Assembly: GCF_025231485.1 (NCBI RefSeq)
Contig: NZ_CP104003.1
Location: forward strand, 1,116,001-1,180,000
DNA: 64,000 nucleotides
Reading direction: 5' to 3'
Source of the DNA: Salinirubellus salinus
Lineage (GTDB): Archaea; Halobacteriota; Halobacteria; Halobacteriales; Haloarculaceae
Shown: piece after piece, positions 1-64,000 of the stretch
Layout of the letters: each line of letters begins with the position of its first letter
Numbering within the stretch: the first letter of the stretch is position 1
Made by a program: the position numbers and the translations under genes
The notes under the pieces: generated by a model
What the model was told of the DNA's origin: nothing
Seen by the model: only the letters and a program-made list of their open reading frames with translations
Databases searched by the model: none

Positions 1-433
1 CCTCCGCGCAGGCGACACGGCGGGCGAGGTCGAAACACCGCCGGAGACGCGCGTCGTACTCGGCCCGGCCGAGCAGGCGTTCCACGGCCGCGACCAGTCG
101 CTCGTCGGCCACGGGGTCTGAGAGACACTCGTCGACCCGGTCCGGGAGTCGCTCGACGGCCGGCGTCTCGGCGTCGAACGGGACGACGAGCGCGACGCGG
201 GCGTGTGTCCCCTCGAGTCTGTCGTGGAGTTCGCCAGGCGAGACGCGGGGGGTGTCCCGCGAGAGCACCACGGCCCGCACGTCGGTCTCGGTCAGGTCCG
301 GCACGTCACCCGGTTTGCTGACCGTCAGGACGCGAAATCCGTGGTCCGCGAGCGTGCGCTCGTAGGCGGTTCGCATCGACTCGTCGTGGTGGCAGACGAG
401 CACCCCGCCGTCGACACCGTCGGCGTCGCTCAC
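1..433 (-). CDS. HalX-domain response-regulator-like protein (partial, C-terminus outside window)
   Basis: This gene starts at a GTG at 433 and runs off the left edge, leaving 144 codons. Residues about 10-100 resemble a receiver domain (VLVCHHDE near the start). The segment LLGRAEYDARLRR is characteristic of the HalX domain that follows receivers in haloarchaea. The usual phospho-acceptor strand (LDRRMP-like) reads VVLSRDTP, so the conserved Asp appears replaced by Ser and the receiver may not be phosphorylated. A TATA-like box (459-466) lies about 29 bases before the start, suggesting leaderless transcription. HalX membership is confident; the signalling role is not known. Confidence 0.8.
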   Translation of the reverse strand, partial: MSDADGVDGGVLVCHHDESMRTAYERTLADHGFRVLTVSKPGDVPDLTETDVRAVVLSRDTPRVSPGELHDRLEGTHARVALVVPFDAETPAVERLPDRVDECLSDPVADERLVAAVERLLGRAEYDARLRRCFDLARRVACAE

Positions 434-458
434 TACACCGGGATGGGCGACGATGGTG

Positions 459-466
459 GATAAATC
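459..466 (-). promoter_or_regulatory. TATA-like box of the HalX gene
   Basis: On the minus strand the sequence reads GATTTATC, centred about 29 bases before the GTG start at 433. This spacing fits a leaderless archaeal promoter. Confidence 0.55.
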
Positions 467-509
467 CACGTCAGACACCGCGCTCCGGTCGTTTCGTCGA
501 GGCCGAGAC

Positions 510-974
510 TCAGGCTTCGACGCCGGGTTCCCCGTCGACGGCGTCGAGTTCCTCCATCGCCCAGCGGACGACCCGCGCCTCGACCAGCGCGCGCTCGGAG
601 TGGAGCGAGTCGGCGTCGCCGTACTCCCGGACGACGCGGTCGGCATCCGCGAGCATCTCGCGCTCGAGCGGCCGCTGGTTCGGTTCGTCGCGAGTGTCGT
701 TCAGCAGCGCCTCGAAGTCCTCGCGGAGCACGAACGAGGCGCGGGCCACGTTACAGCGCGGGAGCGGGGTCATCCCCGTCTCGAGGACGAGGTCACGAAC
801 CACCTCCCAGTCGGACTCGCAGAAGTGGATGGAGACCTCCCCCTCGATGTCGCGCCACGCGATGGGGCCGGAGTTCTTGAGCAACTGGACGGCCCGCGGC
901 GGGATGTCGATACGGGCCGCGGTGTCCGGGTCGTCGCAGAGACAGCACGGTTGCTCCGTCTTACCCGTGTACAT
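510..974 (-). CDS. Small Cys-containing haloarchaeal protein, function unknown
   Basis: The protein has 154 residues if translation begins at the ATG at 974; an upstream in-frame extension looks non-coding. Near the N-terminus it has QPCCLCDDPDT, and a further single Cys lies in HFCESDW and another in RCNVAR, so metal binding is possible. The rest is charged and probably soluble. It lies 76 bases upstream of the HalX gene on the same strand, but the HalX gene has its own TATA-like box, so joint transcription is uncertain. I do not recognise the family. Confidence 0.75.
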   Translation of the reverse strand: MYTGKTEQPCCLCDDPDTAARIDIPPRAVQLLKNSGPIAWRDIEGEVSIHFCESDWEVVRDLVLETGMTPLPRCNVARASFVLREDFEALLNDTRDEPNQRPLEREMLADADRVVREYGDADSLHSERALVEARVVRWAMEELDAVDGEPGVEA

Positions 975-1094
975 CGCTCGCAGGTAGGGTGGCGAGCGGT
1001 ATGGGTCCTGCGTAAGCGGCACCCGACGCACCTCCTCGGGTGCCACTCGCCCACCGCGTGTGGCTCCGTGTCACTCCCTCGCGGCCACCCGAAC

Positions 1095-1102
1095 GATTTA
1101 TC
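1095..1102 (+). promoter_or_regulatory. TATA-like box of tyrS
   Basis: GATTTATC is centred about 28 bases before the tyrS ATG at 1127, consistent with a leaderless promoter. Confidence 0.55.
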
Positions 1103-1126
1103 GGCGGCCTACAGGAACTCAGGGGC

Positions 1127-2164
1127 ATGGATACGGCCGAGCGGACGCGTCTCGTCTCGCGGTTCACGGAAGAGGTGATCACCGAGGAGGAGCTCGAAGC
1201 CCTGTTCGAGCGGTCGGACCCGCCGACGGCGTACATCGGGTACGCCCCGACCGGCGAGATGCACATCGGACACTTCACCACGATGCGCAAGCTCGCCGAC
1301 TTCCTCGACGCCGGCGTCGAGGTGACGGTCCTCGTCGCGGACCTGCACGCCCACTTGGACGACGAGAAGTCGCCGTTCGCCCTGCTCGACGCGCGCTCGG
1401 CCTACTACGAGACGGCCATCGAGGGGATGATCGAGGCGGCCGGCGGCGACCCGGAGCGGGTGTCGTTCGTCCGCGGCACGGAGTACCAGCTGGAGCAGCC
1501 GTACACGCTCGAGCTCTACCGGATGATGGCCGAGACGACCATCTCGCGCACGCAGCGGGCGGGCAGCGAGGTCGTCCGCGAGTCCGACAACCCCAAGCTC
1601 GGCGGGCTGACCTACACGCTGATGCAGAGTCTCGACGTCGGCGCGCTCGAGGCCGACATCGCCTACGGCGGCATCGACCAGCGCGGCATCTACATGCTCT
1701 CGCGCGAGATCCTCCCGGACTACGGCTACGAGAAGCCCGTCTGCGTGTTCGCCCCTCTGCTCTCCGGACTGACCGGCGGGAAGATGTCGGCCTCCGAGGA
1801 GTCCTCGAAGATCAACCTCACCGACGACGACGAGACGGTCGCCGAGAAGATACAGGCGGCCTACTGCCCGCAGGGCGAGGTCGAGGACAACGGCGTGCTC
1901 GAGTACCTGCAGTACCTCGTCTTCCCGGTGTTCGACGTCCGTGACGAATCGCTCGTCGTCGAGCGTCCCGAGGAGTACGGCGGCGACCTCGTCTACGAGA
2001 GCTACGCGGAACTCGAAGCCGACTACGTCTCGGGCGAACTCCACCCGGCCGACCTGAAGCCGGCGGCCGCCGCGGCCATCTCGACGGTCGTCGAGCCCGT
2101 TCGCGACCGCCTGCTCGGGGAGCCGGACCTGCTCGCCGAGGCGTACCCGGAGAAGTACGACTGA
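1127..2164 (+). CDS. tyrS: Tyrosine--tRNA ligase
   Basis: This 345-residue class I aminoacyl-tRNA synthetase charges tRNA-Tyr in the cytoplasm. The HIGH signature is exact (GEMHIGHF), the KMSKS loop appears as GGKMSASEE, and GGIDQRGIYMLSRE matches the tyrosine-binding region of archaeal TyrRS. The length fits the archaeal enzyme. The ATG at 1127 was chosen over an in-frame upstream start because it follows a TATA-like box by 28 bases and begins with a typical N-terminus (MDTAERTRL). It converges with the HxlR gene, with one base between the stop codons. Confidence 0.97.
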   Translation: MDTAERTRLVSRFTEEVITEEELEALFERSDPPTAYIGYAPTGEMHIGHFTTMRKLADFLDAGVEVTVLVADLHAHLDDEKSPFALLDARSAYYETAIEGMIEAAGGDPERVSFVRGTEYQLEQPYTLELYRMMAETTISRTQRAGSEVVRESDNPKLGGLTYTLMQSLDVGALEADIAYGGIDQRGIYMLSREILPDYGYEKPVCVFAPLLSGLTGGKMSASEESSKINLTDDDETVAEKIQAAYCPQGEVEDNGVLEYLQYLVFPVFDVRDESLVVERPEEYGGDLVYESYAELEADYVSGELHPADLKPAAAAAISTVVEPVRDRLLGEPDLLAEAYPEKYD

Positions 2165-2165
2165 C

Positions 2166-2531
2166 TCAGGCGTCCGTGTCGAGCCAGCTGTCGGCCCAGT
2201 TCTCGATCTCGCTGAACACCGGACAGAGCGCCTCGCCCTTCTCTGTCAGGCTGTAGTAGGTCGCCACGGGCGCGTCCTCCTCGAGACGCCGGTGGACGAG
2301 CGCCGACTCCTGCAGGTCGTCGAGGACGCGTGAGAGCGTGCGAGAACTAGCGTCCGTCGACCGCTTGAGTTCGTTGAACCGCTTCTCGCCCTCCGTCAGG
2401 TCGTGGAGGACGACGAGCCGCCACTTCGAGCCGATCTGTTCCATCGACTCTACGACCGGGCAGGGGCTACTCGCGTTGCGCTCCACGTCGGCCGACACGT
2501 CCTCGCTCGAGGGAGTGGGCTGGGATGACAT
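2166..2531 (-). CDS. HxlR-family winged-helix transcriptional regulator
   Basis: The protein has 121 residues. CPVVESMEQIGSKWRLVVL is the start of the HxlR winged-helix domain, followed by the recognition region SSRTLSRVLDDLQ and a wing ending YYSLTEKGEAL. A single Cys (SPCPV) sits at the position conserved in redox- or aldehyde-sensing members. The gene is transcribed away from the DoxX gene. HxlR proteins commonly control the divergent neighbour, so DoxX is the likely target through the inverted repeat in between. The inducing signal is unknown. Confidence 0.92.
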   Translation of the reverse strand: MSSQPTPSSEDVSADVERNASSPCPVVESMEQIGSKWRLVVLHDLTEGEKRFNELKRSTDASSRTLSRVLDDLQESALVHRRLEEDAPVATYYSLTEKGEALCPVFSEIENWADSWLDTDA

Positions 2532-2535
2532 CGGT

Positions 2536-2596
2536 GTTACGTGGTATCCGGTACGTCCGGGAATCGGTATATAGGTTCGCTTTCGTACCAGGTAAC
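2536..2596. promoter_or_regulatory. Divergent promoter region with candidate HxlR operator
   Basis: The 11-base arm GTTACGTGGTA (2536-2546) and its near-perfect inverted copy TACCAGGTAAC (2586-2596) flank a TATATA element at 2568-2573. Each arm also contains a small TACnnnGTA dyad. The layout fits a dimeric winged-helix regulator covering a promoter shared by the HxlR and DoxX genes. Confidence 0.6.
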
Positions 2597-2599
2597 GCG

Positions 2600-2671
2600 A
2601 TGAAACCAGTATCCGAATCCGAACTCGATACCGACGTGCGACCCCCTGTCACCGGCGAGGTGACGGCGTGA
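2600..2671 (+). CDS. Short leader ORF (23 codons) overlapping the DoxX start
   Basis: The reading frame begins with ATG at 2600 and ends with TGA at 2669-2671, overlapping the GTG start of the DoxX gene in a GTGA arrangement. TATATA at 2568-2573 lies about 29 bases before this ATG, so the mRNA probably starts at or next to the codon. A leaderless first ORF followed by a start-stop overlap suggests translational coupling. The peptide has no recognisable domain, and expression is inferred only from position. Confidence 0.45.
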   Translation: MKPVSESELDTDVRPPVTGEVTA

Positions 2672-3111
2672 GCTACCTCCTCCAGTCCGGCCTCTTCGCC
2701 TCGGCCGGTGCGGACGAGGTGTTCCTGCTCGCTCGGGTCTTCTTCGGCGGCGTCGTGGCGTTCATGGGGCTCAACCACTTCACGAACCTCGACGACATGG
2801 CAGGCTACGCGGGGATGAAGGGGGTCCCGGCACCCGAGTTCTCCGTCGTCGCCAGCGGACTGATGCTCGTGCTCGGCGGTCTGAGCGTCCTCACGGGAGC
2901 GTTCGTCGTCCTCGGGGCGGGCGCACTCGCCGTCTTCCTCCTCGTCTCGGCGCTGACGATGCACGACTTCTGGACCGTCGAGGACCCACAACAGCAACAG
3001 ACGGAGCTGACCCAGTTCCTGAAGAACGTCACCATGGCCGGTGCGGCCCTCGTGTTCCTCGCGCTCGCCGGCGCGCCGTGGGGCTACGCGCTCGACGTGG
3101 GCGTCCTCTGA
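2668..3111 (+). CDS. DoxX-family membrane protein
   Basis: This protein has 147 residues with a GTG start. It has about four hydrophobic segments and the features of the DoxX/DoxD-like family: an N-terminal LLARVFFGGVVAFMGLNHF stretch, then YAGMKGVPAPEFSVVASGL leading into later membrane helices. DoxX relatives are small membrane proteins of uncertain role, often linked to redox or thiol stress. It lies downstream of a divergent HxlR regulator and a candidate operator, so inducible expression is likely. Confidence 0.85.
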   Translation: MSYLLQSGLFASAGADEVFLLARVFFGGVVAFMGLNHFTNLDDMAGYAGMKGVPAPEFSVVASGLMLVLGGLSVLTGAFVVLGAGALAVFLLVSALTMHDFWTVEDPQQQQTELTQFLKNVTMAGAALVFLALAGAPWGYALDVGVL

Positions 3112-3231
3112 GCGGCCGCGTTCCGTTCACGGGTATCGATTCGCGGGGCGACGACACCGGCGACGACGGCCCTGTCTGCCGGCGGGACGCCGCTCGGCAC
3201 GCGCAGAGCAGACAGGTGACCGACAGTCGGG

Positions 3232-3239
3232 TATAAATA
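3232..3239 (+). promoter_or_regulatory. TATA box upstream of the zinc-finger gene
   Basis: TATAAATA lies 56 bases before the ATG at 3295, implying a 5' leader of about 30 bases. The leader contains a possible hairpin, GGGCG(3270-3274)/CGCCC(3285-3289), ending 5 bases before the start codon, so this mRNA is probably not leaderless. Confidence 0.5.
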
Positions 3240-3294
3240 TCCCCCGTATGGAAAGGGGCATCTAGATAAGGGCGGCTGAGCAATCGCCCCCTGT

Positions 3295-3534
3295 ATGACG
3301 CACACGTGTAGGAACTGCAAACGGACGTTCACGTCCGAACTGCGCTACGAACTCCACCAGGACAAGTGCTCTGACGAGACCCTCGTATGCAGCCAGTGCG
3401 GCGGGAAGTTCAGCGAACGACGCGCCACACGAGACGGCTGGCACTATCGGTGTCCGAACGACGAGTGCGAGGGCGAGGGCCTCGGCGAGGACCTCCGTGC
3501 CGTCGGCGACTTCACCGTCGCCCCGACCCGGTAA
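3295..3534 (+). CDS. Small zinc-finger protein (C2H2-like plus Cys-pair ribbon)
   Basis: This 79-residue protein has two metal-binding units. Residues about 5-26 (CRNCKRTF...LHQDKC) form a CxxC-His-Cys finger. Residues about 32-58 (CSQCGGKF...CPNDEC) form a four-Cys ribbon. Small zinc-finger proteins are abundant in haloarchaea and most lack a known function; nucleic-acid or protein binding is likely. It has its own promoter and a short structured leader. Confidence 0.85.
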   Translation: MTHTCRNCKRTFTSELRYELHQDKCSDETLVCSQCGGKFSERRATRDGWHYRCPNDECEGEGLGEDLRAVGDFTVAPTR

Positions 3535-3596
3535 CCCCGTACCGCTCACCGACCACCACCGCCCGACAGGGGGGTTCCTGCACGTCTTCCGTTCGC

Positions 3597-3998
3597 TCAC
3601 GCTTTGCTCAGTGCTAGCAGTTCTATCCGTTCCAGCGCCCGTCGACAGACCGCCGCGTACGGCGCGGCCAGCGGCGGCACCTCGAACGCCGCCCGGCAGG
3701 CGTCCGGTCCCACCGCCTCGACACGATGCCCAGTCGCCGGCACGCCTGCCACCGACCACGTCCAGCGGTAGTCCGTACACCCCGTCACCTCGAAGGGGAC
3801 CCACCCCAGTGGCGTCCGGACTCGCCCCGTGGTTCCCCGCTCGACGAGACGCACGTCGCAGTCGACGGCCTCGACCGACGGTCCCCACTCGGGCCAGCAC
3901 CGGGTGTCTCGGAAGATGGCCCACACACGCTCACGCGGGGCGTCGACGTGCCGCGAGACGAGCAGCCGTCGGCCGTCGGGAGTCCGTTCCAGTCGCAC
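3597..3998 (-). CDS. SRPBCC (START-like) family protein
   Basis: With a GTG start at 3998 the protein has 133 residues, normal for a single SRPBCC domain. VSRHVDAPRERVWAIFRD is the usual first strand and helix, WPEWGPSVEAV the following loop, and the C-terminal helix closes the cavity. Such proteins bind small hydrophobic ligands or modify polyketides and lipids; the substrate is not visible. No ATG exists in frame nearby, so the start is uncertain. It diverges from the ABC transporter operon. Confidence 0.75.
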   Translation of the reverse strand: MRLERTPDGRRLLVSRHVDAPRERVWAIFRDTRCWPEWGPSVEAVDCDVRLVERGTTGRVRTPLGWVPFEVTGCTDYRWTWSVAGVPATGHRVEAVGPDACRAAFEVPPLAAPYAAVCRRALERIELLALSKA

Positions 3999-4095
3999 GG
4001 GACGAGGTACGCTTCGGGCAGTGATGGCCCTTCGGTTCAGCCCCGACCCGACGCGAACGTTTAGGGGAGCCCCCCGCATCGGTGGGCCCAATCGG

Positions 4096-5055
4096 ATGAT
4101 CGAGGTAGCCGAGCTACGCAAGGAGTACGGCGGCTTCGTCGCCGTCGAGGGGAGCACGTTCTCGGTGGCACCCGGCGAGGTGTTCGGCATCATCGGCCCG
4201 AACGGGGCCGGCAAGACGACGACGCTGAAGATGCTCGCCGGCCTCGTCGAACCGACCGCCGGCGAGGCTACGGTCGCCGACCTCGACGCCGGCGACCCCG
4301 CCATGCGTCAGCGGCTCGGATTCCTCCCCGAGGAGTCACCGCTCTACGAGGAGATGACGCCACTCTCGTACCTCCGGTTCTTCGCCGACCTCTACGGGGT
4401 CGACCGCGACACGGCCGACGAGCGCATCGAGCGGACGCTCGACCGGCTCGACCTCGTCCACCGCGACCGGGCACTCGGGGACGTCTCGAAGGGGATGAAG
4501 CGGAAGGTCGCCATCGCCCGCTCGCTCGTCAACGACCCGGACGTGCTCATCTACGACGAACCAGCCTCCGGGCTGGACCCGCTGACCACGAACTACATCA
4601 TCGATTTCACGCGCGACCTCGCGGACCGGGGCAAGACCGTCGTCTTCTCGGCACACAACCTCTACCACGTCGAGTCGGTCTGTGACCGCATCGCCATCAT
4701 GAACGAGGGGACCGTCGCCGCCCAGGGGACGGTCCCGGACCTGCGCGAGCGCTACGGCGAGACCGAGTACCACGTCTACACGACCAGGCGGGTCGACGGG
4801 GCGGACCCGCGCGAGGACGGCGACGGGTTCGTCACCGTCGTCGACTCGATGGACGCCGTCGACGCCGTGCGCGAACAGGTCCGCAAGCGCGGTGGGTCGG
4901 TGCTGGACCTCCGGACCGTCGAACCGTCGCTCGAACGGGTCTTCCTCGACCTCGCCGAGCGCGAGAGTGCGACGCCGGCGCCCTCTGCACGCGCCACCGC
5001 GAGCGAACCAGTCGCCACCACCGACACCGATGGCCCCACGCAGGGCACCGAATGA
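4096..5055 (+). CDS. ABC transporter ATP-binding protein (NatA/CcmA-like)
   Basis: This 319-residue nucleotide-binding subunit has Walker A GPNGAGKTTTLK (about residues 35-46), an ABC signature reading VSKGMKRKV, and Walker B VLIYDEPASGLDP with the switch His in SAHN. The SKGM signature is seen in NatA-type export ATPases. A C-terminal extension past residue 220 carries an accessory region. The stop overlaps the next gene's start (ATGA at 5052-5055), so the two subunits are probably translationally coupled. It energises the two permeases downstream; the substrate is unknown. Confidence 0.93.
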   Translation: MIEVAELRKEYGGFVAVEGSTFSVAPGEVFGIIGPNGAGKTTTLKMLAGLVEPTAGEATVADLDAGDPAMRQRLGFLPEESPLYEEMTPLSYLRFFADLYGVDRDTADERIERTLDRLDLVHRDRALGDVSKGMKRKVAIARSLVNDPDVLIYDEPASGLDPLTTNYIIDFTRDLADRGKTVVFSAHNLYHVESVCDRIAIMNEGTVAAQGTVPDLRERYGETEYHVYTTRRVDGADPREDGDGFVTVVDSMDAVDAVREQVRKRGGSVLDLRTVEPSLERVFLDLAERESATPAPSARATASEPVATTDTDGPTQGTE

Positions 5056-6887
5056 AGCCGCCGCTCCGACCCCGGATCGTCGCTCGTATCGCCCGCTGGG
5101 AGGTGCTGAAGGGGGCCGGCACGGTCGACCGGAGGTCCGTCGCCGTCCTCGTGGTCGCCCTGCTCGCCGTCGTACCTGTCGGCGTCCTCGCCGCCAGCGG
5201 CGGAGTCGCGCTCGACGAGGGTATCTACCGCGTCGGCATCGAGCCCTCCAGCCCGTACTACGAGGTGGCCGAGGCGGACCCGACGTTCCGCGTCGCCGGG
5301 ACCGGTGCGGGTGCCCTCGCGGGCGGCCTCCACCCCGACGAGGGGTACGACCTCGTCGTCGAGGGCCGTCGCATCACGCTCGCCAGCGACGACGACGGCT
5401 TCACCGCGAAGTCGCGGGCAGCACTCGCGGCGCTCCGCGAGTCCGTCGGGTCGTTCAACGACGCCCGGATGCGACTCGAGGGGAACCGAACTGCGGCCGC
5501 GCCCGTGACCGTCACGCTCCGGTACACCGAACGCGAACGCGTCCGCGAGGTCGTCGCCCGGCGGGCCGGCGACGGTGTGGGGGACGACGCCAGCGGCGGG
5601 GGCCGTGGTGGCTCTGGCGACGGTCCGCACGGCGGGCCCACCTCCGACGACGCTGACGCGAGCAGGGGGGACCCGTCGAGTGATGGCGGCTTCGGCGCAC
5701 CCAGCCTCGGCGACGACCTGTTCGGTACCGGCACGTCGACGGGCGCGCCGTCGGACATCGCTCCACCGTTCCCGTTCCAGTCGCTCGTCCTCGCGTTCGC
5801 GTTCGTCGTCCCGCTGAACTTCGTCGTCCAGGCGTACTCCTCCTCGATACTCCGTGAACGCATCAAGCGCCGTGGCGAGTTGCTCCTCGTGGCACCCGTC
5901 GCGCCCCGCGAGATCGTCGCCGGCAAGACGCTCCCGTACTTCCTCGGGGCACTCGCCATCGCCACCGGTATCACCCTCGTCGTCGGTGGCGGCCCACTCT
6001 CCGTCCTCGCCGTCGTCCCGCTCGCGCTCCTGTTCCTCGGTGCCTCGTTCGTCGGTGCGATGTTCGCCCGGTCGTTCAAGGAGCTCACCTTCGTCACCGT
6101 CTCGGTGTCCGTGTTCCTGACGACGTTCGCGTTCGTCCCCGCCATCTTCACCGACATCGACAGTGTGGCCCTCATCTCCCCGCTCACGCTCGTGGTGCGG
6201 GACCTGACGGGCGCCCCGGTCTCGGCCGGCGACGTGGCCTTCGCCACCCTGCCGACGACACTCGCGGCCCTCGTCCTGTTCGCGCTCGGGACTGGCGTCT
6301 ACCGCGAGGAGGATATGTTCACCCAGCGCCCCGTCCACCTGAAGGCGCTCGACGCGCTGGCGGGACGCATCAGCCGGCCGCGTTCGCTGGTGCTCGTGAC
6401 GGCGCTGCTCGTCCCGTTCGTGTTCGTGGCCGAACTGCTCGCCGTCGCCGTTCTCTACCCGGCGCCGCGCGGCCTCGCCGTCCCACTCGTCCTCGTCGCG
6501 GTCGCCGTCGTCGAGGAGTTCGCCAAGTCCGCGCCTGTCCTCGCCGGGTTCGTGAACGCCCGTTACTCGCGGGACTACCGGACCGCGCTCGTCGCGGGTG
6601 CGGCCTCGGGCCTCGGCTTCTTCCTCGCCGAGAAGTTCACCCTCGTCGCCCAGCTGGTCGGTCTGCCGAACCAGGACGTCGGGAGCGCAGCCATCGGCGT
6701 CGGGCCTGGCGTCTCGCCACTCGTGCTCGTCGCGCTCTTGGTCGCGCCGCTCGCGCTCCACGTCGTCACCGCCGCCATCTCGGCGCTCGGCGCCGCGAGG
6801 GACACGGAGTGGTGGCTCGTCGGCGTGGGGACGGCCGTCCTCGTCCACGTCGCCTACAACCTCACGGTGGTGACCCAACTTGTCTGA
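5052..6887 (+). CDS. ABC-2 type permease fused to a C-terminal PrsW-like intramembrane protease domain
   Basis: The protein has 611 residues. Residues 1-420 form an ABC-2 permease: one N-terminal membrane helix, a large outer domain with a Gly/Asp/Ser-rich linker (about 172-235), then a helix bundle starting FQSLVLAFAFVV. Residues about 435-611 are a second hydrophobic domain with the PrsW protease signatures: E488-E489-x-x-K492, F523-x-x-x-E527 and H570. Known PrsW proteins cleave anti-sigma factors or act as membrane metallopeptidases. Here the domain could process a transported peptide or be a structural relic. It is the middle gene of a three-gene operon. Confidence 0.85.
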   Translation: MKPPLRPRIVARIARWEVLKGAGTVDRRSVAVLVVALLAVVPVGVLAASGGVALDEGIYRVGIEPSSPYYEVAEADPTFRVAGTGAGALAGGLHPDEGYDLVVEGRRITLASDDDGFTAKSRAALAALRESVGSFNDARMRLEGNRTAAAPVTVTLRYTERERVREVVARRAGDGVGDDASGGGRGGSGDGPHGGPTSDDADASRGDPSSDGGFGAPSLGDDLFGTGTSTGAPSDIAPPFPFQSLVLAFAFVVPLNFVVQAYSSSILRERIKRRGELLLVAPVAPREIVAGKTLPYFLGALAIATGITLVVGGGPLSVLAVVPLALLFLGASFVGAMFARSFKELTFVTVSVSVFLTTFAFVPAIFTDIDSVALISPLTLVVRDLTGAPVSAGDVAFATLPTTLAALVLFALGTGVYREEDMFTQRPVHLKALDALAGRISRPRSLVLVTALLVPFVFVAELLAVAVLYPAPRGLAVPLVLVAVAVVEEFAKSAPVLAGFVNARYSRDYRTALVAGAASGLGFFLAEKFTLVAQLVGLPNQDVGSAAIGVGPGVSPLVLVALLVAPLALHVVTAAISALGAARDTEWWLVGVGTAVLVHVAYNLTVVTQLV

Positions 6888-7941
6888 CCGCCCCCTCCGC
6901 TCGCGGTTGACGGTCTCGAAGCGCGATCTCTCGGCGCTCTCGCGGGAGAAGACCATCGTCCTCGCGTTGCTCATCCAGCTGTTCGTCGCCGCCTTCTCCT
7001 CGTTCCTCGTCGTCGGACTCACGTCGCTCTACGCGCCGGGGTCGGTCGAGGGGGGCGACGTGACGGTCGCCGTCGTCGGCGACGCGAGCGACGAGTTCGT
7101 CGACGCCGCGGCCGAGGTCGAGGGCCTCGTCGTCGCCGAGTACGACAGCCTCGACACCGCGACGGGCGCCTTCGAGGTGGACCAGGCACAGGCGGTGGTC
7201 GAAGCGCGAACCGAGGACGACCGCATCCGGGTCACGGTGACGGCGCCCGCCTCCAGCCTGCGGAAGACCGTCGTGGTCGTCCGCCTCCGTGAGGCGCTGG
7301 AGGCGCTCGAACGGACCGAACGCGTCGAACGCTCGGCCAACCTCGAGCACGAACTCGTCCCCCTGCCGCCGGAGGTCGACGCCAGCCCCTACCTCGGGTT
7401 CTCCTACACCGTCCTCGTCCCGCTCTTGCTGTTCCTCCCCGTGTTCATCTCGGGGTCGGTCGCGGTCGACTCGGTGACCGAGGAGGTCGAGCGGGGCACC
7501 CTCGAACTCCTCCGGGTGGCGCCGCTCTCGCTCACGGAGATCGTCGAGGGGAAGGGCCTCGCCGCGGCCGGCCTCGCCCCCGCACAGGCCGCGCTCTGGG
7601 TCACGATGCTCTCGCTCAACGGTATCCCCGTCTCGAACGTCGTCGGCGTCCTCCTGTTCGTCGCGGCGCTGTCCGTCATCGTCGTCGGTGGCGGCGTGGG
7701 GGTGGCGCTCGCCGTGCCCGACCGCCAGCGTGCGCAGTTGCTCTACTCGCTGGGCGTCCTCGGGGCGTTCGCGGCCGCGGCGTTCCTCCCCGAACCGCCC
7801 GCGACCACCGCGGCCCGCCTCGCCATCGACTCGCCTGCCGCGACGACACTCCCGTCGGTGGCGGGCTACGCCGTCGTCGCCGTCCTCGTCGTCGTGGGTC
7901 TCCGTCTGTTCGTCCGACGGGTCGACCCCGAGTCCCTCTGA
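6880..7941 (+). CDS. ABC-2 type permease subunit
   Basis: This 353-residue permease begins at a TTG at 6880 that overlaps the upstream gene by 8 bases. It has an N-terminal helix (VLALLIQLFVAAF), an extracytoplasmic domain of about 150 residues, then five or so helices starting YTVLVPLLLFLPVF. The sequence EEVERGTLELLRVAPLS is the typical ABC-2 cytoplasmic coupling element. It probably pairs with the preceding permease as a heterodimer driven by the ATPase at 4096. Confidence 0.88.
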   Translation: MSDRPLRSRLTVSKRDLSALSREKTIVLALLIQLFVAAFSSFLVVGLTSLYAPGSVEGGDVTVAVVGDASDEFVDAAAEVEGLVVAEYDSLDTATGAFEVDQAQAVVEARTEDDRIRVTVTAPASSLRKTVVVVRLREALEALERTERVERSANLEHELVPLPPEVDASPYLGFSYTVLVPLLLFLPVFISGSVAVDSVTEEVERGTLELLRVAPLSLTEIVEGKGLAAAGLAPAQAALWVTMLSLNGIPVSNVVGVLLFVAALSVIVVGGGVGVALAVPDRQRAQLLYSLGVLGAFAAAAFLPEPPATTAARLAIDSPAATTLPSVAGYAVVAVLVVVGLRLFVRRVDPESL

Positions 7942-7988
7942 TTCCCTCCGGGAGCGGGATTTTTGTCGGGCGCCCACGACGCTCGGCC

Positions 7989-8963
7989 ATGGAGTACACC
8001 ACCCTCGGTGACACCGGCGTGACCGTCTCGAAGCTCTGTCTCGGCTGCATGTCGTTCGGTGACCCGGACTGGCGCGAGTGGGTCCAGGAGGAGTCGTTCG
8101 GCCACGACCTCGTCGAGCGCGCCATCGACCTCGGCATCAACTTCTTCGACACCGCGAACATGTACTCTCGCGGCGAGTCCGAGCGCATCCTGGGCGACGC
8201 GCTGGAGGGGTACAAGGACGAGAGCGTCGTCGCCACCAAGGTGTTCTTCCAGATGGACGACGACGACCCGAACTCCGGCGGCCTGTCGCGCAAGACCATC
8301 GAGACGCAGCTGGACGCCTCGCGCGAGCGCCTCGGGATGGACACCATCGACCTCTACCAGACCCACCGCTGGGACTACTCCACCCCCATCGACGAGACGA
8401 TGCGCGCGCTCTCGGACGCGGTGCGCCGCGAGAAGGTCCGGTACCTCGGTGGCTCCTCGATGTGGGCTCACCAGTTCTCGGAGGCGCTCCACACCAGCGA
8501 CGACCTCGGGCTCGAGCGGTTCGCCACGATGCAGAACCACTACAACCTCGCCTACCGCGAGGAGGAACGCGAGATGCTCCCGCTCTGCGAGAAGGAGGGC
8601 ATCGGCGTGCTCCCGTGGTCCCCGCTCGCCCGCGGGTTCCTCACCCGCCCACACGAGGAGTACCTGACGACCACGCGCGCCGAGACGGACGACCACGCGC
8701 AGGCCCACCCCTACGCCGACAACGGGGGACGGGAGGTCAACGAGCGCGTGCAGGAACTCGCCGCCGAGGAGGACGCCTCGATGGCACAGATCGCGCTCGC
8801 GTGGCTCCTCCACAAGGAGTGGGTCGACGCACCCATCGTCGGCACGTCCAGCATCGAGCACCTCGAGGAAGCGGTGGCCGCACTCGACATCGAGTTGAGC
8901 GACTCGGACATCGAGTACCTGGAGGAGCCCTACGAGCCGGTGCCGGTCTCGGGCCACCGGTAG
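7989..8963 (+). CDS. Aldo/keto reductase
   Basis: This 324-residue NADPH-dependent oxidoreductase has a TIM-barrel fold. The catalytic tetrad is visible: Asp and Tyr in FDTANMYSRGESE, Lys in VATKVFF and His in YQTHRWD. The C-terminal IVGTSSIEHLEEAV is the usual cofactor-phosphate binding region. It belongs to the group of larger reductases acting on aldehydes or sugars; the natural substrate cannot be read from sequence. It has a T-rich promoter element just upstream and is a single gene. Confidence 0.93.
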   Translation: MEYTTLGDTGVTVSKLCLGCMSFGDPDWREWVQEESFGHDLVERAIDLGINFFDTANMYSRGESERILGDALEGYKDESVVATKVFFQMDDDDPNSGGLSRKTIETQLDASRERLGMDTIDLYQTHRWDYSTPIDETMRALSDAVRREKVRYLGGSSMWAHQFSEALHTSDDLGLERFATMQNHYNLAYREEEREMLPLCEKEGIGVLPWSPLARGFLTRPHEEYLTTTRAETDDHAQAHPYADNGGREVNERVQELAAEEDASMAQIALAWLLHKEWVDAPIVGTSSIEHLEEAVAALDIELSDSDIEYLEEPYEPVPVSGHR

Positions 8964-8997
8964 CGCCGCCAGCCCCCCGAGTCACTCCTCATCCCGC

Positions 8998-10104
8998 TCA
9001 CTCTCGCCGCGCGAACAGGAGTGCGCCGGCCAGCAGCCCCACGAGCGTCGCCACCGCCCCGAACCCCGGACCGGCCGAGGCCGTGGGCGTCCGCTCGTTC
9101 AGGGCCGCCCAGCCATCCCTGGTCGTCGACACGGGTGTGACCGTCTCCGTCGCCCCCACCGCCGGGGCGGCCGTGTCCGCCGCCGTCGCACTCGCCGGCG
9201 CGGGCGTCGTCGCACTGCTGGGACTCGTCGGTGTCGGCGTGGGGTCTGGTGTCGGCGTGGGGTCTGGTGTCGGCGTGGGGTCTGGTGTCGGCGTGGGGTC
9301 TGGTGTCGGCGTGGGGTCTGGTGTCGGCGTGGACGTGGGCGTCGGCGAGGGGAACGGCGTTCCCTGTTCGGGCGGCGTGCGGGTCGGGGTGGGTTCGACG
9401 GTCGCCGCCGGGGTGGGGGTCGGCGTCGGACTCACCGTCGGGGCCGGCGTGGGCGTCGGCGTGTCGGCCGACGGCGGCGGCCCGAGCCTCTCGACGGCCT
9501 CCTCCCGGTCCGCACAGTCACAGACCGCGAACCAGTGTGAGGTGGTCGTCTCCTCGACGTAGGTCCTGTCGGGCTTCGTCCCCGCGAGCGATGCCTCGAT
9601 CTGGTACCACCCCGGCTCCGACGGGTTGTCGAAGCAGTTCGTCGTGAGCGAGACGAACTCGTCGCCGGCGTCCAGGTTCGTGGACCTCCCGAACGCGTCA
9701 CCCTCGTCGTAGAAGTCGGCCCTGAACACGTCCTCGTCGATGGTGGTCGACTTCACGTACTGGGTGAGCGACTCGTCGGTCGCGGTCCCATCGGCGTCGT
9801 TCCCCCGGTCGATGCCGAACACCTCGGAGTTCGACGGCCCACACCCGGTGAACCCCCCCTCGTCCCAGCGAGCGACGATGTAGTCGAGGGAGGCGATGTC
9901 GATGGGCGAGACGGAGAACTGCTCGTAGGTAGCGTCCTCGAGTCCCGGCTGGCGGTCCACGGGGACGACCTCGAAGTCGGCCCGTACGCCGTGGGGGGAG
10001 CCGCTGGCGCCACCCGCGAGGAGGGTCGTCGAAACGACGACGGACACGAGGAAGAGGACCGCGAGCGAGGGTGCGAGCGTTCGAGCGGTCGACTGACGGG
10101 ACAT
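8998..10104 (-). CDS. Secreted PGF-CTERM surface protein with Pro/Thr/Asp stalk
   Basis: This 368-residue protein starts with a signal peptide (hydrophobic SLAVLFLVSVVVSTTLLAG). A globular domain of about 190 residues follows, with several Cys (CGPSNSE, TNCFDNP, CDCADRE). Then comes a long Thr/Pro-rich linker with DPTPTP repeats, and a C-terminal GPGFGAVATLVGLL helix ending ARRE. That ending is the PGF-CTERM signal cut by archaeosortase ArtA, so the protein is probably lipid-anchored on the cell surface. The Pro/Thr stalk is a likely O-glycosylation region. The globular domain is not recognised. Confidence 0.85.
   Translation of the reverse strand: MSRQSTARTLAPSLAVLFLVSVVVSTTLLAGGASGSPHGVRADFEVVPVDRQPGLEDATYEQFSVSPIDIASLDYIVARWDEGGFTGCGPSNSEVFGIDRGNDADGTATDESLTQYVKSTTIDEDVFRADFYDEGDAFGRSTNLDAGDEFVSLTTNCFDNPSEPGWYQIEASLAGTKPDRTYVEETTTSHWFAVCDCADREEAVERLGPPPSADTPTPTPAPTVSPTPTPTPAATVEPTPTRTPPEQGTPFPSPTPTSTPTPDPTPTPDPTPTPDPTPTPDPTPTPDPTPTPTSPSSATTPAPASATAADTAAPAVGATETVTPVSTTRDGWAALNERTPTASAGPGFGAVATLVGLLAGALLFARRE
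9230..9319. repeat. Five exact tandem 18-bp repeats in the surface-protein stalk
   Basis: GGTGTCGGCGTGGGGTCT occurs five times without change and is followed by a partial sixth copy. On the minus strand each copy encodes one DPTPTP-type unit. Exact copies in an array suggest recent expansion or contraction by slippage. Confidence 0.95.
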
Positions 10105-10227
10105 GCTGCTCGGCCGAGAGACGACGAGTGTGGGCCTATGCTTGTTGCCGACGATTGAAGGGAGTACTAAACCCCCCATAGGTCGGGAGAAGCGCTGCTG
10201 ACGGCCGTCGAAACGACTGGACGGTAG

Positions 10228-10233
10228 TTATAT
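10228..10233 (+). promoter_or_regulatory. TATA-like box of the Bat-like regulator gene
   Basis: TTATAT lies about 28 bases before the ATG at 10259. This spacing favours 10259 over an in-frame ATG at 10232, which overlaps the box itself. Confidence 0.6.
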
Positions 10234-10258
10234 GCCAGCGTGGCCGTTTGTCTCCGCT

Positions 10259-10912
10259 ATGCGGCACGTGACGTTCGTCGTTGTTCCGAAAGAGGGTGGG
10301 TTACACCCCGCTGCCGACGCCCTGGAGGCGCACCCGTCTATCTCCCGTGACACCATCCTCCACCTGAACCTGCTCAACGACGGCACCGCGGTGGCGCTGG
10401 ACCACCACCGTGGCGACCCGGAGGTACTGCGCGGGATACTGGCCGACTGCCCCGACATCATCCGCTACGACGTGACGGAGGGCGAGGACGGACTGGAGGC
10501 GTACATCCACTTCCACCCCAACGAGGCGGCGGCGGCGCTCCTCTGGCTGACCAACGAGTTCGAACTCATCGTCGAGACCCCCATCGAACCCGCCGACGAG
10601 TCCGGCGCCATCCGCGTCGGCATCATCGGAGCCGACGACGTCGTCCAGCGTGCCATCGACTACGTCCCGGACAACGTCAGGCTGGAACTCGAACGCCTGT
10701 CGGACTACGAACCCGGCTCGAAGGAGCTGATGGCGATGCTCACCGACCGACAGCGAGAGATCCTCGCCACGGCCGTCGAGGTGGGGTACTACGACGTGCC
10801 ACGTCGCGCCACCCACCAGAACATCGCGGACGCGCTCGACCTCTCGACGACGACGGTCGGCGAGCACCTCCGGAAGATCGAAGCGAAACTCCTCTCGGAC
10901 ATCGTCAAGTAG
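10259..10912 (+). CDS. HTH-10 (bacterio-opsin activator-like) transcriptional regulator
   Basis: The protein has 217 residues. The C-terminal 50 residues (LTDRQREILATAVEVGYY then STTTVGEHLRKIEAKL) are the HTH-10 domain typical of haloarchaeal Bat-type regulators. The N-terminal about 150 residues form a sensing domain without obvious ligand motifs. The gene diverges from the PGF-CTERM surface protein, with about 150 bases between the starts, so it may control that neighbour. The target is inferred from position only. Confidence 0.88.
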   Translation: MRHVTFVVVPKEGGLHPAADALEAHPSISRDTILHLNLLNDGTAVALDHHRGDPEVLRGILADCPDIIRYDVTEGEDGLEAYIHFHPNEAAAALLWLTNEFELIVETPIEPADESGAIRVGIIGADDVVQRAIDYVPDNVRLELERLSDYEPGSKELMAMLTDRQREILATAVEVGYYDVPRRATHQNIADALDLSTTTVGEHLRKIEAKLLSDIVK

Positions 10913-10937
10913 CCAGGCCGACCGCCGCGACGCCTCC

Positions 10938-11567
10938 TCACTCCGCCAGTCGACTGCCGACGTACCCCGTCACCGCGCCCACGAGACCCGTCGGGATGCC
11001 CACCTCCACCAGCGTCGGCCGCAGGTCCGCGACGGCGAACGGGCCGGACGAGGACGACGACCCGGCCGCCGCGTCCGACGCCGCCGCCGGCGCGTACTGC
11101 GAGAGGACGCCGAACGTGAGGAACAGCGCGAGCGCCGCCAGCACGTAGAACCCGAGCGTCGAGGAGACGCCGGAGAGGCCCGCCACGAGTACCCCCCGGT
11201 CGGGGTACGACCGCCCGACCGACAGCCCCGCGACGGCGGCCAGCACCGGCCCCAGCAGCATCGTGTTCACGACGGCCAGGACGAGGACGATCCCGACCAG
11301 CGTGTTGTCGAGCGGGTTCGCTCCAGGGTCGACGAACGTCTCGATGAGGAAACCGATGGTGAAGTTGGCCGCGAGACCGTAGCCCACACCGACCACGGCG
11401 AACGTCGCCAACACCCACCCGGCGGTCCGGAGCGACGGTCTCGAGGCCCCCGCGGCGACCGATTCGTCGTCCGTGACGGTCCCCCCTGCACCCGTTCGCA
11501 CCCCCCCGCCACCGTCGGCTCTGGTCCGCTCGGGGCCGACCTCGCCGACAGGCTCGTCCGTGCTCAT
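10938..11567 (-). CDS. Haloarchaeal multi-pass membrane protein, function unknown
   Basis: This 209-residue protein has a charged N-terminal tail of about 45 residues and roughly four to five hydrophobic segments (for example TAGWVLATFAVVGVGYGLAA and LVGIVLVLAVVNTMLL). A low-complexity Ser/Gly loop (SSSSSG) precedes the last helix. The start is ATG at 11567. There are no catalytic or transport motifs that I recognise. It is transcribed opposite to the Bat-like regulator and towards it. Confidence 0.7.
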   Translation of the reverse strand: MSTDEPVGEVGPERTRADGGGGVRTGAGGTVTDDESVAAGASRPSLRTAGWVLATFAVVGVGYGLAANFTIGFLIETFVDPGANPLDNTLVGIVLVLAVVNTMLLGPVLAAVAGLSVGRSYPDRGVLVAGLSGVSSTLGFYVLAALALFLTFGVLSQYAPAAASDAAAGSSSSSGPFAVADLRPTLVEVGIPTGLVGAVTGYVGSRLAE

Positions 11568-11645
11568 GGCCGTCCACACCGGACCCGAGCGCCTAACGCT
11601 GGTGCCGTCTCACGACGGCCGGTTTTGCCCCGCTCGCGGGCCGAC

Positions 11646-12551
11646 TCAGCGGAACCGGTAGACGAACGCCCCGAGTCCCGCGACCGGGAGTCCGAACGCC
11701 AGCACGTAGGGGAGTGCGTACGCGAGGGCGACCGCGATTGACTGGAACGCGACGACGACGCCGTTCACCGAGGACGTGAACGCCGAGAGGAGTCCGGTCT
11801 CGTGGAACCCCGGCTTCGGTTCGGGAGTGACATCCGGCCGGGGCTCGTGGAGGGTCACCGTCACCGTCGAGAGTGCGACCCGGTTGCGGAGCGACTCGCG
11901 CTTGGCCTCGAGCCGCTCGACCTCGCCCTGCACCTCCGAGAGCCGTTCCTCGACGGCGAGCACCTCCTCGGTGTCGCTCGCGTTCTCGTAGAGCGCGCGG
12001 AGTCGCTCACGCTGGGCTTCGAGGTTGTCGATGCGAGCGTTCAGGTCCACCAGCTGGTCGGTCACGTCCTGTCGGTCCGAGGTGGCCGACTCGACCGTCC
12101 CCACGCCGCGTGCGCCCGCGTACACGTCCGAGAAGTTCCCGCTGGGCACCCGGAGGACGAGCCGACCGCGCGTCCACGTCTCGTTGCCGCGGCGTTCGAC
12201 CTCCCGGTTGGACGTGGCGACGAAGCCGCCGCGCGATTCGACCAGTTCGCGGAGGGACTCGCTAGCGTTCTCGAAGGAGTCGACCTCGGCCGAGACGGTG
12301 GCGGTCCGGATGATGGCGCGGTCCGCTCGGACCTGTCCGGAGGTGCCCGTCGCGTCGTCGGAACTCGAGGCGGCGGCCGCCGTCGCCTCGGGTTCGGCCT
12401 CGGGGGCACCCCCGCCGTCACCGCTGCCGCGGGAGAGTGACGTGTCCCCGCCGTCGCCACTATTGTCGCTCAGACCGGCCCCGCTACACCCCGCGAGGAG
12501 GACGAGCACCACGGTCGCGACCACCGCCAGTCGTCGGCTACGCGTTGGCAT
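11646..12551 (-). CDS. DUF4349-domain lipoprotein
   Basis: This 301-residue protein begins with a lipobox (VLVLLAGC), placing the mature N-terminus on the outer membrane face. A Ser/Gly-rich linker of about 60 residues leads to the DUF4349 domain (RAIIRTATVSAEVDSFENA). It contains a long coiled-coil hairpin (about 150-215, Leu/Glu/Arg-rich) and ends in a membrane helix near the C-terminus (LAYALPYVLAFGLPVAGLG). The family is widespread but its role is not established; the coiled coil suggests an envelope scaffold. Confidence 0.88.
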   Translation of the reverse strand: MPTRSRRLAVVATVVLVLLAGCSGAGLSDNSGDGGDTSLSRGSGDGGGAPEAEPEATAAAASSSDDATGTSGQVRADRAIIRTATVSAEVDSFENASESLRELVESRGGFVATSNREVERRGNETWTRGRLVLRVPSGNFSDVYAGARGVGTVESATSDRQDVTDQLVDLNARIDNLEAQRERLRALYENASDTEEVLAVEERLSEVQGEVERLEAKRESLRNRVALSTVTVTLHEPRPDVTPEPKPGFHETGLLSAFTSSVNGVVVAFQSIAVALAYALPYVLAFGLPVAGLGAFVYRFR

Positions 12552-12668
12552 GACTGGAGGATGGACAGACGCACGAAAGGCTACGTCGGAAGCTCAAACG
12601 CCCGTTTTACTCTAGCCACGACCGTCCGGCACCGTCAGACCGAAACCCTCGCGCACCGTAGGTGAACC

Positions 12669-13409
12669 ATGGCCAGCACCGACGCGGTCGGCGAGCGACG
12701 GTCGGGCCCGACGCCGCTCCTCGAGATGACGTGGGAGGACCTGCTGTTCGCCCACTGGTCGGTCGACCCGGCCGTGGTCGCCCGACGGCTCCCCGCGGGC
12801 TACGAGGTGGACACCTTCGACGACGAAGCGTACCTCGGCGTCGTCCCGTTCGTGATGCGGAACGTCCGCCCGGCGTTCCTCCCCTCGCTCCCCGGTCCGT
12901 TCGACCGGACGTTCGGGGAGTTGAACCTCCGCACCTACGTCCGGGGGCCCGACGGCACGCCCGGCGTCTACTTCTTCAACCTCGACGCCGACGACCTGCT
13001 CTCGGTCGGCGTCGCCCGGTCGCTGTTCCGCCTCCCGTACTACCGGGCCGAGATGGACGTGGACCCGAGCGGTGGGTCCGTCACCTTCCGGAGCGAGCGG
13101 ACCCACCGGAACGTGCCAGCCTGTCGGTTCGAGGCGACGTACGGCCCCGACGGCGACCCGTTCACCCCCGAGGAGGCGACGCTCCCGCACTTCCTCACCG
13201 AGCGCTACCGGTTCTACACCGTGGACGACGGCGGCCGGACGTACTACGGCGACATCGGCCACGAGCCGTGGACTCTCGTGCCGGCGACGGCCGACATCCG
13301 CCGGAACGACCTGTTCACCGCCAACGGGTTCGAGCGGCCTGACGGCGATCCGTCCCTCCTCTACGCCCGCCGCATCGACGTGACCGCCGGTCGGGTCCAC
13401 CGGGTGTAG
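12669..13409 (+). CDS. DUF2071 (YqjF-like) protein
   Basis: This 246-residue protein matches the DUF2071 pattern throughout. It opens with LLFAHWSVDPAVVARRLPAG, followed by YLGVVPFVMRNVRP, the ELNLRTYVRGPDGTPGVYFF strand and a late FYTVDDGG region. The fold resembles acetoacetate decarboxylase, but catalytic residues are not obvious and the function of the family is unknown. The ATG at 12669 is the only reasonable start. Confidence 0.9.
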   Translation: MASTDAVGERRSGPTPLLEMTWEDLLFAHWSVDPAVVARRLPAGYEVDTFDDEAYLGVVPFVMRNVRPAFLPSLPGPFDRTFGELNLRTYVRGPDGTPGVYFFNLDADDLLSVGVARSLFRLPYYRAEMDVDPSGGSVTFRSERTHRNVPACRFEATYGPDGDPFTPEEATLPHFLTERYRFYTVDDGGRTYYGDIGHEPWTLVPATADIRRNDLFTANGFERPDGDPSLLYARRIDVTAGRVHRV

Positions 13410-13453
13410 TCGAATGCCGGAACTATTTGTCGGTGGCCGGTGGAGTGCGGACG

Positions 13454-14110
13454 ATGAGTGACGGTGACGGTTCGAGCGACGCCGAGACGGCCACCCGGTC
13501 GGCGCGGGCCGAGGAGTCACCGGCGTCGGGGGGGACCGACGCGGTCAGCGAGGAACCGGCCGCAGACGAGGCCGGCACACCCGAGACCCGAGGCGCCGAG
13601 GCGTCGGCGCCCGCTCCCACGGAGATAGACGTCGGCGACCTCGTCGGCCCGGAGCGCCGGCTGGACCCGAAGGTGCGGTACGTCTGGGTGCTACAGGCCG
13701 CCATCTCCTCGCTGATATTCGGCGTGATGGTCGGACTCCCGGCGTTCCTCGTCTTCGAGCGGCCGTTCGTCGGCCCCGCCGTCTTCTTCCTCGTGTTCAC
13801 CGTCGGCGCGACGCTCGCCGTGTTCCGGTACCGCCGGTGGAGTTACCAGGTTCGCGAGGACTCGCTGTTCCTCGACCGCGGGGTCGTCACACAGACCAGG
13901 ACGGTCGTCCCGTACGTCCGCATCCAGCACGTCGACGCCTCACGCGGACCGGTCGAGCGAGCGTTCGGACTCGCCACGGCCGTCGTCTACACGGCCGGCT
14001 CTCGCGGGGCCGACGTCTCCATCCCCGGGCTCACGCCCGAGCGGGCCGACGACCTGCAGGACCGCCTGAAGCGACTCGCCATCGCCGCCGAGGGCGAGGA
14101 CGCCGTATGA
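13454..14110 (+). CDS. Bacterial-PH-domain membrane protein, YdbS-like
   Basis: This 218-residue protein has a disordered acidic N-terminal 65 residues, two adjacent membrane helices (ISSLIFGVMVGLPAFLVF and VGPAVFFLVFTVGATLA), and a bPH2 domain starting RRWSYQVREDSLFLDRGV with the motif VPYVRIQHVDASRGP. The stop overlaps the next start (ATGA at 14107-14110). A single-domain bPH2 protein followed by a multi-domain one is the YdbS-YdbT arrangement seen in bacteria, where it affects envelope sensitivity to antimicrobials. The haloarchaeal function is not known. Confidence 0.88.
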   Translation: MSDGDGSSDAETATRSARAEESPASGGTDAVSEEPAADEAGTPETRGAEASAPAPTEIDVGDLVGPERRLDPKVRYVWVLQAAISSLIFGVMVGLPAFLVFERPFVGPAVFFLVFTVGATLAVFRYRRWSYQVREDSLFLDRGVVTQTRTVVPYVRIQHVDASRGPVERAFGLATAVVYTAGSRGADVSIPGLTPERADDLQDRLKRLAIAAEGEDAV

Positions 14111-15639
14111 GCCAGCGCCTCGCCCCCCTCTCGGTCGGCTACCGGGCCATGGAGACGGCCGCCCGACTCGGCTGGATCCTCATCTTCGTCACCTTCGGTT
14201 CCTCGCAGGTGCTGGAGGCGTGGCAGACCGGCCTGCTCGTCGTCGGGGGACTCCTCGCGGCCGGCCTCTATCAGGTCGTCTACTGGCAGCGCTTCGAGTA
14301 CGAACTCACCGCCGACACGTTCGACATCCGCTCGGGCGTGTTCTCCCGTCGGACCCGCGAGATCCCCCTGCGCAGGGTCCAGAACGTCGACCTGCAACGC
14401 AACGTCGTCCAGCGGGCGCTCGGGCTGACGGAGGTGCGGCTGGAGACGGCTGGCGGGTCGGACACCGAGGCACAGCTCCGGTTCGTCACGGAGACCGAAG
14501 CCGAGCAGCTCCGCGCCGAGATATCGCGGCTCAAGCGGGGCGCCGCGGAGACGCCAGCCGGTGAACCCGCCACCGAACCCGAGGCGGAACTCCTGTTCGC
14601 CGTCACCCCCCGTGAGCTGTTCGTGCTCGGTATCGTCAGCGTCGACCTGCGACTGCTCTCGCTGGTCACCGTCGTCCTGCCCATCCTCGTCCCGTCGGTG
14701 GGCGCCGGGATGGGGCCGGTGCAGGACCCGCTGGTCGCGTTCGCGCTGAGTGCGCCCATGGCTGCCGCCGTCATCATCGTCGTCGCCGCGCTGATATCGG
14801 GGCTCTACTCCGTCACGAACTACTGGGGGTTCGAACTCCGTCGGGCAGAGGACGAACTCCGGTACGACCGTGGCCTGTTCCAGCGGTTCTCGGGGACCAT
14901 CCCGCTGGCGAAGGTGCAGGCCCTCTCGCTCACCGAGAACGCCCTCGCGCGGCGGCTGGGCTACGCCTCGCTCTCCGTGGAGACGGCGGGCTACGGTCCC
15001 GGCGACGCCTCCGGCTCACAGTCGGCGGTCCCCATCGCCGAACGCGACCGTGTCGTCTCGCTGGCCCGGTCGGTCGAGCCGTTCGGACCGGTGGAGTTCG
15101 AGCGGCCGCCGAAGCGGGCCCGGCTCCGGTACGTCGTCCGGTACACCGTCGTCGCCCTGTTCGTCGTCGCGGCCGCGTACGCCGCCAACCGGTTCACCGG
15201 GTTCACGTTCGCGTGGTACGTCGCGTTCGCGCTGCTCCCGCTCGCCCCCGTCGGTGCCCACCTGAAGTGGCGGAACCTCGGTTACGCCCTGCTGGAGGAC
15301 CACTTCGTCGCCCGCGGCGGCTTCTGGTCGCGAGAGACGCGCATCGTGCCGTACTACCGCGTCCAGACGGTCATCGAGTCGGCGACGGTGTTCCAGCGGC
15401 GACGCGACCTCGCGACCCTCGTCGTCGACACCGCGGGGAGCGGTGGCCTGACGGGGAGCGACGCCCGGGCACTCGACATCGACGCCGACCGGGCGGCCGA
15501 ACTCCGGGACGTCGTCGAGGAGCGCCTCCAGCGCGCGCTGGACGACGCGCGTGCCGAACGTCGTCGCCGACGGCTGGTGGAGCTGCAGCGGACCGAGACG
15601 GGCGGGTTCGGCGGGGACGTCTCCCCCACCGACGACTGA
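14107..15639 (+). CDS. Multi-bPH2-domain membrane protein, YdbT-like
   Basis: This 510-residue protein contains three repeats of a helix pair plus a bPH2 domain. The repeat cores are IPLRRVQNVDLQRNVVQR, IPLAKVQALSLTENALARR and VPYYRVQTVIESATVFQRR, each followed by an ET/DTAG strand. Charged linkers separate the repeats and the C-terminus is Arg-rich. It is coupled to the upstream single-domain protein by a 4-base overlap, and the two probably form a membrane complex. Confidence 0.9.
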   Translation: MSQRLAPLSVGYRAMETAARLGWILIFVTFGSSQVLEAWQTGLLVVGGLLAAGLYQVVYWQRFEYELTADTFDIRSGVFSRRTREIPLRRVQNVDLQRNVVQRALGLTEVRLETAGGSDTEAQLRFVTETEAEQLRAEISRLKRGAAETPAGEPATEPEAELLFAVTPRELFVLGIVSVDLRLLSLVTVVLPILVPSVGAGMGPVQDPLVAFALSAPMAAAVIIVVAALISGLYSVTNYWGFELRRAEDELRYDRGLFQRFSGTIPLAKVQALSLTENALARRLGYASLSVETAGYGPGDASGSQSAVPIAERDRVVSLARSVEPFGPVEFERPPKRARLRYVVRYTVVALFVVAAAYAANRFTGFTFAWYVAFALLPLAPVGAHLKWRNLGYALLEDHFVARGGFWSRETRIVPYYRVQTVIESATVFQRRRDLATLVVDTAGSGGLTGSDARALDIDADRAAELRDVVEERLQRALDDARAERRRRRLVELQRTETGGFGGDVSPTDD

Positions 15640-15673
15640 CAGTGACCCGGTCGGTCGCTCGTGACGTGCCGCT

Positions 15674-16705
15674 TCAGGAGACTCCGCCACCGAGGATGCC
15701 GTCCCCGGACGACGTGGCCTCCTCGTTGGCGGCGGTGAGCGTGAGTTGCGTCGTCGCCACCATCACCGCCGGGTGGGTGCCGGCGATCCGCTCCAGACCG
15801 GCGTACCCGACGTTCTGCTCGGGCCACGCGGTCGGACTCGTCGCCTCCTCGTAGGTCGGGAGCCCGTCGGTCCCGTTCATCGCTAGCGGGGAGTTCGACG
15901 CCGAGGTTCGCAGCGAGACGGTGAACCGGAGCCCGATGTACCGGGTGGCGTTCGTCCCGTCGGCCTCGTTGTCGAGCAGGGACGTGTCGCCGGCGGACCC
16001 GTACGAGCCGTTGAGCAGGTTCCCGCCGCCGCTGATACTGAACCCGCTGAGGTAGTCGCCGGGGGTCTCGCCGATGTCGGAGTCGCTCCCCGGTAGCCCA
16101 GCGTAATCGGGCCGTGAGTCCGTGTCCGAGAACAGGACGATGGGCGGGATCTCGCTCGCGGGCGGCTCGCTCTTGAAGTAGTCGTCAGTCCGGCTGGTCC
16201 GTTCCGAGGCACGGCTGAACAGCGGGAACCGGCCGCCACCCTCCGGGAACACGCCCGAGGTACCCTCGTTGGTGAGCTTCTCGGGGTAGAACTCGTCGTT
16301 GTCGAGGAAGGGCGTCTCGCGGAACACCGGGACGTAGCTGTCCTGTAGCAGGGGATAGGTCCCGTAGTCGTTACCGAGCGTCTGGTAGATGTCGTCTCGG
16401 AGCGCGTCTATCTCGCTCTCCCACGCGGGGAGCACGACCCCACCAGGGCCCTGTTCGAGTCGTGCCTCCACGAGGATGCGGGCGCGTTCCACCACCTCGT
16501 CGAACCCGTTCCACTGGATTCGCAGCCGCGGCTTCACGAACACCTCGGTGATGTTCCCGTCGTCGTTGGTGACGGTGCCGATGTTCTGGCTCTGTACGTT
16601 GAGCGTCGAGCCGGCCTGCGCCGCCCCGAGGCCAGTCGCCCCGAGGCCGAGCGCGCCGACGACGCCCAGACCGCCGACCGTCTTGAGGTAGGTTCGTCGT
16701 TCCAT
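15674..16705 (-). CDS. Tat-exported protein, function unknown
   Basis: The protein has 343 residues from ATG 16705. The N-terminus, ERRTYLK followed by the hydrophobic VGGLGVVGALGLGATGLGAA, is a twin-arginine signal peptide. The mature part has a predicted beta-rich domain with Gly/Ser/Asp-rich loops (SGGGNLLNGS) and no metal or catalytic motif that I recognise. Export in folded form is likely. No neighbours on the same strand suggest a pathway. Confidence 0.75.
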   Translation of the reverse strand: MERRTYLKTVGGLGVVGALGLGATGLGAAQAGSTLNVQSQNIGTVTNDDGNITEVFVKPRLRIQWNGFDEVVERARILVEARLEQGPGGVVLPAWESEIDALRDDIYQTLGNDYGTYPLLQDSYVPVFRETPFLDNDEFYPEKLTNEGTSGVFPEGGGRFPLFSRASERTSRTDDYFKSEPPASEIPPIVLFSDTDSRPDYAGLPGSDSDIGETPGDYLSGFSISGGGNLLNGSYGSAGDTSLLDNEADGTNATRYIGLRFTVSLRTSASNSPLAMNGTDGLPTYEEATSPTAWPEQNVGYAGLERIAGTHPAVMVATTQLTLTAANEEATSSGDGILGGGVS

Positions 16706-16941
16706 GGTTGTCCGAGCCGACGGGGCGAACGAGACGGCGACCGAAGCCTCCCAACCCCCCGAGGGCTCCATCCGTCGCTGAGGAGTGTACTGCGATAGTT
16801 ACAGACTCGTTGAACTGTCAGTCTGGCTGCCCAAACTTTCACAGACGACGACGAAAGTCGAAGGGGGTCGCTGGCGTACGGAAGCTTGCCTGTAACGACG
16901 CTAAGAGTGTACTAACCACGTGACGTACCCGCCGTCGGGAC

Positions 16942-17280
16942 CTACTCGAAACACTGGAACTCCACGACCCGCCCCTCTGGGTCGTCGGCGAAGAACTGGT
17001 AGATACCGTAGGTCTCGTTGAGGTGGGGCGTCTCGCGGGCGGCCGCGGCGAGGCGCTCGTGAGCCGCGTCGACGCCGCCACGGTCGGGGACGACGAACGT
17101 GAGGATGCCGTCGGTCTCCGGGTCGGCCCGGTCGCAGAAGCCGAAGTGGAAACCGTCGTACTCGAGGATGGTGCAGTCCGGTTGCTCGCGCCAGACCGTC
17201 GCGCCCACGCGCTTCGTGTAGAAGTCGACGACCGCGTCGAGTGCGCCGGTCCGGAAGAAGACGATGCCTCCTTCGTCCAT
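16942..17280 (-). CDS. VOC (glyoxalase/bleomycin resistance) superfamily protein
   Basis: This 112-residue single VOC domain has the typical opening GIVFFRTGALDAVVDFYTK, central EYDGFHFGFCDRAD, and the closing FADDPEGRVVEFQCF. The terminal Glu in VVEF is the usual metal ligand of the second half; the other ligands are not clear. Such proteins include glyoxalases, dioxygenases and resistance proteins, and the specific activity cannot be assigned. Confidence 0.88.
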   Translation of the reverse strand: MDEGGIVFFRTGALDAVVDFYTKRVGATVWREQPDCTILEYDGFHFGFCDRADPETDGILTFVVPDRGGVDAAHERLAAAARETPHLNETYGIYQFFADDPEGRVVEFQCFE

Positions 17281-17401
17281 GTCGGTCGGTGCGTGGCCCC
17301 CGGCAAAGCGGTTGGGGTCTCGCCGCCGGGAGCCCCGACCGGCGAGGCAGTTCGTCGCACGCCCACGGCTGGTTGAAGTCGCGTCGGCTGGTACTCAGTG
17401 T

Positions 17402-17854
17402 ATGGACTCCATACGATACGTCGAGACCATCGGGATGACCGACGAGGAGGCGATGACTCGCCTCGAGGAGACCCCGTCGGGCGTCCTCGCCCTCGCGAAG
17501 TCCGACCGGGCGTACGCCATCCCCATCTCACACACGGTCCAGGCCGGGCGGCTCTACCTCCGGCTCACCGACGAGGGGGACAGCGAGAAACTGGAGTTCC
17601 TGGAGCAGACCAGTGAAGCCACGTTCGTCTGCTACGGCGAGGAGGGGAACGCCTCGTGGAGCGTCGTCGTCCGGGGCGACCTCGAGGAGGTGGGCACGGA
17701 CAAGACGGGCGAGAACCCGTTCGAGCCCATCCGCGTGTTCGGCGACGACGTCTCCGAACTGACCGTCCGGGTGTTCGCGTTCCGCGACCCCGCGCTGACG
17801 GCCCGGCGGACCGTCGGCGAGCAGCCGTGGGAGGTGGTCCTCCCGCGCGACTAG
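17402..17854 (+). CDS. Pyridoxamine 5'-phosphate oxidase-fold protein
   Basis: The protein has 150 residues. It has the split-barrel flavin-binding fold common in haloarchaea: ALAKSDRAYAIPISHTV, LYLRLTDEGDSEKLEFLE and SWSVVVRGDLEEV are the diagnostic strands. Family members bind FMN, F420 or heme; the cofactor is not evident. It converges with the ccdA gene, the two coding regions overlapping by 4 bases. Confidence 0.85.
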   Translation: MDSIRYVETIGMTDEEAMTRLEETPSGVLALAKSDRAYAIPISHTVQAGRLYLRLTDEGDSEKLEFLEQTSEATFVCYGEEGNASWSVVVRGDLEEVGTDKTGENPFEPIRVFGDDVSELTVRVFAFRDPALTARRTVGEQPWEVVLPRD

Positions 17855-18561
17855 AGCAGTCGCAGGACGCCGAGGTAGTCGAAGTCGAAGACGAACAGGT
17901 AGAGCTGCGTCACACCGGCGAGCGCTAGCAGCGCGCCCGCGACACGCGAGACGCGGCCGGTGTTGCGCTGCAGGACGTGGAGCAACCCCTCCCGGCCCAG
18001 CGCCGACAGCAGCGTCACGGCGACCATCAGCACCGACATCCCGAGAGCGTAGGCGCCGAGCGTGACCGCGGCCCCGACCGGACCGTTGCCGAGCGCGAAC
18101 AGGGCGAGTCCGACGAACACCGGCGCGGTGCAGCCGGCGGCGGCGACGCCGTAGACCACGCCGAACAGGAGGTAGCCGGTGGCCGACCGGCGGCGCTCGG
18201 GGAGCGGCAGGTGGAAGGCGCTGGTGTCGACCCGGCCGCTCGCCATCGCGACGCCGAGGACGACCAGCAGCCCCCCCACGAACACCTCGAGGAGGGCGAT
18301 GTCGGCGAGCGCGCTCGCCCCGAGCGACGCGACGATTGCGGCGAGGACCCCGTAGACGATGAAGAACCCCAGCGAGGCCAGTAGCCCCACCGCGGCGGCC
18401 CGGCGGACCCGACCGGTCGTGGGCGTCCCGTCCGATTCGCCGTCACCTCGCCCGAGGTAGAACGCCACGTAGCCCGGCAGGAGCGGGAACGCACACGGCG
18501 CGAAGAACGTCGCTACCCCGGCGGAGAACGCGAGTCCAATCCGGAGCGAGTCCACCTCCAT
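17851..18561 (-). CDS. ccdA: CcdA-type thiol-disulfide electron transporter
   Basis: This 236-residue membrane protein has six predicted helices. The two redox Cys of the CcdA family are present, one in FFAPCAFPLLPGY and one in AAGCTAPVFVG, each in the conserved proline-flanked helix. CcdA passes electrons from cytoplasmic thioredoxin to extracytoplasmic thiol proteins. The upstream neighbour is a TlpA-like lipoprotein that is its likely redox partner. An adjacent in-frame GTG at 18564 could also serve as the start. Confidence 0.9.
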   Translation of the reverse strand: MEVDSLRIGLAFSAGVATFFAPCAFPLLPGYVAFYLGRGDGESDGTPTTGRVRRAAAVGLLASLGFFIVYGVLAAIVASLGASALADIALLEVFVGGLLVVLGVAMASGRVDTSAFHLPLPERRRSATGYLLFGVVYGVAAAGCTAPVFVGLALFALGNGPVGAAVTLGAYALGMSVLMVAVTLLSALGREGLLHVLQRNTGRVSRVAGALLALAGVTQLYLFVFDFDYLGVLRLL

Positions 18562-18564
18562 CAC

Positions 18565-19065
18565 TCACCCGCCCGCGCCAGCCTCGCGGAGTCGTTCGAC
18601 GATGCGCTCGGCACGCGCGAGGCCGACGTGACGCCACACCTCGGCGCCCGAGGCGTCGAAGACGAGCAGGGTCGGCATCGCGGTGACGCCGAAGCGGTCG
18701 TTGGTCCGCAGTTCGGTGTCCGTCGCCACCGGCCAGGTTCCATCGTACTCGACCCAGAACGAGCGGATAGCCGCCTCGTCAGCCTCGTTGGTGATGGAGA
18801 GCATGTGGAGGTCCGGGAACCGCTCGCGGACGGCACGGAGTTCCGCCATCTGTGGCTTGCAGGGCGCACACCACGTCGCCCAGTAGTCGAGCAGGGTCAC
18901 CTCGTCCGGGAGGACGGCCACGGGGCCACCCGGTGACCCCGCCACGTCGAGAGACTGGAGCGTCTCACCCTCCGGCGCGGCGTCCGAACTGCCACCCAGA
19001 CACCCGGCGAGCGTGGCCAGCCCGGCCACCACCCCCGCCCGTACGAACGACCGCCGCGTGTGCAT
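18565..19065 (-). CDS. TlpA-like thioredoxin-fold lipoprotein
   Basis: This 166-residue protein has an N-terminal RRSFVRAG...LATLAGC, a Tat-type signal with a lipobox, so it is exported and lipid-anchored. The thioredoxin domain carries the active site WATWCAPCKPQ and the cis-Pro loop (VTAMPTLLVFD). It ends 3-4 bases before the ccdA start. Together the two genes form an extracytoplasmic disulfide-reduction pathway, probably serving cytochrome or copper-protein maturation; the client protein is inferred. Confidence 0.92.
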   Translation of the reverse strand: MHTRRSFVRAGVVAGLATLAGCLGGSSDAAPEGETLQSLDVAGSPGGPVAVLPDEVTLLDYWATWCAPCKPQMAELRAVRERFPDLHMLSITNEADEAAIRSFWVEYDGTWPVATDTELRTNDRFGVTAMPTLLVFDASGAEVWRHVGLARAERIVERLREAGAGG

Positions 19066-19088
19066 GGTTCGACTACTGCTCGAGCTGT

Positions 19089-19144
19089 GTATAGCCGCAC
19101 GGCGATTGTGAGCAGTAGACACACGACCCCGTCGCACCTTATCG
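19089..19144. promoter_or_regulatory. Back-to-back TATA-like elements between the TlpA and DUF3179 genes
   Basis: TATA-like GCTATAC on the minus strand near 19089-19095 lies about 26 bases before the TlpA start (19065). CCTTATCG at 19137-19144 lies about 28 bases before the DUF3179 start (19168). The divergent pair probably uses separate leaderless promoters. Confidence 0.45.
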
Positions 19145-19167
19145 TTCGCGACGGCGAATACGTCCCC

Positions 19168-20421
19168 ATGAGACGGCGACGCTATCTCGGCGTCCTCGGG
19201 GCTGGCGGGCTGGCCGGGCTGGCCGGATGTCTCGACGGGCTGACCGGCGGTGGGCCGGGCGACGGGAACACCCCCAGCGAGTCGGCCACCGACGGGGGCG
19301 ACACCGCCACCGCAGCCGGCAGGGACGGCGACACGGCTGGCGAGCGGACGCTGGTGAACGGCGTCAGGGTGCCGGTCCCCGACTCGGAGCTCCGCCGTGG
19401 GGCGGGCATCGACGCCATCCCCGCCATCACGGACCCCCTGTTCGCGGCGGACTGGGACGGACTCGAGATGGACGCCCGCAGTCGTACGGGCATCGAGTAC
19501 ACCTCCCGACCGGCGCTCGTGGACGACGACCGGGTCCTCGTCGTCGAGCGAGACGCCGTCTCCGGGACGCTCGGGACCGACGAACCGACCGGGCTGGCGT
19601 CCGCCCGTGCCTACCCGCTCCGGGTGCTCAACTGGCACGAGATCGTCAACGACGACTACGGCGGCCCGTTGCTCGTCACCTACTGCCCGCTCTGTGCGAG
19701 CGGCGTCACCGCCGTTCGTCGGGTGAACGAGAGCCGCGCGGTGTTCGGCGTCTCCGGCCTGCTCTACCGGAACGCGCTGGTGATGTACGACCGGCAGACG
19801 CGGTCGCTCTGGTCGCAGATCGCCGCCGCGGCCATCCAGGGCGTCCAGACGGGGGACACGCTCACCCTCGTCCCGTCGACGCTCACGACGTGGGGCGAGT
19901 TCCGCGCGACCCACCCCGACGGTGAGGTGCTGTTGCCCCCGCCCGAGTCGAACACGGTCACCGGACGTGACCAGACGCGGAACTACGACGAGAACCCGTA
20001 CGCCGCCTACGAGAACACCCGGCGCATCGGCCTCGGCGGCGAGTTCGACGACGACCGACTCCACCCCAAGACGATGGTCGTCGGCGTCGCACACGACGGA
20101 GTGGCCCGCGCGTATCCCCTCCAGCCGGTGCAGGACGCGGGCGTGGTGAACGACACCGTCGGCGACCTGCCCGTCGTCGTCGCCGCCACCGCCGAGGGGA
20201 CGCTCGTCGCGTACGAGCGGACCGTCGACGGCGAGCCGCTGACGTTCGAGCGCGAGGGCGCCTTCCTCGTCGGTGGCGGGTCGCGGTGGCGCGTGGTCGG
20301 TGGCCGGGCCGTCGACGGCCCCCACGAGGGACGGCGGCTCGCGCAGGCCAACGAGGTGTCGCCGGAGTTCTTCTTCGCGTGGCTCGACTTCCACCCCGAA
20401 ACCGAGGTGTACGGCCTCTGA
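19168..20421 (+). CDS. DUF3179-domain lipoprotein
   Basis: This 417-residue protein starts with an RRRRYLGVLGAG...LAGC signal, suggesting Tat export and lipid anchoring. The DUF3179 domain is complete: VLNWHEIVND, then TYCPLCASG with its CxxC pair, followed by LYRNALVMYDRQTRSLW. The family is found in archaea and bacteria but has no established activity; the CxxC pair suggests metal binding or redox. It diverges from the TlpA/CcdA thiol pair, which could plausibly keep its cysteines reduced. Confidence 0.88.
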   Translation: MRRRRYLGVLGAGGLAGLAGCLDGLTGGGPGDGNTPSESATDGGDTATAAGRDGDTAGERTLVNGVRVPVPDSELRRGAGIDAIPAITDPLFAADWDGLEMDARSRTGIEYTSRPALVDDDRVLVVERDAVSGTLGTDEPTGLASARAYPLRVLNWHEIVNDDYGGPLLVTYCPLCASGVTAVRRVNESRAVFGVSGLLYRNALVMYDRQTRSLWSQIAAAAIQGVQTGDTLTLVPSTLTTWGEFRATHPDGEVLLPPPESNTVTGRDQTRNYDENPYAAYENTRRIGLGGEFDDDRLHPKTMVVGVAHDGVARAYPLQPVQDAGVVNDTVGDLPVVVAATAEGTLVAYERTVDGEPLTFEREGAFLVGGGSRWRVVGGRAVDGPHEGRRLAQANEVSPEFFFAWLDFHPETEVYGL

Positions 20422-20471
20422 TGAACGGCTTCGGCGGCTGAGGGGTTCGCGGGATCTTTTGTCAGGTGGGA

Positions 20472-20487
20472 CGTTCGTGAACGAACG
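20472..20487. repeat. Inverted repeat just upstream of the broken lipoprotein gene
   Basis: CGTTCGT and its exact reverse complement ACGAACG are separated by two bases and end four bases before the ATG at 20491. It could be an operator or a start-site hairpin. Confidence 0.5.
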
Positions 20488-20490
20488 AAC

Positions 20491-21337
20491 ATGGACAGAC
20501 GTCTCGCCGCACTCGTGCTGGCAGCCCTGCTGTCGCTCTCGGGGGTGTTCGTTCCTCGGCGCCGCCCCGCTCGGCCCCGGAACACCCACACCGGACGCCG
20601 CGCCGGGAGGGACCGCCACCCAGACGCCGACCGACGGGGACACGGAGAGCGCGACCGCGACGCCGACGGCCGTGCCGCTCCCGGCCGGCTACGGCCCCTC
20701 CGGCGCGGCGAACCTCGGTGTGGCGCTCGACCGACACCAGACGACGCTCGTCGACAGCGGGTCGTTCACGGTCAGGTACCAGGCGACCCTGCTGACGGAC
20801 CCGGGTCGGTCGTCGCTCTCGGCGGTCCGGTCGACGAACGTGCGTCGGGAGCGCGGCTACGAGGCCACGAACGTCTCGAACGGTCCCGTCCGTGAGCGGT
20901 TCGTGACGAACGGGACCGCCTACGTCCGGACCGGCCCGGTCGACGGCGAGGCCTCCTACGACACCGCCGCCGACGCCGGCTACGACCCCCGTGCGTACAC
21001 GGCGGCGGACCTCGTCCGGCCAGCACTGGAGAACGTGACGTACAAGAACGCCGAACGCATCGAGCGCGGGAACCGGACGTTCTTCCGCTACCGGGCCAGC
21101 GAGGTCCGGAACCTCCAGTCCCTGCTCGGGAGCGGCGTCGACCCCGCGAACGTCACCGCGTTCGACGCGGGCCTCGTCGTCGCGGCAGACGGGTCGGTCC
21201 AGCGGGTCGTCTACCAGGCCACGGTGGACCGTGGCGCCGAGCAGTTCACCGTCCAGGTCCGCGTCGACCTGGTCCAGCAGGGTGGGGTCGTCCTCGACGA
21301 ACCGCGGTGGCTCGACGAGGCGAAGCGGTCCGCCTGA
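20491..21337 (+). pseudogene. Lipoprotein gene with a one-base frameshift in a G run
   Basis: The signal peptide (MDRRLAALVLAALLSLSG) is encoded from 20491. The mature protein (CSFLGAAPLGPGTPTP and about 250 further residues, ending DEAKRSA) continues in another frame. The shift falls at five G residues (20541-20545). Removing one G joins the frames exactly at a perfect lipobox, LSLSGC. The total length, 847 bases, is one more than a multiple of three. The corrected product is a 281-residue lipoprotein of a haloarchaeal secreted family that I cannot name with certainty. It may be a sequencing error, a pseudogene or a phase-variable gene. Confidence 0.85.
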
Positions 21338-21361
21338 GGGGGCTCTCGCCACGCTACGCTC

Positions 21362-23041
21362 TCACTCCCCGACGAACGACGAGAAACGGCTCATGTCCTC
21401 GTCGGTGCCCGCGACGACGAGCGCGTCGCCCTCCTCGATGCGGAAGTCCGGGCCGACGTCCGTGAGCGTCTCGCCGTCGCGCTCGACGGCCAACACGGTC
21501 ACACCGGTCTCTGCACGCACGTCCGCCTGCGCGAGCGTGGTACCGGCGAGACGGCCACAGCTGATACGGACGAGCTCCACCTGCTGGTCGAACGAGATGA
21601 CGTCCTCGTCGAGAATCGAGGAGGCGAGCATCCGGCCGGCGACGGTCGCCAGCGCGAGGACGTAGTCCGCCCCCGCCTGGTAGAGTTTCCGCACGGTCTC
21701 GGTCGCGTCGGCACGGGCGATGACCTCGATCTCGGGCGCGAGTTCGCGCAGCACGAGCGTGGCGAACACTGCGTCGGTGTCGTCGCTCACCGCGAGGATG
21801 ACGGTCGACGCCTCGGCCACGTTCGCCTTCCGGAGCGTCTCCGCCTCGGTGATGTCGCCCACCACGTCGACGCCCGGCCGTTCGCGCCGGTCGACGACGA
21901 TCGTCTCGCGCTCCTCGACCTCGTGGGCGACGGTCGTCCCTACCTCCCCGAACCCGGCGACGATGACGTGCCCGGAGCCGAACTGGCGGCGCTCGGAGAG
22001 GGTCACGTCCTTCACCTTCGACAGTTGGGCCTCGCTGCCCGCGACGACGAGGATGGTCTGGTCGTCGATGTGGGCCTGCGGCGGGGGTGGGGAGGCGAAC
22101 TCGCCGCGGAACCACGCGCCCACGATGTTGGCACCCGTCTGCTCGCGGATGCCGGAATCGGCGACGGTCCGACCGACGATGTCGCTGCCGGCCTGGACCG
22201 GCAGCTCGACGATGTCGAAGTCCTCGTCGATCTCGATGGCGCCGTCGAGCCGCGGCGTGATACCGGCGGTCACCTTCTTCGCGAGGCTCTCCCCGATGAG
22301 CTGGCGGGGGCTGAGCACCTCGTCAGCGCCCGCGTAGCGGTGGTAGACCTCCATCTCGGGCTCCTCGACGAACGTGATTATCTCGACGTCCTCGGCACTC
22401 CGTGCGGCCAGCGCGATGGAGGCGTTGACCTCCTCGTCCACGTCCGCGACCACCGCACGGGCCGCGTCGAGCCCTGCACCCTGCAGGTCCTCGGTGAGTT
22501 CGGGGTCGCCGTGGACCACGTTCAGGTCCGTCTCGACGTAGAGTTCGTTGGCGAGTTCGCGGTCCGGTTCGACGATCACGTAGGGCCGGGTACGCGACGT
22601 GAGTTCGTCGACGAGTGCCTGTCCGCGTGACGTGTAGCCGGCGATGACGACGTGGTCCGAGAGCCCCTCCACCGAGGTGGGGGCGGTCTGGGAGATGCGC
22701 TCTTCGACCCACGGCGCGAGGAAGACGGGGAGCGCGAGGAAGACCAGCGCCACCCCAGTGAGCTGCATCAGGGCTCCGTAGTACCGCAGTTGCCAGGTGG
22801 TCCAGAGGTTCGCGTCCTCACCGTAGCCCGTCGTGGTGAACGACTCGATGACGACGAGGAACGCGGCAGAGAACTCCCGGTCGATGCCCTCGAGGGCATC
22901 CATCAGGAACTGATAGATGAGCGTGTACGCGAGTGTGACTACCACGAGCATCAGCAGGTACCCGAGGACGCGGTCACGGCGGCTCGTCCGCCGCGCCGCG
23001 TCCCGGCGCCCCCGCCCGGTCAGTAGCGCCACCCATTCCAT
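21362..23041 (-). CDS. Potassium channel with two TrkA-N/RCK modules
   Basis: This 559-residue protein has two membrane helices (about 30-50 and 90-115) around a pore loop with the K+ selectivity filter TTGYG. Two cytoplasmic NAD-binding RCK (TrkA-N) domains follow, starting HVVIAGYTSRGQA (about residue 125) and HVIVAGFGEVGTTV (about 330), and TrkA-C-like segments come after each. The architecture is that of MthK/Kch channels with a duplicated RCK tail. It probably gates K+ flux in this salt-in organism. ATG 23041 has a TATA-like box about 27 bases upstream. Confidence 0.92.
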   Translation of the reverse strand: MEWVALLTGRGRRDAARRTSRRDRVLGYLLMLVVVTLAYTLIYQFLMDALEGIDREFSAAFLVVIESFTTTGYGEDANLWTTWQLRYYGALMQLTGVALVFLALPVFLAPWVEERISQTAPTSVEGLSDHVVIAGYTSRGQALVDELTSRTRPYVIVEPDRELANELYVETDLNVVHGDPELTEDLQGAGLDAARAVVADVDEEVNASIALAARSAEDVEIITFVEEPEMEVYHRYAGADEVLSPRQLIGESLAKKVTAGITPRLDGAIEIDEDFDIVELPVQAGSDIVGRTVADSGIREQTGANIVGAWFRGEFASPPPPQAHIDDQTILVVAGSEAQLSKVKDVTLSERRQFGSGHVIVAGFGEVGTTVAHEVEERETIVVDRRERPGVDVVGDITEAETLRKANVAEASTVILAVSDDTDAVFATLVLRELAPEIEVIARADATETVRKLYQAGADYVLALATVAGRMLASSILDEDVISFDQQVELVRISCGRLAGTTLAQADVRAETGVTVLAVERDGETLTDVGPDFRIEEGDALVVAGTDEDMSRFSSFVGE

Positions 23042-23127
23042 ACCGGACCCGACTGCAGGCCCGCGCATAACGGTTTGGACAGCGGTGGCGCCCGAAGGCT
23101 CAAGCCCGTGGCCCGGTCCTCTCCGGT

Positions 23128-23397
23128 ATGCGAGAGGTGACCCACGAGGCGACGGGGCCCCGGTACCTGACCGAGGACGACATCGACGACGAGAAGGGTG
23201 ACATCGCGGTCTGTCAGTGCGGCCTCTCGGGGGACCGCCCGTTCTGCGACGGCTCGCACCGCGCCACGGAGGACGAGGCCCCGGACACGCGGTACAAGTA
23301 CGACGACGACCGCCCGGGCGAGCGGCGAGTGGTCGAGGGGTTCGTCTTCGGGTCGGAGCCGGAGGACGCGGAGCGAGGCGAGCGACCGAGGGACTGA
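23128..23397 (+). CDS. CDGSH iron-sulfur domain protein
   Basis: This 89-residue protein has one CDGSH motif (CQCGLSGDRPFCDGSH), whose three Cys and one His bind a [2Fe-2S] cluster. The rest is highly acidic. Members act in redox sensing or iron-sulfur handling. It is a single gene preceding, in the same direction, the penicillin acylase homologue, which has its own promoter-like sequence. Confidence 0.93.
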   Translation: MREVTHEATGPRYLTEDDIDDEKGDIAVCQCGLSGDRPFCDGSHRATEDEAPDTRYKYDDDRPGERRVVEGFVFGSEPEDAERGERPRD

Positions 23398-23448
23398 CCG
23401 TCCGTTCGGTGCGAACACTTATTCGCCGTCCGGCGGTCGGTCGCAGGT

Positions 23449-26007
23449 ATGCGAGACGACTTCATCCACGCGGCGGTGACCGTCGCGTGTGCGGCCCTCC
23501 TCGTCCTGAGCGCTGTCTTCGCCGGGGGCTTCCTCTCGCTCGCCGCACCCGTCAGCGGCGAGGCGTGGGGCCCGGCGTACGGCGCCAACGACGGCTCCGT
23601 GGCCGACACGGTGGCCCGGACCGCCACCGGAGCCAAACGCGTCGAGAACCCGTACGGCACCGCGACGGTCCGGTACGACGAGGACGGAGTGCCCCACATC
23701 ACCGCCTCGAACGAGCGGGCGATGGCGTTCGCCGTCGGCTACGTCCACGCCCGTGACCGACTGTTCCAGATGGACCTCCAGCGACGGCTGATGGCCGGAA
23801 ACCTCTCGGCCGCCTTCGGCGCGCAGGCGGTGGAGTCCGACCGCTTCCACCGCAAGATGGGGTTCGAGGACGCTGCCGAGGCCTCGTGGGAGACCATCCA
23901 GGGCACCGAGTCAGGCGAGAGCGTCGCCGCCTACACCGAGGGCGTCAACCGCTACATGGACGCCCAGCCGCTGCCACTCGAGTTCCGGCTGAACGACTAC
24001 GAGCCGACGCGCTGGGACGAGGTGGACACCCTGCTGGTCGGGAAACTCATCGCGTGGCAGTTGACCGGTGACTTCCGTGACGTCCAGCAACAGACCGTCG
24101 AACAGCGACTCCCGGAGGCCGCCGACCTCTACCCGCAGCAACTCGACCACGACTCTGCCATCGTCGACCGGGCGGTGGGCGGGGAGGTCGTCGCGGGCGA
24201 GACGGCCTCGATGCCCACCGACGCCGAGCGAGCCTCGCTTGAGGCACCGGGCGACGGTGGGCGCGCGGTCGGCGACATGCGCGCACTCTACGAGTCGCTC
24301 GCACCCTACCAGACCGAACCCGGCATCGGGTCGAACTCGTGGGTCGTCTCCGGCGAGCACACCGACAGCGGCACCCCCATCGTGGCGAACGACCCGCACC
24401 TCGGGCTGACGGTACCGCCGGTCTGGTACGAGCAACACCTCGTCGTCGAGGACGGGGGCGAGCGCTCGCTCGACGTGCGTGGTGTCGCGTTCCCCGGCCT
24501 CCCGGTCGTCGTCATCGGCCAGAACCGGGACGTGGCGTGGGGGTTCACCAACGTCGGCGCGGACCAGACCGACCTCTACAGCTACGTCCGGCCGAGCGAG
24601 GACACCTACCTGTACGAGGGCGAGGAGCGGGAGATAGAACGGACCACGGAGACCATCCCCGTCAAGGACGGCGAGGACGTCGAGGTGACCATCGAGCGGA
24701 CCGTCCACGGCCCGCTCCTCGAGCGCGAGGGCGAGGAGGTCGCCGTCTCGTGGCTCGGTCTCGCCGGCACCCGCGAGGCACAGGGTATCCGCGGCCTGAA
24801 CCACGCCGAGGACATCGACGACGTGGAGGCCGCGGTCCGGCTGATGGACACGCCCACGCAGAACATCGTCGCGGCCGACCGCGACGGCGGGACGTACTTC
24901 CGCATCACCGGGCGCTACCCCATCCGGACCGTCGACGGCGAGACGGTGCCCGGCAACCGGGTGTTCAACGGCTCCGCTGGCCACGGCGAGTGGCAGGGCT
25001 GGGAGCCCTATGGGCAGGTCGACTGGGACGGCCCCGGCTTCCACGACTACGAGGAGGTGCCACACGTCCGCGACCCCGAGTACCTCGCGACGGCGAACCA
25101 GCGGACCATGGACGACCCGCCGTTCTACATCTCGTACTCGCCGGGCTACGCGGACCCCTACCGGGGGGCACGCATCTACGACCGTCTCGACGCCCGCGTC
25201 GAGAGCGACGACCCCGTCACCCGCGAGTTCATGCAGCAGGTCCAGCGCGACGTGCGTTCGGCCGCCGCCCAGGAGTTCAAGCCGATCATCCTGAACGCGA
25301 CCGACGCGATGGAGCCGGAGACGCGGGCGGCGGCAGCGCTCGAACTGGAGGACTTCCGCGGCCGGATGCGGCAGGGCTCCGAGGACGCGCTGCTCTACGC
25401 GCTGTTCCGCGACCACTACCGCAACGCGACGTTCTACGACGAGTACCACCCCGCCGGCCTCGACGAGAGCTACTACCCGAAGTACTCCACGCTCGCGGGC
25501 CTCCCGGCAGACTCGGAGTGGTTCGACGACGAGCGCACGCCCGAGACGGAGACGCGGGCCGACATCGTCGCCCGCGCGATGCGCCTCGCCGTCGAGGAGC
25601 GCGAGGAGCGCGGTCTGGAGACGTACGCCGACTACAACGTGGTCGACCTGAACCACCCGTTCCCCGTCGAGGCGCTCGACTACCCCGAGGCACCCACGGA
25701 CGGCTCGCTGTTCACCGTCTCGAACTTCCGCGTCAACCGCGGGACGCAAGCCGGAAGTTCGTGGCGGATGGTCGCCACCTTCGGCTCGCCTTCGGTCGGT
25801 ATCATCCCCGGCGGGCAGTCGGCCAACTACTTCTCGCCACACTACGCCGACCAGCTGGACGAGTGGCGCGAGGGCGAGTACCGCGAGTTCACGTTCGAGG
25901 TGGAGGGGACCCGTGAGATCGTCTTCGTCGAGGGAGGTGAGTCGCTCGCAGAGCGACGAGTCACGTCGGACGAGCGAGGCGGGTCCGACGGAGGTGCAGG
26001 CGAGTGA
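23449..26007 (+). CDS. Penicillin acylase family N-terminal nucleophile hydrolase
   Basis: The protein has 852 residues with an N-terminal hydrophobic segment (VTVACAALLVLSAVFAGG), so it is secreted or membrane-anchored. An alpha-chain domain with RYDEDGVPHI and FAVGYVHARDRLFQMD precedes the autoprocessing site, GSNSW (nucleophile S295). The beta chain carries VANDPHLGL and later NVGADQTDLY. Known members cleave amides such as penicillin G, acyl-homoserine lactones or acyl-peptides; the substrate here is unknown. A 4-base overlap (GTGA) couples it to the next gene. Confidence 0.93.
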   Translation: MRDDFIHAAVTVACAALLVLSAVFAGGFLSLAAPVSGEAWGPAYGANDGSVADTVARTATGAKRVENPYGTATVRYDEDGVPHITASNERAMAFAVGYVHARDRLFQMDLQRRLMAGNLSAAFGAQAVESDRFHRKMGFEDAAEASWETIQGTESGESVAAYTEGVNRYMDAQPLPLEFRLNDYEPTRWDEVDTLLVGKLIAWQLTGDFRDVQQQTVEQRLPEAADLYPQQLDHDSAIVDRAVGGEVVAGETASMPTDAERASLEAPGDGGRAVGDMRALYESLAPYQTEPGIGSNSWVVSGEHTDSGTPIVANDPHLGLTVPPVWYEQHLVVEDGGERSLDVRGVAFPGLPVVVIGQNRDVAWGFTNVGADQTDLYSYVRPSEDTYLYEGEEREIERTTETIPVKDGEDVEVTIERTVHGPLLEREGEEVAVSWLGLAGTREAQGIRGLNHAEDIDDVEAAVRLMDTPTQNIVAADRDGGTYFRITGRYPIRTVDGETVPGNRVFNGSAGHGEWQGWEPYGQVDWDGPGFHDYEEVPHVRDPEYLATANQRTMDDPPFYISYSPGYADPYRGARIYDRLDARVESDDPVTREFMQQVQRDVRSAAAQEFKPIILNATDAMEPETRAAAALELEDFRGRMRQGSEDALLYALFRDHYRNATFYDEYHPAGLDESYYPKYSTLAGLPADSEWFDDERTPETETRADIVARAMRLAVEEREERGLETYADYNVVDLNHPFPVEALDYPEAPTDGSLFTVSNFRVNRGTQAGSSWRMVATFGSPSVGIIPGGQSANYFSPHYADQLDEWREGEYREFTFEVEGTREIVFVEGGESLAERRVTSDERGGSDGGAGE

Positions 26008-26345
26008 GTCTCCTGACTCCCGCGGCACTGACCGATCTGCGCGAGGGTGACCGCGCCGACCTCGTGCTGGCCGGCGCGTTCCTCGTCGGCGTCGTGCTCG
26101 GCTCGGTCCACTGGGTGGGCCTCGTCGCTGGTGGCGCGCTCGTCGGCCTCGCGGCCCCGACACTGCGCCGGGCGTTCCTGTCGGGGCTCTACCTCGGCGG
26201 GACCGTCCTCCTGCTGTTCGCGCTCTGGCTCCTGCTCGTCGGGACGTTCGGCAAGTGGGCCGCGATGGGGCAGCTGACCCTGCTGTCGGTGGGTGCCTCG
26301 CTCCTGCTCCCGCCGCTCGGTGCGGGGATTCGCGGCCTCGTCTGA
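26004..26345 (+). CDS. Small hydrophobic membrane protein, coupled to the acylase gene
   Basis: This 113-residue protein starts at GTG 26004, overlapping the acylase stop. It has three or four hydrophobic segments (AGAFLVGVVLGSVHWVGLVAG and GTVLLLFALWLLLVG) and no conserved polar motifs. The overlap suggests co-expression with the acylase. I do not recognise a family. Confidence 0.75.
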   Translation: MSLLTPAALTDLREGDRADLVLAGAFLVGVVLGSVHWVGLVAGGALVGLAAPTLRRAFLSGLYLGGTVLLLFALWLLLVGTFGKWAAMGQLTLLSVGASLLLPPLGAGIRGLV

Positions 26346-26444
26346 CCGGTCGAGGCTGGCCCACCGAATCGCCGTGCCGTCTCGACTCCAATCTGACCGC
26401 AGTAGGTAGGGCTATGCGGGCGGTGTTCGACGTGCCCGCACGGT

Positions 26445-28301
26445 ATGCGTGACTCCATCGCCAGCTACCTGAGCGAACTCAACGACGCCACGTTCCTCCC
26501 CGGTCTGCAGCGCGAGTTCGTCTGGTCGCCCGCACAGATCGAGGGGTTGTTCGACTCGCTGATACGGGACTACCCCGTCGGCCTCGTCATCACGTGGAAC
26601 ATCCGGCGGACCGAACGCGACCACGTCGCCTACGAGTTCATCCGCGACTACGTCGCCGGCGACGGGGCCGTCCCCGACGCGGTGTACGACGCCGGCTTCC
26701 AGCGGTACAACGAACCCGCCGACGCCGGTCGGTTCGACACCCTCGTCATCGACGGCCAGCAGCGACTCAACTCCGTGCTCGTCGGCCTGACCGGTAGCAT
26801 CGCCCAGTACGTCGGGGGACGTGGACGCTCCCGGTCGGACGTGGCGAACTGGGAGCGACAGGTGCTCTGTGTCGACCTGTTCGGCCACCCCGACTACGAC
26901 GAGCCATCGCTGGCCGGCGACTACACGTTCCGGTTCCGGCGCGCCGAGGGGTTCGGGAAGACCGACCGGTTCGGCTACGATGACGAGGACGGCACCCACC
27001 GGTTCTGGCACCCGCTGTCGGCGGTGGTGGACGAGAACGGCCGTATCGGGAGTGTCCGGAGTCTGCGCCGGGACGTGCGAGCCACCGTCGAGGACGCGTC
27101 GGTCGACGCCGACGAGGCGACTCGGGAGGAACTCCGGGACGTGGCCGTCGGCGTGGTGAACGACGTCGTCGACCGGGTGCTCGAACACCCCCTGCCCTCA
27201 CACGAGGTTAGCCACGAGACCGAACACATCCGCGAGATATTCCAGCGCATCAACACGCAGGGCTCGGACCCGAAGCCGTACCAGTTGCTGCTCTCGAACC
27301 TGATGAGTTACTGGCCGTACCTCGAGGAGTCGGCTGGTCCACTGAACCCGAGGGCACGCATCGAGGAGTGGATAGAACGTTTCCAGCGCGAGTACCCCGG
27401 CTTCCAGCGGCAGACGACTCGACGGCTGTTCGTGCGGTACTCGTGTTACCTGCTGGGGCGTGACCTCGGTGGCGTCCGCAGCGTCGGGGAGTTCGAGCGC
27501 GCGGACTTCGACCGACTGCACGCGCTCTGGCGGGCCGAGGGTGACGACGACGACCCCTACGGCACGTTCGTCGGGAGTCTCGACAGGGCGTTCCAGACGC
27601 TCACGCAGGTGGGGTTGACGGGCGAGACGGTCGACAGTGGGGCCTACGTCGCCCTGCTGGCGAAGTTCTACTACGAACAGGACGGGGTCGTGGACGCGCC
27701 GAACCGGAACGCGGTCTTCCACTTATTCGCCCGACTGTTGTTGCTACGGGACTCGCACGGGACGCTCCGGCGGACGAAGGCCCGGGAGATGCTCGCCGCG
27801 CTCGAGCGCACGGACGAGTCGTTCGACACCTTCCCGGGCGAGTGGCTGTTCGAGTCCCTGAACGTCCAGCCGGCACCTGAGGACGTCCGTCGCGCCGTGA
27901 GTGAGGCCAGGGGCGCAGGAGCCGGGGAGGAGTTCGCCGACGCCGACGTCGCGGCCGTCCTCGGCCTGCTGGACGAGGCATACGCCGACGGCGACGTGGG
28001 CGAGATGGTCGTCGACCGTGTCTACCCACGGTCGATGGCACCAGCCGACGGCGTCGACCGGCTCGGCAACCTCCAGCTGGTCGAGGCGGAGACGGCCGCC
28101 GCGAGGACCGAGCCCGCCCCGGACGAGTGGCTCGGGACGCTCACCGACAACGAGCGGGTCCGAATCGAGGCTGGCAACCACTACCCCGAGGTCACCCCCG
28201 AACCGGACGCGTTCGAGGCGTTCGTCAAGGCCCGCGAGGAGGCCATCGTCGGCCACCTCGTCGACGAACTCGTGCTCGGCGACGCGGCGGCCACCGAGTA
28301 G
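26445..28301 (+). CDS. DUF262 (GmrSD-type) protein with degenerate C-terminal HNH region
   Basis: This 618-residue protein has the N-terminal DUF262 domain with the diagnostic D103-G104-Q105-Q106-R107 (VIDGQQRL). At the C-terminus, LGNLQL (540-545) and VYPRSM match the DUF1524 HNH nuclease. The catalytic DHIxP-like site reads D524-R525-V526-Y527-P528, so His is replaced by Arg, and the Asn and Lys after LGNLQL are also missing. In GmrSD restriction systems DUF262 has NTPase activity and DUF1524 cuts modified DNA. Here the nuclease is probably inactive or altered. No defence genes are adjacent. Confidence 0.88.
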   Translation: MRDSIASYLSELNDATFLPGLQREFVWSPAQIEGLFDSLIRDYPVGLVITWNIRRTERDHVAYEFIRDYVAGDGAVPDAVYDAGFQRYNEPADAGRFDTLVIDGQQRLNSVLVGLTGSIAQYVGGRGRSRSDVANWERQVLCVDLFGHPDYDEPSLAGDYTFRFRRAEGFGKTDRFGYDDEDGTHRFWHPLSAVVDENGRIGSVRSLRRDVRATVEDASVDADEATREELRDVAVGVVNDVVDRVLEHPLPSHEVSHETEHIREIFQRINTQGSDPKPYQLLLSNLMSYWPYLEESAGPLNPRARIEEWIERFQREYPGFQRQTTRRLFVRYSCYLLGRDLGGVRSVGEFERADFDRLHALWRAEGDDDDPYGTFVGSLDRAFQTLTQVGLTGETVDSGAYVALLAKFYYEQDGVVDAPNRNAVFHLFARLLLLRDSHGTLRRTKAREMLAALERTDESFDTFPGEWLFESLNVQPAPEDVRRAVSEARGAGAGEEFADADVAAVLGLLDEAYADGDVGEMVVDRVYPRSMAPADGVDRLGNLQLVEAETAAARTEPAPDEWLGTLTDNERVRIEAGNHYPEVTPEPDAFEAFVKAREEAIVGHLVDELVLGDAAATE

Positions 28302-28362
28302 CCCGCCACCGTGGCGGGCGGGGAGCGAAGGGTTCGATACTGCGGCAGACCTCTCACACGGT

Positions 28363-28773
28363 ATGCAGGTCGCCACAGACAGCGAGCGCGAGCGAATCGC
28401 GCTGGGCCACGAGGTGGACTGGTCCCACACGAGCGTGGTGAAGTTCGAGCGACTCCCGGTCGCCGACGCGCGCACCCTGCTCGACGAGGGGTACGTCGAC
28501 CCACAGGCGAGGGTCGGTGACTCGCCCACGATGGTGGAGATACTCGCGTTCTGTGAACGCTGGAGCGCCGAGTCACCCCAGACCGACGGCGAGACGAGTC
28601 TGCACGGGCGGGTCGTCGCCCCCGAGGACCCGGAGACTGGCGTCTACTTTGAGGGGGTCAGATACACCGGGCCGACCTCGGCCGAGTTCGTCCGGGCGTT
28701 CGCCGACACGTTCGCGACGGCCCAGTCGTTCATGCTGGAGAAAGACCTCCACGCGCGATGCTGGTTCCGGTAG
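28363..28773 (+). CDS. Haloarchaeal hypothetical protein
   Basis: This 136-residue protein starts at ATG 28363, about 60 bases after the DUF262 gene, and is compact, acidic and probably soluble. It includes a conserved-looking ALGHEVDWSHTSVVKFERLP segment and ends ARCWFR. It may be a separate gene, since a TATA-like TCGATACTG lies about 26 bases upstream. There are no recognisable catalytic or membrane features. A link to the DUF262 protein is only positional. Confidence 0.75.
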   Translation: MQVATDSERERIALGHEVDWSHTSVVKFERLPVADARTLLDEGYVDPQARVGDSPTMVEILAFCERWSAESPQTDGETSLHGRVVAPEDPETGVYFEGVRYTGPTSAEFVRAFADTFATAQSFMLEKDLHARCWFR

Positions 28774-28801
28774 GCGCTCGAAAAGCGTGACGTCGGGTGA
28801 C

Positions 28802-29395
28802 TCAGTCGTCCGCCGCGGCCGGGGCTGCCCCGTGCTGTATCTCCGTACCGAGCACGTCGAGGAACTGCGCGATCCACTCGGGGTGGTCGGGCCACGCCTG
28901 TGCCGTGACGAGGTTGCCGTCGGTGACGACGCCGTCGACCCACGAGCACCCGGCGGCCTCCACCTCGGCACGGCAGGCGGGATACGCGCTCCCGGTCCGG
29001 CCCTCGAGGACGCCCGCGGCCGCGAGTATCTGCGGGCCGTGACAGATGGCCGCGACCGGCTTCTCGTGCTCGAAGAAGTGCCGGACCGTCTCGAGGACCT
29101 CGTCGTAGGTCCGGAGGTACTCGGGGGCTCGCCCGCCGGGTACCACGAGGCCGTCGTAGTCGGCGGGGGCCACCTCGCTCATCGTCGCGTTCAGTTCGAA
29201 GTCGTGTCCCCGGGTCTCGAGGTAGGTCTGGTCGCCACGGAAGTCGTGGACGGCCGTCTTGACCGTGTCTCCGGTCTCCTTCTCGGGGCAGACGGCGTGT
29301 ACCTCGTGGCCGACCGCCTGCAGGGCCTGGAACGGCACCATGATCTCGTAGTCCTCCACGAAGTCACCGGCCAGTAGCAGCAGTTTCGCTGTCAT
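28802..29395 (-). CDS. DJ-1/PfpI-family protein
   Basis: This 197-residue protein has the DJ-1/PfpI fold: [18 protein letters not shown] at the start, [15 protein letters not shown] in the middle, and the nucleophile elbow [10 protein letters not shown] with the catalytic Cys. The His next to the Cys and the acidic partner (DFVEDYE) match PfpI-type members, which include class I glutamine-amidotransferase-like hydrolases and proteins acting on glyoxal-damaged molecules. A role in protein or nucleotide deglycation is possible but not proven. Confidence 0.92.
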
Positions 29396-29493
29396 TGGAT
29401 TCCCTCGTGCCGCGTGGCACGCGTCACCGTACGACGCGGGGCGTCTCGGTTCTTTCGGTCGACTGTCACGCGAGCGAGAGCGACGACTGCGCC

Positions 29494-30285
29494 CTACGAG
29501 CCACCCACGTCGAGGACGCGGTCCACCTCGGCCAGCGAGTCGAGCACGTGGTCGGGGGTCACCGCGCTCCGTTCGACGTCCACGTCCGTCGCCACGCCCG
29601 TCCGGACGAGCACCTTCGTCATGCCCGCCGCCTCCCCGAGGGCTAGGTCCGTGTTCAGGCGGTCGCCGACGACGAGACACTCCTCGAGGGGCACGCCGAG
29701 CGCCTCGCGGGCCATCGCGACGGCCTCGGCCGAGGGCTTGCCGAGGACCCGGTCCGGTTCGCGTTCGAGGACGCCGGCGACGGCGTTCGTGATGGCGCCG
29801 GAGCCGGGGACCATCCGGTCGCCCGAGGCGGGGACGAGCCGGTCGGGGTCCGTCCCGAGGAACGTCGCCCCGTCCTTGCCGGCCCGGTAGGCGTCGGTCA
29901 ACTGCCGGTAGTCGAAGGTCTCTGTCCACGAGGTGACCAGCACCTCCGCCGCATCGGTGTCGTCGGTCAGCGGCAGGTCGGCCGCCCGCAGTTGCTCGCG
30001 CAGGCCGGGCGCCCCGACGAGGTACGTCCGGTCGTCGGCGTGGTGTTCGCGGAGGTACTCGGTGGTCACGGTGCCCGCGGACAGCACCTCCTCGACCGTT
30101 GCCTCGACCCCCATCCCGGCCAGCCGTTCCACGTAGTCGACCCGCGTCTTCGTCGGGTTGTTCGAGAAGAACAGGACGTTCAGGCCCCGGTCACGCAGCC
30201 GTTCGATGGCCGCGGGCGCGCCCTCGATGGCCGACCCGCCGCGGTAGACGGTTCCGTCCAGGTCGAGGACGACACCACGGTACAT
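29494..30285 (-). CDS. HAD-IIA family phosphatase (NagD-like)
   Basis: This 263-residue protein has motif [10 protein letters not shown], motif [11 protein letters not shown], motif III Lys in GKPSAEA and motif [11 protein letters not shown], all expected for HAD-IIA. The cap domain is of C2 type. Related enzymes hydrolyse p-nitrophenyl phosphate, nucleotides or phosphoglycolate. It is the nearest upstream neighbour of the RuBisCO locus but is transcribed in the opposite direction. A role in phosphoglycolate removal is a guess. Confidence 0.92.
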
Positions 30286-30591
30286 GGTGGTGATTGGTCG
30301 GGGGCGAACGGGAAGGTTGCGGTTCCGGTGATGGGGTCGAGGGCGCTCTCGGTCGCTCTGGACAGCGTCACCGAAGGCTCCCGTTCGTCCGAGACGCGTC
30401 GCTTGAGCCGCCGACAGGGCGGTCTGGAGGCGTCGCTACCCGGCTCCTCATCGCTGGCGCAGAGGCGTGCCAGCCCGCAGACATCTCTGGATGGGCGGCG
30501 CTGACTCGCTCGCACCCGAGTGGCCCGTGTGACAGCTACCCACGTTAACGTCTGACATAGGTTTATATACTGGCCGCCCACGGTGTGTGGT
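30286..30591. other. Non-coding stretch before the 52-residue gene
   Basis: These roughly 300 bases hold no frame with haloarchaeal codon character, no tRNA-like or repeat structure that I can see, and no similarity I recognise. The only clear element is the TATA box at 30562-30569. A small RNA cannot be excluded by eye. Confidence 0.5.
30562..30569 (+). promoter_or_regulatory. Strong TATA box of the 52-residue gene
   Basis: TTTATATA is centred about 26 bases before the ATG at 30592, an ideal leaderless archaeal promoter and one of the most consensus-like in the window. Confidence 0.75.
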
Positions 30592-30750
30592 ATGCTACGA
30601 CAAGACACGCCGTACGTGTACGGCGACGAGGTACCGGGCGTCGCGCTCTCCGAGGAGGCGAGCGGCGAGAGCGAGCGGGTCATCGTGGACGGCGCGGTGA
30701 TGTCGTACCGGTCCTACCGGCGGCGTGGGGACGGTGTGGCGGGCGACTGA
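30592..30750 (+). CDS. Small hypothetical protein (52 residues)
   Basis: The reading frame encodes a 52-residue protein, with G/C at most third codon positions and an acidic middle (ALSEEASGESERV). It contains Tyr-rich patches (PYVYGDE and SYRSYRRR) and no Cys. It follows a near-consensus TATA box at leaderless spacing and ends about 100 bases before RuBisCO on the same strand. I do not recognise a family; it is called from promoter and codon use. Confidence 0.65.
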   Translation: MLRQDTPYVYGDEVPGVALSEEASGESERVIVDGAVMSYRSYRRRGDGVAGD

Positions 30751-30846
30751 CCCCGCCTCGTGGCTCGGACTCTCGGAGCGACCGAACCCACCGAGCCCCT
30801 GCCCCGCCGCCAACACCTTTGAGGGGGGCCGTCGTACTCCGTCGGC

Positions 30847-32094
30847 ATGGGTATCGCGTACGAGGACTTCCTCGACGAGTCGTACGAACCGGCCGCGGAC
30901 GACCTGGTCTGTGAGTTCCACATCCAGCCCGGACAGGGCTTGACGATGGGCGAGGCCGCCGCGCGCGTCGCCAGCGAATCTTCCAACGGGACGTGGGCGG
31001 CGCTCTCGCCCGAGTCCGACGTCCGGAGCTACTCCGCCCACGCGTTCGACGTGGCCGAGGACGGTTCCGTCCGGGTGGCGTACCCGGCCGCCCTGTTCGA
31101 GGCCGGCAGCATGCCCCAGATCCTCTCCTGCATCGCCGGGAACATCATGGGGATGAAGGCCGTCGACACCATCCGACTCGCCGACTGCGAGTGGCCCGAG
31201 GCGCTCACGAAGGGGTTCCCCGGCCCGCAGTACGGGTCGGCCGTGCTCACGGAGATACTGGAGGCCGAGGACCGACCCGCGCTCGCGACCGTCCCGAAGC
31301 CGAAGGTGGGACTCTCGACGGAGGAGCACGCACAGATCGGCTACGACGCGTGGGTCGGCGGCGTCGACCTCCTGAAGGACGACGAGAACCTCACCGACCA
31401 GAACTTCAACCCGTTCGAGGAGCGGGTGACCCAGTCGCTGGAGATGCGTGACCGGGCCGAGAGCGAGACGGGCGAGAAGAAGGACTACCTCGTCAACGTC
31501 ACGGCCGAGACGGACGAGATGGTCCGTCGGGCGGAGTACGTGGCCGACCACGGCGGCCGGTTCGTGATGGTCGACGTGGTCACCGCCGGGTGGGCAGCAG
31601 TCCAGACCGTCCGACGCCGCACGGAGGACCTCGACGTCGCCATCCACGCCCACCGGGCGATGCACGCGGCGTTCGATCGGCTGCCACAGCACGGCGTCTC
31701 GATGCGGGTCCTCGCGCAGGTGTCGCGGCTCTGTGGCGTCGACCACCTCCACACCGGGACCGCCGGGTTCGGCAAACTCGAGAACGAGGACACGGTCGGC
31801 ATCAACGAGTGGCTCCGGTCGGACCTGCACGGCCTCCGGGACGTGGTGCCGGTCACCTCCGGCGGCCTCCATCCCGGCATCGTCGACAGCGTCCTCGACG
31901 CCACGGGCGACCGGGTCATCGTCCAGGCGGGTGGCGGCATCCACGGCCACCCGGACGGCACCGAGGCCGGCGCCCGGGCGCTCCGGGCGGCAGTCGAGGC
32001 CTACGGCGAGGGCGTGAGCCTCGAGACGAAGGCGGAGACGTCACCGGCGCTCGCCGTCGCGCTCGAGAAGTGGGGCCGCGACTCCCCGCGGTAG
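30847..32094 (+). CDS. rbcL: Type III ribulose-bisphosphate carboxylase
   Basis: The protein has 415 residues. Catalytic Lys are present at K151 and K153 (PKPKVGLS) and the carbamylated Lys at K177 in GGVDLLKDDENL. The active-site His region HRAMHAAF and the SGGLHPG phosphate loop are intact. Sequence style and organism group fit form III, which in archaea fixes CO2 onto ribulose bisphosphate derived from nucleoside monophosphates (AMP pathway) and yields 3-phosphoglycerate. AMP phosphorylase and ribose-bisphosphate isomerase are not in this window. A weak TATA-like element (CCTTTGAG) is about 29 bases upstream. Confidence 0.96.
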   Translation: MGIAYEDFLDESYEPAADDLVCEFHIQPGQGLTMGEAAARVASESSNGTWAALSPESDVRSYSAHAFDVAEDGSVRVAYPAALFEAGSMPQILSCIAGNIMGMKAVDTIRLADCEWPEALTKGFPGPQYGSAVLTEILEAEDRPALATVPKPKVGLSTEEHAQIGYDAWVGGVDLLKDDENLTDQNFNPFEERVTQSLEMRDRAESETGEKKDYLVNVTAETDEMVRRAEYVADHGGRFVMVDVVTAGWAAVQTVRRRTEDLDVAIHAHRAMHAAFDRLPQHGVSMRVLAQVSRLCGVDHLHTGTAGFGKLENEDTVGINEWLRSDLHGLRDVVPVTSGGLHPGIVDSVLDATGDRVIVQAGGGIHGHPDGTEAGARALRAAVEAYGEGVSLETKAETSPALAVALEKWGRDSPR

Positions 32095-32136
32095 ACCGAC
32101 GGGTACTTGCGCGCCGGGGCGTTCGTCCCCGTTCCC

Positions 32137-32925
32137 GTGTCCCCCGACGACGACCCCGCGACCCGGTTCAGCGGCACCGAACGCTACTACGCCGAGCACC
32201 GGCCGGGCTACGGTGAGGCCGCCGTCGAGTACGTCGTCGACCGGTTCGGCGTCGACGGCGACGCCACCGTCCTCGACCTCGGGTGTGGCGCCGGGCAACT
32301 CACACTCCCGCTCGCGGCCCACGCCGGCCGGGTGCTCGGGATTGACCCGAACCCCGAGATGCTCGCGGCGGGGCGCGAGCGTGCGGCGGCCGCTGGCGTC
32401 GAGACCGTCGAGTGGGTCGAAGGCTCGGACGCGGACATCGACGCGGGACTCGGGCCACTGCGGCTGAGGACCATCGGCCGCGCGTTCCACTGGATGGACC
32501 GCGACCGGACGCTCGACACCCTTCGTCGGCTCACGGACCCCGACGGGGGCGTCGCGCTGTTCGGCGACCGCGAGGCGCTCCACCGCGGGCGGGGCGAGTG
32601 GTGGGTGGTGGCACACGAGACGGTGAGCGAGTACCTCCAGGACCTGCCGGAGCGCGAGACGGGTGAGGTCGAGTACGAGGAGCCCCACGCGGCGGTGCTC
32701 GAACGGAACGGCTACCGCGACGTGACGGAACGCGAGTTCGAGGTCGAACGCGAGTGGACCGTCGACGGCGTGATCGGCTACGTGTTCTCCCTCTCGTTCG
32801 CCTCGCGCGCGACGTTCGGCGACGACGCCGAAGCGTTCGAAGCGGGACTCCGCGACCGACTCCTGGCGCTCGACCCCCCGTTCGCGGAGGAGGTCAGCGT
32901 GGGCGTCGTCTCGGGTCGAGTGTAG
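32137..32925 (+). CDS. Class I SAM-dependent methyltransferase
   Basis: The 262-residue protein (GTG start at 32137) has the SAM-binding motif I VLDLGCGAGQLTLPL and a motif II acidic residue in VLGIDPNPEMLAAG. IGRAFHWMDRDRTLDTL is typical of the group annotated as trans-aconitate or ubiquinone methyltransferase-like. An upstream in-frame TTG is less likely as the start. It follows rbcL by 42 bases and may be transcribed with it. The substrate is unknown. Confidence 0.88.
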   Translation: MSPDDDPATRFSGTERYYAEHRPGYGEAAVEYVVDRFGVDGDATVLDLGCGAGQLTLPLAAHAGRVLGIDPNPEMLAAGRERAAAAGVETVEWVEGSDADIDAGLGPLRLRTIGRAFHWMDRDRTLDTLRRLTDPDGGVALFGDREALHRGRGEWWVVAHETVSEYLQDLPERETGEVEYEEPHAAVLERNGYRDVTEREFEVEREWTVDGVIGYVFSLSFASRATFGDDAEAFEAGLRDRLLALDPPFAEEVSVGVVSGRV

Positions 32926-32979
32926 CGGCGCTCCGCGGCGCGCGACGTGAACGAGTTCGGGTGGCAGAAACGGGCAGAC

Positions 32980-33183
32980 TCAGGCGTTGTTCATCCGAAT
33001 GGCGTCCTCCGTCCCACACGCTCGACAGGTCGCGACGCGGTACGGCTCGCGGGAGAAGGCCGCGTTCTCCCGTTTCTCGGACTCGGTTCGGATCTCGATG
33101 GCGACGGCGTGCGGGGTCGGTCGGCCGCACTCCGCACACTCCTCTTCGACGTCGCCGTCGACCGCGGTCGGCTCGACTGTCAT
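32980..33183 (-). CDS. Small putative zinc-ribbon protein
   Basis: This 67-residue protein has two Cys pairs, CAECGRP and CRACGTE, separated by about 30 residues, so it probably binds one zinc in a beta-ribbon. The rest is charged (IRTESEKRENAAF). An adjacent in-frame GTG precedes the ATG. Such proteins are common in haloarchaea and uncharacterised. Confidence 0.82.
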   Translation of the reverse strand: MTVEPTAVDGDVEEECAECGRPTPHAVAIEIRTESEKRENAAFSREPYRVATCRACGTEDAIRMNNA

Positions 33184-33270
33184 CACCCGCTCGTACTCGG
33201 GAGCAGGACATAAACCAGGACCTCCGTTGCGAACGTTTTCAGACGATTTTGCGGTGAAATCGGAGGCATT

Positions 33271-33326
33271 GAACCGTCTCGAACCGTTCTGTGGGAGACG
33301 CGGGGCGAACGGTAGCAGGACCGTTC
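33271..33326. repeat. GAACCGT-type repeats and a perfect hairpin in an intergenic region
   Basis: GAACCGTCTC and GAACCGTTCT are adjacent at 33271-33290. The 7-base arms GAACGGT (33307-33313) and ACCGTTC (33320-33326) form a perfect hairpin with a 6-base loop. The shared GAACGGT core suggests a protein-binding cluster or a small RNA. The function is unknown. Confidence 0.5.
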
Positions 33327-33464
33327 AGCGGCGTCGACGGGCCTGAACGGCCGACAGATACTTGTACGATTGTCGGACCTGCGGCCCGACGGCAGGGGTG
33401 AGGAGACCGACCCCGAAGCCGACACTCGACACACGCACTAAGTGTCGGGGTGCGTAGGGGGAGC

Positions 33465-34001
33465 ATGGACCAGCTGTTCGCGCCGTGGCGCATCGAGTGG
33501 GTCGAACGTGACGACCGGAACGAGAGCATCGACGGCTGTCCCTTCTGTGTCCTGCCGGAGCGCGAAGACGCCCGCGAGTCCCGGGTCGTCGCCGCGAACG
33601 ACCGGGCGTTCGTCCTGCTGAACAACTACCCGTACAACCCCGGCCACGTGATGGTCATCCCGAACACGCACACTGGGGACTACCGCGACCTGGACGAGCG
33701 GACGCTGGTGGCACACGCCAGGCTGAAACAGCGGACGTTCGACGCGCTCGACGACGCGCTCTCCCCCGCCGGGTTCAACGCGGGCCTGAACCTCGGGAGC
33801 GCCGCGGGCGGGTCCATCGGTGAGCACCTCCACACCCACGTCGTCCCGCGGTGGGCTGGTGACACCAACTTCATGCCCGTCCTCTCTGACACGAAGGTCA
33901 TCGTCGAGGCGGTGGACGCGACGTTCGAACGGCTGCACGAGGCGTTCGCCGCACAGCCCGGCGCGAGCGGCGGCCCGACCGAGACGGTCCGGTTCGACTG
34001 A
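33465..34001 (+). CDS. HIT-family nucleotide hydrolase
   Basis: The protein has 178 residues with a CPFC zinc-type pair near residue 25 and the histidine triad HLHTHVVPRW. NYPYNPGHVMVIPNTHTG is the conserved strand before it. The family hydrolyses or transfers nucleoside monophosphates, for example from AMP-X or Ap4A. The start (ATG 33465) follows the intergenic repeats. It is a single gene. Confidence 0.93.
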   Translation: MDQLFAPWRIEWVERDDRNESIDGCPFCVLPEREDARESRVVAANDRAFVLLNNYPYNPGHVMVIPNTHTGDYRDLDERTLVAHARLKQRTFDALDDALSPAGFNAGLNLGSAAGGSIGEHLHTHVVPRWAGDTNFMPVLSDTKVIVEAVDATFERLHEAFAAQPGASGGPTETVRFD

Positions 34002-34056
34002 ACGACGTTGCGTCCCGACGAACGCGCCGATTAGAGGTGGCGAAACACCCGATTAG

Positions 34057-35061
34057 ATGCCCGAGCGGACCGCTGACGCCCGAAGGGCATTTGTCGGGGG
34101 CTCGCCAACGTCCGGCGTGGACCGACGGACCGCGCTCCGGCGAGTGGGACTCCTCGTGCTGGGTGCCAACCTCGTCCTGGTGCTCGCGAAGGCCGCCGTC
34201 TACGGGCTGACCGGGAGCCTCGCCGTCGGGTCCGAGGCCGTCAACAGTCTCGCGGACACGGTGTACAGTCTCGTCGTCCTGGGCGGCCTCTACCTGACCA
34301 CGCAACCGCCTGACTTCGAGCACCCGCACGGTCACGAGCGCATCGAACCGTTCGTCTCGCTGTTCGTCGCGCTGGGCGTGTTCGCCGCGGGTGGACTCGT
34401 CCTCTGGCAGGCCGGCCGGAGCGTCCTCTCGGGAGACGTCGCGGTCGGGGCCGGCGGCCCCGCCGTGGGCGTCCTCGTCTTCGCCGCGCTCGTCAAGTAC
34501 GGGCTGTTCCGCTACGTCCTGCGGATCGCCGGCGAGTACCACTCCCCGGCGCTGCGGGCGACGGCGCTGGACAACCGCAACGACATCCTCACCGCCGGCG
34601 CGGCGCTGGTGGGCGTCCTCGGTGCGGCCGCGGGCTTCCCGCTGCTGGACCCGCTTGCCGCCGGGGTCGTCGCGTTCGGCATCCTCTACACCGGTTACGA
34701 CATCGTCCGTGACAACGTGGGCTACCTCGTCGGCTCCGCCCCGCCGGAGGACCTCCGGGCCGAGATCGTGCGGCGCGCGCTCTCGCACCCCGAGGTGCGG
34801 GGCGCCCACGACGTCGTGGCACACTACGTCGGCCCCGAGGTGGACGTCTCGCTCCACATCGAGGTCGAGGGGGAACGGACGCTGCTGGAGGCCCACGACA
34901 TCGAGACGGCGGTGGTCGAGTCCATCCGCGAACTCCCCGGTATCGACGACGTGTTCGTCCACGTCGACCCGCGCGAGGCCGGGGAGTGGAAGCCGGACCA
35001 CGAGGTCGACCGACTCGCCGGCGACGGAGCGGGTGAGTCGGGGTCGGCGGAGTCCCGCTGA
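34057..35061 (+). CDS. Cation diffusion facilitator with Mn-exporter-type metal site
   Basis: This 334-residue transporter has six helices and a C-terminal cytoplasmic domain (HPEVRGAHDVVAHYVG). Between the membrane helices, the transport site is NSLAD in helix 2 and DNRND in helix 5, giving an Asn-Asp-Asp-Asp set rather than the His/Asp set of Zn transporters. That NDDD arrangement is reported for Mn2+ exporters such as MntE, so Mn2+ efflux is a reasonable guess. A His-rich loop HPHGHER follows helix 2. The substrate is inferred, not proven. Confidence 0.88.
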   Translation: MPERTADARRAFVGGSPTSGVDRRTALRRVGLLVLGANLVLVLAKAAVYGLTGSLAVGSEAVNSLADTVYSLVVLGGLYLTTQPPDFEHPHGHERIEPFVSLFVALGVFAAGGLVLWQAGRSVLSGDVAVGAGGPAVGVLVFAALVKYGLFRYVLRIAGEYHSPALRATALDNRNDILTAGAALVGVLGAAAGFPLLDPLAAGVVAFGILYTGYDIVRDNVGYLVGSAPPEDLRAEIVRRALSHPEVRGAHDVVAHYVGPEVDVSLHIEVEGERTLLEAHDIETAVVESIRELPGIDDVFVHVDPREAGEWKPDHEVDRLAGDGAGESGSAESR

Positions 35062-35070
35062 TGCGACCGC

Positions 35071-35394
35071 TCAGCGGGTGACGAGGACCGTCGACTCCAG
35101 CAGACTCAGTATCGGCTCCTCACCCTCTGTCGGGTCGACCGTGACGACGGCCGAGGCCCCCCCGCCGTCGAGGTGACACTCCACGGTGACCCGGCCGTCG
35201 TGATCGGGGAGGGGGACGGTGGCCGTCTCGCCAGCCGCCACGCGGACGAGGTGGGCGGTCGGACGCCCGTCGCCCCCGTCGACGAGGACCGTGGCGGTGC
35301 GGGTGTCGGAGCCGGGGTTGACGAGGCGGAGCGGCGGGGGATGGCGGGGCGCCGGTCGGGAGGCCGTCTCGCGGCGGTGGACGGGGAGGGGCAT
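35071..35394 (-). CDS. Hypothetical haloarchaeal protein
   Basis: The protein has 107 residues. After a Pro/Arg-rich start, LRLVNPGSDTRTATVLVDG and VECHLDGGGASAVVTVDP look like an immunoglobulin-like beta sandwich. No signal peptide or catalytic motif is present. It converges with the metal exporter gene. ACACTTAC on the minus strand lies about 30 bases before the start. Confidence 0.62.
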   Translation of the reverse strand: MPLPVHRRETASRPAPRHPPPLRLVNPGSDTRTATVLVDGGDGRPTAHLVRVAAGETATVPLPDHDGRVTVECHLDGGGASAVVTVDPTEGEEPILSLLESTVLVTR

Positions 35395-35521
35395 CTGGTG
35401 GTACTCTTGTCACTGTACGGGTAAGTGTTTTCTCCCCTCGACAGCGGCTACCACGCGCCTCGGGCGGAGAGAGACGGCCGGATTCGGGGCCTTTTTCGAC
35501 GTGGCTGTCGTAGGGACGTCA

Positions 35522-35878
35522 ATGTCAGCGCTTCGCGATGCCCTGCGCGACCTGCCCGACGCGGTGTTCGCGGACCTCCTCGAGTCGGAGGAGGCCTACC
35601 TCGTCGTCCTCGACCTCCCCGGCGTGAGCGCGGACACGCTCGACGTGACCGTGGACCGTGGTCGCCTCCGCATCGAGGCCCGACGCGAGAAGTCCCTCCC
35701 CAGCGAGTACCGGTACCTCACGGAGGATCGCTCGCTGTTCCTCGACGCCGAACTCCCCCTGCCCCCGGACGCCACCGGCGACGGCGCCGAGGCCACGATG
35801 CGCAAGGGAGTGCTCGAACTCCACCTCCCGAAGTCCCGTGGTGACGCCGGAACGCACGTCGAAGTGACGGACGCGTAG
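35522..35878 (+). CDS. Hsp20 (alpha-crystallin) small heat-shock protein
   Basis: The protein has 118 residues with one alpha-crystallin domain. EAYLVVLDLPGVSADTLDV matches the first strands, and MRKGVLELHLPK is the usual late motif (A-x-x-x-G-V-L-x-L). The N-terminal tail is short and there is no C-terminal IXI extension. It should hold unfolding proteins in oligomers. It precedes the UbiB-like gene by 11 bases, so the two are probably in one transcript. Confidence 0.9.
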   Translation: MSALRDALRDLPDAVFADLLESEEAYLVVLDLPGVSADTLDVTVDRGRLRIEARREKSLPSEYRYLTEDRSLFLDAELPLPPDATGDGAEATMRKGVLELHLPKSRGDAGTHVEVTDA

Positions 35879-35889
35879 AGGGACACCGA

Positions 35890-37551
35890 GTGGCACTCCT
35901 CCGCGCGTACCGACGGTTCTTCGTCGTCGCCTACCAGTTCCTGCCGCTGTTGCTCGCCTACGCGAGGGACCGCAAGCGGTTCCTCTTCTTCGGCAGCGGC
36001 CGCACCGTCGACTCGGCGACCCGTCGGCGTCGGGCACAGAGACTCCTCGAGTCGATGCTCACGCTCGGCCCGACGTTCATCAAACTCGGGCAACTGCTCT
36101 CGACGCGCCCGGACGTCCTCCCCCCGGAGTACGTCGAGGAGTTCGAGCAGTTACAGGACAACGTCCCGCCCGCCGAGTGGTCGCAGGCGAAGCAGGTCCT
36201 CGAGGAGGACCTCGGCCCCATCGACGAGCGGTTCGCCGAGTTCGACACCGAGGCCATCTCCGGTGCCTCGCTCGGGCAGGTCTACACCGCGAAGGTCGAC
36301 GGCCAGCCAGTCGCCGTCAAGATCCGTCGCCCCGGTATCGAGGAGCTCGTCAGCGCCGACCTCCGGGTCATCCGCTTCTCCATCCCCATCCTGATGCGGT
36401 TCGTCGACGAGGCCCGGTCGTTCTCGCTGGAGACGCTGGCCGACGAGTTCGAGAAGACCATCACCGAGGAGATGGACTACGCCCGCGAGCGCGAGATGCT
36501 CGAGGGCGTTCGGGGGAACTTCGTCGACGAGCCGAAGATACGCATCCCACGGTCGGTGCCGAGTCACTCCTCCGGGCGCGTCCTCACGATGGAGTACGTC
36601 CCTGGCACCAAGATATCGGAGCTGGACGACCTCGACGAACTCGGCGTCGACCGGCACGAACTCGCCGAGCGGCTCCAGCGGTCGTACCTCCAGATGCTCA
36701 TCGTCGACGGCGTCTTCCACGCCGACCCCCACCCCGGCAACCTCGCGGTACAGGACGACGGGACCATCGTCTTCTACGACTTCGGGATGTCCGGCCGGGT
36801 CGACTCGTTCATCCAGGAGAAGATCGTCGACTTCTACGCCGCCGTCGCCGCGCAGGACATCGACCGCATCCTCGATACGCTCATCGAGATGGGGACGCTC
36901 TCGCCGACGGCCGACCGCGAGTTGATGAGCGACATCATGGAACTCGCCATCCAGGACGCCCGCGGCGACGACATCGAGCAGTACCGGGTGAACCAGATCG
37001 TGAACCAGGTCGAGGACACCATCTACGAGTTCCCGCTGCGCCTGCCGCCGAACCTCGCGCTCGTCCTCCGGGTCGCCACCGTGGTCGAGGGCGTCTGCGT
37101 GACCCTCGACCCCGACTTCGACTTCATCGCCGTCGCCACGGCGTACCTCCGTGAGAACGGCTTCCTCGAGGACTCCGCCCGGCAGTTCGTCGAGGACCGC
37201 GCCCGCGAGGCACGCCAGTCCGTCGAGTCCGTCTTCCGCACGCCACCGAAACTGGAGACCGCACTCGACAAGGTCAACCGCGACAACCTCGCCGTCGAGG
37301 CGACGCTCGTCGACGACCGCAACGTCTTCGACCGCCTCGCCAAGCGCCTCATCCTCGGGCTGTTGCTGACCGGGACCGTCCTCTCGACAGCCATCCTCTA
37401 CGCGTTCTCGGCCCCGACCGCGGCCATCGTGCCCGGCGTCGGTACCGTCGTCGTCGCTGTCCTGTTGCTCCTCTCGTTCCGCAGCCGCCGGGGCATCCGC
37501 GCGACGCCGCAGTTCACCCGACAGAGCATGCGTGAACGGCGGGAGGACTGA
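35890..37551 (+). CDS. ABC1/UbiB-family atypical kinase
   Basis: The 553-residue protein starts at GTG 35890. It carries the family's KxGQ motif (FIKLGQLLSTRPDVLP), an Ala-rich loop variant GASLGQVYTA, the Lys in VAVKIRRPG, the HADPHPGN catalytic loop and YDFGMSG. Two C-terminal helices (LILGLLLTGTVLSTAIL and AIVPGVGTVVVAVLLLL) anchor it to the membrane. Relatives support ubiquinone biosynthesis or lipid homeostasis by ATPase activity; in haloarchaea the quinone is menaquinone, so a related role is possible. Confidence 0.92.
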   Translation: MALLRAYRRFFVVAYQFLPLLLAYARDRKRFLFFGSGRTVDSATRRRRAQRLLESMLTLGPTFIKLGQLLSTRPDVLPPEYVEEFEQLQDNVPPAEWSQAKQVLEEDLGPIDERFAEFDTEAISGASLGQVYTAKVDGQPVAVKIRRPGIEELVSADLRVIRFSIPILMRFVDEARSFSLETLADEFEKTITEEMDYAREREMLEGVRGNFVDEPKIRIPRSVPSHSSGRVLTMEYVPGTKISELDDLDELGVDRHELAERLQRSYLQMLIVDGVFHADPHPGNLAVQDDGTIVFYDFGMSGRVDSFIQEKIVDFYAAVAAQDIDRILDTLIEMGTLSPTADRELMSDIMELAIQDARGDDIEQYRVNQIVNQVEDTIYEFPLRLPPNLALVLRVATVVEGVCVTLDPDFDFIAVATAYLRENGFLEDSARQFVEDRAREARQSVESVFRTPPKLETALDKVNRDNLAVEATLVDDRNVFDRLAKRLILGLLLTGTVLSTAILYAFSAPTAAIVPGVGTVVVAVLLLLSFRSRRGIRATPQFTRQSMRERRED

Positions 37552-37600
37552 CTCGCCGCTCGGTGGGCAGGCCTATCGTCCGCCGGGCCGGGTTGTCGGT

Positions 37601-38662
37601 ATGGACGTCGCCCCCTTCGAACTCGAGCGGTTCTTCGCCGAACACGAACACGGCAACCTGATGCTCGCCGAGTCGGGTATCCGCCCGCTCCCGGCGAGTG
37701 AGTTCGACCTCGACCCCGGCGAACTCGGCTACACCATCCCGACCGCCGGTGACCCCGACCTCCGCGCCCGCGTCGCAGAGCGCTACGACCGGCCCGCCGC
37801 GGAGGTGCTGTTCACCTGCGGGACGCAGGAGGCGAACTTCCTCGTGTTCGCCTCCCTGCTGGAGCCGTCCGACCACGTCGTCGTCGTGACCCCGACCTAC
37901 CAGTCGCTGTACGCGCTTCCCGAGGCGCTCGCGGACGTGACCCGCGTCGAACTCTCCGGCCCCGACTGGTCGCTGGACCCCGACCGGGTCGCCGAGGCGA
38001 TGCGACCGGAGACGGCACTGGTCGTCATCAACAACCCGAACAACCCGACCGGCCGGTACCACGACGCGGATACGGTCAGGGCCGTCTACGAGACGGCGGC
38101 CGACCACGGTGCCTACCTGCTGGGCGACGAGGTGTACCGACTGCTCGCGGCCGACCCGCTCCCACCGGTGGCGTCGCTCGGCGAGTACGGCGTCAGCACG
38201 ACCGGCCTCTCCAAGGCGTTCGGCCTCGCCGGCCTCAGGTTCGGCTGGGTCGCCGGCGACGCCGACCTCGTCGCGGGCGCCGCGCGGTGGAAGGACTACA
38301 CCACCATCGCGCCCCCGAAGGTGAGCCAGCACGTCGCCCGGCAGGTGTTCGACCGGGAGGCGGTGCTGCTCGAACGCAACCGCGAGCACGCCGCCGAGAA
38401 CCGCGCCCTGTTGCGCTCCTTCCTCGACGAGCACGACTGCTCGTGGTACGAAGGGGTCGGCGTCAACGCCTTCCCCGAAGTCCCAGCTGGCTTCGAGTCG
38501 GGGCTGGAATTCTGCGAGGCGCTCGTCGAGGCCGAAGGCGTGGTGCTCGCACCGGGTGGCGCGTTCGGCCACCCCGACCGGTTCCGCGTCGGCTTCGGCG
38601 GCCCGACCGACGAGCTGGTGGCCGGACTGGACCGTCTGGGGCGGTTCCTCGACGGTCGCTGA
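37601..38662 (+). CDS. Class I/II PLP-dependent aminotransferase
   Basis: The protein has 353 residues. PLP-binding features are present: CGTQEANFLVF, Asn and Tyr in VVINNPNNPTGRY, Asp in LLGDEVYR, and the Schiff-base Lys in TTGLSKAFGLAGLRFGW. The C-terminal GVNAFPEVP and FRVGFGGP segments close the active site, the latter containing the carboxylate-binding Arg. Specificity cannot be read; it resembles the aspartate/aromatic aminotransferase-like fold. It is a single gene. Confidence 0.9.
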   Translation: MDVAPFELERFFAEHEHGNLMLAESGIRPLPASEFDLDPGELGYTIPTAGDPDLRARVAERYDRPAAEVLFTCGTQEANFLVFASLLEPSDHVVVVTPTYQSLYALPEALADVTRVELSGPDWSLDPDRVAEAMRPETALVVINNPNNPTGRYHDADTVRAVYETAADHGAYLLGDEVYRLLAADPLPPVASLGEYGVSTTGLSKAFGLAGLRFGWVAGDADLVAGAARWKDYTTIAPPKVSQHVARQVFDREAVLLERNREHAAENRALLRSFLDEHDCSWYEGVGVNAFPEVPAGFESGLEFCEALVEAEGVVLAPGGAFGHPDRFRVGFGGPTDELVAGLDRLGRFLDGR

Positions 38663-38692
38663 CCGTCGCACCACGGGTCCGTGGTCGCCGGC

Positions 38693-39856
38693 TCAGTCGG
38701 GGGCCGTCGGGTCCCTGACCTGCACCTCGAACCGCGCCCCACCCGACGGGCCCGCGACCGCCGCGACGTCCCAGCCGTGTGCCTCCACGATGTCCTCGAC
38801 GATGGCGAGGCCGAACCCGGTCCCGCCATCGCCCGTGGTGTAGCCCGACTCGAACACCTCGTCCCGGATCTCCTCGGGGATGCCGGGGCCGTCGTCCTCG
38901 ACGTAGAACCCGACGCACTCGCCGTCCGCCTCGAGCGTCCCGACGGTGACCGCCACCCTCGGGGTGGCGCTCCCCCTGGTATCGTCCCCGATGGGGACGC
39001 GGGAGGTGGTCCCGTGCTCGACGGCGTCCTGCCGGGCCTGCGAGGCAGGCCTCCTGGAGCCGTGCTCCACGGCGTTCCGGAAGAGGTTCTCGAACAGTTC
39101 GCGGAGACGACGCGGGTCGGCCTCGAACGTGGCGTCACCCGTGACGTGGAGTTCGCTCTCGCCCGTCTCGACGCTCGCCCAGCCCTGTCGGGCGACGGTG
39201 GCGAGTTCGACGAGTTCCGGCTCGCCGACGGCACGGCCGGCCCGCGCCAGCGTCAGCAGGTCCTCGATGAGGTCGTACATCCGCTTGTGGGCTCTCGCCA
39301 CCTGCTCGAGGTCGTCGTTGTCCACCTCGAGTCGTGCCAGCGAGAGGTAGCCCTCGGCCACCGTGAGCGGGTTGCGCAGGTCGTGGCTGACGACGCTCGC
39401 GAACTCCTCGAGGCGCTCGTTCTGCCGCTCGAGTTCCTGACGTGCCCGGCGCTCGGAGATGTCACGCCCGGTCGCGACGGCGCCGGCGACACCGCCGCTG
39501 TCGTCCAGCACCGCACCGACGAACTCGTAGGGGACCGGCTGCCCGGCGGCGTCGACGAGCACCGTCTCGATGACGGACTGGTCCTGCTCCCCTTCGAAGA
39601 GGTTCCGGACCCACTTCTCGACCCGGGTGCGTTCGTCTTCGACGACGAGTTCACCGGGGTCGAGCGAGGCGAGTTCCGCGTCGTCGTAGCCCGTCGCCGT
39701 CGTGGCGTGCTGGTTCCACCAGACCAGCCGTCCGGTCGGGTCGAAGACGAACACCGTCTCCGGCACCGCGTCGAGGACCCGTTCACCGAACATGCGGGCA
39801 CCTAGCGACCGCTCCGGCGAGGCCTCCTGTAGGCGGTGTTCGTCTTCTTCGTTCAC
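38693..39856 (-). CDS. PAS-domain sensor histidine kinase
   Basis: The protein has 387 residues and no membrane helix. A PAS domain covers about 20-135 (VFVFDPTGRLVWWNQHA). The dimerisation and phosphoacceptor helix has H158 in EFASVVSHDLRNPL, and the ATPase domain shows N-box N257/N261, DDGPGIP and GTGFGLAIV. Between the N box and the first Gly box lies a roughly 35-residue insert containing the repeat AVEHGS (262-267) and AVEHGT (278-283). The signal is unknown and no response regulator is adjacent. Confidence 0.93.
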   Translation of the reverse strand: MNEEDEHRLQEASPERSLGARMFGERVLDAVPETVFVFDPTGRLVWWNQHATTATGYDDAELASLDPGELVVEDERTRVEKWVRNLFEGEQDQSVIETVLVDAAGQPVPYEFVGAVLDDSGGVAGAVATGRDISERRARQELERQNERLEEFASVVSHDLRNPLTVAEGYLSLARLEVDNDDLEQVARAHKRMYDLIEDLLTLARAGRAVGEPELVELATVARQGWASVETGESELHVTGDATFEADPRRLRELFENLFRNAVEHGSRRPASQARQDAVEHGTTSRVPIGDDTRGSATPRVAVTVGTLEADGECVGFYVEDDGPGIPEEIRDEVFESGYTTGDGGTGFGLAIVEDIVEAHGWDVAAVAGPSGGARFEVQVRDPTAPD

Positions 39857-39976
39857 GTCTACTCACCCAACCACCGCGAGTCTCGTCGAACATTTGCAAC
39901 CGCACCGAGATATACGTACCGCACCGGAGTGACAGTTGTCACGCCGGGACTGTCGTTCCCGCGGTCCGGTGCGCGA

Positions 39977-40816
39977 CTACTGCTCTTCCTCGCTCAGTTC
40001 CTCGAGTTCGGCCTCGACCGCCTCCTCGTCCACGTCGGCCGGTTCGGCCTCCGTGTCCGTGTCGGCGTCCACGGTCTCGACCTCGCTGTCGGCCTCGCGC
40101 TCGGTCGGCGCCGGCGACTCCTTGCCCATCTCGGCACGGAGCGTGTCCAGTTCGGCCTCCACCTCGCTGTTCGAGCGCATCTCGCGGAGTTCGCGGTCCA
40201 GTTCGTCCTCGCCGCTCAGCGCCTGGTCGAACGCGCCCGTGTCGGCGAGTTCGTCCATCGCCTCGGCGCGCGCCTCCATCTCCTCGGTCCGCTCGCGCGA
40301 CCGCTCGATGGCGCGCGCGGTGTCCTCCATCTCGTCGCCGACACCGGAGAGCGCCTCGGAGACACGCGTCGACGCCTCGGCCGCCTCGTAGCGGGCCTTC
40401 ATCGTCTCCTTCTCCGTGCGGAACCGCTCGATGCGGTCCTGCAGCTCGTTCTTCTTCTCGACGAGGGTGTCCTGCGTCTCCTGCAGGTCGGCGATCTGGA
40501 CCTCCAGTTCCTCGATCTGGGCCATCTTCTGCTGTTTCTTCTCGAGGGCCTGCCGGGCGAGGTCCTCGCGGTCGTGGCGCACGGCCTCGCGAGCCTGCTC
40601 GTTGTGTTTCTCGACGTTCTCCTCGAGCCGTCGGCGCTGTATCTCGAGGCGCTTCTTCTGCGTCGTGAGGTCCGCGATACCCTTCTTCACGTCCTGTAGC
40701 TCGTCACGCATCTTCTCGTAACTGTAGTCGAGCGTCTCCGACGGGTCCTCGGCCCGGTTGAGGAGGGCGTTCAGTTTCGACCGGATGACGTACGACGCCC
40801 GAGAGAGGATTCCCAT
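39977..40816 (-). CDS. pspA: PspA/IM30-family membrane-stress protein
   Basis: This 279-residue protein is almost entirely coiled coil (about 20-190, e.g. KKRLEIQRRRLEENVEKHNEQ split by heptads), as in PspA and Vipp1. The N-terminus MGILSRASYVIRSKLNALLN is the family's amphipathic membrane-binding helix. The last 50 residues are an acidic tail typical of haloarchaea. PspA scaffolds bind stressed membranes and limit proton leakage. The TATA-like box at 40839-40846 is about 27 bases before the start. Confidence 0.92.
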   Translation of the reverse strand: MGILSRASYVIRSKLNALLNRAEDPSETLDYSYEKMRDELQDVKKGIADLTTQKKRLEIQRRRLEENVEKHNEQAREAVRHDREDLARQALEKKQQKMAQIEELEVQIADLQETQDTLVEKKNELQDRIERFRTEKETMKARYEAAEASTRVSEALSGVGDEMEDTARAIERSRERTEEMEARAEAMDELADTGAFDQALSGEDELDRELREMRSNSEVEAELDTLRAEMGKESPAPTEREADSEVETVDADTDTEAEPADVDEEAVEAELEELSEEEQ

Positions 40817-40838
40817 AGCCGGGGTAGGTGTCGGCGCC

Positions 40839-40846
40839 GTATAAAG
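40839..40846 (-). promoter_or_regulatory. TATA box of the pspA gene
   Basis: On the minus strand the element reads CTTTATAC, about 27 bases before ATG 40816, suggesting leaderless transcription. Confidence 0.6.
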
Positions 40847-40897
40847 TCTGACCGCTCGGGCCGGCCGGGACGGGCTCCCGAAGACCCACGGGGCGTC

Positions 40898-42832
40898 TCA
40901 GTCCGCGAGGAAGTCCGGTGCGACCCGCTTCTCGTCGCGCTCTGCCTCGAGGTGGTCGTAGAACGTCTCCGGGTCGACGTCCTTCGTCTCGCGTTCCTGC
41001 CGGTCCCGCACGGAGACCGTGCCGGCCTCCTGCTCGTTGTCGCCGACGATGAGCATGTACGGCAGGCGGTCCTCGTGGGCGCCGCGGATCTTCCGGCCGA
41101 CCGTCTGGTCGCGGTCCTCGACCGTCGCGCGGACCCCCCGTTCCTGCAGCGCGTTCTTCACCCGGTGGGCGTAGCCGAGGTTCTCGTCGCTCACGGGGAG
41201 GACGCGGACCTGCTCGGGCGCGAGCCAGAGCGGGAACTTCCCGTCGAAGTGCTCGATGACGACGCCCATGAACCGCTCGAACGAGCCGAGCAGTGCACGG
41301 TGGATCATCACCGGTCGGTGCTCCTCGTTGTCCTCGCCCGTGTAGGTCAGGTCGAGGCGCTCGGGGATGTTGAAGTCGAGCTGGACCGTGCCGACCGTCC
41401 ACTCGCGGCCGAGCGCGTCGACGGCGTTGATGCCGATCTTCGGGCCGTAGAACGCGGCCTCGCCGTGGTCCGTCTCGTAGTCCAGTCCCTCCGAGTCGAG
41501 CGCCTCACGGAGCGCGTCGGTCGCCTGCGCCCAGATCTCGTCGGAGCCGACGGCGTTGTCGCCCTGCGTCTCGAGGACGTACTTCACGTCGAGGTCCACG
41601 TCGCCGTAGATCTCCTCGATGACGCGGAGCGCGTCGACGATCTCCCCGCGGATCTGGTCCGGGCGGACGAACGCGTGGCCGTCGTCCTGCGTGAACCCGC
41701 GGACCCGCAGCATCCCGGAGAGTTCGCCGGACTGCTCGTTGCGGTAGCAGGTGCCGAACTCGGAGAACCGGATGGGCAGGTCGCGGTAGGAGTGTTTCTG
41801 CCGGTCGAAGATGTACGCGTGGTTCGCGCAGTTCATCGGCTTCAGGCCGTACTCGGTGTCGTCCTGCTCCCAGTTGAACATCTCACCCTGCGCGGTGAAG
41901 TTCTCGTAGTGTCCCGTCGGCTTCCAGAGCTCGGCCTTGTTGAGCTCCGGCGTCCAGACCTCCTCGTAGCCGAGTTCCGTGTTCTTCCCGCGGATGTACT
42001 CCTCCAGTTCCCGCCGGATGGTCATCCCGTTGGGGTGGAAGTGGACACAGCCGGGTGAGTGCTCGGGGACCGAGAACAGATCCATCTCCCGGCCGATCTT
42101 GCGGTGGTCGCGCTTCTTGGCCTCCTCGCGCCGCTCGAGGTACTCCTCGAGGTCCTTCTCGGTGGGGAACGCCGTCCCGTGGACGCGCGTCAGCGTGTCG
42201 TTCTCCTCGTCGCCGCGCCAGTACGCGGCGGAGATGTCGAGGAGTTTGAACCCGCCGACCTCGCCCGTGCTGTCGACGTGGGGGCCCTGACAGAGGTCCT
42301 CCCAGCCGTCCTGCTTGTAGAACGTGACCGTCTCCTCACCGGCCGCCTCCGTCTCCAGGATCTCGCGCTTGTACTCGTTGTCGGCGTACGACTCGAACGC
42401 GTCCTCGCGCGAGCGCTCCTCGCGGACGATGTCGTAGTCCGCCTCGACGATGTCGCGCATCTCGGCCTCGATGGCCTCGAGGTCCGACTCGTCGAGGTCC
42501 ACGTCCGTCACGTCGTAGTAGAACCCGTCGTCCGTCGGGGGGCCGATGGTGAGCTTCGCCTCGGGGTGGAGTCGCTGGAGTGCCTGTGCGAAGACGTGGG
42601 CCGCCGAGTGCCGGAGGACCCGGAGGTACTCGTCGGACTGGTCGGTGACGATGACGAGATTGGCGTCCTCGTGCAGTGGCGTGTTGCGGTCGACCAGTTC
42701 GCCGTCGACCACGCCGGCGACCGTGTCCTTCCCGAGTCCGGGTCCGATCTCGTAGGCCACGTCCTCCACCGTCGACCCCGCCTCGACCGAGAGGACGGAG
42801 CCGTCGGGCAACGTGATAGCGACCTCGCTCAT
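40898..42832 (-). CDS. thrS: Threonine--tRNA ligase
   Basis: This 644-residue class II synthetase has the N-terminal TGS domain (about 1-60, [19 protein letters not shown]), the second editing-associated domain with [11 protein letters not shown], the catalytic core with FRNEQ-type motif 2 ([15 protein letters not shown]), and motif 3 [15 protein letters not shown]. The C-terminal anticodon-binding domain follows. It charges tRNA-Thr. GGATAAGT (42856-42863) lies about 28 bases before the ATG, consistent with a TATA-like promoter. Confidence 0.97.
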
Positions 42833-42911
42833 ACTCGCAGGGAGTCGGGTGTCGGGGATAAGTGTGTTGAGACGGGGGGAACACCGCACACGGACCGGCG
42901 CCCGCCGGCGG

Positions 42912-43541
42912 TCAGGCGATGTTCTTCGAGGCGTCGACGACGGCTTTCTGCCCGAGGTCGAGTTTGATGACCTCGTCGATGGCCCGGCGCGACCGGTACT
43001 TCGGGACCGTGAGGCGCGTCTCGATGCCTTTCGACTCCACCACCACGTCCAGCTCCCACACGACGTCCGCCATCGTGAGCGTCGTCTCTCGCCGGTCCGG
43101 TACCGTCTCCTGTTCGGTGCAGTAGAGCAGCGCGATACAGCCGGTGTCGAGGAGGTAGTCCTTCAGCCCGTTCAGCAGGTCGACGTACTGCCCGGTGCTC
43201 GTGTTCGCCTCCACGGGCGTCATCGGGTCGACGATGACGTGCCGTTCACCGGTCATGTTGCCGATGGCCTCCTTGATACGTCTGGCGGGCCGGTCCACGC
43301 CGACGTGTGCCACCTCCACGTCCCCCCAGAGCAGTTCGTCCAGTTCCTCCTCGACCGCCCTGGTGCTCCGGTACGTGCTCAGGTAGAGCCACGACCGGTC
43401 CTCCATGAACTCGTAGAACAGCGGGTTCACCTGACTCGCGGGCGAGGCGACGAGACTCGTCAGACTCCCCGGTCGCAGCCCACCGTCCAGGTGTCGGTCC
43501 AGCATCCTGATTCCCGTCGAGACTCGGTCCACGTGTGTCAC
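42912..43541 (-). CDS. RecA/RAD55-like protein lacking a P-loop
   Basis: The protein has 209 residues from a GTG start. The opening [18 protein letters not shown] is typical of RAD55/KaiC-like ATPases, but the expected Walker A (GxxGxGKT) is replaced by ASPASQVN (about residues 32-39), so ATP binding is doubtful. Walker B-like [10 protein letters not shown] and later [11 protein letters not shown] are conserved. Related PASQ-type proteins occur in haloarchaea, often near signalling or transcription genes. The function is unknown. Confidence 0.75.
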
Positions 43542-43644
43542 CTACCGACAGACATGCGTCAGACACGTATCAATCTTCGTGAGTTTCTTCTCGTTCTGAA
43601 GATGCCCGTGAGACCGTCGCCTGCACGGGGGAAACGCCCACCCA

Positions 43645-44115
43645 TCAGGGCCGGATGTCGGCCGCTCTCGGCCCCATCTCTGGAGACTCCAGTAGCTCAC
43701 CCACGACCTCGCGGACGCCGCGGTGTCTCCCGCCGTCGAGGTGGGGTGCCACCCAGACGATCTCGCCGTCCCGCGAGGCGACGACCAGCGGCGACGGGAG
43801 CCTGAGCGCCGTGCGCGGGCGACCCACGAGCGTGTCCGTCTCGACCTGCTCGAAGCCGGGGAGGTCGACACCTCGCTCGGTCGCCCACCGCCGGATCTCG
43901 GCCACCTGCTCACGGAGGGCTTCGGCGGCGGGCATCCCCGCAATCGGCGACGTCAGTGGGAGCGCATCCCCCCAGACCCGCACCTCGAGGGAGACCTGCT
44001 CGTCGTCCGCGAGGTGGTCGAGCCACACTGCGACGTCCTCGTGGGCGGGGGCCGCGGTTCTGGGTTCCAGCGAGCGCACGAAGAGGTCGAACTCGTACCG
44101 GGTGTCCGGGGTCAT
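43645..44115 (-). CDS. Hypothetical haloarchaeal protein
   Basis: The 156-residue protein is acidic and soluble. It begins YEFDLFVRSLEPRTAAP, has a likely helix LREQVAEIRRWATERG, and ends in short strands around LPSPLVVASRDGEIVWVAP. I recognise no motif. GATAGATA near 44130 on the minus strand is a weak TATA candidate. It follows the acyl-CoA synthetase on the same strand by about 110 bases. Confidence 0.65.
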   Translation of the reverse strand: MTPDTRYEFDLFVRSLEPRTAAPAHEDVAVWLDHLADDEQVSLEVRVWGDALPLTSPIAGMPAAEALREQVAEIRRWATERGVDLPGFEQVETDTLVGRPRTALRLPSPLVVASRDGEIVWVAPHLDGGRHRGVREVVGELLESPEMGPRAADIRP

Positions 44116-44223
44116 ACCCGGGGTGTATCTATCGCTGGATTTGAACGTTGCTCCGAACGGTACGGACCACTCCCGACCGCTACAGAGCCGACCCGAGCGA
44201 GCGATGGGGCCGACGATCCCGAC

Positions 44224-45921
44224 TCAGAGCGTCTCGCTCGGCGAGAGCGGCCCGTCCAGTCGCTCGGCCGCCGCCGCCTCCAGTTTGTACCGCTGGACCT
44301 TCTGCGTGCCCGACCGCGGCAGTTCGTCGACGACGAAGACGCGCCGGGGGTGGGCGTAGGTCGGCACCCGTTCGAGTGCGAACCTCCGGACCGCCTCCTC
44401 GCTCACGGACTCGGGGTCGACGCCCGGTTCGAGGACCACGAACGCGACCGGCGCCTCGCCTTTCACCTCGTGCGGGACGGCGACGACGGCGGCCGCCTGC
44501 ACTTCCGGGTGGTCGAACAGGGCGTTCTCCACCTCGGCTGGGTAGACGTTCTCCCCGCCGACGATGAGCATGTCGTCGACCCGGTCGACCATCCAGAGGA
44601 ACCGGTCCTCGTCGACGCGAGCGATGTCGCCGGTGTAGAACCACTCGGCTTCACGTCGGGGCTCGTCGCTCGGTTCGTCCCGGCCGAACACCTCGGCGTT
44701 CTTCTCCGGCAGGCCGTCGTATCCCGCGAACACCTGCGGGCCGCGAACGGCCATCTCCCCCGTGACGGCCTCCTCGTCGTCGAAGTCGAGTTCATCACTG
44801 ATGTCGACGGCCGCGGTGGGGTCGAGCAGGTGCTCGCTCACCCGCACCTCGCGGGTGGCCGGGTCGACGAGCCGGATCTCCATGTCGGGCACCGGCTGGC
44901 CGATACATCCAGCGGCGGTGTGGACGCCGTAGGCGCTCCCCGTCGTCCCCGCGGGCGTAGTCTCGGTCATCCCCCACCCCTCCACGAGCGGCGTGTCGAA
45001 CACCGACTCGATGCGCCGACGGGTGTCGTCGGCGAGCGGTGCCGCGCCACACCCGACCGACTCGATGGACGAGAGGTCGTACGCGTCGGGGTCCGACTCG
45101 TACTCCTGCACCATCTCGACGAAGATAGCGGGGATGCCCGCGAACGAGGTCACCTCGTACTCCGTGATGGCCGACAGCAGCGACTGGGCGACCGGGAGCG
45201 TCTTCAGGACCACCGTCGCGCCGTTGTAGAGGTTCGTCAGCATCACCGTCGAGAGCCCGTACATGTGGAACAGCGGCAGGACGAGCAACGTCACGTCGTC
45301 CTCTGGGTCGAACCCCGACCGGGAGGTGTAGGACTGTGCCGTCGCCAGCAGGTTCCGGTGGGTCGTGAGCACGCCCTTCGGGTCACCGGTCGTCCCCGAC
45401 GTGTAACACTGGAGCGCCACGTCCTCGAACCCACGTTCTGGCCGGTCGAACTCGGGGCTCGCCCCGTCGACCAGCTCGTCGTAATCGAGCAGTTCATCGC
45501 CGTCAGCCTCACCACCGCCCGGGATCCACGTCTCCGGCGCGTGCGGGGCGAGGTCCGTCACGACGCTCGGGAACACCGCGGAAGCCACGAGCACCGACAC
45601 GTCCGCGTCGCCGAGGATGTACGTCAGTCGGTCCACGTCCATCCTGTGGTTCAGCGGGACGGCGACGGCTCCGGCCTTCAGCGCGCCGAAGAACGTCTCC
45701 GGGAACTGTAGCGAGTTCTCGACGTACAGCGCGACCCGGTCGCCCGGCCCGACCCCGCGGTCGGTCAGCGCGTTCGCCACCCGGTTCGACCGCGACTCGA
45801 GTTCCCTGTAGCTGTACTCCTCGCCCCGGTACTCGAAGGCGAGTTTCTCGCCGTAGCGTGTGGCCCCCATCGACGGGACGTCACCGACGTGTCGGAGCGG
45901 CGCCTGCTCGTGGTACTTCAT
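44224..45921 (-). CDS. AMP-forming acyl-CoA synthetase
   Basis: The protein has 565 residues. The adenylate-forming core motif YTSGTTGDPKGV is exact, motif GWGMTETTP is the aryl/acyl-AMP region, and the hinge reads YTGDIARVDEDRFLWMVDRVDD. The C-terminal Lys is in RSGTQKVQRYKL. The acyl chain length is not evident; it is annotated as medium or long chain. It activates fatty acids for beta-oxidation or lipid synthesis. TATAAC (45948-45953, read on the other strand) is about 29 bases upstream. Confidence 0.93.
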   Translation of the reverse strand: MKYHEQAPLRHVGDVPSMGATRYGEKLAFEYRGEEYSYRELESRSNRVANALTDRGVGPGDRVALYVENSLQFPETFFGALKAGAVAVPLNHRMDVDRLTYILGDADVSVLVASAVFPSVVTDLAPHAPETWIPGGGEADGDELLDYDELVDGASPEFDRPERGFEDVALQCYTSGTTGDPKGVLTTHRNLLATAQSYTSRSGFDPEDDVTLLVLPLFHMYGLSTVMLTNLYNGATVVLKTLPVAQSLLSAITEYEVTSFAGIPAIFVEMVQEYESDPDAYDLSSIESVGCGAAPLADDTRRRIESVFDTPLVEGWGMTETTPAGTTGSAYGVHTAAGCIGQPVPDMEIRLVDPATREVRVSEHLLDPTAAVDISDELDFDDEEAVTGEMAVRGPQVFAGYDGLPEKNAEVFGRDEPSDEPRREAEWFYTGDIARVDEDRFLWMVDRVDDMLIVGGENVYPAEVENALFDHPEVQAAAVVAVPHEVKGEAPVAFVVLEPGVDPESVSEEAVRRFALERVPTYAHPRRVFVVDELPRSGTQKVQRYKLEAAAAERLDGPLSPSETL

Positions 45922-45947
45922 GTGTCAACAACCCACACTACGTGGCG

Positions 45948-45953
45948 TATAAC
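45948..45953 (-). promoter_or_regulatory. TATA-like box of the acyl-CoA synthetase gene
   Basis: GTTATA on the minus strand lies about 29 bases before ATG 45921, a leaderless-type spacing. Confidence 0.5.
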
Positions 45954-46045
45954 TCTTCGCCCGTCGTTCGATGGTCCGCACACGCTCGAGCGGGACGGCC
46001 CACGGCGCCGGAACCGTTAGGTGTCGGTCGGGCCAATCGGAGGGC

Positions 46046-46582
46046 GTGAGCGACGCCGTCGAGGTCAGCACCGTCGTGTACATCTCTCCCGAGGAGGCCT
46101 ACGATTTCATCGTTGACTTCCCGCGATACGCCCGGTACTCGAAGTACCTGAGCCGGGTGACACAGAACGGCGACGGGCACCCCGGCACGGAGTACGACCT
46201 CCACTTCGAGTGGTGGAAGCTCTCGTACACCGCCCGGTCACGGGTCACTGACACCGAGCCGCCACGCCGCCTCGACTGGCAGATCATCAAGGACCTCGAC
46301 GCTGCTGGCCAGTGGCACATCGAGCCCCTCCCCGACTCGGAGGTGCCGGCGGACCGTGAGCACGCCGTCCGGGTCCGCCTCGACATCGACTTCCACCCGC
46401 AGTCGGCGAACACCGACGCCCTCGAACTCCCCCGGTTCGTGAACCTGAGCTGGGTCGTCGAGAAGGTGAAACCGCTCGTGCAGGAGGAGGCCGAACGGGT
46501 CGTCAGGCGCATCGTCGCCGACCTGGAGGGGGAGACGCGCGACGTGGACCTGGAGATACACAAGACGCCGGACCGGGTCTGA
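46046..46582 (+). CDS. SRPBCC / coenzyme Q-binding-like protein
   Basis: This 178-residue protein starts at GTG 46046. VVYISPEEAYDFIVDFPRYARYSKYL is the hallmark start of the Coq10/RatA-like START fold, and WQIIKDLDAAGQWHIEPLPD forms the cavity strands. Family members bind quinones or related lipids. A role in quinone handling is a family-based guess. It converges with the halocyanin gene. Confidence 0.85.
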   Translation: MSDAVEVSTVVYISPEEAYDFIVDFPRYARYSKYLSRVTQNGDGHPGTEYDLHFEWWKLSYTARSRVTDTEPPRRLDWQIIKDLDAAGQWHIEPLPDSEVPADREHAVRVRLDIDFHPQSANTDALELPRFVNLSWVVEKVKPLVQEEAERVVRRIVADLEGETRDVDLEIHKTPDRV

Positions 46583-46606
46583 GCCGCGTGGGGGGTTCCC
46601 CCTCGC

Positions 46607-47170
46607 TCACTCGTCGACTTCGTAGTCGCCGCCGAAGCGCATGAAGAAGTACGCGAGCCCCAGCGTCGAGAACATCCCGACCATCGTCGCGACGCCGAGC
46701 GTCTTCGCCGAGTCCGGGATGGCCGGCGGACCGCCGCCGCCACCGCCGCTGGACGCGCTCGGGTCCTCGCCGGACTCGTTCACCGTGATGGAGCCGACCA
46801 TCCCCGAGGTCTGGTGCGGGGCACAGTAGTACTCGTACGTACCCGTCGTCTCGAACGTGTAGGAGTACTCGTGGCCCGTGTCGTACGTGTCGCCCGGGCC
46901 ACCCTCGGTGCCCTCCCAGCCGGCCCCCTCGGGCTGGCTGTCGACGACGATGTTGTGGAGGTCCGACTCCCACACGAAGTTCACCGTCGTGCCCGGCGTG
47001 ATGAACAGCTCTGCCGGTTCGAACACCAGTTCGCCGCCGGGGCCGACGACGACCTCCTGGCTCGACTGTGCTGCCGCCGTCCCGGACGTCGCCGCCACGC
47101 CCGCGGCCGCCGCCGTCCCAGACGCCGCCTTGAGGAACCCACGCCGGCTCACGGTATCGTCCGCGCTCAT
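46607..47170 (-). CDS. Membrane-anchored halocyanin (blue copper protein)
   Basis: The protein has 187 residues. SRRGFLKAASG is a Tat signal. The plastocyanin-like domain spans about 40-130 with the copper ligands His in DLHNIVV and Cys, His and Met in YYCAPHQTSGM. A Gly/Ser linker leads to a C-terminal helix (VATMVGMFSTLGLAYFFM) that anchors it, facing outward. Halocyanins carry electrons between membrane complexes. No oxidase gene lies next to it in this window. Confidence 0.94.
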   Translation of the reverse strand: MSADDTVSRRGFLKAASGTAAAAGVAATSGTAAAQSSQEVVVGPGGELVFEPAELFITPGTTVNFVWESDLHNIVVDSQPEGAGWEGTEGGPGDTYDTGHEYSYTFETTGTYEYYCAPHQTSGMVGSITVNESGEDPSASSGGGGGGPPAIPDSAKTLGVATMVGMFSTLGLAYFFMRFGGDYEVDE

Positions 47171-47230
47171 GGATTGGACTTACCGCTACCCCGTACTGAA
47201 TCCATTGATTCCGTCCCGCCGTCCCGGGAC

Positions 47231-48277
47231 TCAGTGACGCCGCTCGGTTCGGGGGTAGTCGTCCGTGGGAGCGGTCCCGTCCGGCGACGCCGGGTACGCC
47301 TGCAGGAACCGCTCGGCCGCCCGCTCGCCGCGTTCCAGTAACCCCTCCAGGAACTCGGGCCGCCGGTCCAGTTTCGTCGACGGGCCGAAGTGCTCGTCCA
47401 GTTCGATGCGGCGGATATCCGTCTCGACGAACTCGTCCGCGGGCAGGTGGCCCGCGCGGACCCACTCGTTGACCCAGCGGACGAACCGCAGCTCCTGGTT
47501 CAGCGAGAGGTTCCCGGAGAGTTCGTTGCGGCGGTCGGCGATGGCCGCCGGCGTCCGCGGAATCGCGGCGTCGTTCTGTGGGTTGATCTGGACGACCCAC
47601 ACCTCCTCCGGCTTGCGATCGGCCGGTACCGTCAGGAGGTCGAGGACCGGTGGGTTCTGGCTGAAGAGGCCGTCCCAGTGGCCGTGCCCGTCGATCTCGA
47701 CCGCCGGGAACAGTTCGGGGATGGCCGCCGACGCGAGCACCGCGTCCTCGGTGACGTCCTCGTTGTGGAACGTCTCGAAGACGCCGCCCTCCACGTCGAC
47801 GGTCCCGACGACGAGTTCGGGGTCCGTGTGCGTACAGTGGGCAGGGACGTCGTCGAAGTCGACGAACGACTCCAGGATGCGCCCGATGCGTCGCTGGCCG
47901 AGGTACGACGCGGGGACCGTGTACGGACTGGGCTGTGGTGTCGGGACGCCCATGTCGCGGGCCATCGACCCCCAGACGCCGAGCGCGCTGGCCCACGCGT
48001 CGACGGGGTCGTCGGCAGCCAGTTCGGCCCAGAGGTCGCCGAGTCGCTCGACGGCCGTCGCGGGACCCTCCGTCACGAGCGCGTACCACGCGACGACGGC
48101 GTTGAACGCGCCCCCGGAGGTGCCGGAGATGCCGACGAGTTCGAACCGCTCCTCGTCCCACTCGTGGAACAGGCCCCGGAGGACGCCCGCGGTGAACGCG
48201 GTGTGACTCCCACCGCCCTGACACGCGATGGCCACGCGAGTCGGCCGGTCGTCCCCAGCCGCCCCGTCCGCGCTCAC
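47231..48277 (-). CDS. Patatin-like hydrolase, possible PHB depolymerase
   Basis: The protein has 348 residues with the patatin oxyanion motif CQGGGSHTAFTAG (19-31) and nucleophile elbow GISGTSGG (S54). The partner Asp is in HWDGLFSQNPP. Its start overlaps the stop of the SDR gene (ATGA). In Haloferax mediterranei a patatin-like protein, PhaZh1, degrades stored PHA and lies next to a 3-hydroxybutyrate dehydrogenase gene. The same pairing here suggests PHB mobilisation. Lipid hydrolysis remains the alternative. Confidence 0.85.
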   Translation of the reverse strand: MSADGAAGDDRPTRVAIACQGGGSHTAFTAGVLRGLFHEWDEERFELVGISGTSGGAFNAVVAWYALVTEGPATAVERLGDLWAELAADDPVDAWASALGVWGSMARDMGVPTPQPSPYTVPASYLGQRRIGRILESFVDFDDVPAHCTHTDPELVVGTVDVEGGVFETFHNEDVTEDAVLASAAIPELFPAVEIDGHGHWDGLFSQNPPVLDLLTVPADRKPEEVWVVQINPQNDAAIPRTPAAIADRRNELSGNLSLNQELRFVRWVNEWVRAGHLPADEFVETDIRRIELDEHFGPSTKLDRRPEFLEGLLERGERAAERFLQAYPASPDGTAPTDDYPRTERRH

Positions 48278-49131
48278 TCGTATGTCCCCGTGTAGCCGCC
48301 GTCCCAGAGCATGTCCGCTCCGTTCAGGTGCCGCGAGTGCGAGGAGAACCCGAAGGTGAACAGGTTCGCCACCTCGGCGGGCGTCATCAGTTCCTTCAGG
48401 CGGGCCTGCCCGAGGAACCGCTCCTCGACGACCGCCTCGGGAGTCATGTCGAGCTCCTCGGCGGTGTCCTGTATCTGGTTGGCCATCAGCGGCGTCAGCA
48501 CGTAGCCGACCGAGACGGAGAACCCGCGGAGGTCACCCTCGCCCTCGGCCGCGATGGCGTTGGTCAGCCCACGGAGCGCGAACTTGGCGGTGATGTAGGC
48601 CGCCTTCGCGGAGGTGGCGTAGTGGCCGTGGATGGACGCCATGTTGCCGATGGCGCCGCGGCCGTCGCCCTCGCGGATGTGCGGCATCGCGTGTTTCGTG
48701 AGGAGGAACGGCGCGCGGACCATCACGTCCTGCAGGAGGTCCCACTTCTCGGTCGGGAACTGGTCGATGGGGTCGATGTGCTGGAGCCCGGCGATGTTCG
48801 CGACGTAGCGCAACTGCCCGAGGTCCGCGGCCGCCTCGGCGATGCCCGCCACGGCGTCGTCGTCGGTCAGGTTCGCGTCGACGGTCTCGACTCGCCCCGG
48901 CGCGCCGATGTCCTCGGCGAGGTCGGCCGTCTCCGCGAGCCCCTCCTCGTCCATGTCCGTCGAGACGACGGTGACGCCGTTCGTCGCGAGGCCGAGCGTC
49001 GTCGCTCGACCGATGCCCGACGCCCCGCCGGTGACGATAGCGACGTCGTCACTGGTGAGCCACGGGTCGTCGAGGACGAGGAAGTCGTCGGCACTCGGTT
49101 CCGGTGCGGTGAGGTCGTCGTCGCCTGCCAT
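48274..49131 (-). CDS. SDR oxidoreductase, likely 3-hydroxybutyrate dehydrogenase
   Basis: The protein has 285 residues. NAD binding is at GGASGIGRA (35-43), the active site at YITAK with upstream Ser (ASIHGHYATSA). A long C-terminal loop, AEELDMTPEAVVEERFLGQ, resembles that of D-3-hydroxybutyrate dehydrogenase, where it shapes the substrate pocket. It is the first gene of a two-gene operon with the patatin-like hydrolase. The product would be acetoacetate. GTTATACC (49156-49163, other strand) is about 28 bases upstream. Confidence 0.85.
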   Translation of the reverse strand: MAGDDDLTAPEPSADDFLVLDDPWLTSDDVAIVTGGASGIGRATTLGLATNGVTVVSTDMDEEGLAETADLAEDIGAPGRVETVDANLTDDDAVAGIAEAAADLGQLRYVANIAGLQHIDPIDQFPTEKWDLLQDVMVRAPFLLTKHAMPHIREGDGRGAIGNMASIHGHYATSAKAAYITAKFALRGLTNAIAAEGEGDLRGFSVSVGYVLTPLMANQIQDTAEELDMTPEAVVEERFLGQARLKELMTPAEVANLFTFGFSSHSRHLNGADMLWDGGYTGTYE

Positions 49132-49155
49132 GTGAGGAGCCACGACGGGTCCGCC

Positions 49156-49163
49156 GTTATACC
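49156..49163 (-). promoter_or_regulatory. TATA-like box of the SDR-patatin operon
   Basis: On the minus strand GGTATAAC lies about 28 bases before ATG 49131. Confidence 0.55.
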
Positions 49164-49212
49164 TTGGCCCCGCGGGTGTGGTGGGCGCGCCGGCGTGGGC
49201 CTCGCTCGACCG

Positions 49213-49491
49213 CTACAGTTTCCGCTCTGCGTCCTCGGCGAGTTCCTCCATCCGCTTGCCGATGCGGCCCGCGTCGGAGAACTCGTCGTCGCTCATCACC
49301 GAGGCGAGTGCGTTCCCGAGGACGAACACGGCGTGCTTGTGCTCGGACTTGGACTTGTGGACGTCGTCGGGCGAGACGTCGAGCTGGTCGTACGGGTCGA
49401 AGAGGCTGCCGTCGACGTCCTCCATCCCACGGAAGGTCTCCATGATGGCGACCATGTGTTCGTGGAGTTCGAGGAGTTCCTCCTTGTGCAT
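49213..49491 (-). CDS. UPF0058-family protein
   Basis: This 92-residue protein matches UPF0058 throughout: MHKEELLELHEHMVAIMETF at the start, LDVSPDDVHKSKSEHKHAVF in the middle, and helical termini. The family is archaeal, mostly helical, and of unknown function. A perfect 12-base palindrome sits 14 bases upstream of its start (49505-49516). Confidence 0.92.
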   Translation of the reverse strand: MHKEELLELHEHMVAIMETFRGMEDVDGSLFDPYDQLDVSPDDVHKSKSEHKHAVFVLGNALASVMSDDEFSDAGRIGKRMEELAEDAERKL

Positions 49492-49504
49492 GGCGTGCGG
49501 TACT

Positions 49505-49516
49505 GTTCGGCCGAAC
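49505..49516. repeat. Perfect palindrome upstream of the UPF0058 gene
   Basis: GTTCGGCCGAAC is a perfect 12-base palindrome lying 14-25 bases before ATG 49491, close to where the transcription start of a leaderless or short-leader mRNA would be. It could be an operator. Confidence 0.5.
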
Positions 49517-49592
49517 AAAACGGTTGCGCGTGATTCGGTCGCACTCCGCGGCGGAGGGGACGGTCAGCAGGTGGTCCGCGGGTGGTCGGGAG

Positions 49593-49805
49593 TCAGAAGA
49601 CGTACTCGTCGTCGTGGCCCATCATGCCGTCGTCCTCGAAGCCCGGTTCCTCGTCCTCTATCGGGCCGCTGGTCTTGTACGCGCGGATCCCGGTCGAGAG
49701 GAGGTCCTCGATGGCCTCCTCCCGGTTGACGAACTCGCCATCCTCGACGAGTTTCGCGATCTGCATCTCGAGGTGCTCCGGGACGGTTAGCTCTACCTTG
49801 GGCAT
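49593..49805 (-). CDS. Ribbon-helix-helix (CopG-like) small protein
   Basis: The protein has 70 residues from ATG 49805. PKVELTVPEHLEMQIAKLVEDGEFVNREEAIEDLL has the strand-helix-helix pattern of CopG-type DNA-binding proteins, followed by an acidic tail. GTTAAATG, read on the minus strand, lies about 33 bases upstream. It may be a DNA-binding regulator; no toxin gene is adjacent, so an antitoxin role is not supported. Confidence 0.82.
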   Translation of the reverse strand: MPKVELTVPEHLEMQIAKLVEDGEFVNREEAIEDLLSTGIRAYKTSGPIEDEEPGFEDDGMMGHDDEYVF

Positions 49806-49982
49806 CGGAACTGGCAGAAAATTCGCCGGGGGGGCATTTAACTCTGGCGGGCGAAGTTTCGTATTCGACAATCGAACCCCGCGCTCCGAAAAACTCGACT
49901 CTCGCTCGGGAAGAATGATTTCACGTCGTCACAAACGCGGCCGAGTCGTAACACGTAGGCCCCGGCCGTCCCGATGCCGGGT

Positions 49983-50582
49983 ATGAGCGACCTGCGCGAC
50001 GTGACCGACCTCTACGAGGAGTTCGGCGACGAGCGGCTCCCACCCGGACAGACCGAGACCACGGGCTTCCCCGTGCTCTCGAAGGGGGCGACCCCGAAGT
50101 TCGACCGCGAGGACTGGACGTTCGACGTGTGGGGCGCCGTCGACGAGCGCCTCGCGCTCTCCTACGACGAGTTCCGTGACCTGCCGAGCGAGACCCAGTT
50201 ACAGGACTTCCACTGCGTGACCGGGTGGTCGCGCTTCGACAACGAGTTCACCGGCGTGACGTTCCCCACGCTGGCCGAGGTGGCGGGCGTCACCGACGAC
50301 GCCGTCCACGTCATGTTCCACTCGCTGGACGGCTACACCACCGACCTCCCGCTCGCCGCGTGCATGCGCGAGGAGACGATGCTCGCGTGGGGCCACGACG
50401 GCGAGGACCTCTCGGCCGACCACGGCGGCCCCCTCCGTGTCGTGACGCCCCACCGGTACGCCTACAAGGGGGCGAAGTGGGTGGAGGGCGTCGAGTTCCT
50501 CACCGAACCCGAGCGGGGGTACTGGGAGAAACGGGGGTACTCGGTCAGCGCGAACCCGTGGGCGGAGGAGCGCTACGCCTGA
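49983..50582 (+). CDS. Molybdopterin-oxidoreductase-fold (SUOX/YedY-like) protein
   Basis: This 199-residue protein has the oxidoreductase molybdopterin-binding domain: DWTFDVWGAVDERLALSYDEF, then the molybdenum-ligating Cys in FHCVTGWSRFDN, and the later HRYAYKGAKWVEGVEF. It is shorter than sulfite oxidase and has no heme or dimer domain, which resembles YedY. No signal peptide is seen, so it may be cytoplasmic. The substrate is unknown. Confidence 0.9.
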   Translation: MSDLRDVTDLYEEFGDERLPPGQTETTGFPVLSKGATPKFDREDWTFDVWGAVDERLALSYDEFRDLPSETQLQDFHCVTGWSRFDNEFTGVTFPTLAEVAGVTDDAVHVMFHSLDGYTTDLPLAACMREETMLAWGHDGEDLSADHGGPLRVVTPHRYAYKGAKWVEGVEFLTEPERGYWEKRGYSVSANPWAEERYA

Positions 50583-50603
50583 GTCGGACCGTCTGCCACC
50601 CGA

Positions 50604-51914
50604 TCACGGCCCGAGGTAGCCCCACGCCAGCAGGCGGTCGCCGTCGCCCTGGATCCAGCGCTCCCCGATGTCGTCACGGTAGTAGAGGTTGGGGACGACG
50701 ATGTCCTTGATGCGGCCGTAGGCCTGTCGGCGAGCGTTCTGCATCGTGTCTCCTTTCCCAGTGACGACCAGCGGCATGCCGCTCTCACCAGCAACTCGCC
50801 ACTGTCCATCGATCTTCTTCGTGTCCTCCAAGTGGATTCCGTCTCGGCTCTCGGTCTGGAAGACGACCGCGGCGTTACGGGAGTTCTCGTCGTACGTCTT
50901 CTCGTCGTCGAACGGGAAGGGTGGGAGGACAACGCGTACACCGATCTGGTACCCGTTGTGAACCTCTAATTCAGGGTCGTTTCCGTGGGCTAGGTCGTAG
51001 AAGAACTGCCCGGTCGAGGATTCGAGCGACTCCTCCTGGAGTGCGATGGTCGGATAGCCGAATCGTGGGGTGAACTCTAACGGGTAGATGCCAGTCTCGT
51101 TGACGATACAGTTGATGTCGATACTCCCGACGTAGCCCTCCTCGGCGAGCCAATCTTCGAGCTTCCCGAACGTCTCCTCGAACAGTTTGTTCCGGCCGCC
51201 CCAGAACATCGACGTACCCATTTCACCGGTTGAGGGGCCGATGTTTCCTGGGAACAATTTCTTATGCTCAAAATTAAAATTGACCTGGTCAATGAACTGC
51301 TCACCGTTGAAGAACCCGCAGATGGCGATCTCCACGCCCTCGACTTTCCGCTGGAGCTGGAAGCCCTTCATGCGGTGGCCCCACGCTTTCTTGTACGCAC
51401 GAAGGACGTCTACCACGTCGCTGCCATCGTCCTCATTTCCGACGTAGAGGAGTCGCTTGACGTTCTGAACTTCTCCAAGCGGTTTGATCACGTACGGTGC
51501 GGGATTCTCTTGGACGTGCTGGATGCCGGCGTCGAAATCCTCGAAGACGTGGTGCTCGATAGTGTTGACTCCGTGCTCTTCGAGGATCTCCATCGCATAA
51601 CCGCGATCTTCTTCGAGTTGATCAGTGTTCGGCGTGCCACCAACGACTGCTTTCCCTTGCTCGCGGAGTTCTTGGGCGAGCGCGCCAGTGCCGACGTCTG
51701 AGCCGACCCAGATGTCGTCGAAGATGATGACATCGGCCCACTCGACCTCCGCGCGCCAGTCGTCTGTCTTCGGGACGAACCCGTTGCCGATTTCTTTGTC
51801 CGATTCGGCCTCGATGTAGTACTTCACGTCGTGGCCTTCTTGATGGACTTGCCAGGCGAGGTCGGTGATCAGTGCGGCGTCGGCCGAGACGAACAGGAAG
51901 TGTTTGGTTTCCAT
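50604..51914 (-). CDS. ATP-grasp protein (PurD-like), probably of mixed origin
   Basis: The 436-residue protein is a full-length ATP-grasp enzyme of the PurD-like group: YVIKPLGEVQNVKRL, FQLQRKVEGVEIAICGFF, INCIVNETGIYPLEFTPRFG. Most of the gene is AT-richer than its surroundings, with A/T third positions in many codons, but the last 50 or so codons (50604 to about 50755) return to GC-rich local style. The upstream neighbour is a truncated paralogue. The reaction is unknown; related proteins join an amine to a carboxylate using ATP. Confidence 0.85.
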   Translation of the reverse strand: METKHFLFVSADAALITDLAWQVHQEGHDVKYYIEAESDKEIGNGFVPKTDDWRAEVEWADVIIFDDIWVGSDVGTGALAQELREQGKAVVGGTPNTDQLEEDRGYAMEILEEHGVNTIEHHVFEDFDAGIQHVQENPAPYVIKPLGEVQNVKRLLYVGNEDDGSDVVDVLRAYKKAWGHRMKGFQLQRKVEGVEIAICGFFNGEQFIDQVNFNFEHKKLFPGNIGPSTGEMGTSMFWGGRNKLFEETFGKLEDWLAEEGYVGSIDINCIVNETGIYPLEFTPRFGYPTIALQEESLESSTGQFFYDLAHGNDPELEVHNGYQIGVRVVLPPFPFDDEKTYDENSRNAAVVFQTESRDGIHLEDTKKIDGQWRVAGESGMPLVVTGKGDTMQNARRQAYGRIKDIVVPNLYYRDDIGERWIQGDGDRLLAWGYLGP

Positions 51915-51915
51915 T

Positions 51916-51984
51916 GGATTTATCTAGGCAGCGACCGTTTGTCTTTCTGTGCGAGTTTTCTGAGAGCAAATGAATGATAAATCC
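51916..51984. repeat. 9-bp inverted repeat in AT-rich junction DNA
   Basis: GGATTTATC (51916-51924) and GATAAATCC (51976-51984) are perfect inverted copies 51 bases apart. They lie in AT-rich DNA between the two ATP-grasp copies, immediately 5' of the full-length copy's start. They may be promoter elements or the ends of a small element. Confidence 0.55.
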
Positions 51985-52643
51985 CACATTTTGTGCTCGA
52001 AGTTGAAGTTGATGGGTTCGACGAACCCGTCGCCGTCGAAGAACCCACAGATGGCCACCTCGACACCCTCGACGCGGCGCTGGAGCTGGAACCCCTTCAT
52101 CCGGTGGCCCCACGCCTTCTCGTAGGCCCGGAGCACGTCGACCACGTCGCTCCCGTCGGCCTCACGCCCGACGTAGAGCAGTCGCTTGACGTTCTGCACC
52201 TCGCCCAGCGGCTTGATGACGTAGGGCGCGGGGTTCCGCTGGACGTGCTCGATGGCGTCGTCGAACGACGAGAACTCCCGGTGGGGGAGGAGTTCGACCC
52301 CGTGGTCGGCGAGAACCTCCATCGCGTACCCCCGGTCGTCCTCTAGTCGGTCCGTGTTCGGGGTGCCGCCGACGACGGCGTGCCCCTCGGCGCGGAGTCG
52401 CTGGGCGATGTCGCCGGTGCCGACGTCGTCGCCCACCCAGATGTCGTCGAAGACGACCACGTCCGCCCAGTCGAGTTCGGCCTTCCAGTCGTCGGTCTTG
52501 GGGACGAACCCGTCGGCTATCTCGCGGTCTGACTCGGCCGCGACGTAGTAACGCACGTCGTGGCCCTCGCGGTGGATCTGCCACGCGAGGTCACCGACGA
52601 GGGCCGCGTCGAGCGAACAGAAGAGGAAGTTCGCGGGTTCCAT
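51924..52643 (-). pseudogene. 5' part of a native ATP-grasp gene, truncated
   Basis: The 239-codon frame matches the adjacent full-length protein from its first residue to NFNFEHK. It is GC-rich like the rest of the window. At 51989-51990 homology stops abruptly, and the frame runs on for 21 unrelated codons (MWDLSFICSQK...) to a TAG. The C-terminal ATP-grasp half is missing, so the product is probably inactive. See the neighbouring entry for the chimera. Confidence 0.88.
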
Positions 52644-52796
52644 AGTGCCCCGTCGGCGGGCGGCCGCGTAAGTCTCCCGGCCCCGAGAGTCACCGTCGGG
52701 CCGGCCGCGGCCCCGTCGGACGAGGGAGCCGAGCCGCCCCGTGGCCGAGCTACCGCGGTCGGAGGCGCTTTAGGCCGCCCGGCCGTCGCTCCACCC

Positions 52797-53552
52797 ATGC
52801 AGGCAGCCATCGTCACCGTCGGCGACGAACTCCTCGCCGGTGACACCGAGAACACGAACGCGACGTGGCTCTGCCGTGAGCTCACGGCGCGCGGCGTGTC
52901 GGTCCAGCGCGTCCTCACGGTCCCCGACGGGGTGGACACCATCGCCGACGCCGTCCGCGAGTACGCGGCCGCCTTCGACGCCGTCCTCCTCACGGGCGGC
53001 CTCGGCGGGACGCCAGACGACGTGACGATGGACGGGGTGGCCGCGGCGTTCGACCGACCGCTCGGCGTCGACGACCTGGCGAAGGCGGACCTCGAACGCA
53101 CGCTCGCGGCCATCGCCGACGACTACCCGGACCTCTCGGTGGACGTGGAGGCCGAGGCGTCCATCCCCGAGGGTGCACGCCCGCTCGTCAACTCCGCGGG
53201 CCTCTCGCCGGGCTGCGTCGTCGAGACGGAGACGACGGCCGTCTACGTCCTCCCCGGCATCCCCGGCGAGATGCGGGCGATGTTCGAGAGCGTGGCCGAG
53301 GAGTTCGACGGCGACGTGCAGTCCCGGACCCTCTACACTGACGAACCGGAGGCCGCGCTCATCGAGCGACTGGACGACGTGCGCCACCAGTTCGGCGTGC
53401 AGGTGGGCTGTTACCCCGACCGGGCGGTCCAGCACAACCGCCTGAAACTCCGGAGCGACGACGGGGCGACGCTGGAGGAGGCGTTCGCGTGGCTCGGCGA
53501 GCACGTGCGGACAGTCGACCCCCCGACAGAGGAGGAAGGGGAGACGGGCTGA
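52797..53552 (+). CDS. MoCF-domain protein related to the N-terminal half of CinA
   Basis: The 251-residue protein has the molybdopterin-binding fold: AIVTVGDELLAGDTENTN, LLTGGLGGTPDDVTMDGVAAAF and GIPGEMRAMFESV are family signatures. It lacks the C-terminal deamidase domain of CinA, as do most archaeal versions. Its role may be in nucleotide pool repair, but is uncertain. Confidence 0.9.
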   Translation: MQAAIVTVGDELLAGDTENTNATWLCRELTARGVSVQRVLTVPDGVDTIADAVREYAAAFDAVLLTGGLGGTPDDVTMDGVAAAFDRPLGVDDLAKADLERTLAAIADDYPDLSVDVEAEASIPEGARPLVNSAGLSPGCVVETETTAVYVLPGIPGEMRAMFESVAEEFDGDVQSRTLYTDEPEAALIERLDDVRHQFGVQVGCYPDRAVQHNRLKLRSDDGATLEEAFAWLGEHVRTVDPPTEEEGETG

Positions 53553-53570
53553 GCCGTTCGGGACGGGCGG

Positions 53571-54830
53571 CTAGTTCCCGAACCGGGTGTCCGGGTCGCG
53601 CTCCGGGTCCGGGCCGTCGCGGTCCGACCCGCTCGGTCGGCCGGTGTTCGGCCGGTCCAGTGAGCCCGACGAACGGATGATGTCGAGCGCGGTCATCAGG
53701 TCGGTCCGCGAGAGGAGGCCGGTGAACGTCGCCTCGTCGGCGGGCCGGAAGGGGTCCGGGTCGCTCATCACGACGAGACGGCCCACGCCGTTGGTCTGCA
53801 TCCGCTCGATGGCCTCCATCGCCCCCGTCGATGGCGTGACGGTGACGAGGTCGGTGCTCATCACGTCGTCGACGCGGTAGGCGTCGCGTTCGACCTGTGG
53901 GACCGACTGGGCGTCCTCGAGCGTGACGAGGCCGACCACGCGACCGTTCTCCAGCACCGGGTAGCCGGTGTGGCGCTCGCGGAACATCCGCTCGACGAGG
54001 TCGGCCACGCTCGTCTCGGGCGTGACGGAGCTGACCTGCTCGGCCGGCGTCATCAGCTCCCCGACGACGACCCCGTCCAGCGCCGCGCGCATCGTCGTCT
54101 GCTGGGCCTCGGAGGAGGCACCGATGTAGATGAAGAAGGCGATGGCGACGAGGAACAGGCCGCCGCCGCCGAACAGGCCGAACAGGCCCAGCAGGATGGC
54201 GAACACCTGGCCCACCCGGGCGGCCGTCTGGGTCGCCTGCGCGTACGGTCGGGTGCGCGCGAGGAGTGCGCGGAGCACCCGTCCGCCGTCCATCGGGAAC
54301 CCCGGCAGGAGGTTGAACCCCGCCAGCGCGACGTTCATCAGCGCGAGGTAGCCGACGAGGAACTTCACCGCGGCGACGGCCGTGGCGCCGTCCGGGGGCA
54401 GGAACTGGAACCCGACCCACGCGCCGACACCGAGCAGGACGCTGACGGCGGGGCCGGCGAGCGCGACGTACAGCTCCTGCTTCCAGTCCTCGGGCATCGC
54501 CGAGAGCTGGGCGACGCCCCCGAACAGCCAGAGTCGGATGGACTCGATCTCGATGCCGTAGCGTCGCGCGACCAGCGAGTGGCCGAGTTCGTGCAGGACG
54601 ACGCCGACGAACAGGCCGACGGCGGCGAGCGTCCCCATCCCGAACGCGAGGACGGGCGTGCCCGTGAGCGCGCTCGCGGCGATGTTCGCGCCCAGCAGCT
54701 CGTTCAGTATCTCGGTCCACCGGCCGACCTGCACGCCGATGACGTAGGCGAACAGGGGGAGGACCAGCAGGAACGTCAGGTCGAGCTCGATGGGGATACC
54801 GAAGAGCCGACCGACGCGGAAACTCTTCAT
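53571..54830 (-). CDS. Site-2 protease (M50) with CBS domain pair
   Basis: This 419-residue membrane protein has about six helices, the zinc motif H80-E81-L-G-H84, and the third ligand region NLLPGFPMDGGR. A cytoplasmic CBS pair occupies about 250-390 (VGELMTPAEQVSSVTPE and VDDVMSTDLVTVTPS) and may sense adenine nucleotides. The family cleaves membrane-anchored regulators. ATG 54830 is a good start. It diverges from the metallo-hydrolase gene. Confidence 0.93.
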   Translation of the reverse strand: MKSFRVGRLFGIPIELDLTFLLVLPLFAYVIGVQVGRWTEILNELLGANIAASALTGTPVLAFGMGTLAAVGLFVGVVLHELGHSLVARRYGIEIESIRLWLFGGVAQLSAMPEDWKQELYVALAGPAVSVLLGVGAWVGFQFLPPDGATAVAAVKFLVGYLALMNVALAGFNLLPGFPMDGGRVLRALLARTRPYAQATQTAARVGQVFAILLGLFGLFGGGGLFLVAIAFFIYIGASSEAQQTTMRAALDGVVVGELMTPAEQVSSVTPETSVADLVERMFRERHTGYPVLENGRVVGLVTLEDAQSVPQVERDAYRVDDVMSTDLVTVTPSTGAMEAIERMQTNGVGRLVVMSDPDPFRPADEATFTGLLSRTDLMTALDIIRSSGSLDRPNTGRPSGSDRDGPDPERDPDTRFGN

Positions 54831-54965
54831 GGAGGTAGGTAGTCGGTCGGCGCCCTTAAGCGGGGGGCACCGAGACCGGACCGAGACTGGACCGAGACCG
54901 AACCCCCATTCGACCGGAACCGTGTCACCCGAGTGTCCGACGCTCGGCAGCCGATACGTCGGGGC

Positions 54966-54973
54966 TATATATA
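54966..54973 (+). promoter_or_regulatory. Strong TATA box of the metallo-hydrolase gene
   Basis: TATATATA is centred about 27 bases before ATG 54997, an ideal leaderless promoter. Confidence 0.75.
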
Positions 54974-54996
54974 CGCACTCGGACACTGTAGCTGGT

Positions 54997-55605
54997 ATGG
55001 ATATCGTCAACGTCACCGCCGACGCGGAGACGTTCACCTGTAACGCGTTCCTCGCCCTCGGGGAACGAGCCGTGCTGGTCGACGCCGGCGCGATGGAGGG
55101 CGTGGTGGACGCGGTTCGGGAGCACACGGAGACACTCGACGGGGTGGTGTTGACCCACCAGCACGGCGACCACGTCGCGCAACTGGACGCCGTCGTCGAG
55201 GCGTTCGACCCCACCGTCCACGCCTACAGCGAACACCCACACCGGACCCACGAGATAGAGGACGGGGGGACCGTCGAGGTCGGGGACGAGCTGTTCGAGG
55301 CCGTCTACACGCCCGGCCACGCCGCCGACCACGTCTCGTTCGTCTCGGAGACGACGCTGTTCTCCGGGGACGTGGTCGTCCACGACGACGGCGCGTTCGA
55401 GTACGGCTCGTTCGGCCGGACCGACATGCCCGGCCAGTCGCGCGAGCGACTCATCGAGTCCATCCGGTCGCTGCTCGACCGCCTCCCCGTCGGCGTCGAA
55501 CACCTCTACGCCGGGCACGGCGACGAGTTCCACGGCGACGTGCGCGACGTGGTCGAGACGGCCCTCGAACGCGCCGAGCGACGGGAGCCGAAGTACCCCG
55601 AGTGA
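54997..55605 (+). CDS. Metallo-beta-lactamase-fold hydrolase (glyoxalase II-like)
   Basis: The 202-residue protein has the metal motif THQHGDHVAQ, GHAADHVSF with the third His, GDVVVHDD with the bridging Asp and the final GHG (YAGHGDEF). The layout resembles glyoxalase II and persulfide dioxygenase-type hydrolases. The substrate is not evident. The start follows a strong TATA box. Confidence 0.92.
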   Translation: MDIVNVTADAETFTCNAFLALGERAVLVDAGAMEGVVDAVREHTETLDGVVLTHQHGDHVAQLDAVVEAFDPTVHAYSEHPHRTHEIEDGGTVEVGDELFEAVYTPGHAADHVSFVSETTLFSGDVVVHDDGAFEYGSFGRTDMPGQSRERLIESIRSLLDRLPVGVEHLYAGHGDEFHGDVRDVVETALERAERREPKYPE

Positions 55606-55692
55606 GCCCGTGCCGGGGACCTGTCCGTGGCCCGGTCGGGACACGCCGACGACCTCGGACTCGAGTGCCCGTTGCGGGAGGTGGTCCACCCC

Positions 55693-58350
55693 GTGAGCGA
55701 CGGTGCTCCCCCGGTGGTGTTCGCCCTCGGTCGGACCGACCCGCTCCGTGGCGAGGGCGTGAAGCTTCGGCCGTTCACGGACCTCGTGGCCCTCGGCGCC
55801 GCAGTAGACGAAGCGCGCCCGGCCGCCGTCGTCCTCGAACACGACCCTGACGGGCCCGACGGCCTCGCCGCCCTCGGAGCGCTCGGTGAGCGTCACCCCG
55901 CGGTGCCGACGCTCCTCTGGACGGAGACGCCGGACGGGACGGTGGCGGCCGCGGCCACGCGACGGGGTGTGACCGAGTACGCCTCGGCTGCCGCCGACTC
56001 GCTCCCCGACCGGGTCCGTGCGGTGGCCACGGACACCCAGCTGGGCGGTGGTGCCGCGGTGGTCGCCGGGGACGACCGGAACGACGCGCCCGATGGTGCC
56101 GACATCGCGACCGACGGAGCCGACGCAGTCTCCCCCGGGGCGCCCACGTCTGTCGGCGACCCGCCCCACCTGCTCGAACGCATCGACGACGGCTTCGTCG
56201 CCATCGACGAGGAGTGGCGCTTCACCCACGTCGACGAGCGCGCCGAGACGATGCTGGGGGAAGCGGCCGACGGGCTGGTCGGCCGGGACGCCCGCGAGTT
56301 CCTCCCGGAGCACCTCCACGAGCCGTTCGCCCGTGCGATGCGGACCGGAGAGGCAGTGACCCTCGAGGGGTGGTTCGACTCGCTCGACGCCAGGCTGCTC
56401 GTGAGCATCTCCCCCGACGGGGACGGCCTGCACGTCTACGCCCGGGACACGAGCGAGGAGCGTCGGTACCGACGGGCGCTCTCGACGCTGCTGGAGCGGA
56501 CGAGCGACCTGATGGTGGCCGAGACGGAGACGGAGGTGGCCCGTACCACCGTCGACGCCGCGGCCGAGATAATCGGGTTCGAGCTGAACGGGGTCAGACG
56601 ATACGACCCGACGACGGGTGCGCTGGAACTGCTCTGTGCCACCGAGGAGGCGAGGTCGCACATCGCCCCACCCGAGTCGGTCGCCACCGGCGAGGGTCTC
56701 CAGGGCAAGGCGTTCGCCACGGGTGAGACCATCGTCGTCGACGACCCCGGGGGCGACGCCGAGGGGCGCTACGACGGCGTCCGGGCCGCCGCGACGGTCC
56801 CGCTTGGTGAGTACGGGACGCTGACCGTCGGGTCGCGCGACGTGGGCGGCGTCGACGGCGTCGACCGTGACCTCCTCGAGTTGCTGGGGTTGAGCGCGGA
56901 GGCCGCGTTGCTCCGGGCCGAGCGCGAGGCGTCGCTCCGCGAGTACCGTGCCGTCCACGAGACCGTCGACCAGATGGTGTACACGCTGGACGAGACGGGC
57001 CACATCTCGTTGCTGACCGCGCCGATGGCGGAGCGGTTCGGCTACCGCCGCGAGGAACTCGTCGGCGAACACATCCGGGAGATACTGCCGCCGGGGGACG
57101 TCGATCGGGGCCGCGAACTGATAGCAGAGCTGCTCTCCGAGCCGCCCGGTGACAGTCGGACCTACGAGACACGCGTCTACCCGAACGAGGGCGACCCGTT
57201 CCCCGTCGAAGTCGATATCACGCTGTTCCGGCGTGACGGGGAGTTCCGCGGGTCCGTGGGCGTCGTCCGGGACGTCTCCGAACTCCACCGAGCACGCGCG
57301 GAACTGGCCGACGAGCGCGACCGCTTCGCCTACCTGTTCGAGCAGTTGCCGGACGCGGTGGTCGAGGCGGAGCTCGTCGACGGCGAACCCGTCGTCAGCG
57401 CGGTCAACGAGGCCTTCGAGCGCGTGTTCGGGTTCGAGGCCGAGACCGTGGTCGGTGAACTGCTCAACGAGTTCGTCGTCCCCTCGAGCGAGGCCGGGAA
57501 CGCGGAGCGTATCGACGAGCGATCACGGCGGGGCGAGGTCGTCCGCGAGGAGGTCCGCCGGCAGACCGCGACGGGTACCCGGGAGTTCCTGTGCACCGGC
57601 GTCCCGTTCGACACCGAGGGCGAGCGGACCCGCGGGTTCGCCATCTACACGGATATCACCGAACAGCGCGACCGCGAGCGTCGCCTGCAGGTCCTCTACC
57701 GCGTCCTCAGACACAACCTCCGTAACGACATGAACGTCATCAGCGGGAACGCCGCGGACCTCCACGAGGCGCTCGCGGACAGCCAGCCACGGCTGGCGGC
57801 CCTCGCCGATACCATCTACGAGCGGGCGACGCAGGTGGCCGACATCTCGCACAAGGCCGGCGACATCCAGCGGGCGATGGACACGGACTCGGTCCCCTAC
57901 GGCGTCGAACTCGACCGCGTCGTCAGACAGGCCGTAGACCGGGTGGGACGACACCACCCGTCGGCGGACGTCCGCGTCGACGTCCCGGCCATCCCGGTGG
58001 AGAGCACCGGCGGTCTCGTCAGGGCCGTCGAGAACCTCGTCGAGAACGGTGTCGTCCACGCCGGCGACACCGACCCGACCGTCAGGGTCACCGTCGACAC
58101 GGACGCCCCGGAGGGGTTCGTCGACCTCCGGGTCGCCGACGACGGACCGGGCATCCCCGCGCGCGAGAAGGCCGTCCTCGTCGACGACGACGACATCACC
58201 CAGCTCCGTCACTCGCGGGGATTGGGGCTCTGGACGGTCCGATGGGTCGTGGAGGCGAGTGGCGGGGAGCTGTGGTTCGACGAACGCGAAACGGGTGCGA
58301 TGGTGGTGATACGGCTCCGACGTGCCGGCGTGTCGGCCGACGAGGAGTAG
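55693..58350 (+). CDS. Multi-sensor PAS/GAF histidine kinase
   Basis: The protein has about 885 residues if it begins at GTG 55693; an in-frame GTG at 55627 is an alternative. An N-terminal receiver-like region (about 1-120) has no clear phospho-Asp. It is followed by PAS (about 155-260), GAF (about 275-410), two more PAS domains (about 420-680), and the kinase core with the His box VLRHNLRNDMNVI. The ATPase boxes are ENLVENGVVHAG, DDGPGIP and GLGLWTVRWV. No response regulator is next to it. It is soluble. Confidence 0.92.
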   Translation: MSDGAPPVVFALGRTDPLRGEGVKLRPFTDLVALGAAVDEARPAAVVLEHDPDGPDGLAALGALGERHPAVPTLLWTETPDGTVAAAATRRGVTEYASAAADSLPDRVRAVATDTQLGGGAAVVAGDDRNDAPDGADIATDGADAVSPGAPTSVGDPPHLLERIDDGFVAIDEEWRFTHVDERAETMLGEAADGLVGRDAREFLPEHLHEPFARAMRTGEAVTLEGWFDSLDARLLVSISPDGDGLHVYARDTSEERRYRRALSTLLERTSDLMVAETETEVARTTVDAAAEIIGFELNGVRRYDPTTGALELLCATEEARSHIAPPESVATGEGLQGKAFATGETIVVDDPGGDAEGRYDGVRAAATVPLGEYGTLTVGSRDVGGVDGVDRDLLELLGLSAEAALLRAEREASLREYRAVHETVDQMVYTLDETGHISLLTAPMAERFGYRREELVGEHIREILPPGDVDRGRELIAELLSEPPGDSRTYETRVYPNEGDPFPVEVDITLFRRDGEFRGSVGVVRDVSELHRARAELADERDRFAYLFEQLPDAVVEAELVDGEPVVSAVNEAFERVFGFEAETVVGELLNEFVVPSSEAGNAERIDERSRRGEVVREEVRRQTATGTREFLCTGVPFDTEGERTRGFAIYTDITEQRDRERRLQVLYRVLRHNLRNDMNVISGNAADLHEALADSQPRLAALADTIYERATQVADISHKAGDIQRAMDTDSVPYGVELDRVVRQAVDRVGRHHPSADVRVDVPAIPVESTGGLVRAVENLVENGVVHAGDTDPTVRVTVDTDAPEGFVDLRVADDGPGIPAREKAVLVDDDDITQLRHSRGLGLWTVRWVVEASGGELWFDERETGAMVVIRLRRAGVSADEE

Positions 58351-58364
58351 CGGGGCGGGTCGGG

Positions 58365-58514
58365 TTACGTCGCGCGACGCTCTTTCGCCTTGGGTCGGAG
58401 CTTCGCGTAGCCGCACTTCCGGCACCGCTCGGCGCGTTTCGGGTTCCGGGCGTTGCACTTCATGCAGATCATCTTGTCGAGGATGCGGGCTTCCGCCTCT
58501 TCGAAACTAGCCAT
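58365..58514 (-). CDS. rpl40e: 50S ribosomal protein L40e
   Basis: This 49-residue protein has the L40e zinc motif CMKCNARNP...[12 protein letters not shown] with four Cys and a basic tail. It is a component of the large ribosomal subunit. Starting at ATG 58514 gives the usual archaeal length. Confidence 0.96.
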
Positions 58515-58576
58515 ACCCGAGGCGTGGCCTGCGCCTCGGTTAAGCGTTGCGAGTGGCTCCGACCCACCCCCACCCG

Positions 58577-58584
58577 AATAAATA
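58577..58584 (+). promoter_or_regulatory. TATA box of the enolase-superfamily gene
   Basis: AATAAATA is centred about 26 bases before ATG 58606, fitting a leaderless promoter. Confidence 0.6.
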
Positions 58585-58605
58585 CCCTCGCACCGTCCGT
58601 GGACC

Positions 58606-59655
58606 ATGGACCACAGCGAGACGGGCTACGACGCGGTCACTGCCCTCCCACTCGTCGTCGAGGGGTACGACCTGGAGCATCACGAGCGGTCGCCCAGCGC
58701 CGACTTCACCCGCCGGACCACCGTCTTCGCACTCCACGGCGACGGTGAGACCGGCCGTGGCGAGGACGTGGCGTACGAACCCGAGGACCACGAGGCGCTG
58801 GCGGCGGCGGACCCGTTCGACCTCTCGTTCGACGGGACGTTCGGCGAGTTCTCGGCCCGACTCGACCGCACCGACCTGTTCGAGGACCCGCCTGCCCGCG
58901 AGACGAACCGGGCGTACCGACGCTGGGCGCTCGAGAGTGCCGCACTCGACCTCGCGCTTCGGCAGGCAGAGACCAACCTCGGCACCGTGCTGGGTCGCGC
59001 GTACCGGCCGGTCCGGTTCGTCGTCTCCACCCGCGTCGACTCGATGGACCGCATCGACACCCTGCTGGACGTGGACCCCGACGCGGAGTTCAAGCTCGAC
59101 CCCGAACCCGACTGGGACGACGAGCTGTTCGACTCGCTGGCGGCGCTCGATCGGGTCCGCGTGGTGGACCTGAAGGGGTTCTACGAGGGCACCAGCGTCG
59201 ACGTCCCGGCAGACCCCGACCTCTACGAGCGCACGCTGGAGACGTTCCCCGACGCGGTCGTCGAGGACGCCTACTTCACCGAGGAGACGACACCCCTGCT
59301 CGAACCCGAGGCCGACCGCCTCTCGTTCGACTATCCGGTCCACGACGTCGAGAGCGTCGAGGCCCTGCCCGTCGAGGTTCGGTGGCTGAACGTCAAGCCC
59401 TCCCGCTTCGGGACTGTCGAGTCGTTGCTCGAGACCATCGCGTGGGCCGAGGCACGCGACGTGCGTATGTACGGCGGCGGCCAGTACGAACTGAGCGTCG
59501 GACGCGACCAGATACAGGCGCTCGCCTCCCTGTTCTACGCCGACGGGCCGAACGACGTGGCACCGCGAGACTACAACGAGCAGCGGCCTCCGCGGACGCT
59601 CCCCCGGAGTCCGCTGAAGCCGGGCGGCAGGCCCACGGGACTCGGCCTGGAGTGA
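58606..59655 (+). CDS. Enolase-superfamily protein, function unknown
   Basis: The 349-residue protein has an N-terminal capping part and a (beta/alpha) barrel with plausible metal ligands in sequence: VVDLKG, VEDAYF and SFDYPVHD, with a catalytic-type Lys in [10 protein letters not shown]. This is the order of muconate-cycloisomerase or mandelate-racemase-like members. The overall sequence is divergent, so the reaction is open. It stands alone with its own TATA box. Confidence 0.8.
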
Positions 59656-60192
59656 CTACGCCCCATCGCTGGCGTCCTCGCCGTCCGCACCGTCCGCCCC
59701 GGCGTCGAGATACTCCTGCTGGATGGCGACCACCTCGGCCGAGTCGTCGGCCGCGGCGTACCGCCCGAGGGGTTCGGCGTTGAGTTCGAGGAAGGTGTGA
59801 CCCCAGCGGAACTTCGAGAGGACCGTCTCGGCCTGCTCGCGCTCGCCGAGGATGCAGAGCGCGCCGGCGAACGCCTCGACGGTGTTCAACTGGAACGGCG
59901 TCCCGTAGTTGACGGGGTTGGCCGCCACGAGGAACGGGAGCGCCCGGTGAGGCCCCGAGAGACGGAACGCCTCCTCCTCGGCCGTCTCCCACGAGCAGTC
60001 GAGCGCGACGAGCGCGTCGGCCTCGGTCCGGTCGGCGGGCGAGAGCGCCTGCTCGGCGTACGGGTCGAGGACGATACCACGCGGCGTGGCGCGCGCCGAG
60101 CGGTGGAGGGTGACGAGGTCGAACTTCGCGAGGCGACGAGCCGTGCACTTCTTCGGGTCGTCGTCGCCCTCGTACCGGACGTGCAGGTCCAC
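59656..60192 (-). CDS. tsr3: Tsr3-type rRNA aminocarboxypropyltransferase (DUF367)
   Basis: The 178-residue protein starts at a [39 protein letters not shown], and [13 protein letters not shown] are conserved Tsr3 segments. Tsr3 transfers an aminocarboxypropyl group from SAM to a uridine of small-subunit rRNA, a late step in ribosome maturation. The C-terminal tail is acidic. It converges with the enolase-superfamily gene. Confidence 0.92.
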
Positions 60193-60279
60193 GGGGTCGC
60201 TCGGTCGGCGTCGCGGTTAAGCGGCGTGGTCGTCCACGCGACCCACGTTTGAAACGGGTCGGCCACCAAGGGTCGGGCG

Positions 60280-60606
60280 ATGGAGCCAACGGACATCGCT
60301 CGCGACTACTACCGCCACGTCGACGCCGGCGCGTACGACGCACTCGCGGCCCTCCTCGGCGACTCGTTCGTCCACGTCCGGCCGGACCGGACCATCGAGG
60401 GGGCCGACGAGTTCGTCCGGTTCATGCGCGACGACCGCCCGCTGACCGACACCGAACACGAGGTCGAGACCGTGTACGAGGCCGACGGCCGGGTCGCCGT
60501 CGAGGGGCGCCTCGTCCGCGCCACGGGGGCCCGCATGTTCGACTTCGTCGACACCTTCGACGTGACGGACGGCCGCATCACCCGGATCCGGACGTACACC
60601 GACTGA
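60280..60606 (+). CDS. NTF2-like (SnoaL) protein
   Basis: This 108-residue protein has the SnoaL/NTF2 pattern: ARDYYRHVDAGAYDALAALL, DSFVHVRPDRTIEGADEFV, and FVDTFDVTDGRITRIRTY. Such small alpha+beta barrels act as isomerases, dehydratases or binding proteins. The activity here is unknown. Confidence 0.88.
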   Translation: MEPTDIARDYYRHVDAGAYDALAALLGDSFVHVRPDRTIEGADEFVRFMRDDRPLTDTEHEVETVYEADGRVAVEGRLVRATGARMFDFVDTFDVTDGRITRIRTYTD

Positions 60607-60769
60607 CCGGCCCGTCGTCGCCCCGCCACTGCGGAAGCAGACAGCCATCGTCCCCGAGACTCCAGTGTGACGACTGCCGAAGGGCGAGGCGCACCCGACG
60701 CCCGTATCCCCCACCACACGGTGGGAACGACCGACCCCTCTTTTGTAGCCCGCACGCCACGTCTCGATC

Positions 60770-61648
60770 ATGTTCGATACGATACTCTTCCCCACGGACG
60801 GCGACGACGAGGCAGACCGGGTCTTCGAGTTCGTCCTCGACGTAGCCGAGGCGCACGGGACGACGGTCCACGTCCTCAACGTCGCGGACACGAACGTGAC
60901 GAGTCACGCCGACACGAGCACCGGGACGGTCGACATCCTCGTCGACGAGGGGGACCGCATCGTCGGTGAGGCCGCCACCCGCGCCCGGAAGCGCGGTGTC
61001 GACGTGGTCGAGGCCGTCGTGCAAGGTGTCCCGCACTCCACGATCACGGAGTACGCCGAGGACAAGGACGTGGACGCGGTGGTGATGCCGACCCACGGGC
61101 GTGGCCTCGTCGGGCGCTTCCTCGTCGGGAGCGTGGCAGAGAAGGTGGTCCGGACCGCCGACGTCCCGGTCCTGACGGTTCGCCCGGAGGCGACGCTCTC
61201 GGTGCCGTTCGGGGAGGTTCTCGTCGCCACGGACGGGAGCGAGTGTGCTGCGGCCGCGGTCGAACGCGCGGCGGCACTCGCTGCGGCGGACGGCGCCACC
61301 CTCCACGTCGTCTCTGTGGTCGAACTCGCCACCTACGGCCCCGACGCCCACGCCAGCCTCAACATCTCCACGTTCGAGGACCGGGCGCAGGACGCGGTCG
61401 ACGCCGCCCGAGAGACCGCCGAGGCGCTCGGCGTCGACGTCGTCACCCACGTCGAGTACGGCGGCGTCCACGCCAAGCTCCTGCGGGTGGCGGAGGACAC
61501 CGAGGCCGACATCGTCGTCCTCGGGACCCACGGCCGGACCGGGTTCGACCGCTACCTCCTCGGGAGCGTCGCGGAGAAGACGGTGCGGACCTCGCCAGCG
61601 CCAGTGCTGACGGTGCGCGAGGACGAGGGCGAAGCCGAGGGAGCGTGA
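60770..61648 (+). CDS. Universal stress protein with two UspA domains
   Basis: The 292-residue protein holds two UspA domains (about 1-145 and 146-290). Each has the nucleotide-binding G-x2-G-x9-G-S motif: MPTHGRGLVGRFLVGSVAEK and LGTHGRTGFDRYLLGSVAEK. ATP binding is expected. Duplicated USPs are common in haloarchaea and rise in stress. A T-rich promoter element lies about 27 bases upstream. Confidence 0.94.
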   Translation: MFDTILFPTDGDDEADRVFEFVLDVAEAHGTTVHVLNVADTNVTSHADTSTGTVDILVDEGDRIVGEAATRARKRGVDVVEAVVQGVPHSTITEYAEDKDVDAVVMPTHGRGLVGRFLVGSVAEKVVRTADVPVLTVRPEATLSVPFGEVLVATDGSECAAAAVERAAALAAADGATLHVVSVVELATYGPDAHASLNISTFEDRAQDAVDAARETAEALGVDVVTHVEYGGVHAKLLRVAEDTEADIVVLGTHGRTGFDRYLLGSVAEKTVRTSPAPVLTVREDEGEAEGA

Positions 61649-61657
61649 CGAACCGGA

Positions 61658-63040
61658 TCAGTCCTTCTTTCCGGCACCGACGGCCGACTCGCCCACCGGC
61701 TCGTGCCCCTCGATGGCCTCCTGGCCGCCCATGTACGGCTGGAGCGGTTCGGGCACGTCGACGGTGCCGTCCTCGTTCTGGTAGTACTCGAGGATGGCGA
61801 CCATCACGCGTGGCAGGGCGAGGCCCGACCCGTTGAGCGTGTGCAGGTACTCCGCGCTCTCGTGGCGCTCCGGGCGGTACTGGATGCCCGCACGGCGAGC
61901 CTGGAAGTCCTCGAAGTTCGACACCGACGAGACCTCGAGCCAGCGGCCACCCTCCTCCGGGCCGTCCTCCATGTCGTCGCCGGGGGCCCACACCTCGACG
62001 TCGTACTTCTTCGACTGGGTGAACCCCATGTCGCCGGTACACATGTCGAGCACCCGGTACGGGAGTTCCAGACGGTCGAGCACCTCGCAGGCCTCCTCCA
62101 GCAACCCTTCGAGTCGGTCGTAACTCTCGCCCGGCCGGACGAAGTTGACGAGTTCGACCTTGTTGAACTGGTGGACACGGACGATGCCGCGCGTCTCGGT
62201 GCCGTGTTCGCCGGCCTCGCGCCGGAAGTTCGGCGAGAACGCCTGGTGCTTGAGCGGCAGGTCGTCGTCCAGCAGTATCTCGTCGCGGTACATGTTCGTG
62301 ACCGAGACCTCCGCCGTGGGACAGAGCCACAGGTCGTCGTCGTCGTACGGCGCTTCGTTGGTGTCGCCCACGCGGTAGGCGTCGTCGACGAACTTCGGGA
62401 ACTGGCCGGTCCCCCGCATCGACGCCGAGTTGACCGGCACCGGCGGGTAGATGTCGCTGTAGCCCTGCTCGCGGTGGACCGCGAGCATGAACTGCACGAG
62501 GGCGTGTTCGAGGCGCGCGCCCTCCCCCTTCAGGAAGTAGAAGCCGCCACCGGTCACCTTCGCGCCGCGCTCGAAGTCGAGGATGTCGAGTTCCTCACCC
62601 AGGTCGTAGTGCGGGACCACGTCCTCGGGCAGGTCGCGCAGGTCGTCGAACCCCCTCCGGTACCGGGTCTCGTTGTCTGTCTCGTCCTCTCCGACCGGGA
62701 CCGACTCGTGGGGGACGTTCGGTATCTCGAGGAGGAGCGCCTCCAACTCGGCCTCCAGCTCCTCGGCGCGCTCCTCGACGCGCTCGATGTCGGCCTTCAG
62801 TTCCTGCGACTCGTCGATAGCCTGCTGGGCCTCCTCCTCCTCCCCCTCCTGTTTGAGCTGGCCGATCTGCGAGGAGACCTCGTTGCGCTGGCGGCGCAGG
62901 TCGTCACCCTCCGCCTTGAGTTCGCGCCACTCCTCGTCGACGGCGAGGAGGTGGTCGAGGTCCACGTCCGTCACCCCCTTCGCGTCCATCGCCTCGCGCA
63001 CCGTTTCCGGGTTCTCGCGTACGAACTGCCGTGAGAGCAT
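61658..63040 (-). CDS. serS: Serine--tRNA ligase
   Basis: The 460-residue class II synthetase has the N-terminal coiled-coil arm (about 30-105) that binds tRNA-Ser, and the catalytic core with motif 2 (FRREAGEHGTETRGIVRVHQF) split by positions and motif 3 GSGLALPRVMVAILE. It is the common bacterial-type SerRS. It converges with the universal stress protein gene. Confidence 0.96.
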   Translation of the reverse strand: MLSRQFVRENPETVREAMDAKGVTDVDLDHLLAVDEEWRELKAEGDDLRRQRNEVSSQIGQLKQEGEEEEAQQAIDESQELKADIERVEERAEELEAELEALLLEIPNVPHESVPVGEDETDNETRYRRGFDDLRDLPEDVVPHYDLGEELDILDFERGAKVTGGGFYFLKGEGARLEHALVQFMLAVHREQGYSDIYPPVPVNSASMRGTGQFPKFVDDAYRVGDTNEAPYDDDDLWLCPTAEVSVTNMYRDEILLDDDLPLKHQAFSPNFRREAGEHGTETRGIVRVHQFNKVELVNFVRPGESYDRLEGLLEEACEVLDRLELPYRVLDMCTGDMGFTQSKKYDVEVWAPGDDMEDGPEEGGRWLEVSSVSNFEDFQARRAGIQYRPERHESAEYLHTLNGSGLALPRVMVAILEYYQNEDGTVDVPEPLQPYMGGQEAIEGHEPVGESAVGAGKKD

Positions 63041-63195
63041 TTTCCGGCGCTACTCTCCTCGCCCGCAAAGGAATGTCGGTCGCGTGTGGCATCGTGCCGT
63101 CCACACCTGAACACCCGGCGTGAACCGGCGTTGACGGCCTGTCGGGCCGCGAGGACACCAGAAACGGGAAGTGTGGGACTGACCTTCGCCCACCA

Positions 63196-64000
63196 ATGAT
63201 AGCCCAGTATCTCGAGCGCCTGTTCACCTGGGAGAGTCTCGAGAACACCGAACGTGGGGTGGAGTTCGAACTCAAGAATCGGCTGACTGACGCGACGTTC
63301 AACGGCATCACCGCGGCACGCCTCGACGGCGAGTCGATCGACCTCTCGGCGGTCTCGCTGGAACTCCCCGAGGGCACGCATCGACCCGTCGAGGAGATAA
63401 CCCGGACCGACCCGCTCGTGTTCGACCTCGCCGACACCGCACAGGTCGTCCTCGACGTCGATCGCCTCCGGCTGGGCACCCACGAACTCGAGGTCGGGAT
63501 GGACGTCGACGGCTTCGGCGCCGTCTCGTTCGACGTGACCGACGACGTGACCGAGGCAGACCTGCTCGACGTGGACCCCGCCGACTACACGGTGGCGGCG
63601 TTGCGCGACCTCGTGGCCGGCGTGACCGAACCCGTGGAACTGGAGCGCCTGCTCGAGCGTGAGCGCGACGGGAAGGACCGCGAGACCGGGACGGCGGCCA
63701 TAGAGTCGCGGCTGGACGCGGTCGAACCGACTGCCCCCGCCGCGCTCGCCGGGACGGACGAGGGCGACCACGGCCGCGAGCGGGACGCCCTCCTCGGTGG
63801 GACGCTCGCGGACCTCGTGACCGGCGTCCTCGAGTCACCGGTGCGGGCCACCGTCTACACGGCCCTGCAGACCTGTGGCGAGGCGAGCGCGGCCGACGTG
63901 GCCGAGCGTACCTTGCTGACGGAGTCGGCGGTCGAGGGGACGCTCGAGGACCTCGTGCTCGACGGCGTCGTCGAGCGAGGGGACGCCGGCTACCGTGCGA
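63196..64000 (+). CDS. Haloarchaeal protein with C-terminal winged-helix-like region (partial)
   Basis: The frame begins at ATG 63196 and runs off the right edge after 268 codons. The N-terminal part, with repeated Asp/Glu-rich strands (FELKNRLTDATFNGI), looks like a beta-rich domain. The C-terminal end, RATVYTALQTCGEASAADV then LLTESAVEGTLEDLVLDG, reads as a helix-turn-helix. The codon use is typical of the window. I do not recognise the family. Confidence 0.75.
   Translation, partial: MIAQYLERLFTWESLENTERGVEFELKNRLTDATFNGITAARLDGESIDLSAVSLELPEGTHRPVEEITRTDPLVFDLADTAQVVLDVDRLRLGTHELEVGMDVDGFGAVSFDVTDDVTEADLLDVDPADYTVAALRDLVAGVTEPVELERLLERERDGKDRETGTAAIESRLDAVEPTAPAALAGTDEGDHGRERDALLGGTLADLVTGVLESPVRATVYTALQTCGEASAADVAERTLLTESAVEGTLEDLVLDGVVERGDAGYRA

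Follow-up and report, generated by a model that had tools for sequence, protein, structure and literature searches.

A truncated and a full-length ATP-grasp gene side by side in Salinirubellus salinus, a probable deletion scar of a site-specific integrative element

The window, i.e. the whole stretch of 64,000 nucleotides analysed here (Salinirubellus salinus, contig NZ_CP104003.1, positions 1,116,001 to 1,180,000), contains a truncated copy of an ATP-grasp gene followed by a full-length copy (Table 1), which raises the question of how the gene came to be present both as a piece and as a whole. A sequence-only reading had proposed that a foreign homologue was integrated into the native gene through one non-homologous and one homologous crossover. 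The answer favoured here, with a probability of about 85%, is that the locus is the deletion scar of a site-specific integrative element.

Table 1. Features of the window locus and of the intact element locus in Halogeometricum limi
Locus	Feature	Coordinates	Strand	Remark
Window	Native ATP-grasp (PurD-like) 5′ piece (N-piece), codons 1–217	51993..52643	-	Cut at the attachment core
Window	Truncated ORF including tail	52643-51924	-	239 aa, 218 of them homologous
Window	Attachment core CGAGCAC (attL)	51993..51999	-	Core and position recur in the attL and attR of intact elements
Window	Putative element left end: integrase arm, rescue gene upstream region, in-frame tail with stop	51915..51992	-	Alignable to element left ends
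Window	Full-length ATP-grasp copy, 436 aa	50604..51914	-	Codons 1 to ~395 probably element-derived, ~396–436 probably native (break in GC3 and informative sites; Pfam)
Window	Attachment site with synonymous recoding, full copy, codons 211–222	51249..51284	-	Core TGAGCAT at 51264-51270
Window	Native 3′ end, presumably regained by homologous recombination	50604..50729	-	Closest to reference copy L045, also the closest to the truncated piece
H. limi	N-piece	459634-460260		One contig
H. limi	Full copy	458251-459558		Same contig
H. limi	C-piece	384752-385453		Same contig, about 73 kb between

A PurD-like gene in two unequal copies

The full copy in the window matches Pfam GARS_A (3.1e-11) and, weakly, GARS_C, and the closest solved structures to the protein are PurD enzymes. 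It scores 95 bits against the NCBIfam purD equivalog cut-off of 288, and by that cut-off the product is classed as a PurD-like ATP-grasp paralogue and not as PurD (GAR synthetase) itself. The gene is missing from more than half of the order sample (392 genomes) and is broken or frameshifted in several genomes (G024, G058, G004, G432 and G085), and so it is not strictly needed. Nearly all matches in phages and plasmids are below 60% identity; distant homologues with 31–34% identity were seen in phage MW202796.1 and in the Sphingomonas plasmid NZ_CP060781.1, where the homologue adjoins a gene coding for a SET-domain protein. In one further genome an insertion of ~0.7 kb (L179, G148:C1:2275609-2276301) splits the gene near codon 226, which is eight codons away from the integration site described below; as this insertion carries a transposase-like ORF and lies at codon 226, it was rejected as another case of the element.

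The genome to which the window belongs has two matches to the gene in all, both at this locus, with no third copy. The sequence-only reading of a GC-rich truncated copy and an AT-richer full-length one was borne out by the ORF coordinates, by the 74% amino acid identity over the 218 shared residues and by the GC profile, which falls from ~0.68–0.70 to 0.51–0.60 between ~52000 and ~50800 and then returns to ~0.67–0.70. Codon usage follows the same drop and return, with GC3 of 0.92 in the truncated copy, as in most neighbour genes (0.91–0.96), 0.75 in codons 1–395 of the full copy and 0.97 in codons 396–436. The return to local GC-rich style, which had been placed at ~50750, corresponds to a GC3 change point at codon 396 (~50729; permutation P = 0.005). 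The cut, placed earlier at the residues NFNFEHK (51990), does lie there, but the exact break falls after H217, in the attachment core, 3 nt before 51990. Between the H217 codon of the truncated copy and the start of the full copy there are 78 nt. No RNA families were found within 49500-53600.

The two copies have different affinities. The reference copy L045 is the closest to both the truncated piece (about 0.81–0.82) and the last 51 codons of the full copy (0.88), and codons 1–370 of the full copy are closest to L083, L024, L011 and L112. At informative sites, defined as those separating the native-like L045 from five element-like copies, the full copy shows a break at codon 396–397 in four of the five comparisons and at codon 366 in the fifth (all P ≤ 0.001). 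In the gene tree (12-row starred set) the truncated piece falls with L045 and L108 and the full copy with L083, L112, L003 and L024, which indicates that the two copies are not sisters. The full copy is thus foreign to the truncated one, as had been claimed, by its different nearest relatives, but it did not arrive, in the reading favoured here, as a lone gene in one step.

Intact elements, scars and empty sites

Genome contigs and 146 genomes of the family were scanned first, and 392 genomes of the order were searched later. The junction of the window recurs at the same base in other genera. A Natronomonas MAG has a decayed piece ending at residue 217 and then a full copy, and further loci were found in Halogeometricum limi (with the N-piece 52–54% identical), in G048 and as a remnant in Salinigranum; the search of the order added G353, G339, G225, G207 (Halorubrum cibi) and G252.

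Four of these 392 genomes, namely H. limi, G225, G252 and G207, possess an N-piece, a full copy and a C-piece which starts where the N-piece ends, 73–136+ kb apart. The distance from N-piece to C-piece is about 75 kb in G225, about 117 kb in G252 and at least 136 kb over two contigs in G207. The core CGAGCAC occupies the codons F215-E216-H217 at both attL and attR in G225, G252 and G207, and in H. limi attL reads CGAACAC and attR CGAGCAC, in the same codons. An arm such as TATTTCCGGGATCTATTATATAA stands to the right of the attL core and its near inverse to the left of the attR core, with 16/22, 16/23 and 20/23 inverted-repeat matches.

In each intact element the full-length copy, considered below as a rescue copy, is located between the element left end and the integrase gene, which is followed by the cargo; in H. 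limi and G225 the rescue and integrase genes stand tail to tail with a 4-nt overlap. The integrase has a PF00589 match (8.5e-15) and a SAM-like PF13495 domain in H. limi and a Phage_integrase domain in G225, and the same ORF is 85–87% identical in G207 and G252. An integrase with at least 85% identity occurs in exactly the four intact-element genomes, the next best match being at most 53% identical. Among the related integrases examined (35–53% identity) no consistent convergent rescue gene was found alongside, so the trait seems limited to this integrase clade. The arrangement is not that of a suicidal (SSV-type) integrase: att lies beyond the rescue gene and the integrase gene is whole. No relatives of the integrase were found in viral contigs and no close one in plasmids; carriage by a virus was rejected as neither an ATP-grasp nor an integrase relative turned up in viral contigs. 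A homing endonuclease or intein as the cutter was dropped once the integrase, attL and attR, and the C-pieces had been found.

Apart from the integrase, all four elements have in common a pair of small genes that precede it (142 and 151 aa) and one gene of 74 aa; the other genes vary. The elements of H. limi and G225 carry a complete BREX set (BrxA, BrxB, BrxC, PglX, PglZ, BrxL), a Piwi-domain Argonaute and UvrD/PD-(D/E)XK nucleases. In G225 (L170, 2377-13668) the Argonaute gene is followed by those for a PLD-like protein and UvrD/PD-(D/E)XK proteins, with 76–96% identity to H. limi. The element of G252 lacks the BREX/Argonaute/UvrD set; in its place are genes for QueC, for Dru/Dpd-like helicases and for an SbcC-like protein. 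The neighbours of QueC there (L243, 1-9413) resemble, by their first residues, QueE and a TGT-like gene, and together with QueC they suggest a 7-deazaguanine DNA modification system. A second integrase (PF00589) lies near the right end in H. limi and G225; the stretches of G252 and G207 searched did not show it, so it is not the common integrase. No transfer genes were recognised among the element proteins searched.

In five Haloferax species and in G349 a single intact ATP-grasp gene stands between the genes that flank the H. limi element (left gene 460738; right genes 383682 and 383180); in Halogranum the flanking genes seen are the left one and the first of the two on the right. Judged by these flanking genes, the relatives of H. 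limi represent the empty site of the element. The single intact copy which the sequence-only reading advised looking for in relatives is thus present between the H. limi flanks; at the window's own locus neither an empty nor a filled site was found in relatives, and the orthologues of the right flank have no ATP-grasp gene alongside. The nearest relatives of the N-pieces differ by host (H. cibi, L026, 0.91; G252, L046, 0.92; G225, L014, 0.88; window, L045, 0.81), as one would expect of an element that inserts into whichever native gene it meets.

The other loci, i.e. G353, G339, the Natronomonas MAG, G048 and the Salinigranum remnant, are scars like that of the window. No C-piece was found in G353, G339 or the Natronomonas contig, though their left part is the same as in the window. 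The window itself keeps the left junction (CGAGCAC with an alignable arm, 51915-51999) and the chimaeric 3′ end; no integrase was found in its genome at 1e-60 and no C-piece, absences that are expected of a scar and also of other histories. Its spacer resembles that of the intact elements moderately (shuffle P = 0.002 against H. limi, 0.004 against G252 and 0.09 against G225). The truncated ORF gains from the element left end an in-frame tail and stop, which reads EHHFRDLLYNSPQSVATQTEITAA in H. limi, EHYFRDLLYNSPQCTERQTAVTAA in G252 and EHKMWDLSFICSQKTRTERQTVAA in the window, each followed by the stop codon; the tail TERQTVAA of the window resembles TERQTAVTAA of G252. A likeness of this tail at the protein level was seen among H. 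limi, G225, G252 and the window. The left-arm (attL) pattern is present in 5 of the 392 genomes, these being the four with intact elements and the scar G339. The left end of the window is of a subtype common only to the scar G353, and no intact element with this subtype was found.

The recoded attachment core

In the element copies codons 212–221 read AAT TTC AAT TTT GAG CAT AAG AAA TTA TTC, as against AAC TTC AAC TTC GAG CAC AAG AAG CTG TTC in typical native genes. The core is TGAGCAT in all four element copies (H. limi, G225, H. cibi and the broken copy of G252), so that both outer bases of CGAGCAC are altered and the protein stays the same; the recoded site of the window differs from the spelling common to the element copies by two synonymous bases. 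The three whole element copies are only 82–84% identical, yet they share a 35-nt identical block at the core, the next longest being 20 nt. When the site is left out of the tree, the copies fall in three places, and the recoded spelling amounts to 11 changes over all sequences, at least six of them on well-supported branches. Presumably host and element copies have exchanged the body of the gene, and the respelled core has been retained throughout.

Engineered cleave-and-rescue gene drives break a resident gene and supply a recoded, resistant copy. The element may be a natural counterpart, breaking its target mid-gene and bringing a full copy hidden from its own integrase by silent recoding, and recoded single-copy chromosomal genes would then be host alleles that had become immune by recombining with element copies; we hold this tentatively, at slightly less than even odds. 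A drive uses a nuclease and the element uses integration, and the likeness is one of analogy only, not of kinship. The recoded spelling does occur in single-copy chromosomal genes on scattered branches. Seven single-copy genes of GC-rich genomes, mostly Halorubrum (L010, L013, L015, L017, L022, L117 and L129), have AT-ending codons in an island that coincides exactly with the attachment site and are possibly immune alleles.

The recoding could instead reflect common ancestry or the AT-rich codon use of the element and have nothing to do with immunity, an explanation that rivals this one step and not the scar reading, and that we regard as possible if rather doubtful. The element copies are AT-richer overall, and the recoded site does not stand alone in its AT-richness, 10–37 of the 424 windows per copy being as AT-rich; the block could also have been spread, without selection, by a small conversion tract. 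Against it stands the identical block lying exactly at the core of copies so divergent and so scattered on the tree. Some scars (G048, Salinigranum and Natronomonas) carry CGAGCAC, which is compatible with loss of constraint after loss of the element but does not prove it.

History of the window locus and related systems

According to the scar reading, a circular element would have integrated through its tyrosine recombinase, acting at the 7-bp core CGAGCAC in the native gene, which would be split into an N-piece and a C-piece. The left end of the element, by the integrase gene, would bring a second, full-length target gene preceded by an upstream region of its own; this copy, putatively expressed and functional, has TGAGCAT, which should block use by the integrase. 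The resulting order would be N-piece, element left end, rescue copy, integrase, cargo and C-piece. The 3′ half of the rescue copy and the native C-piece would then form direct repeats, and recombination between them at about codon 396, presumably in the lineage of the window, would delete the integrase, the cargo and the C-piece, leaving the N-piece, 78 nt of the element end and a full gene with an element body and a native 3′ end.

It is improbable, in our view, that the scar formed elsewhere and that gene transfer or conversion brought in the N-piece and the full copy as one block. G048, of the same family as the window, does have a related spacer (64% identity) with a decayed N-piece, and the flank genes of the window were not found at that locus; the N-piece of the window, however, has the GC3 of most of its neighbours and is far less decayed than that of G048. 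Very improbable is the import of a lone foreign homologue in one step, by homologous recombination in the 3′ part and, at codon 218, by illegitimate joining (homology-facilitated illegitimate recombination). The AT-richer insert with one homologous and one non-homologous junction speaks for it, and both kinds of junction are present as the sequence-only reading had it; but the non-homologous one corresponds to attL of a tyrosine-integrase element, and as four intact elements and several further scars, in several genera, have it at the same base, it is an element boundary and not the illegitimate joining of a lone gene. An old tandem duplication, one copy being truncated afterwards, might be suggested by two adjacent copies in the same direction but can be set aside, since the copies are not sisters, no other copy exists in the genome and the element boundaries contradict it. 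Relatives with the same two-copy structure, named earlier as what would refute the integration of a foreign homologue, do exist, but in other genera and through repeated targeted insertion, not through such a duplication.

The scar reading explains tandems of a half-gene and a foreign gene as footprints of lost elements, from which earlier visits by elements now gone can be counted. The intact elements show one route by which BREX, Argonaute and other defence cargo passes from one haloarchaeal genus to another. As target and self differ at the core by synonymous bases only, the system offers a clean test of avoidance by an element's own integrase.

Integration into protein genes with repair is already known. 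In genomic islands and prophages targeting dusA, the integrase uses a fixed site in a protein gene, as here, and the island replaces the lost 5′ end (PMC4482086); these islands mend the gene through a fusion, at the att site, of their own sequence with the resident gene, whereas the element described here carries a separate complete copy with a respelled core. SXT/R391 ICEs, which use prfC (PMC2654960), are likewise large, with a tyrosine integrase and a protein-gene target, but the SXT site is near the 5′ end, and here it is mid-gene and a full copy is carried. Thaumarchaeal integrated elements are also archaeal with protein-gene targets, using gene 3′ ends, including that of a phosphoribosylamine-glycine ligase gene (PMC6563490), and lose little, in contrast to the cut in the middle of the gene seen here. 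A keyword search of the open-access literature found no description of a separate full-length target copy with a respelled att core, which is weak evidence, and no matching description of BREX-bearing haloarchaeal elements or intact target copies; the full-length respelled rescue copy appears to be new. Most descriptions of elements in protein genes have them inserting at a gene end or repairing the gene through a fusion; this family cuts its target mid-gene and brings a complete replacement.
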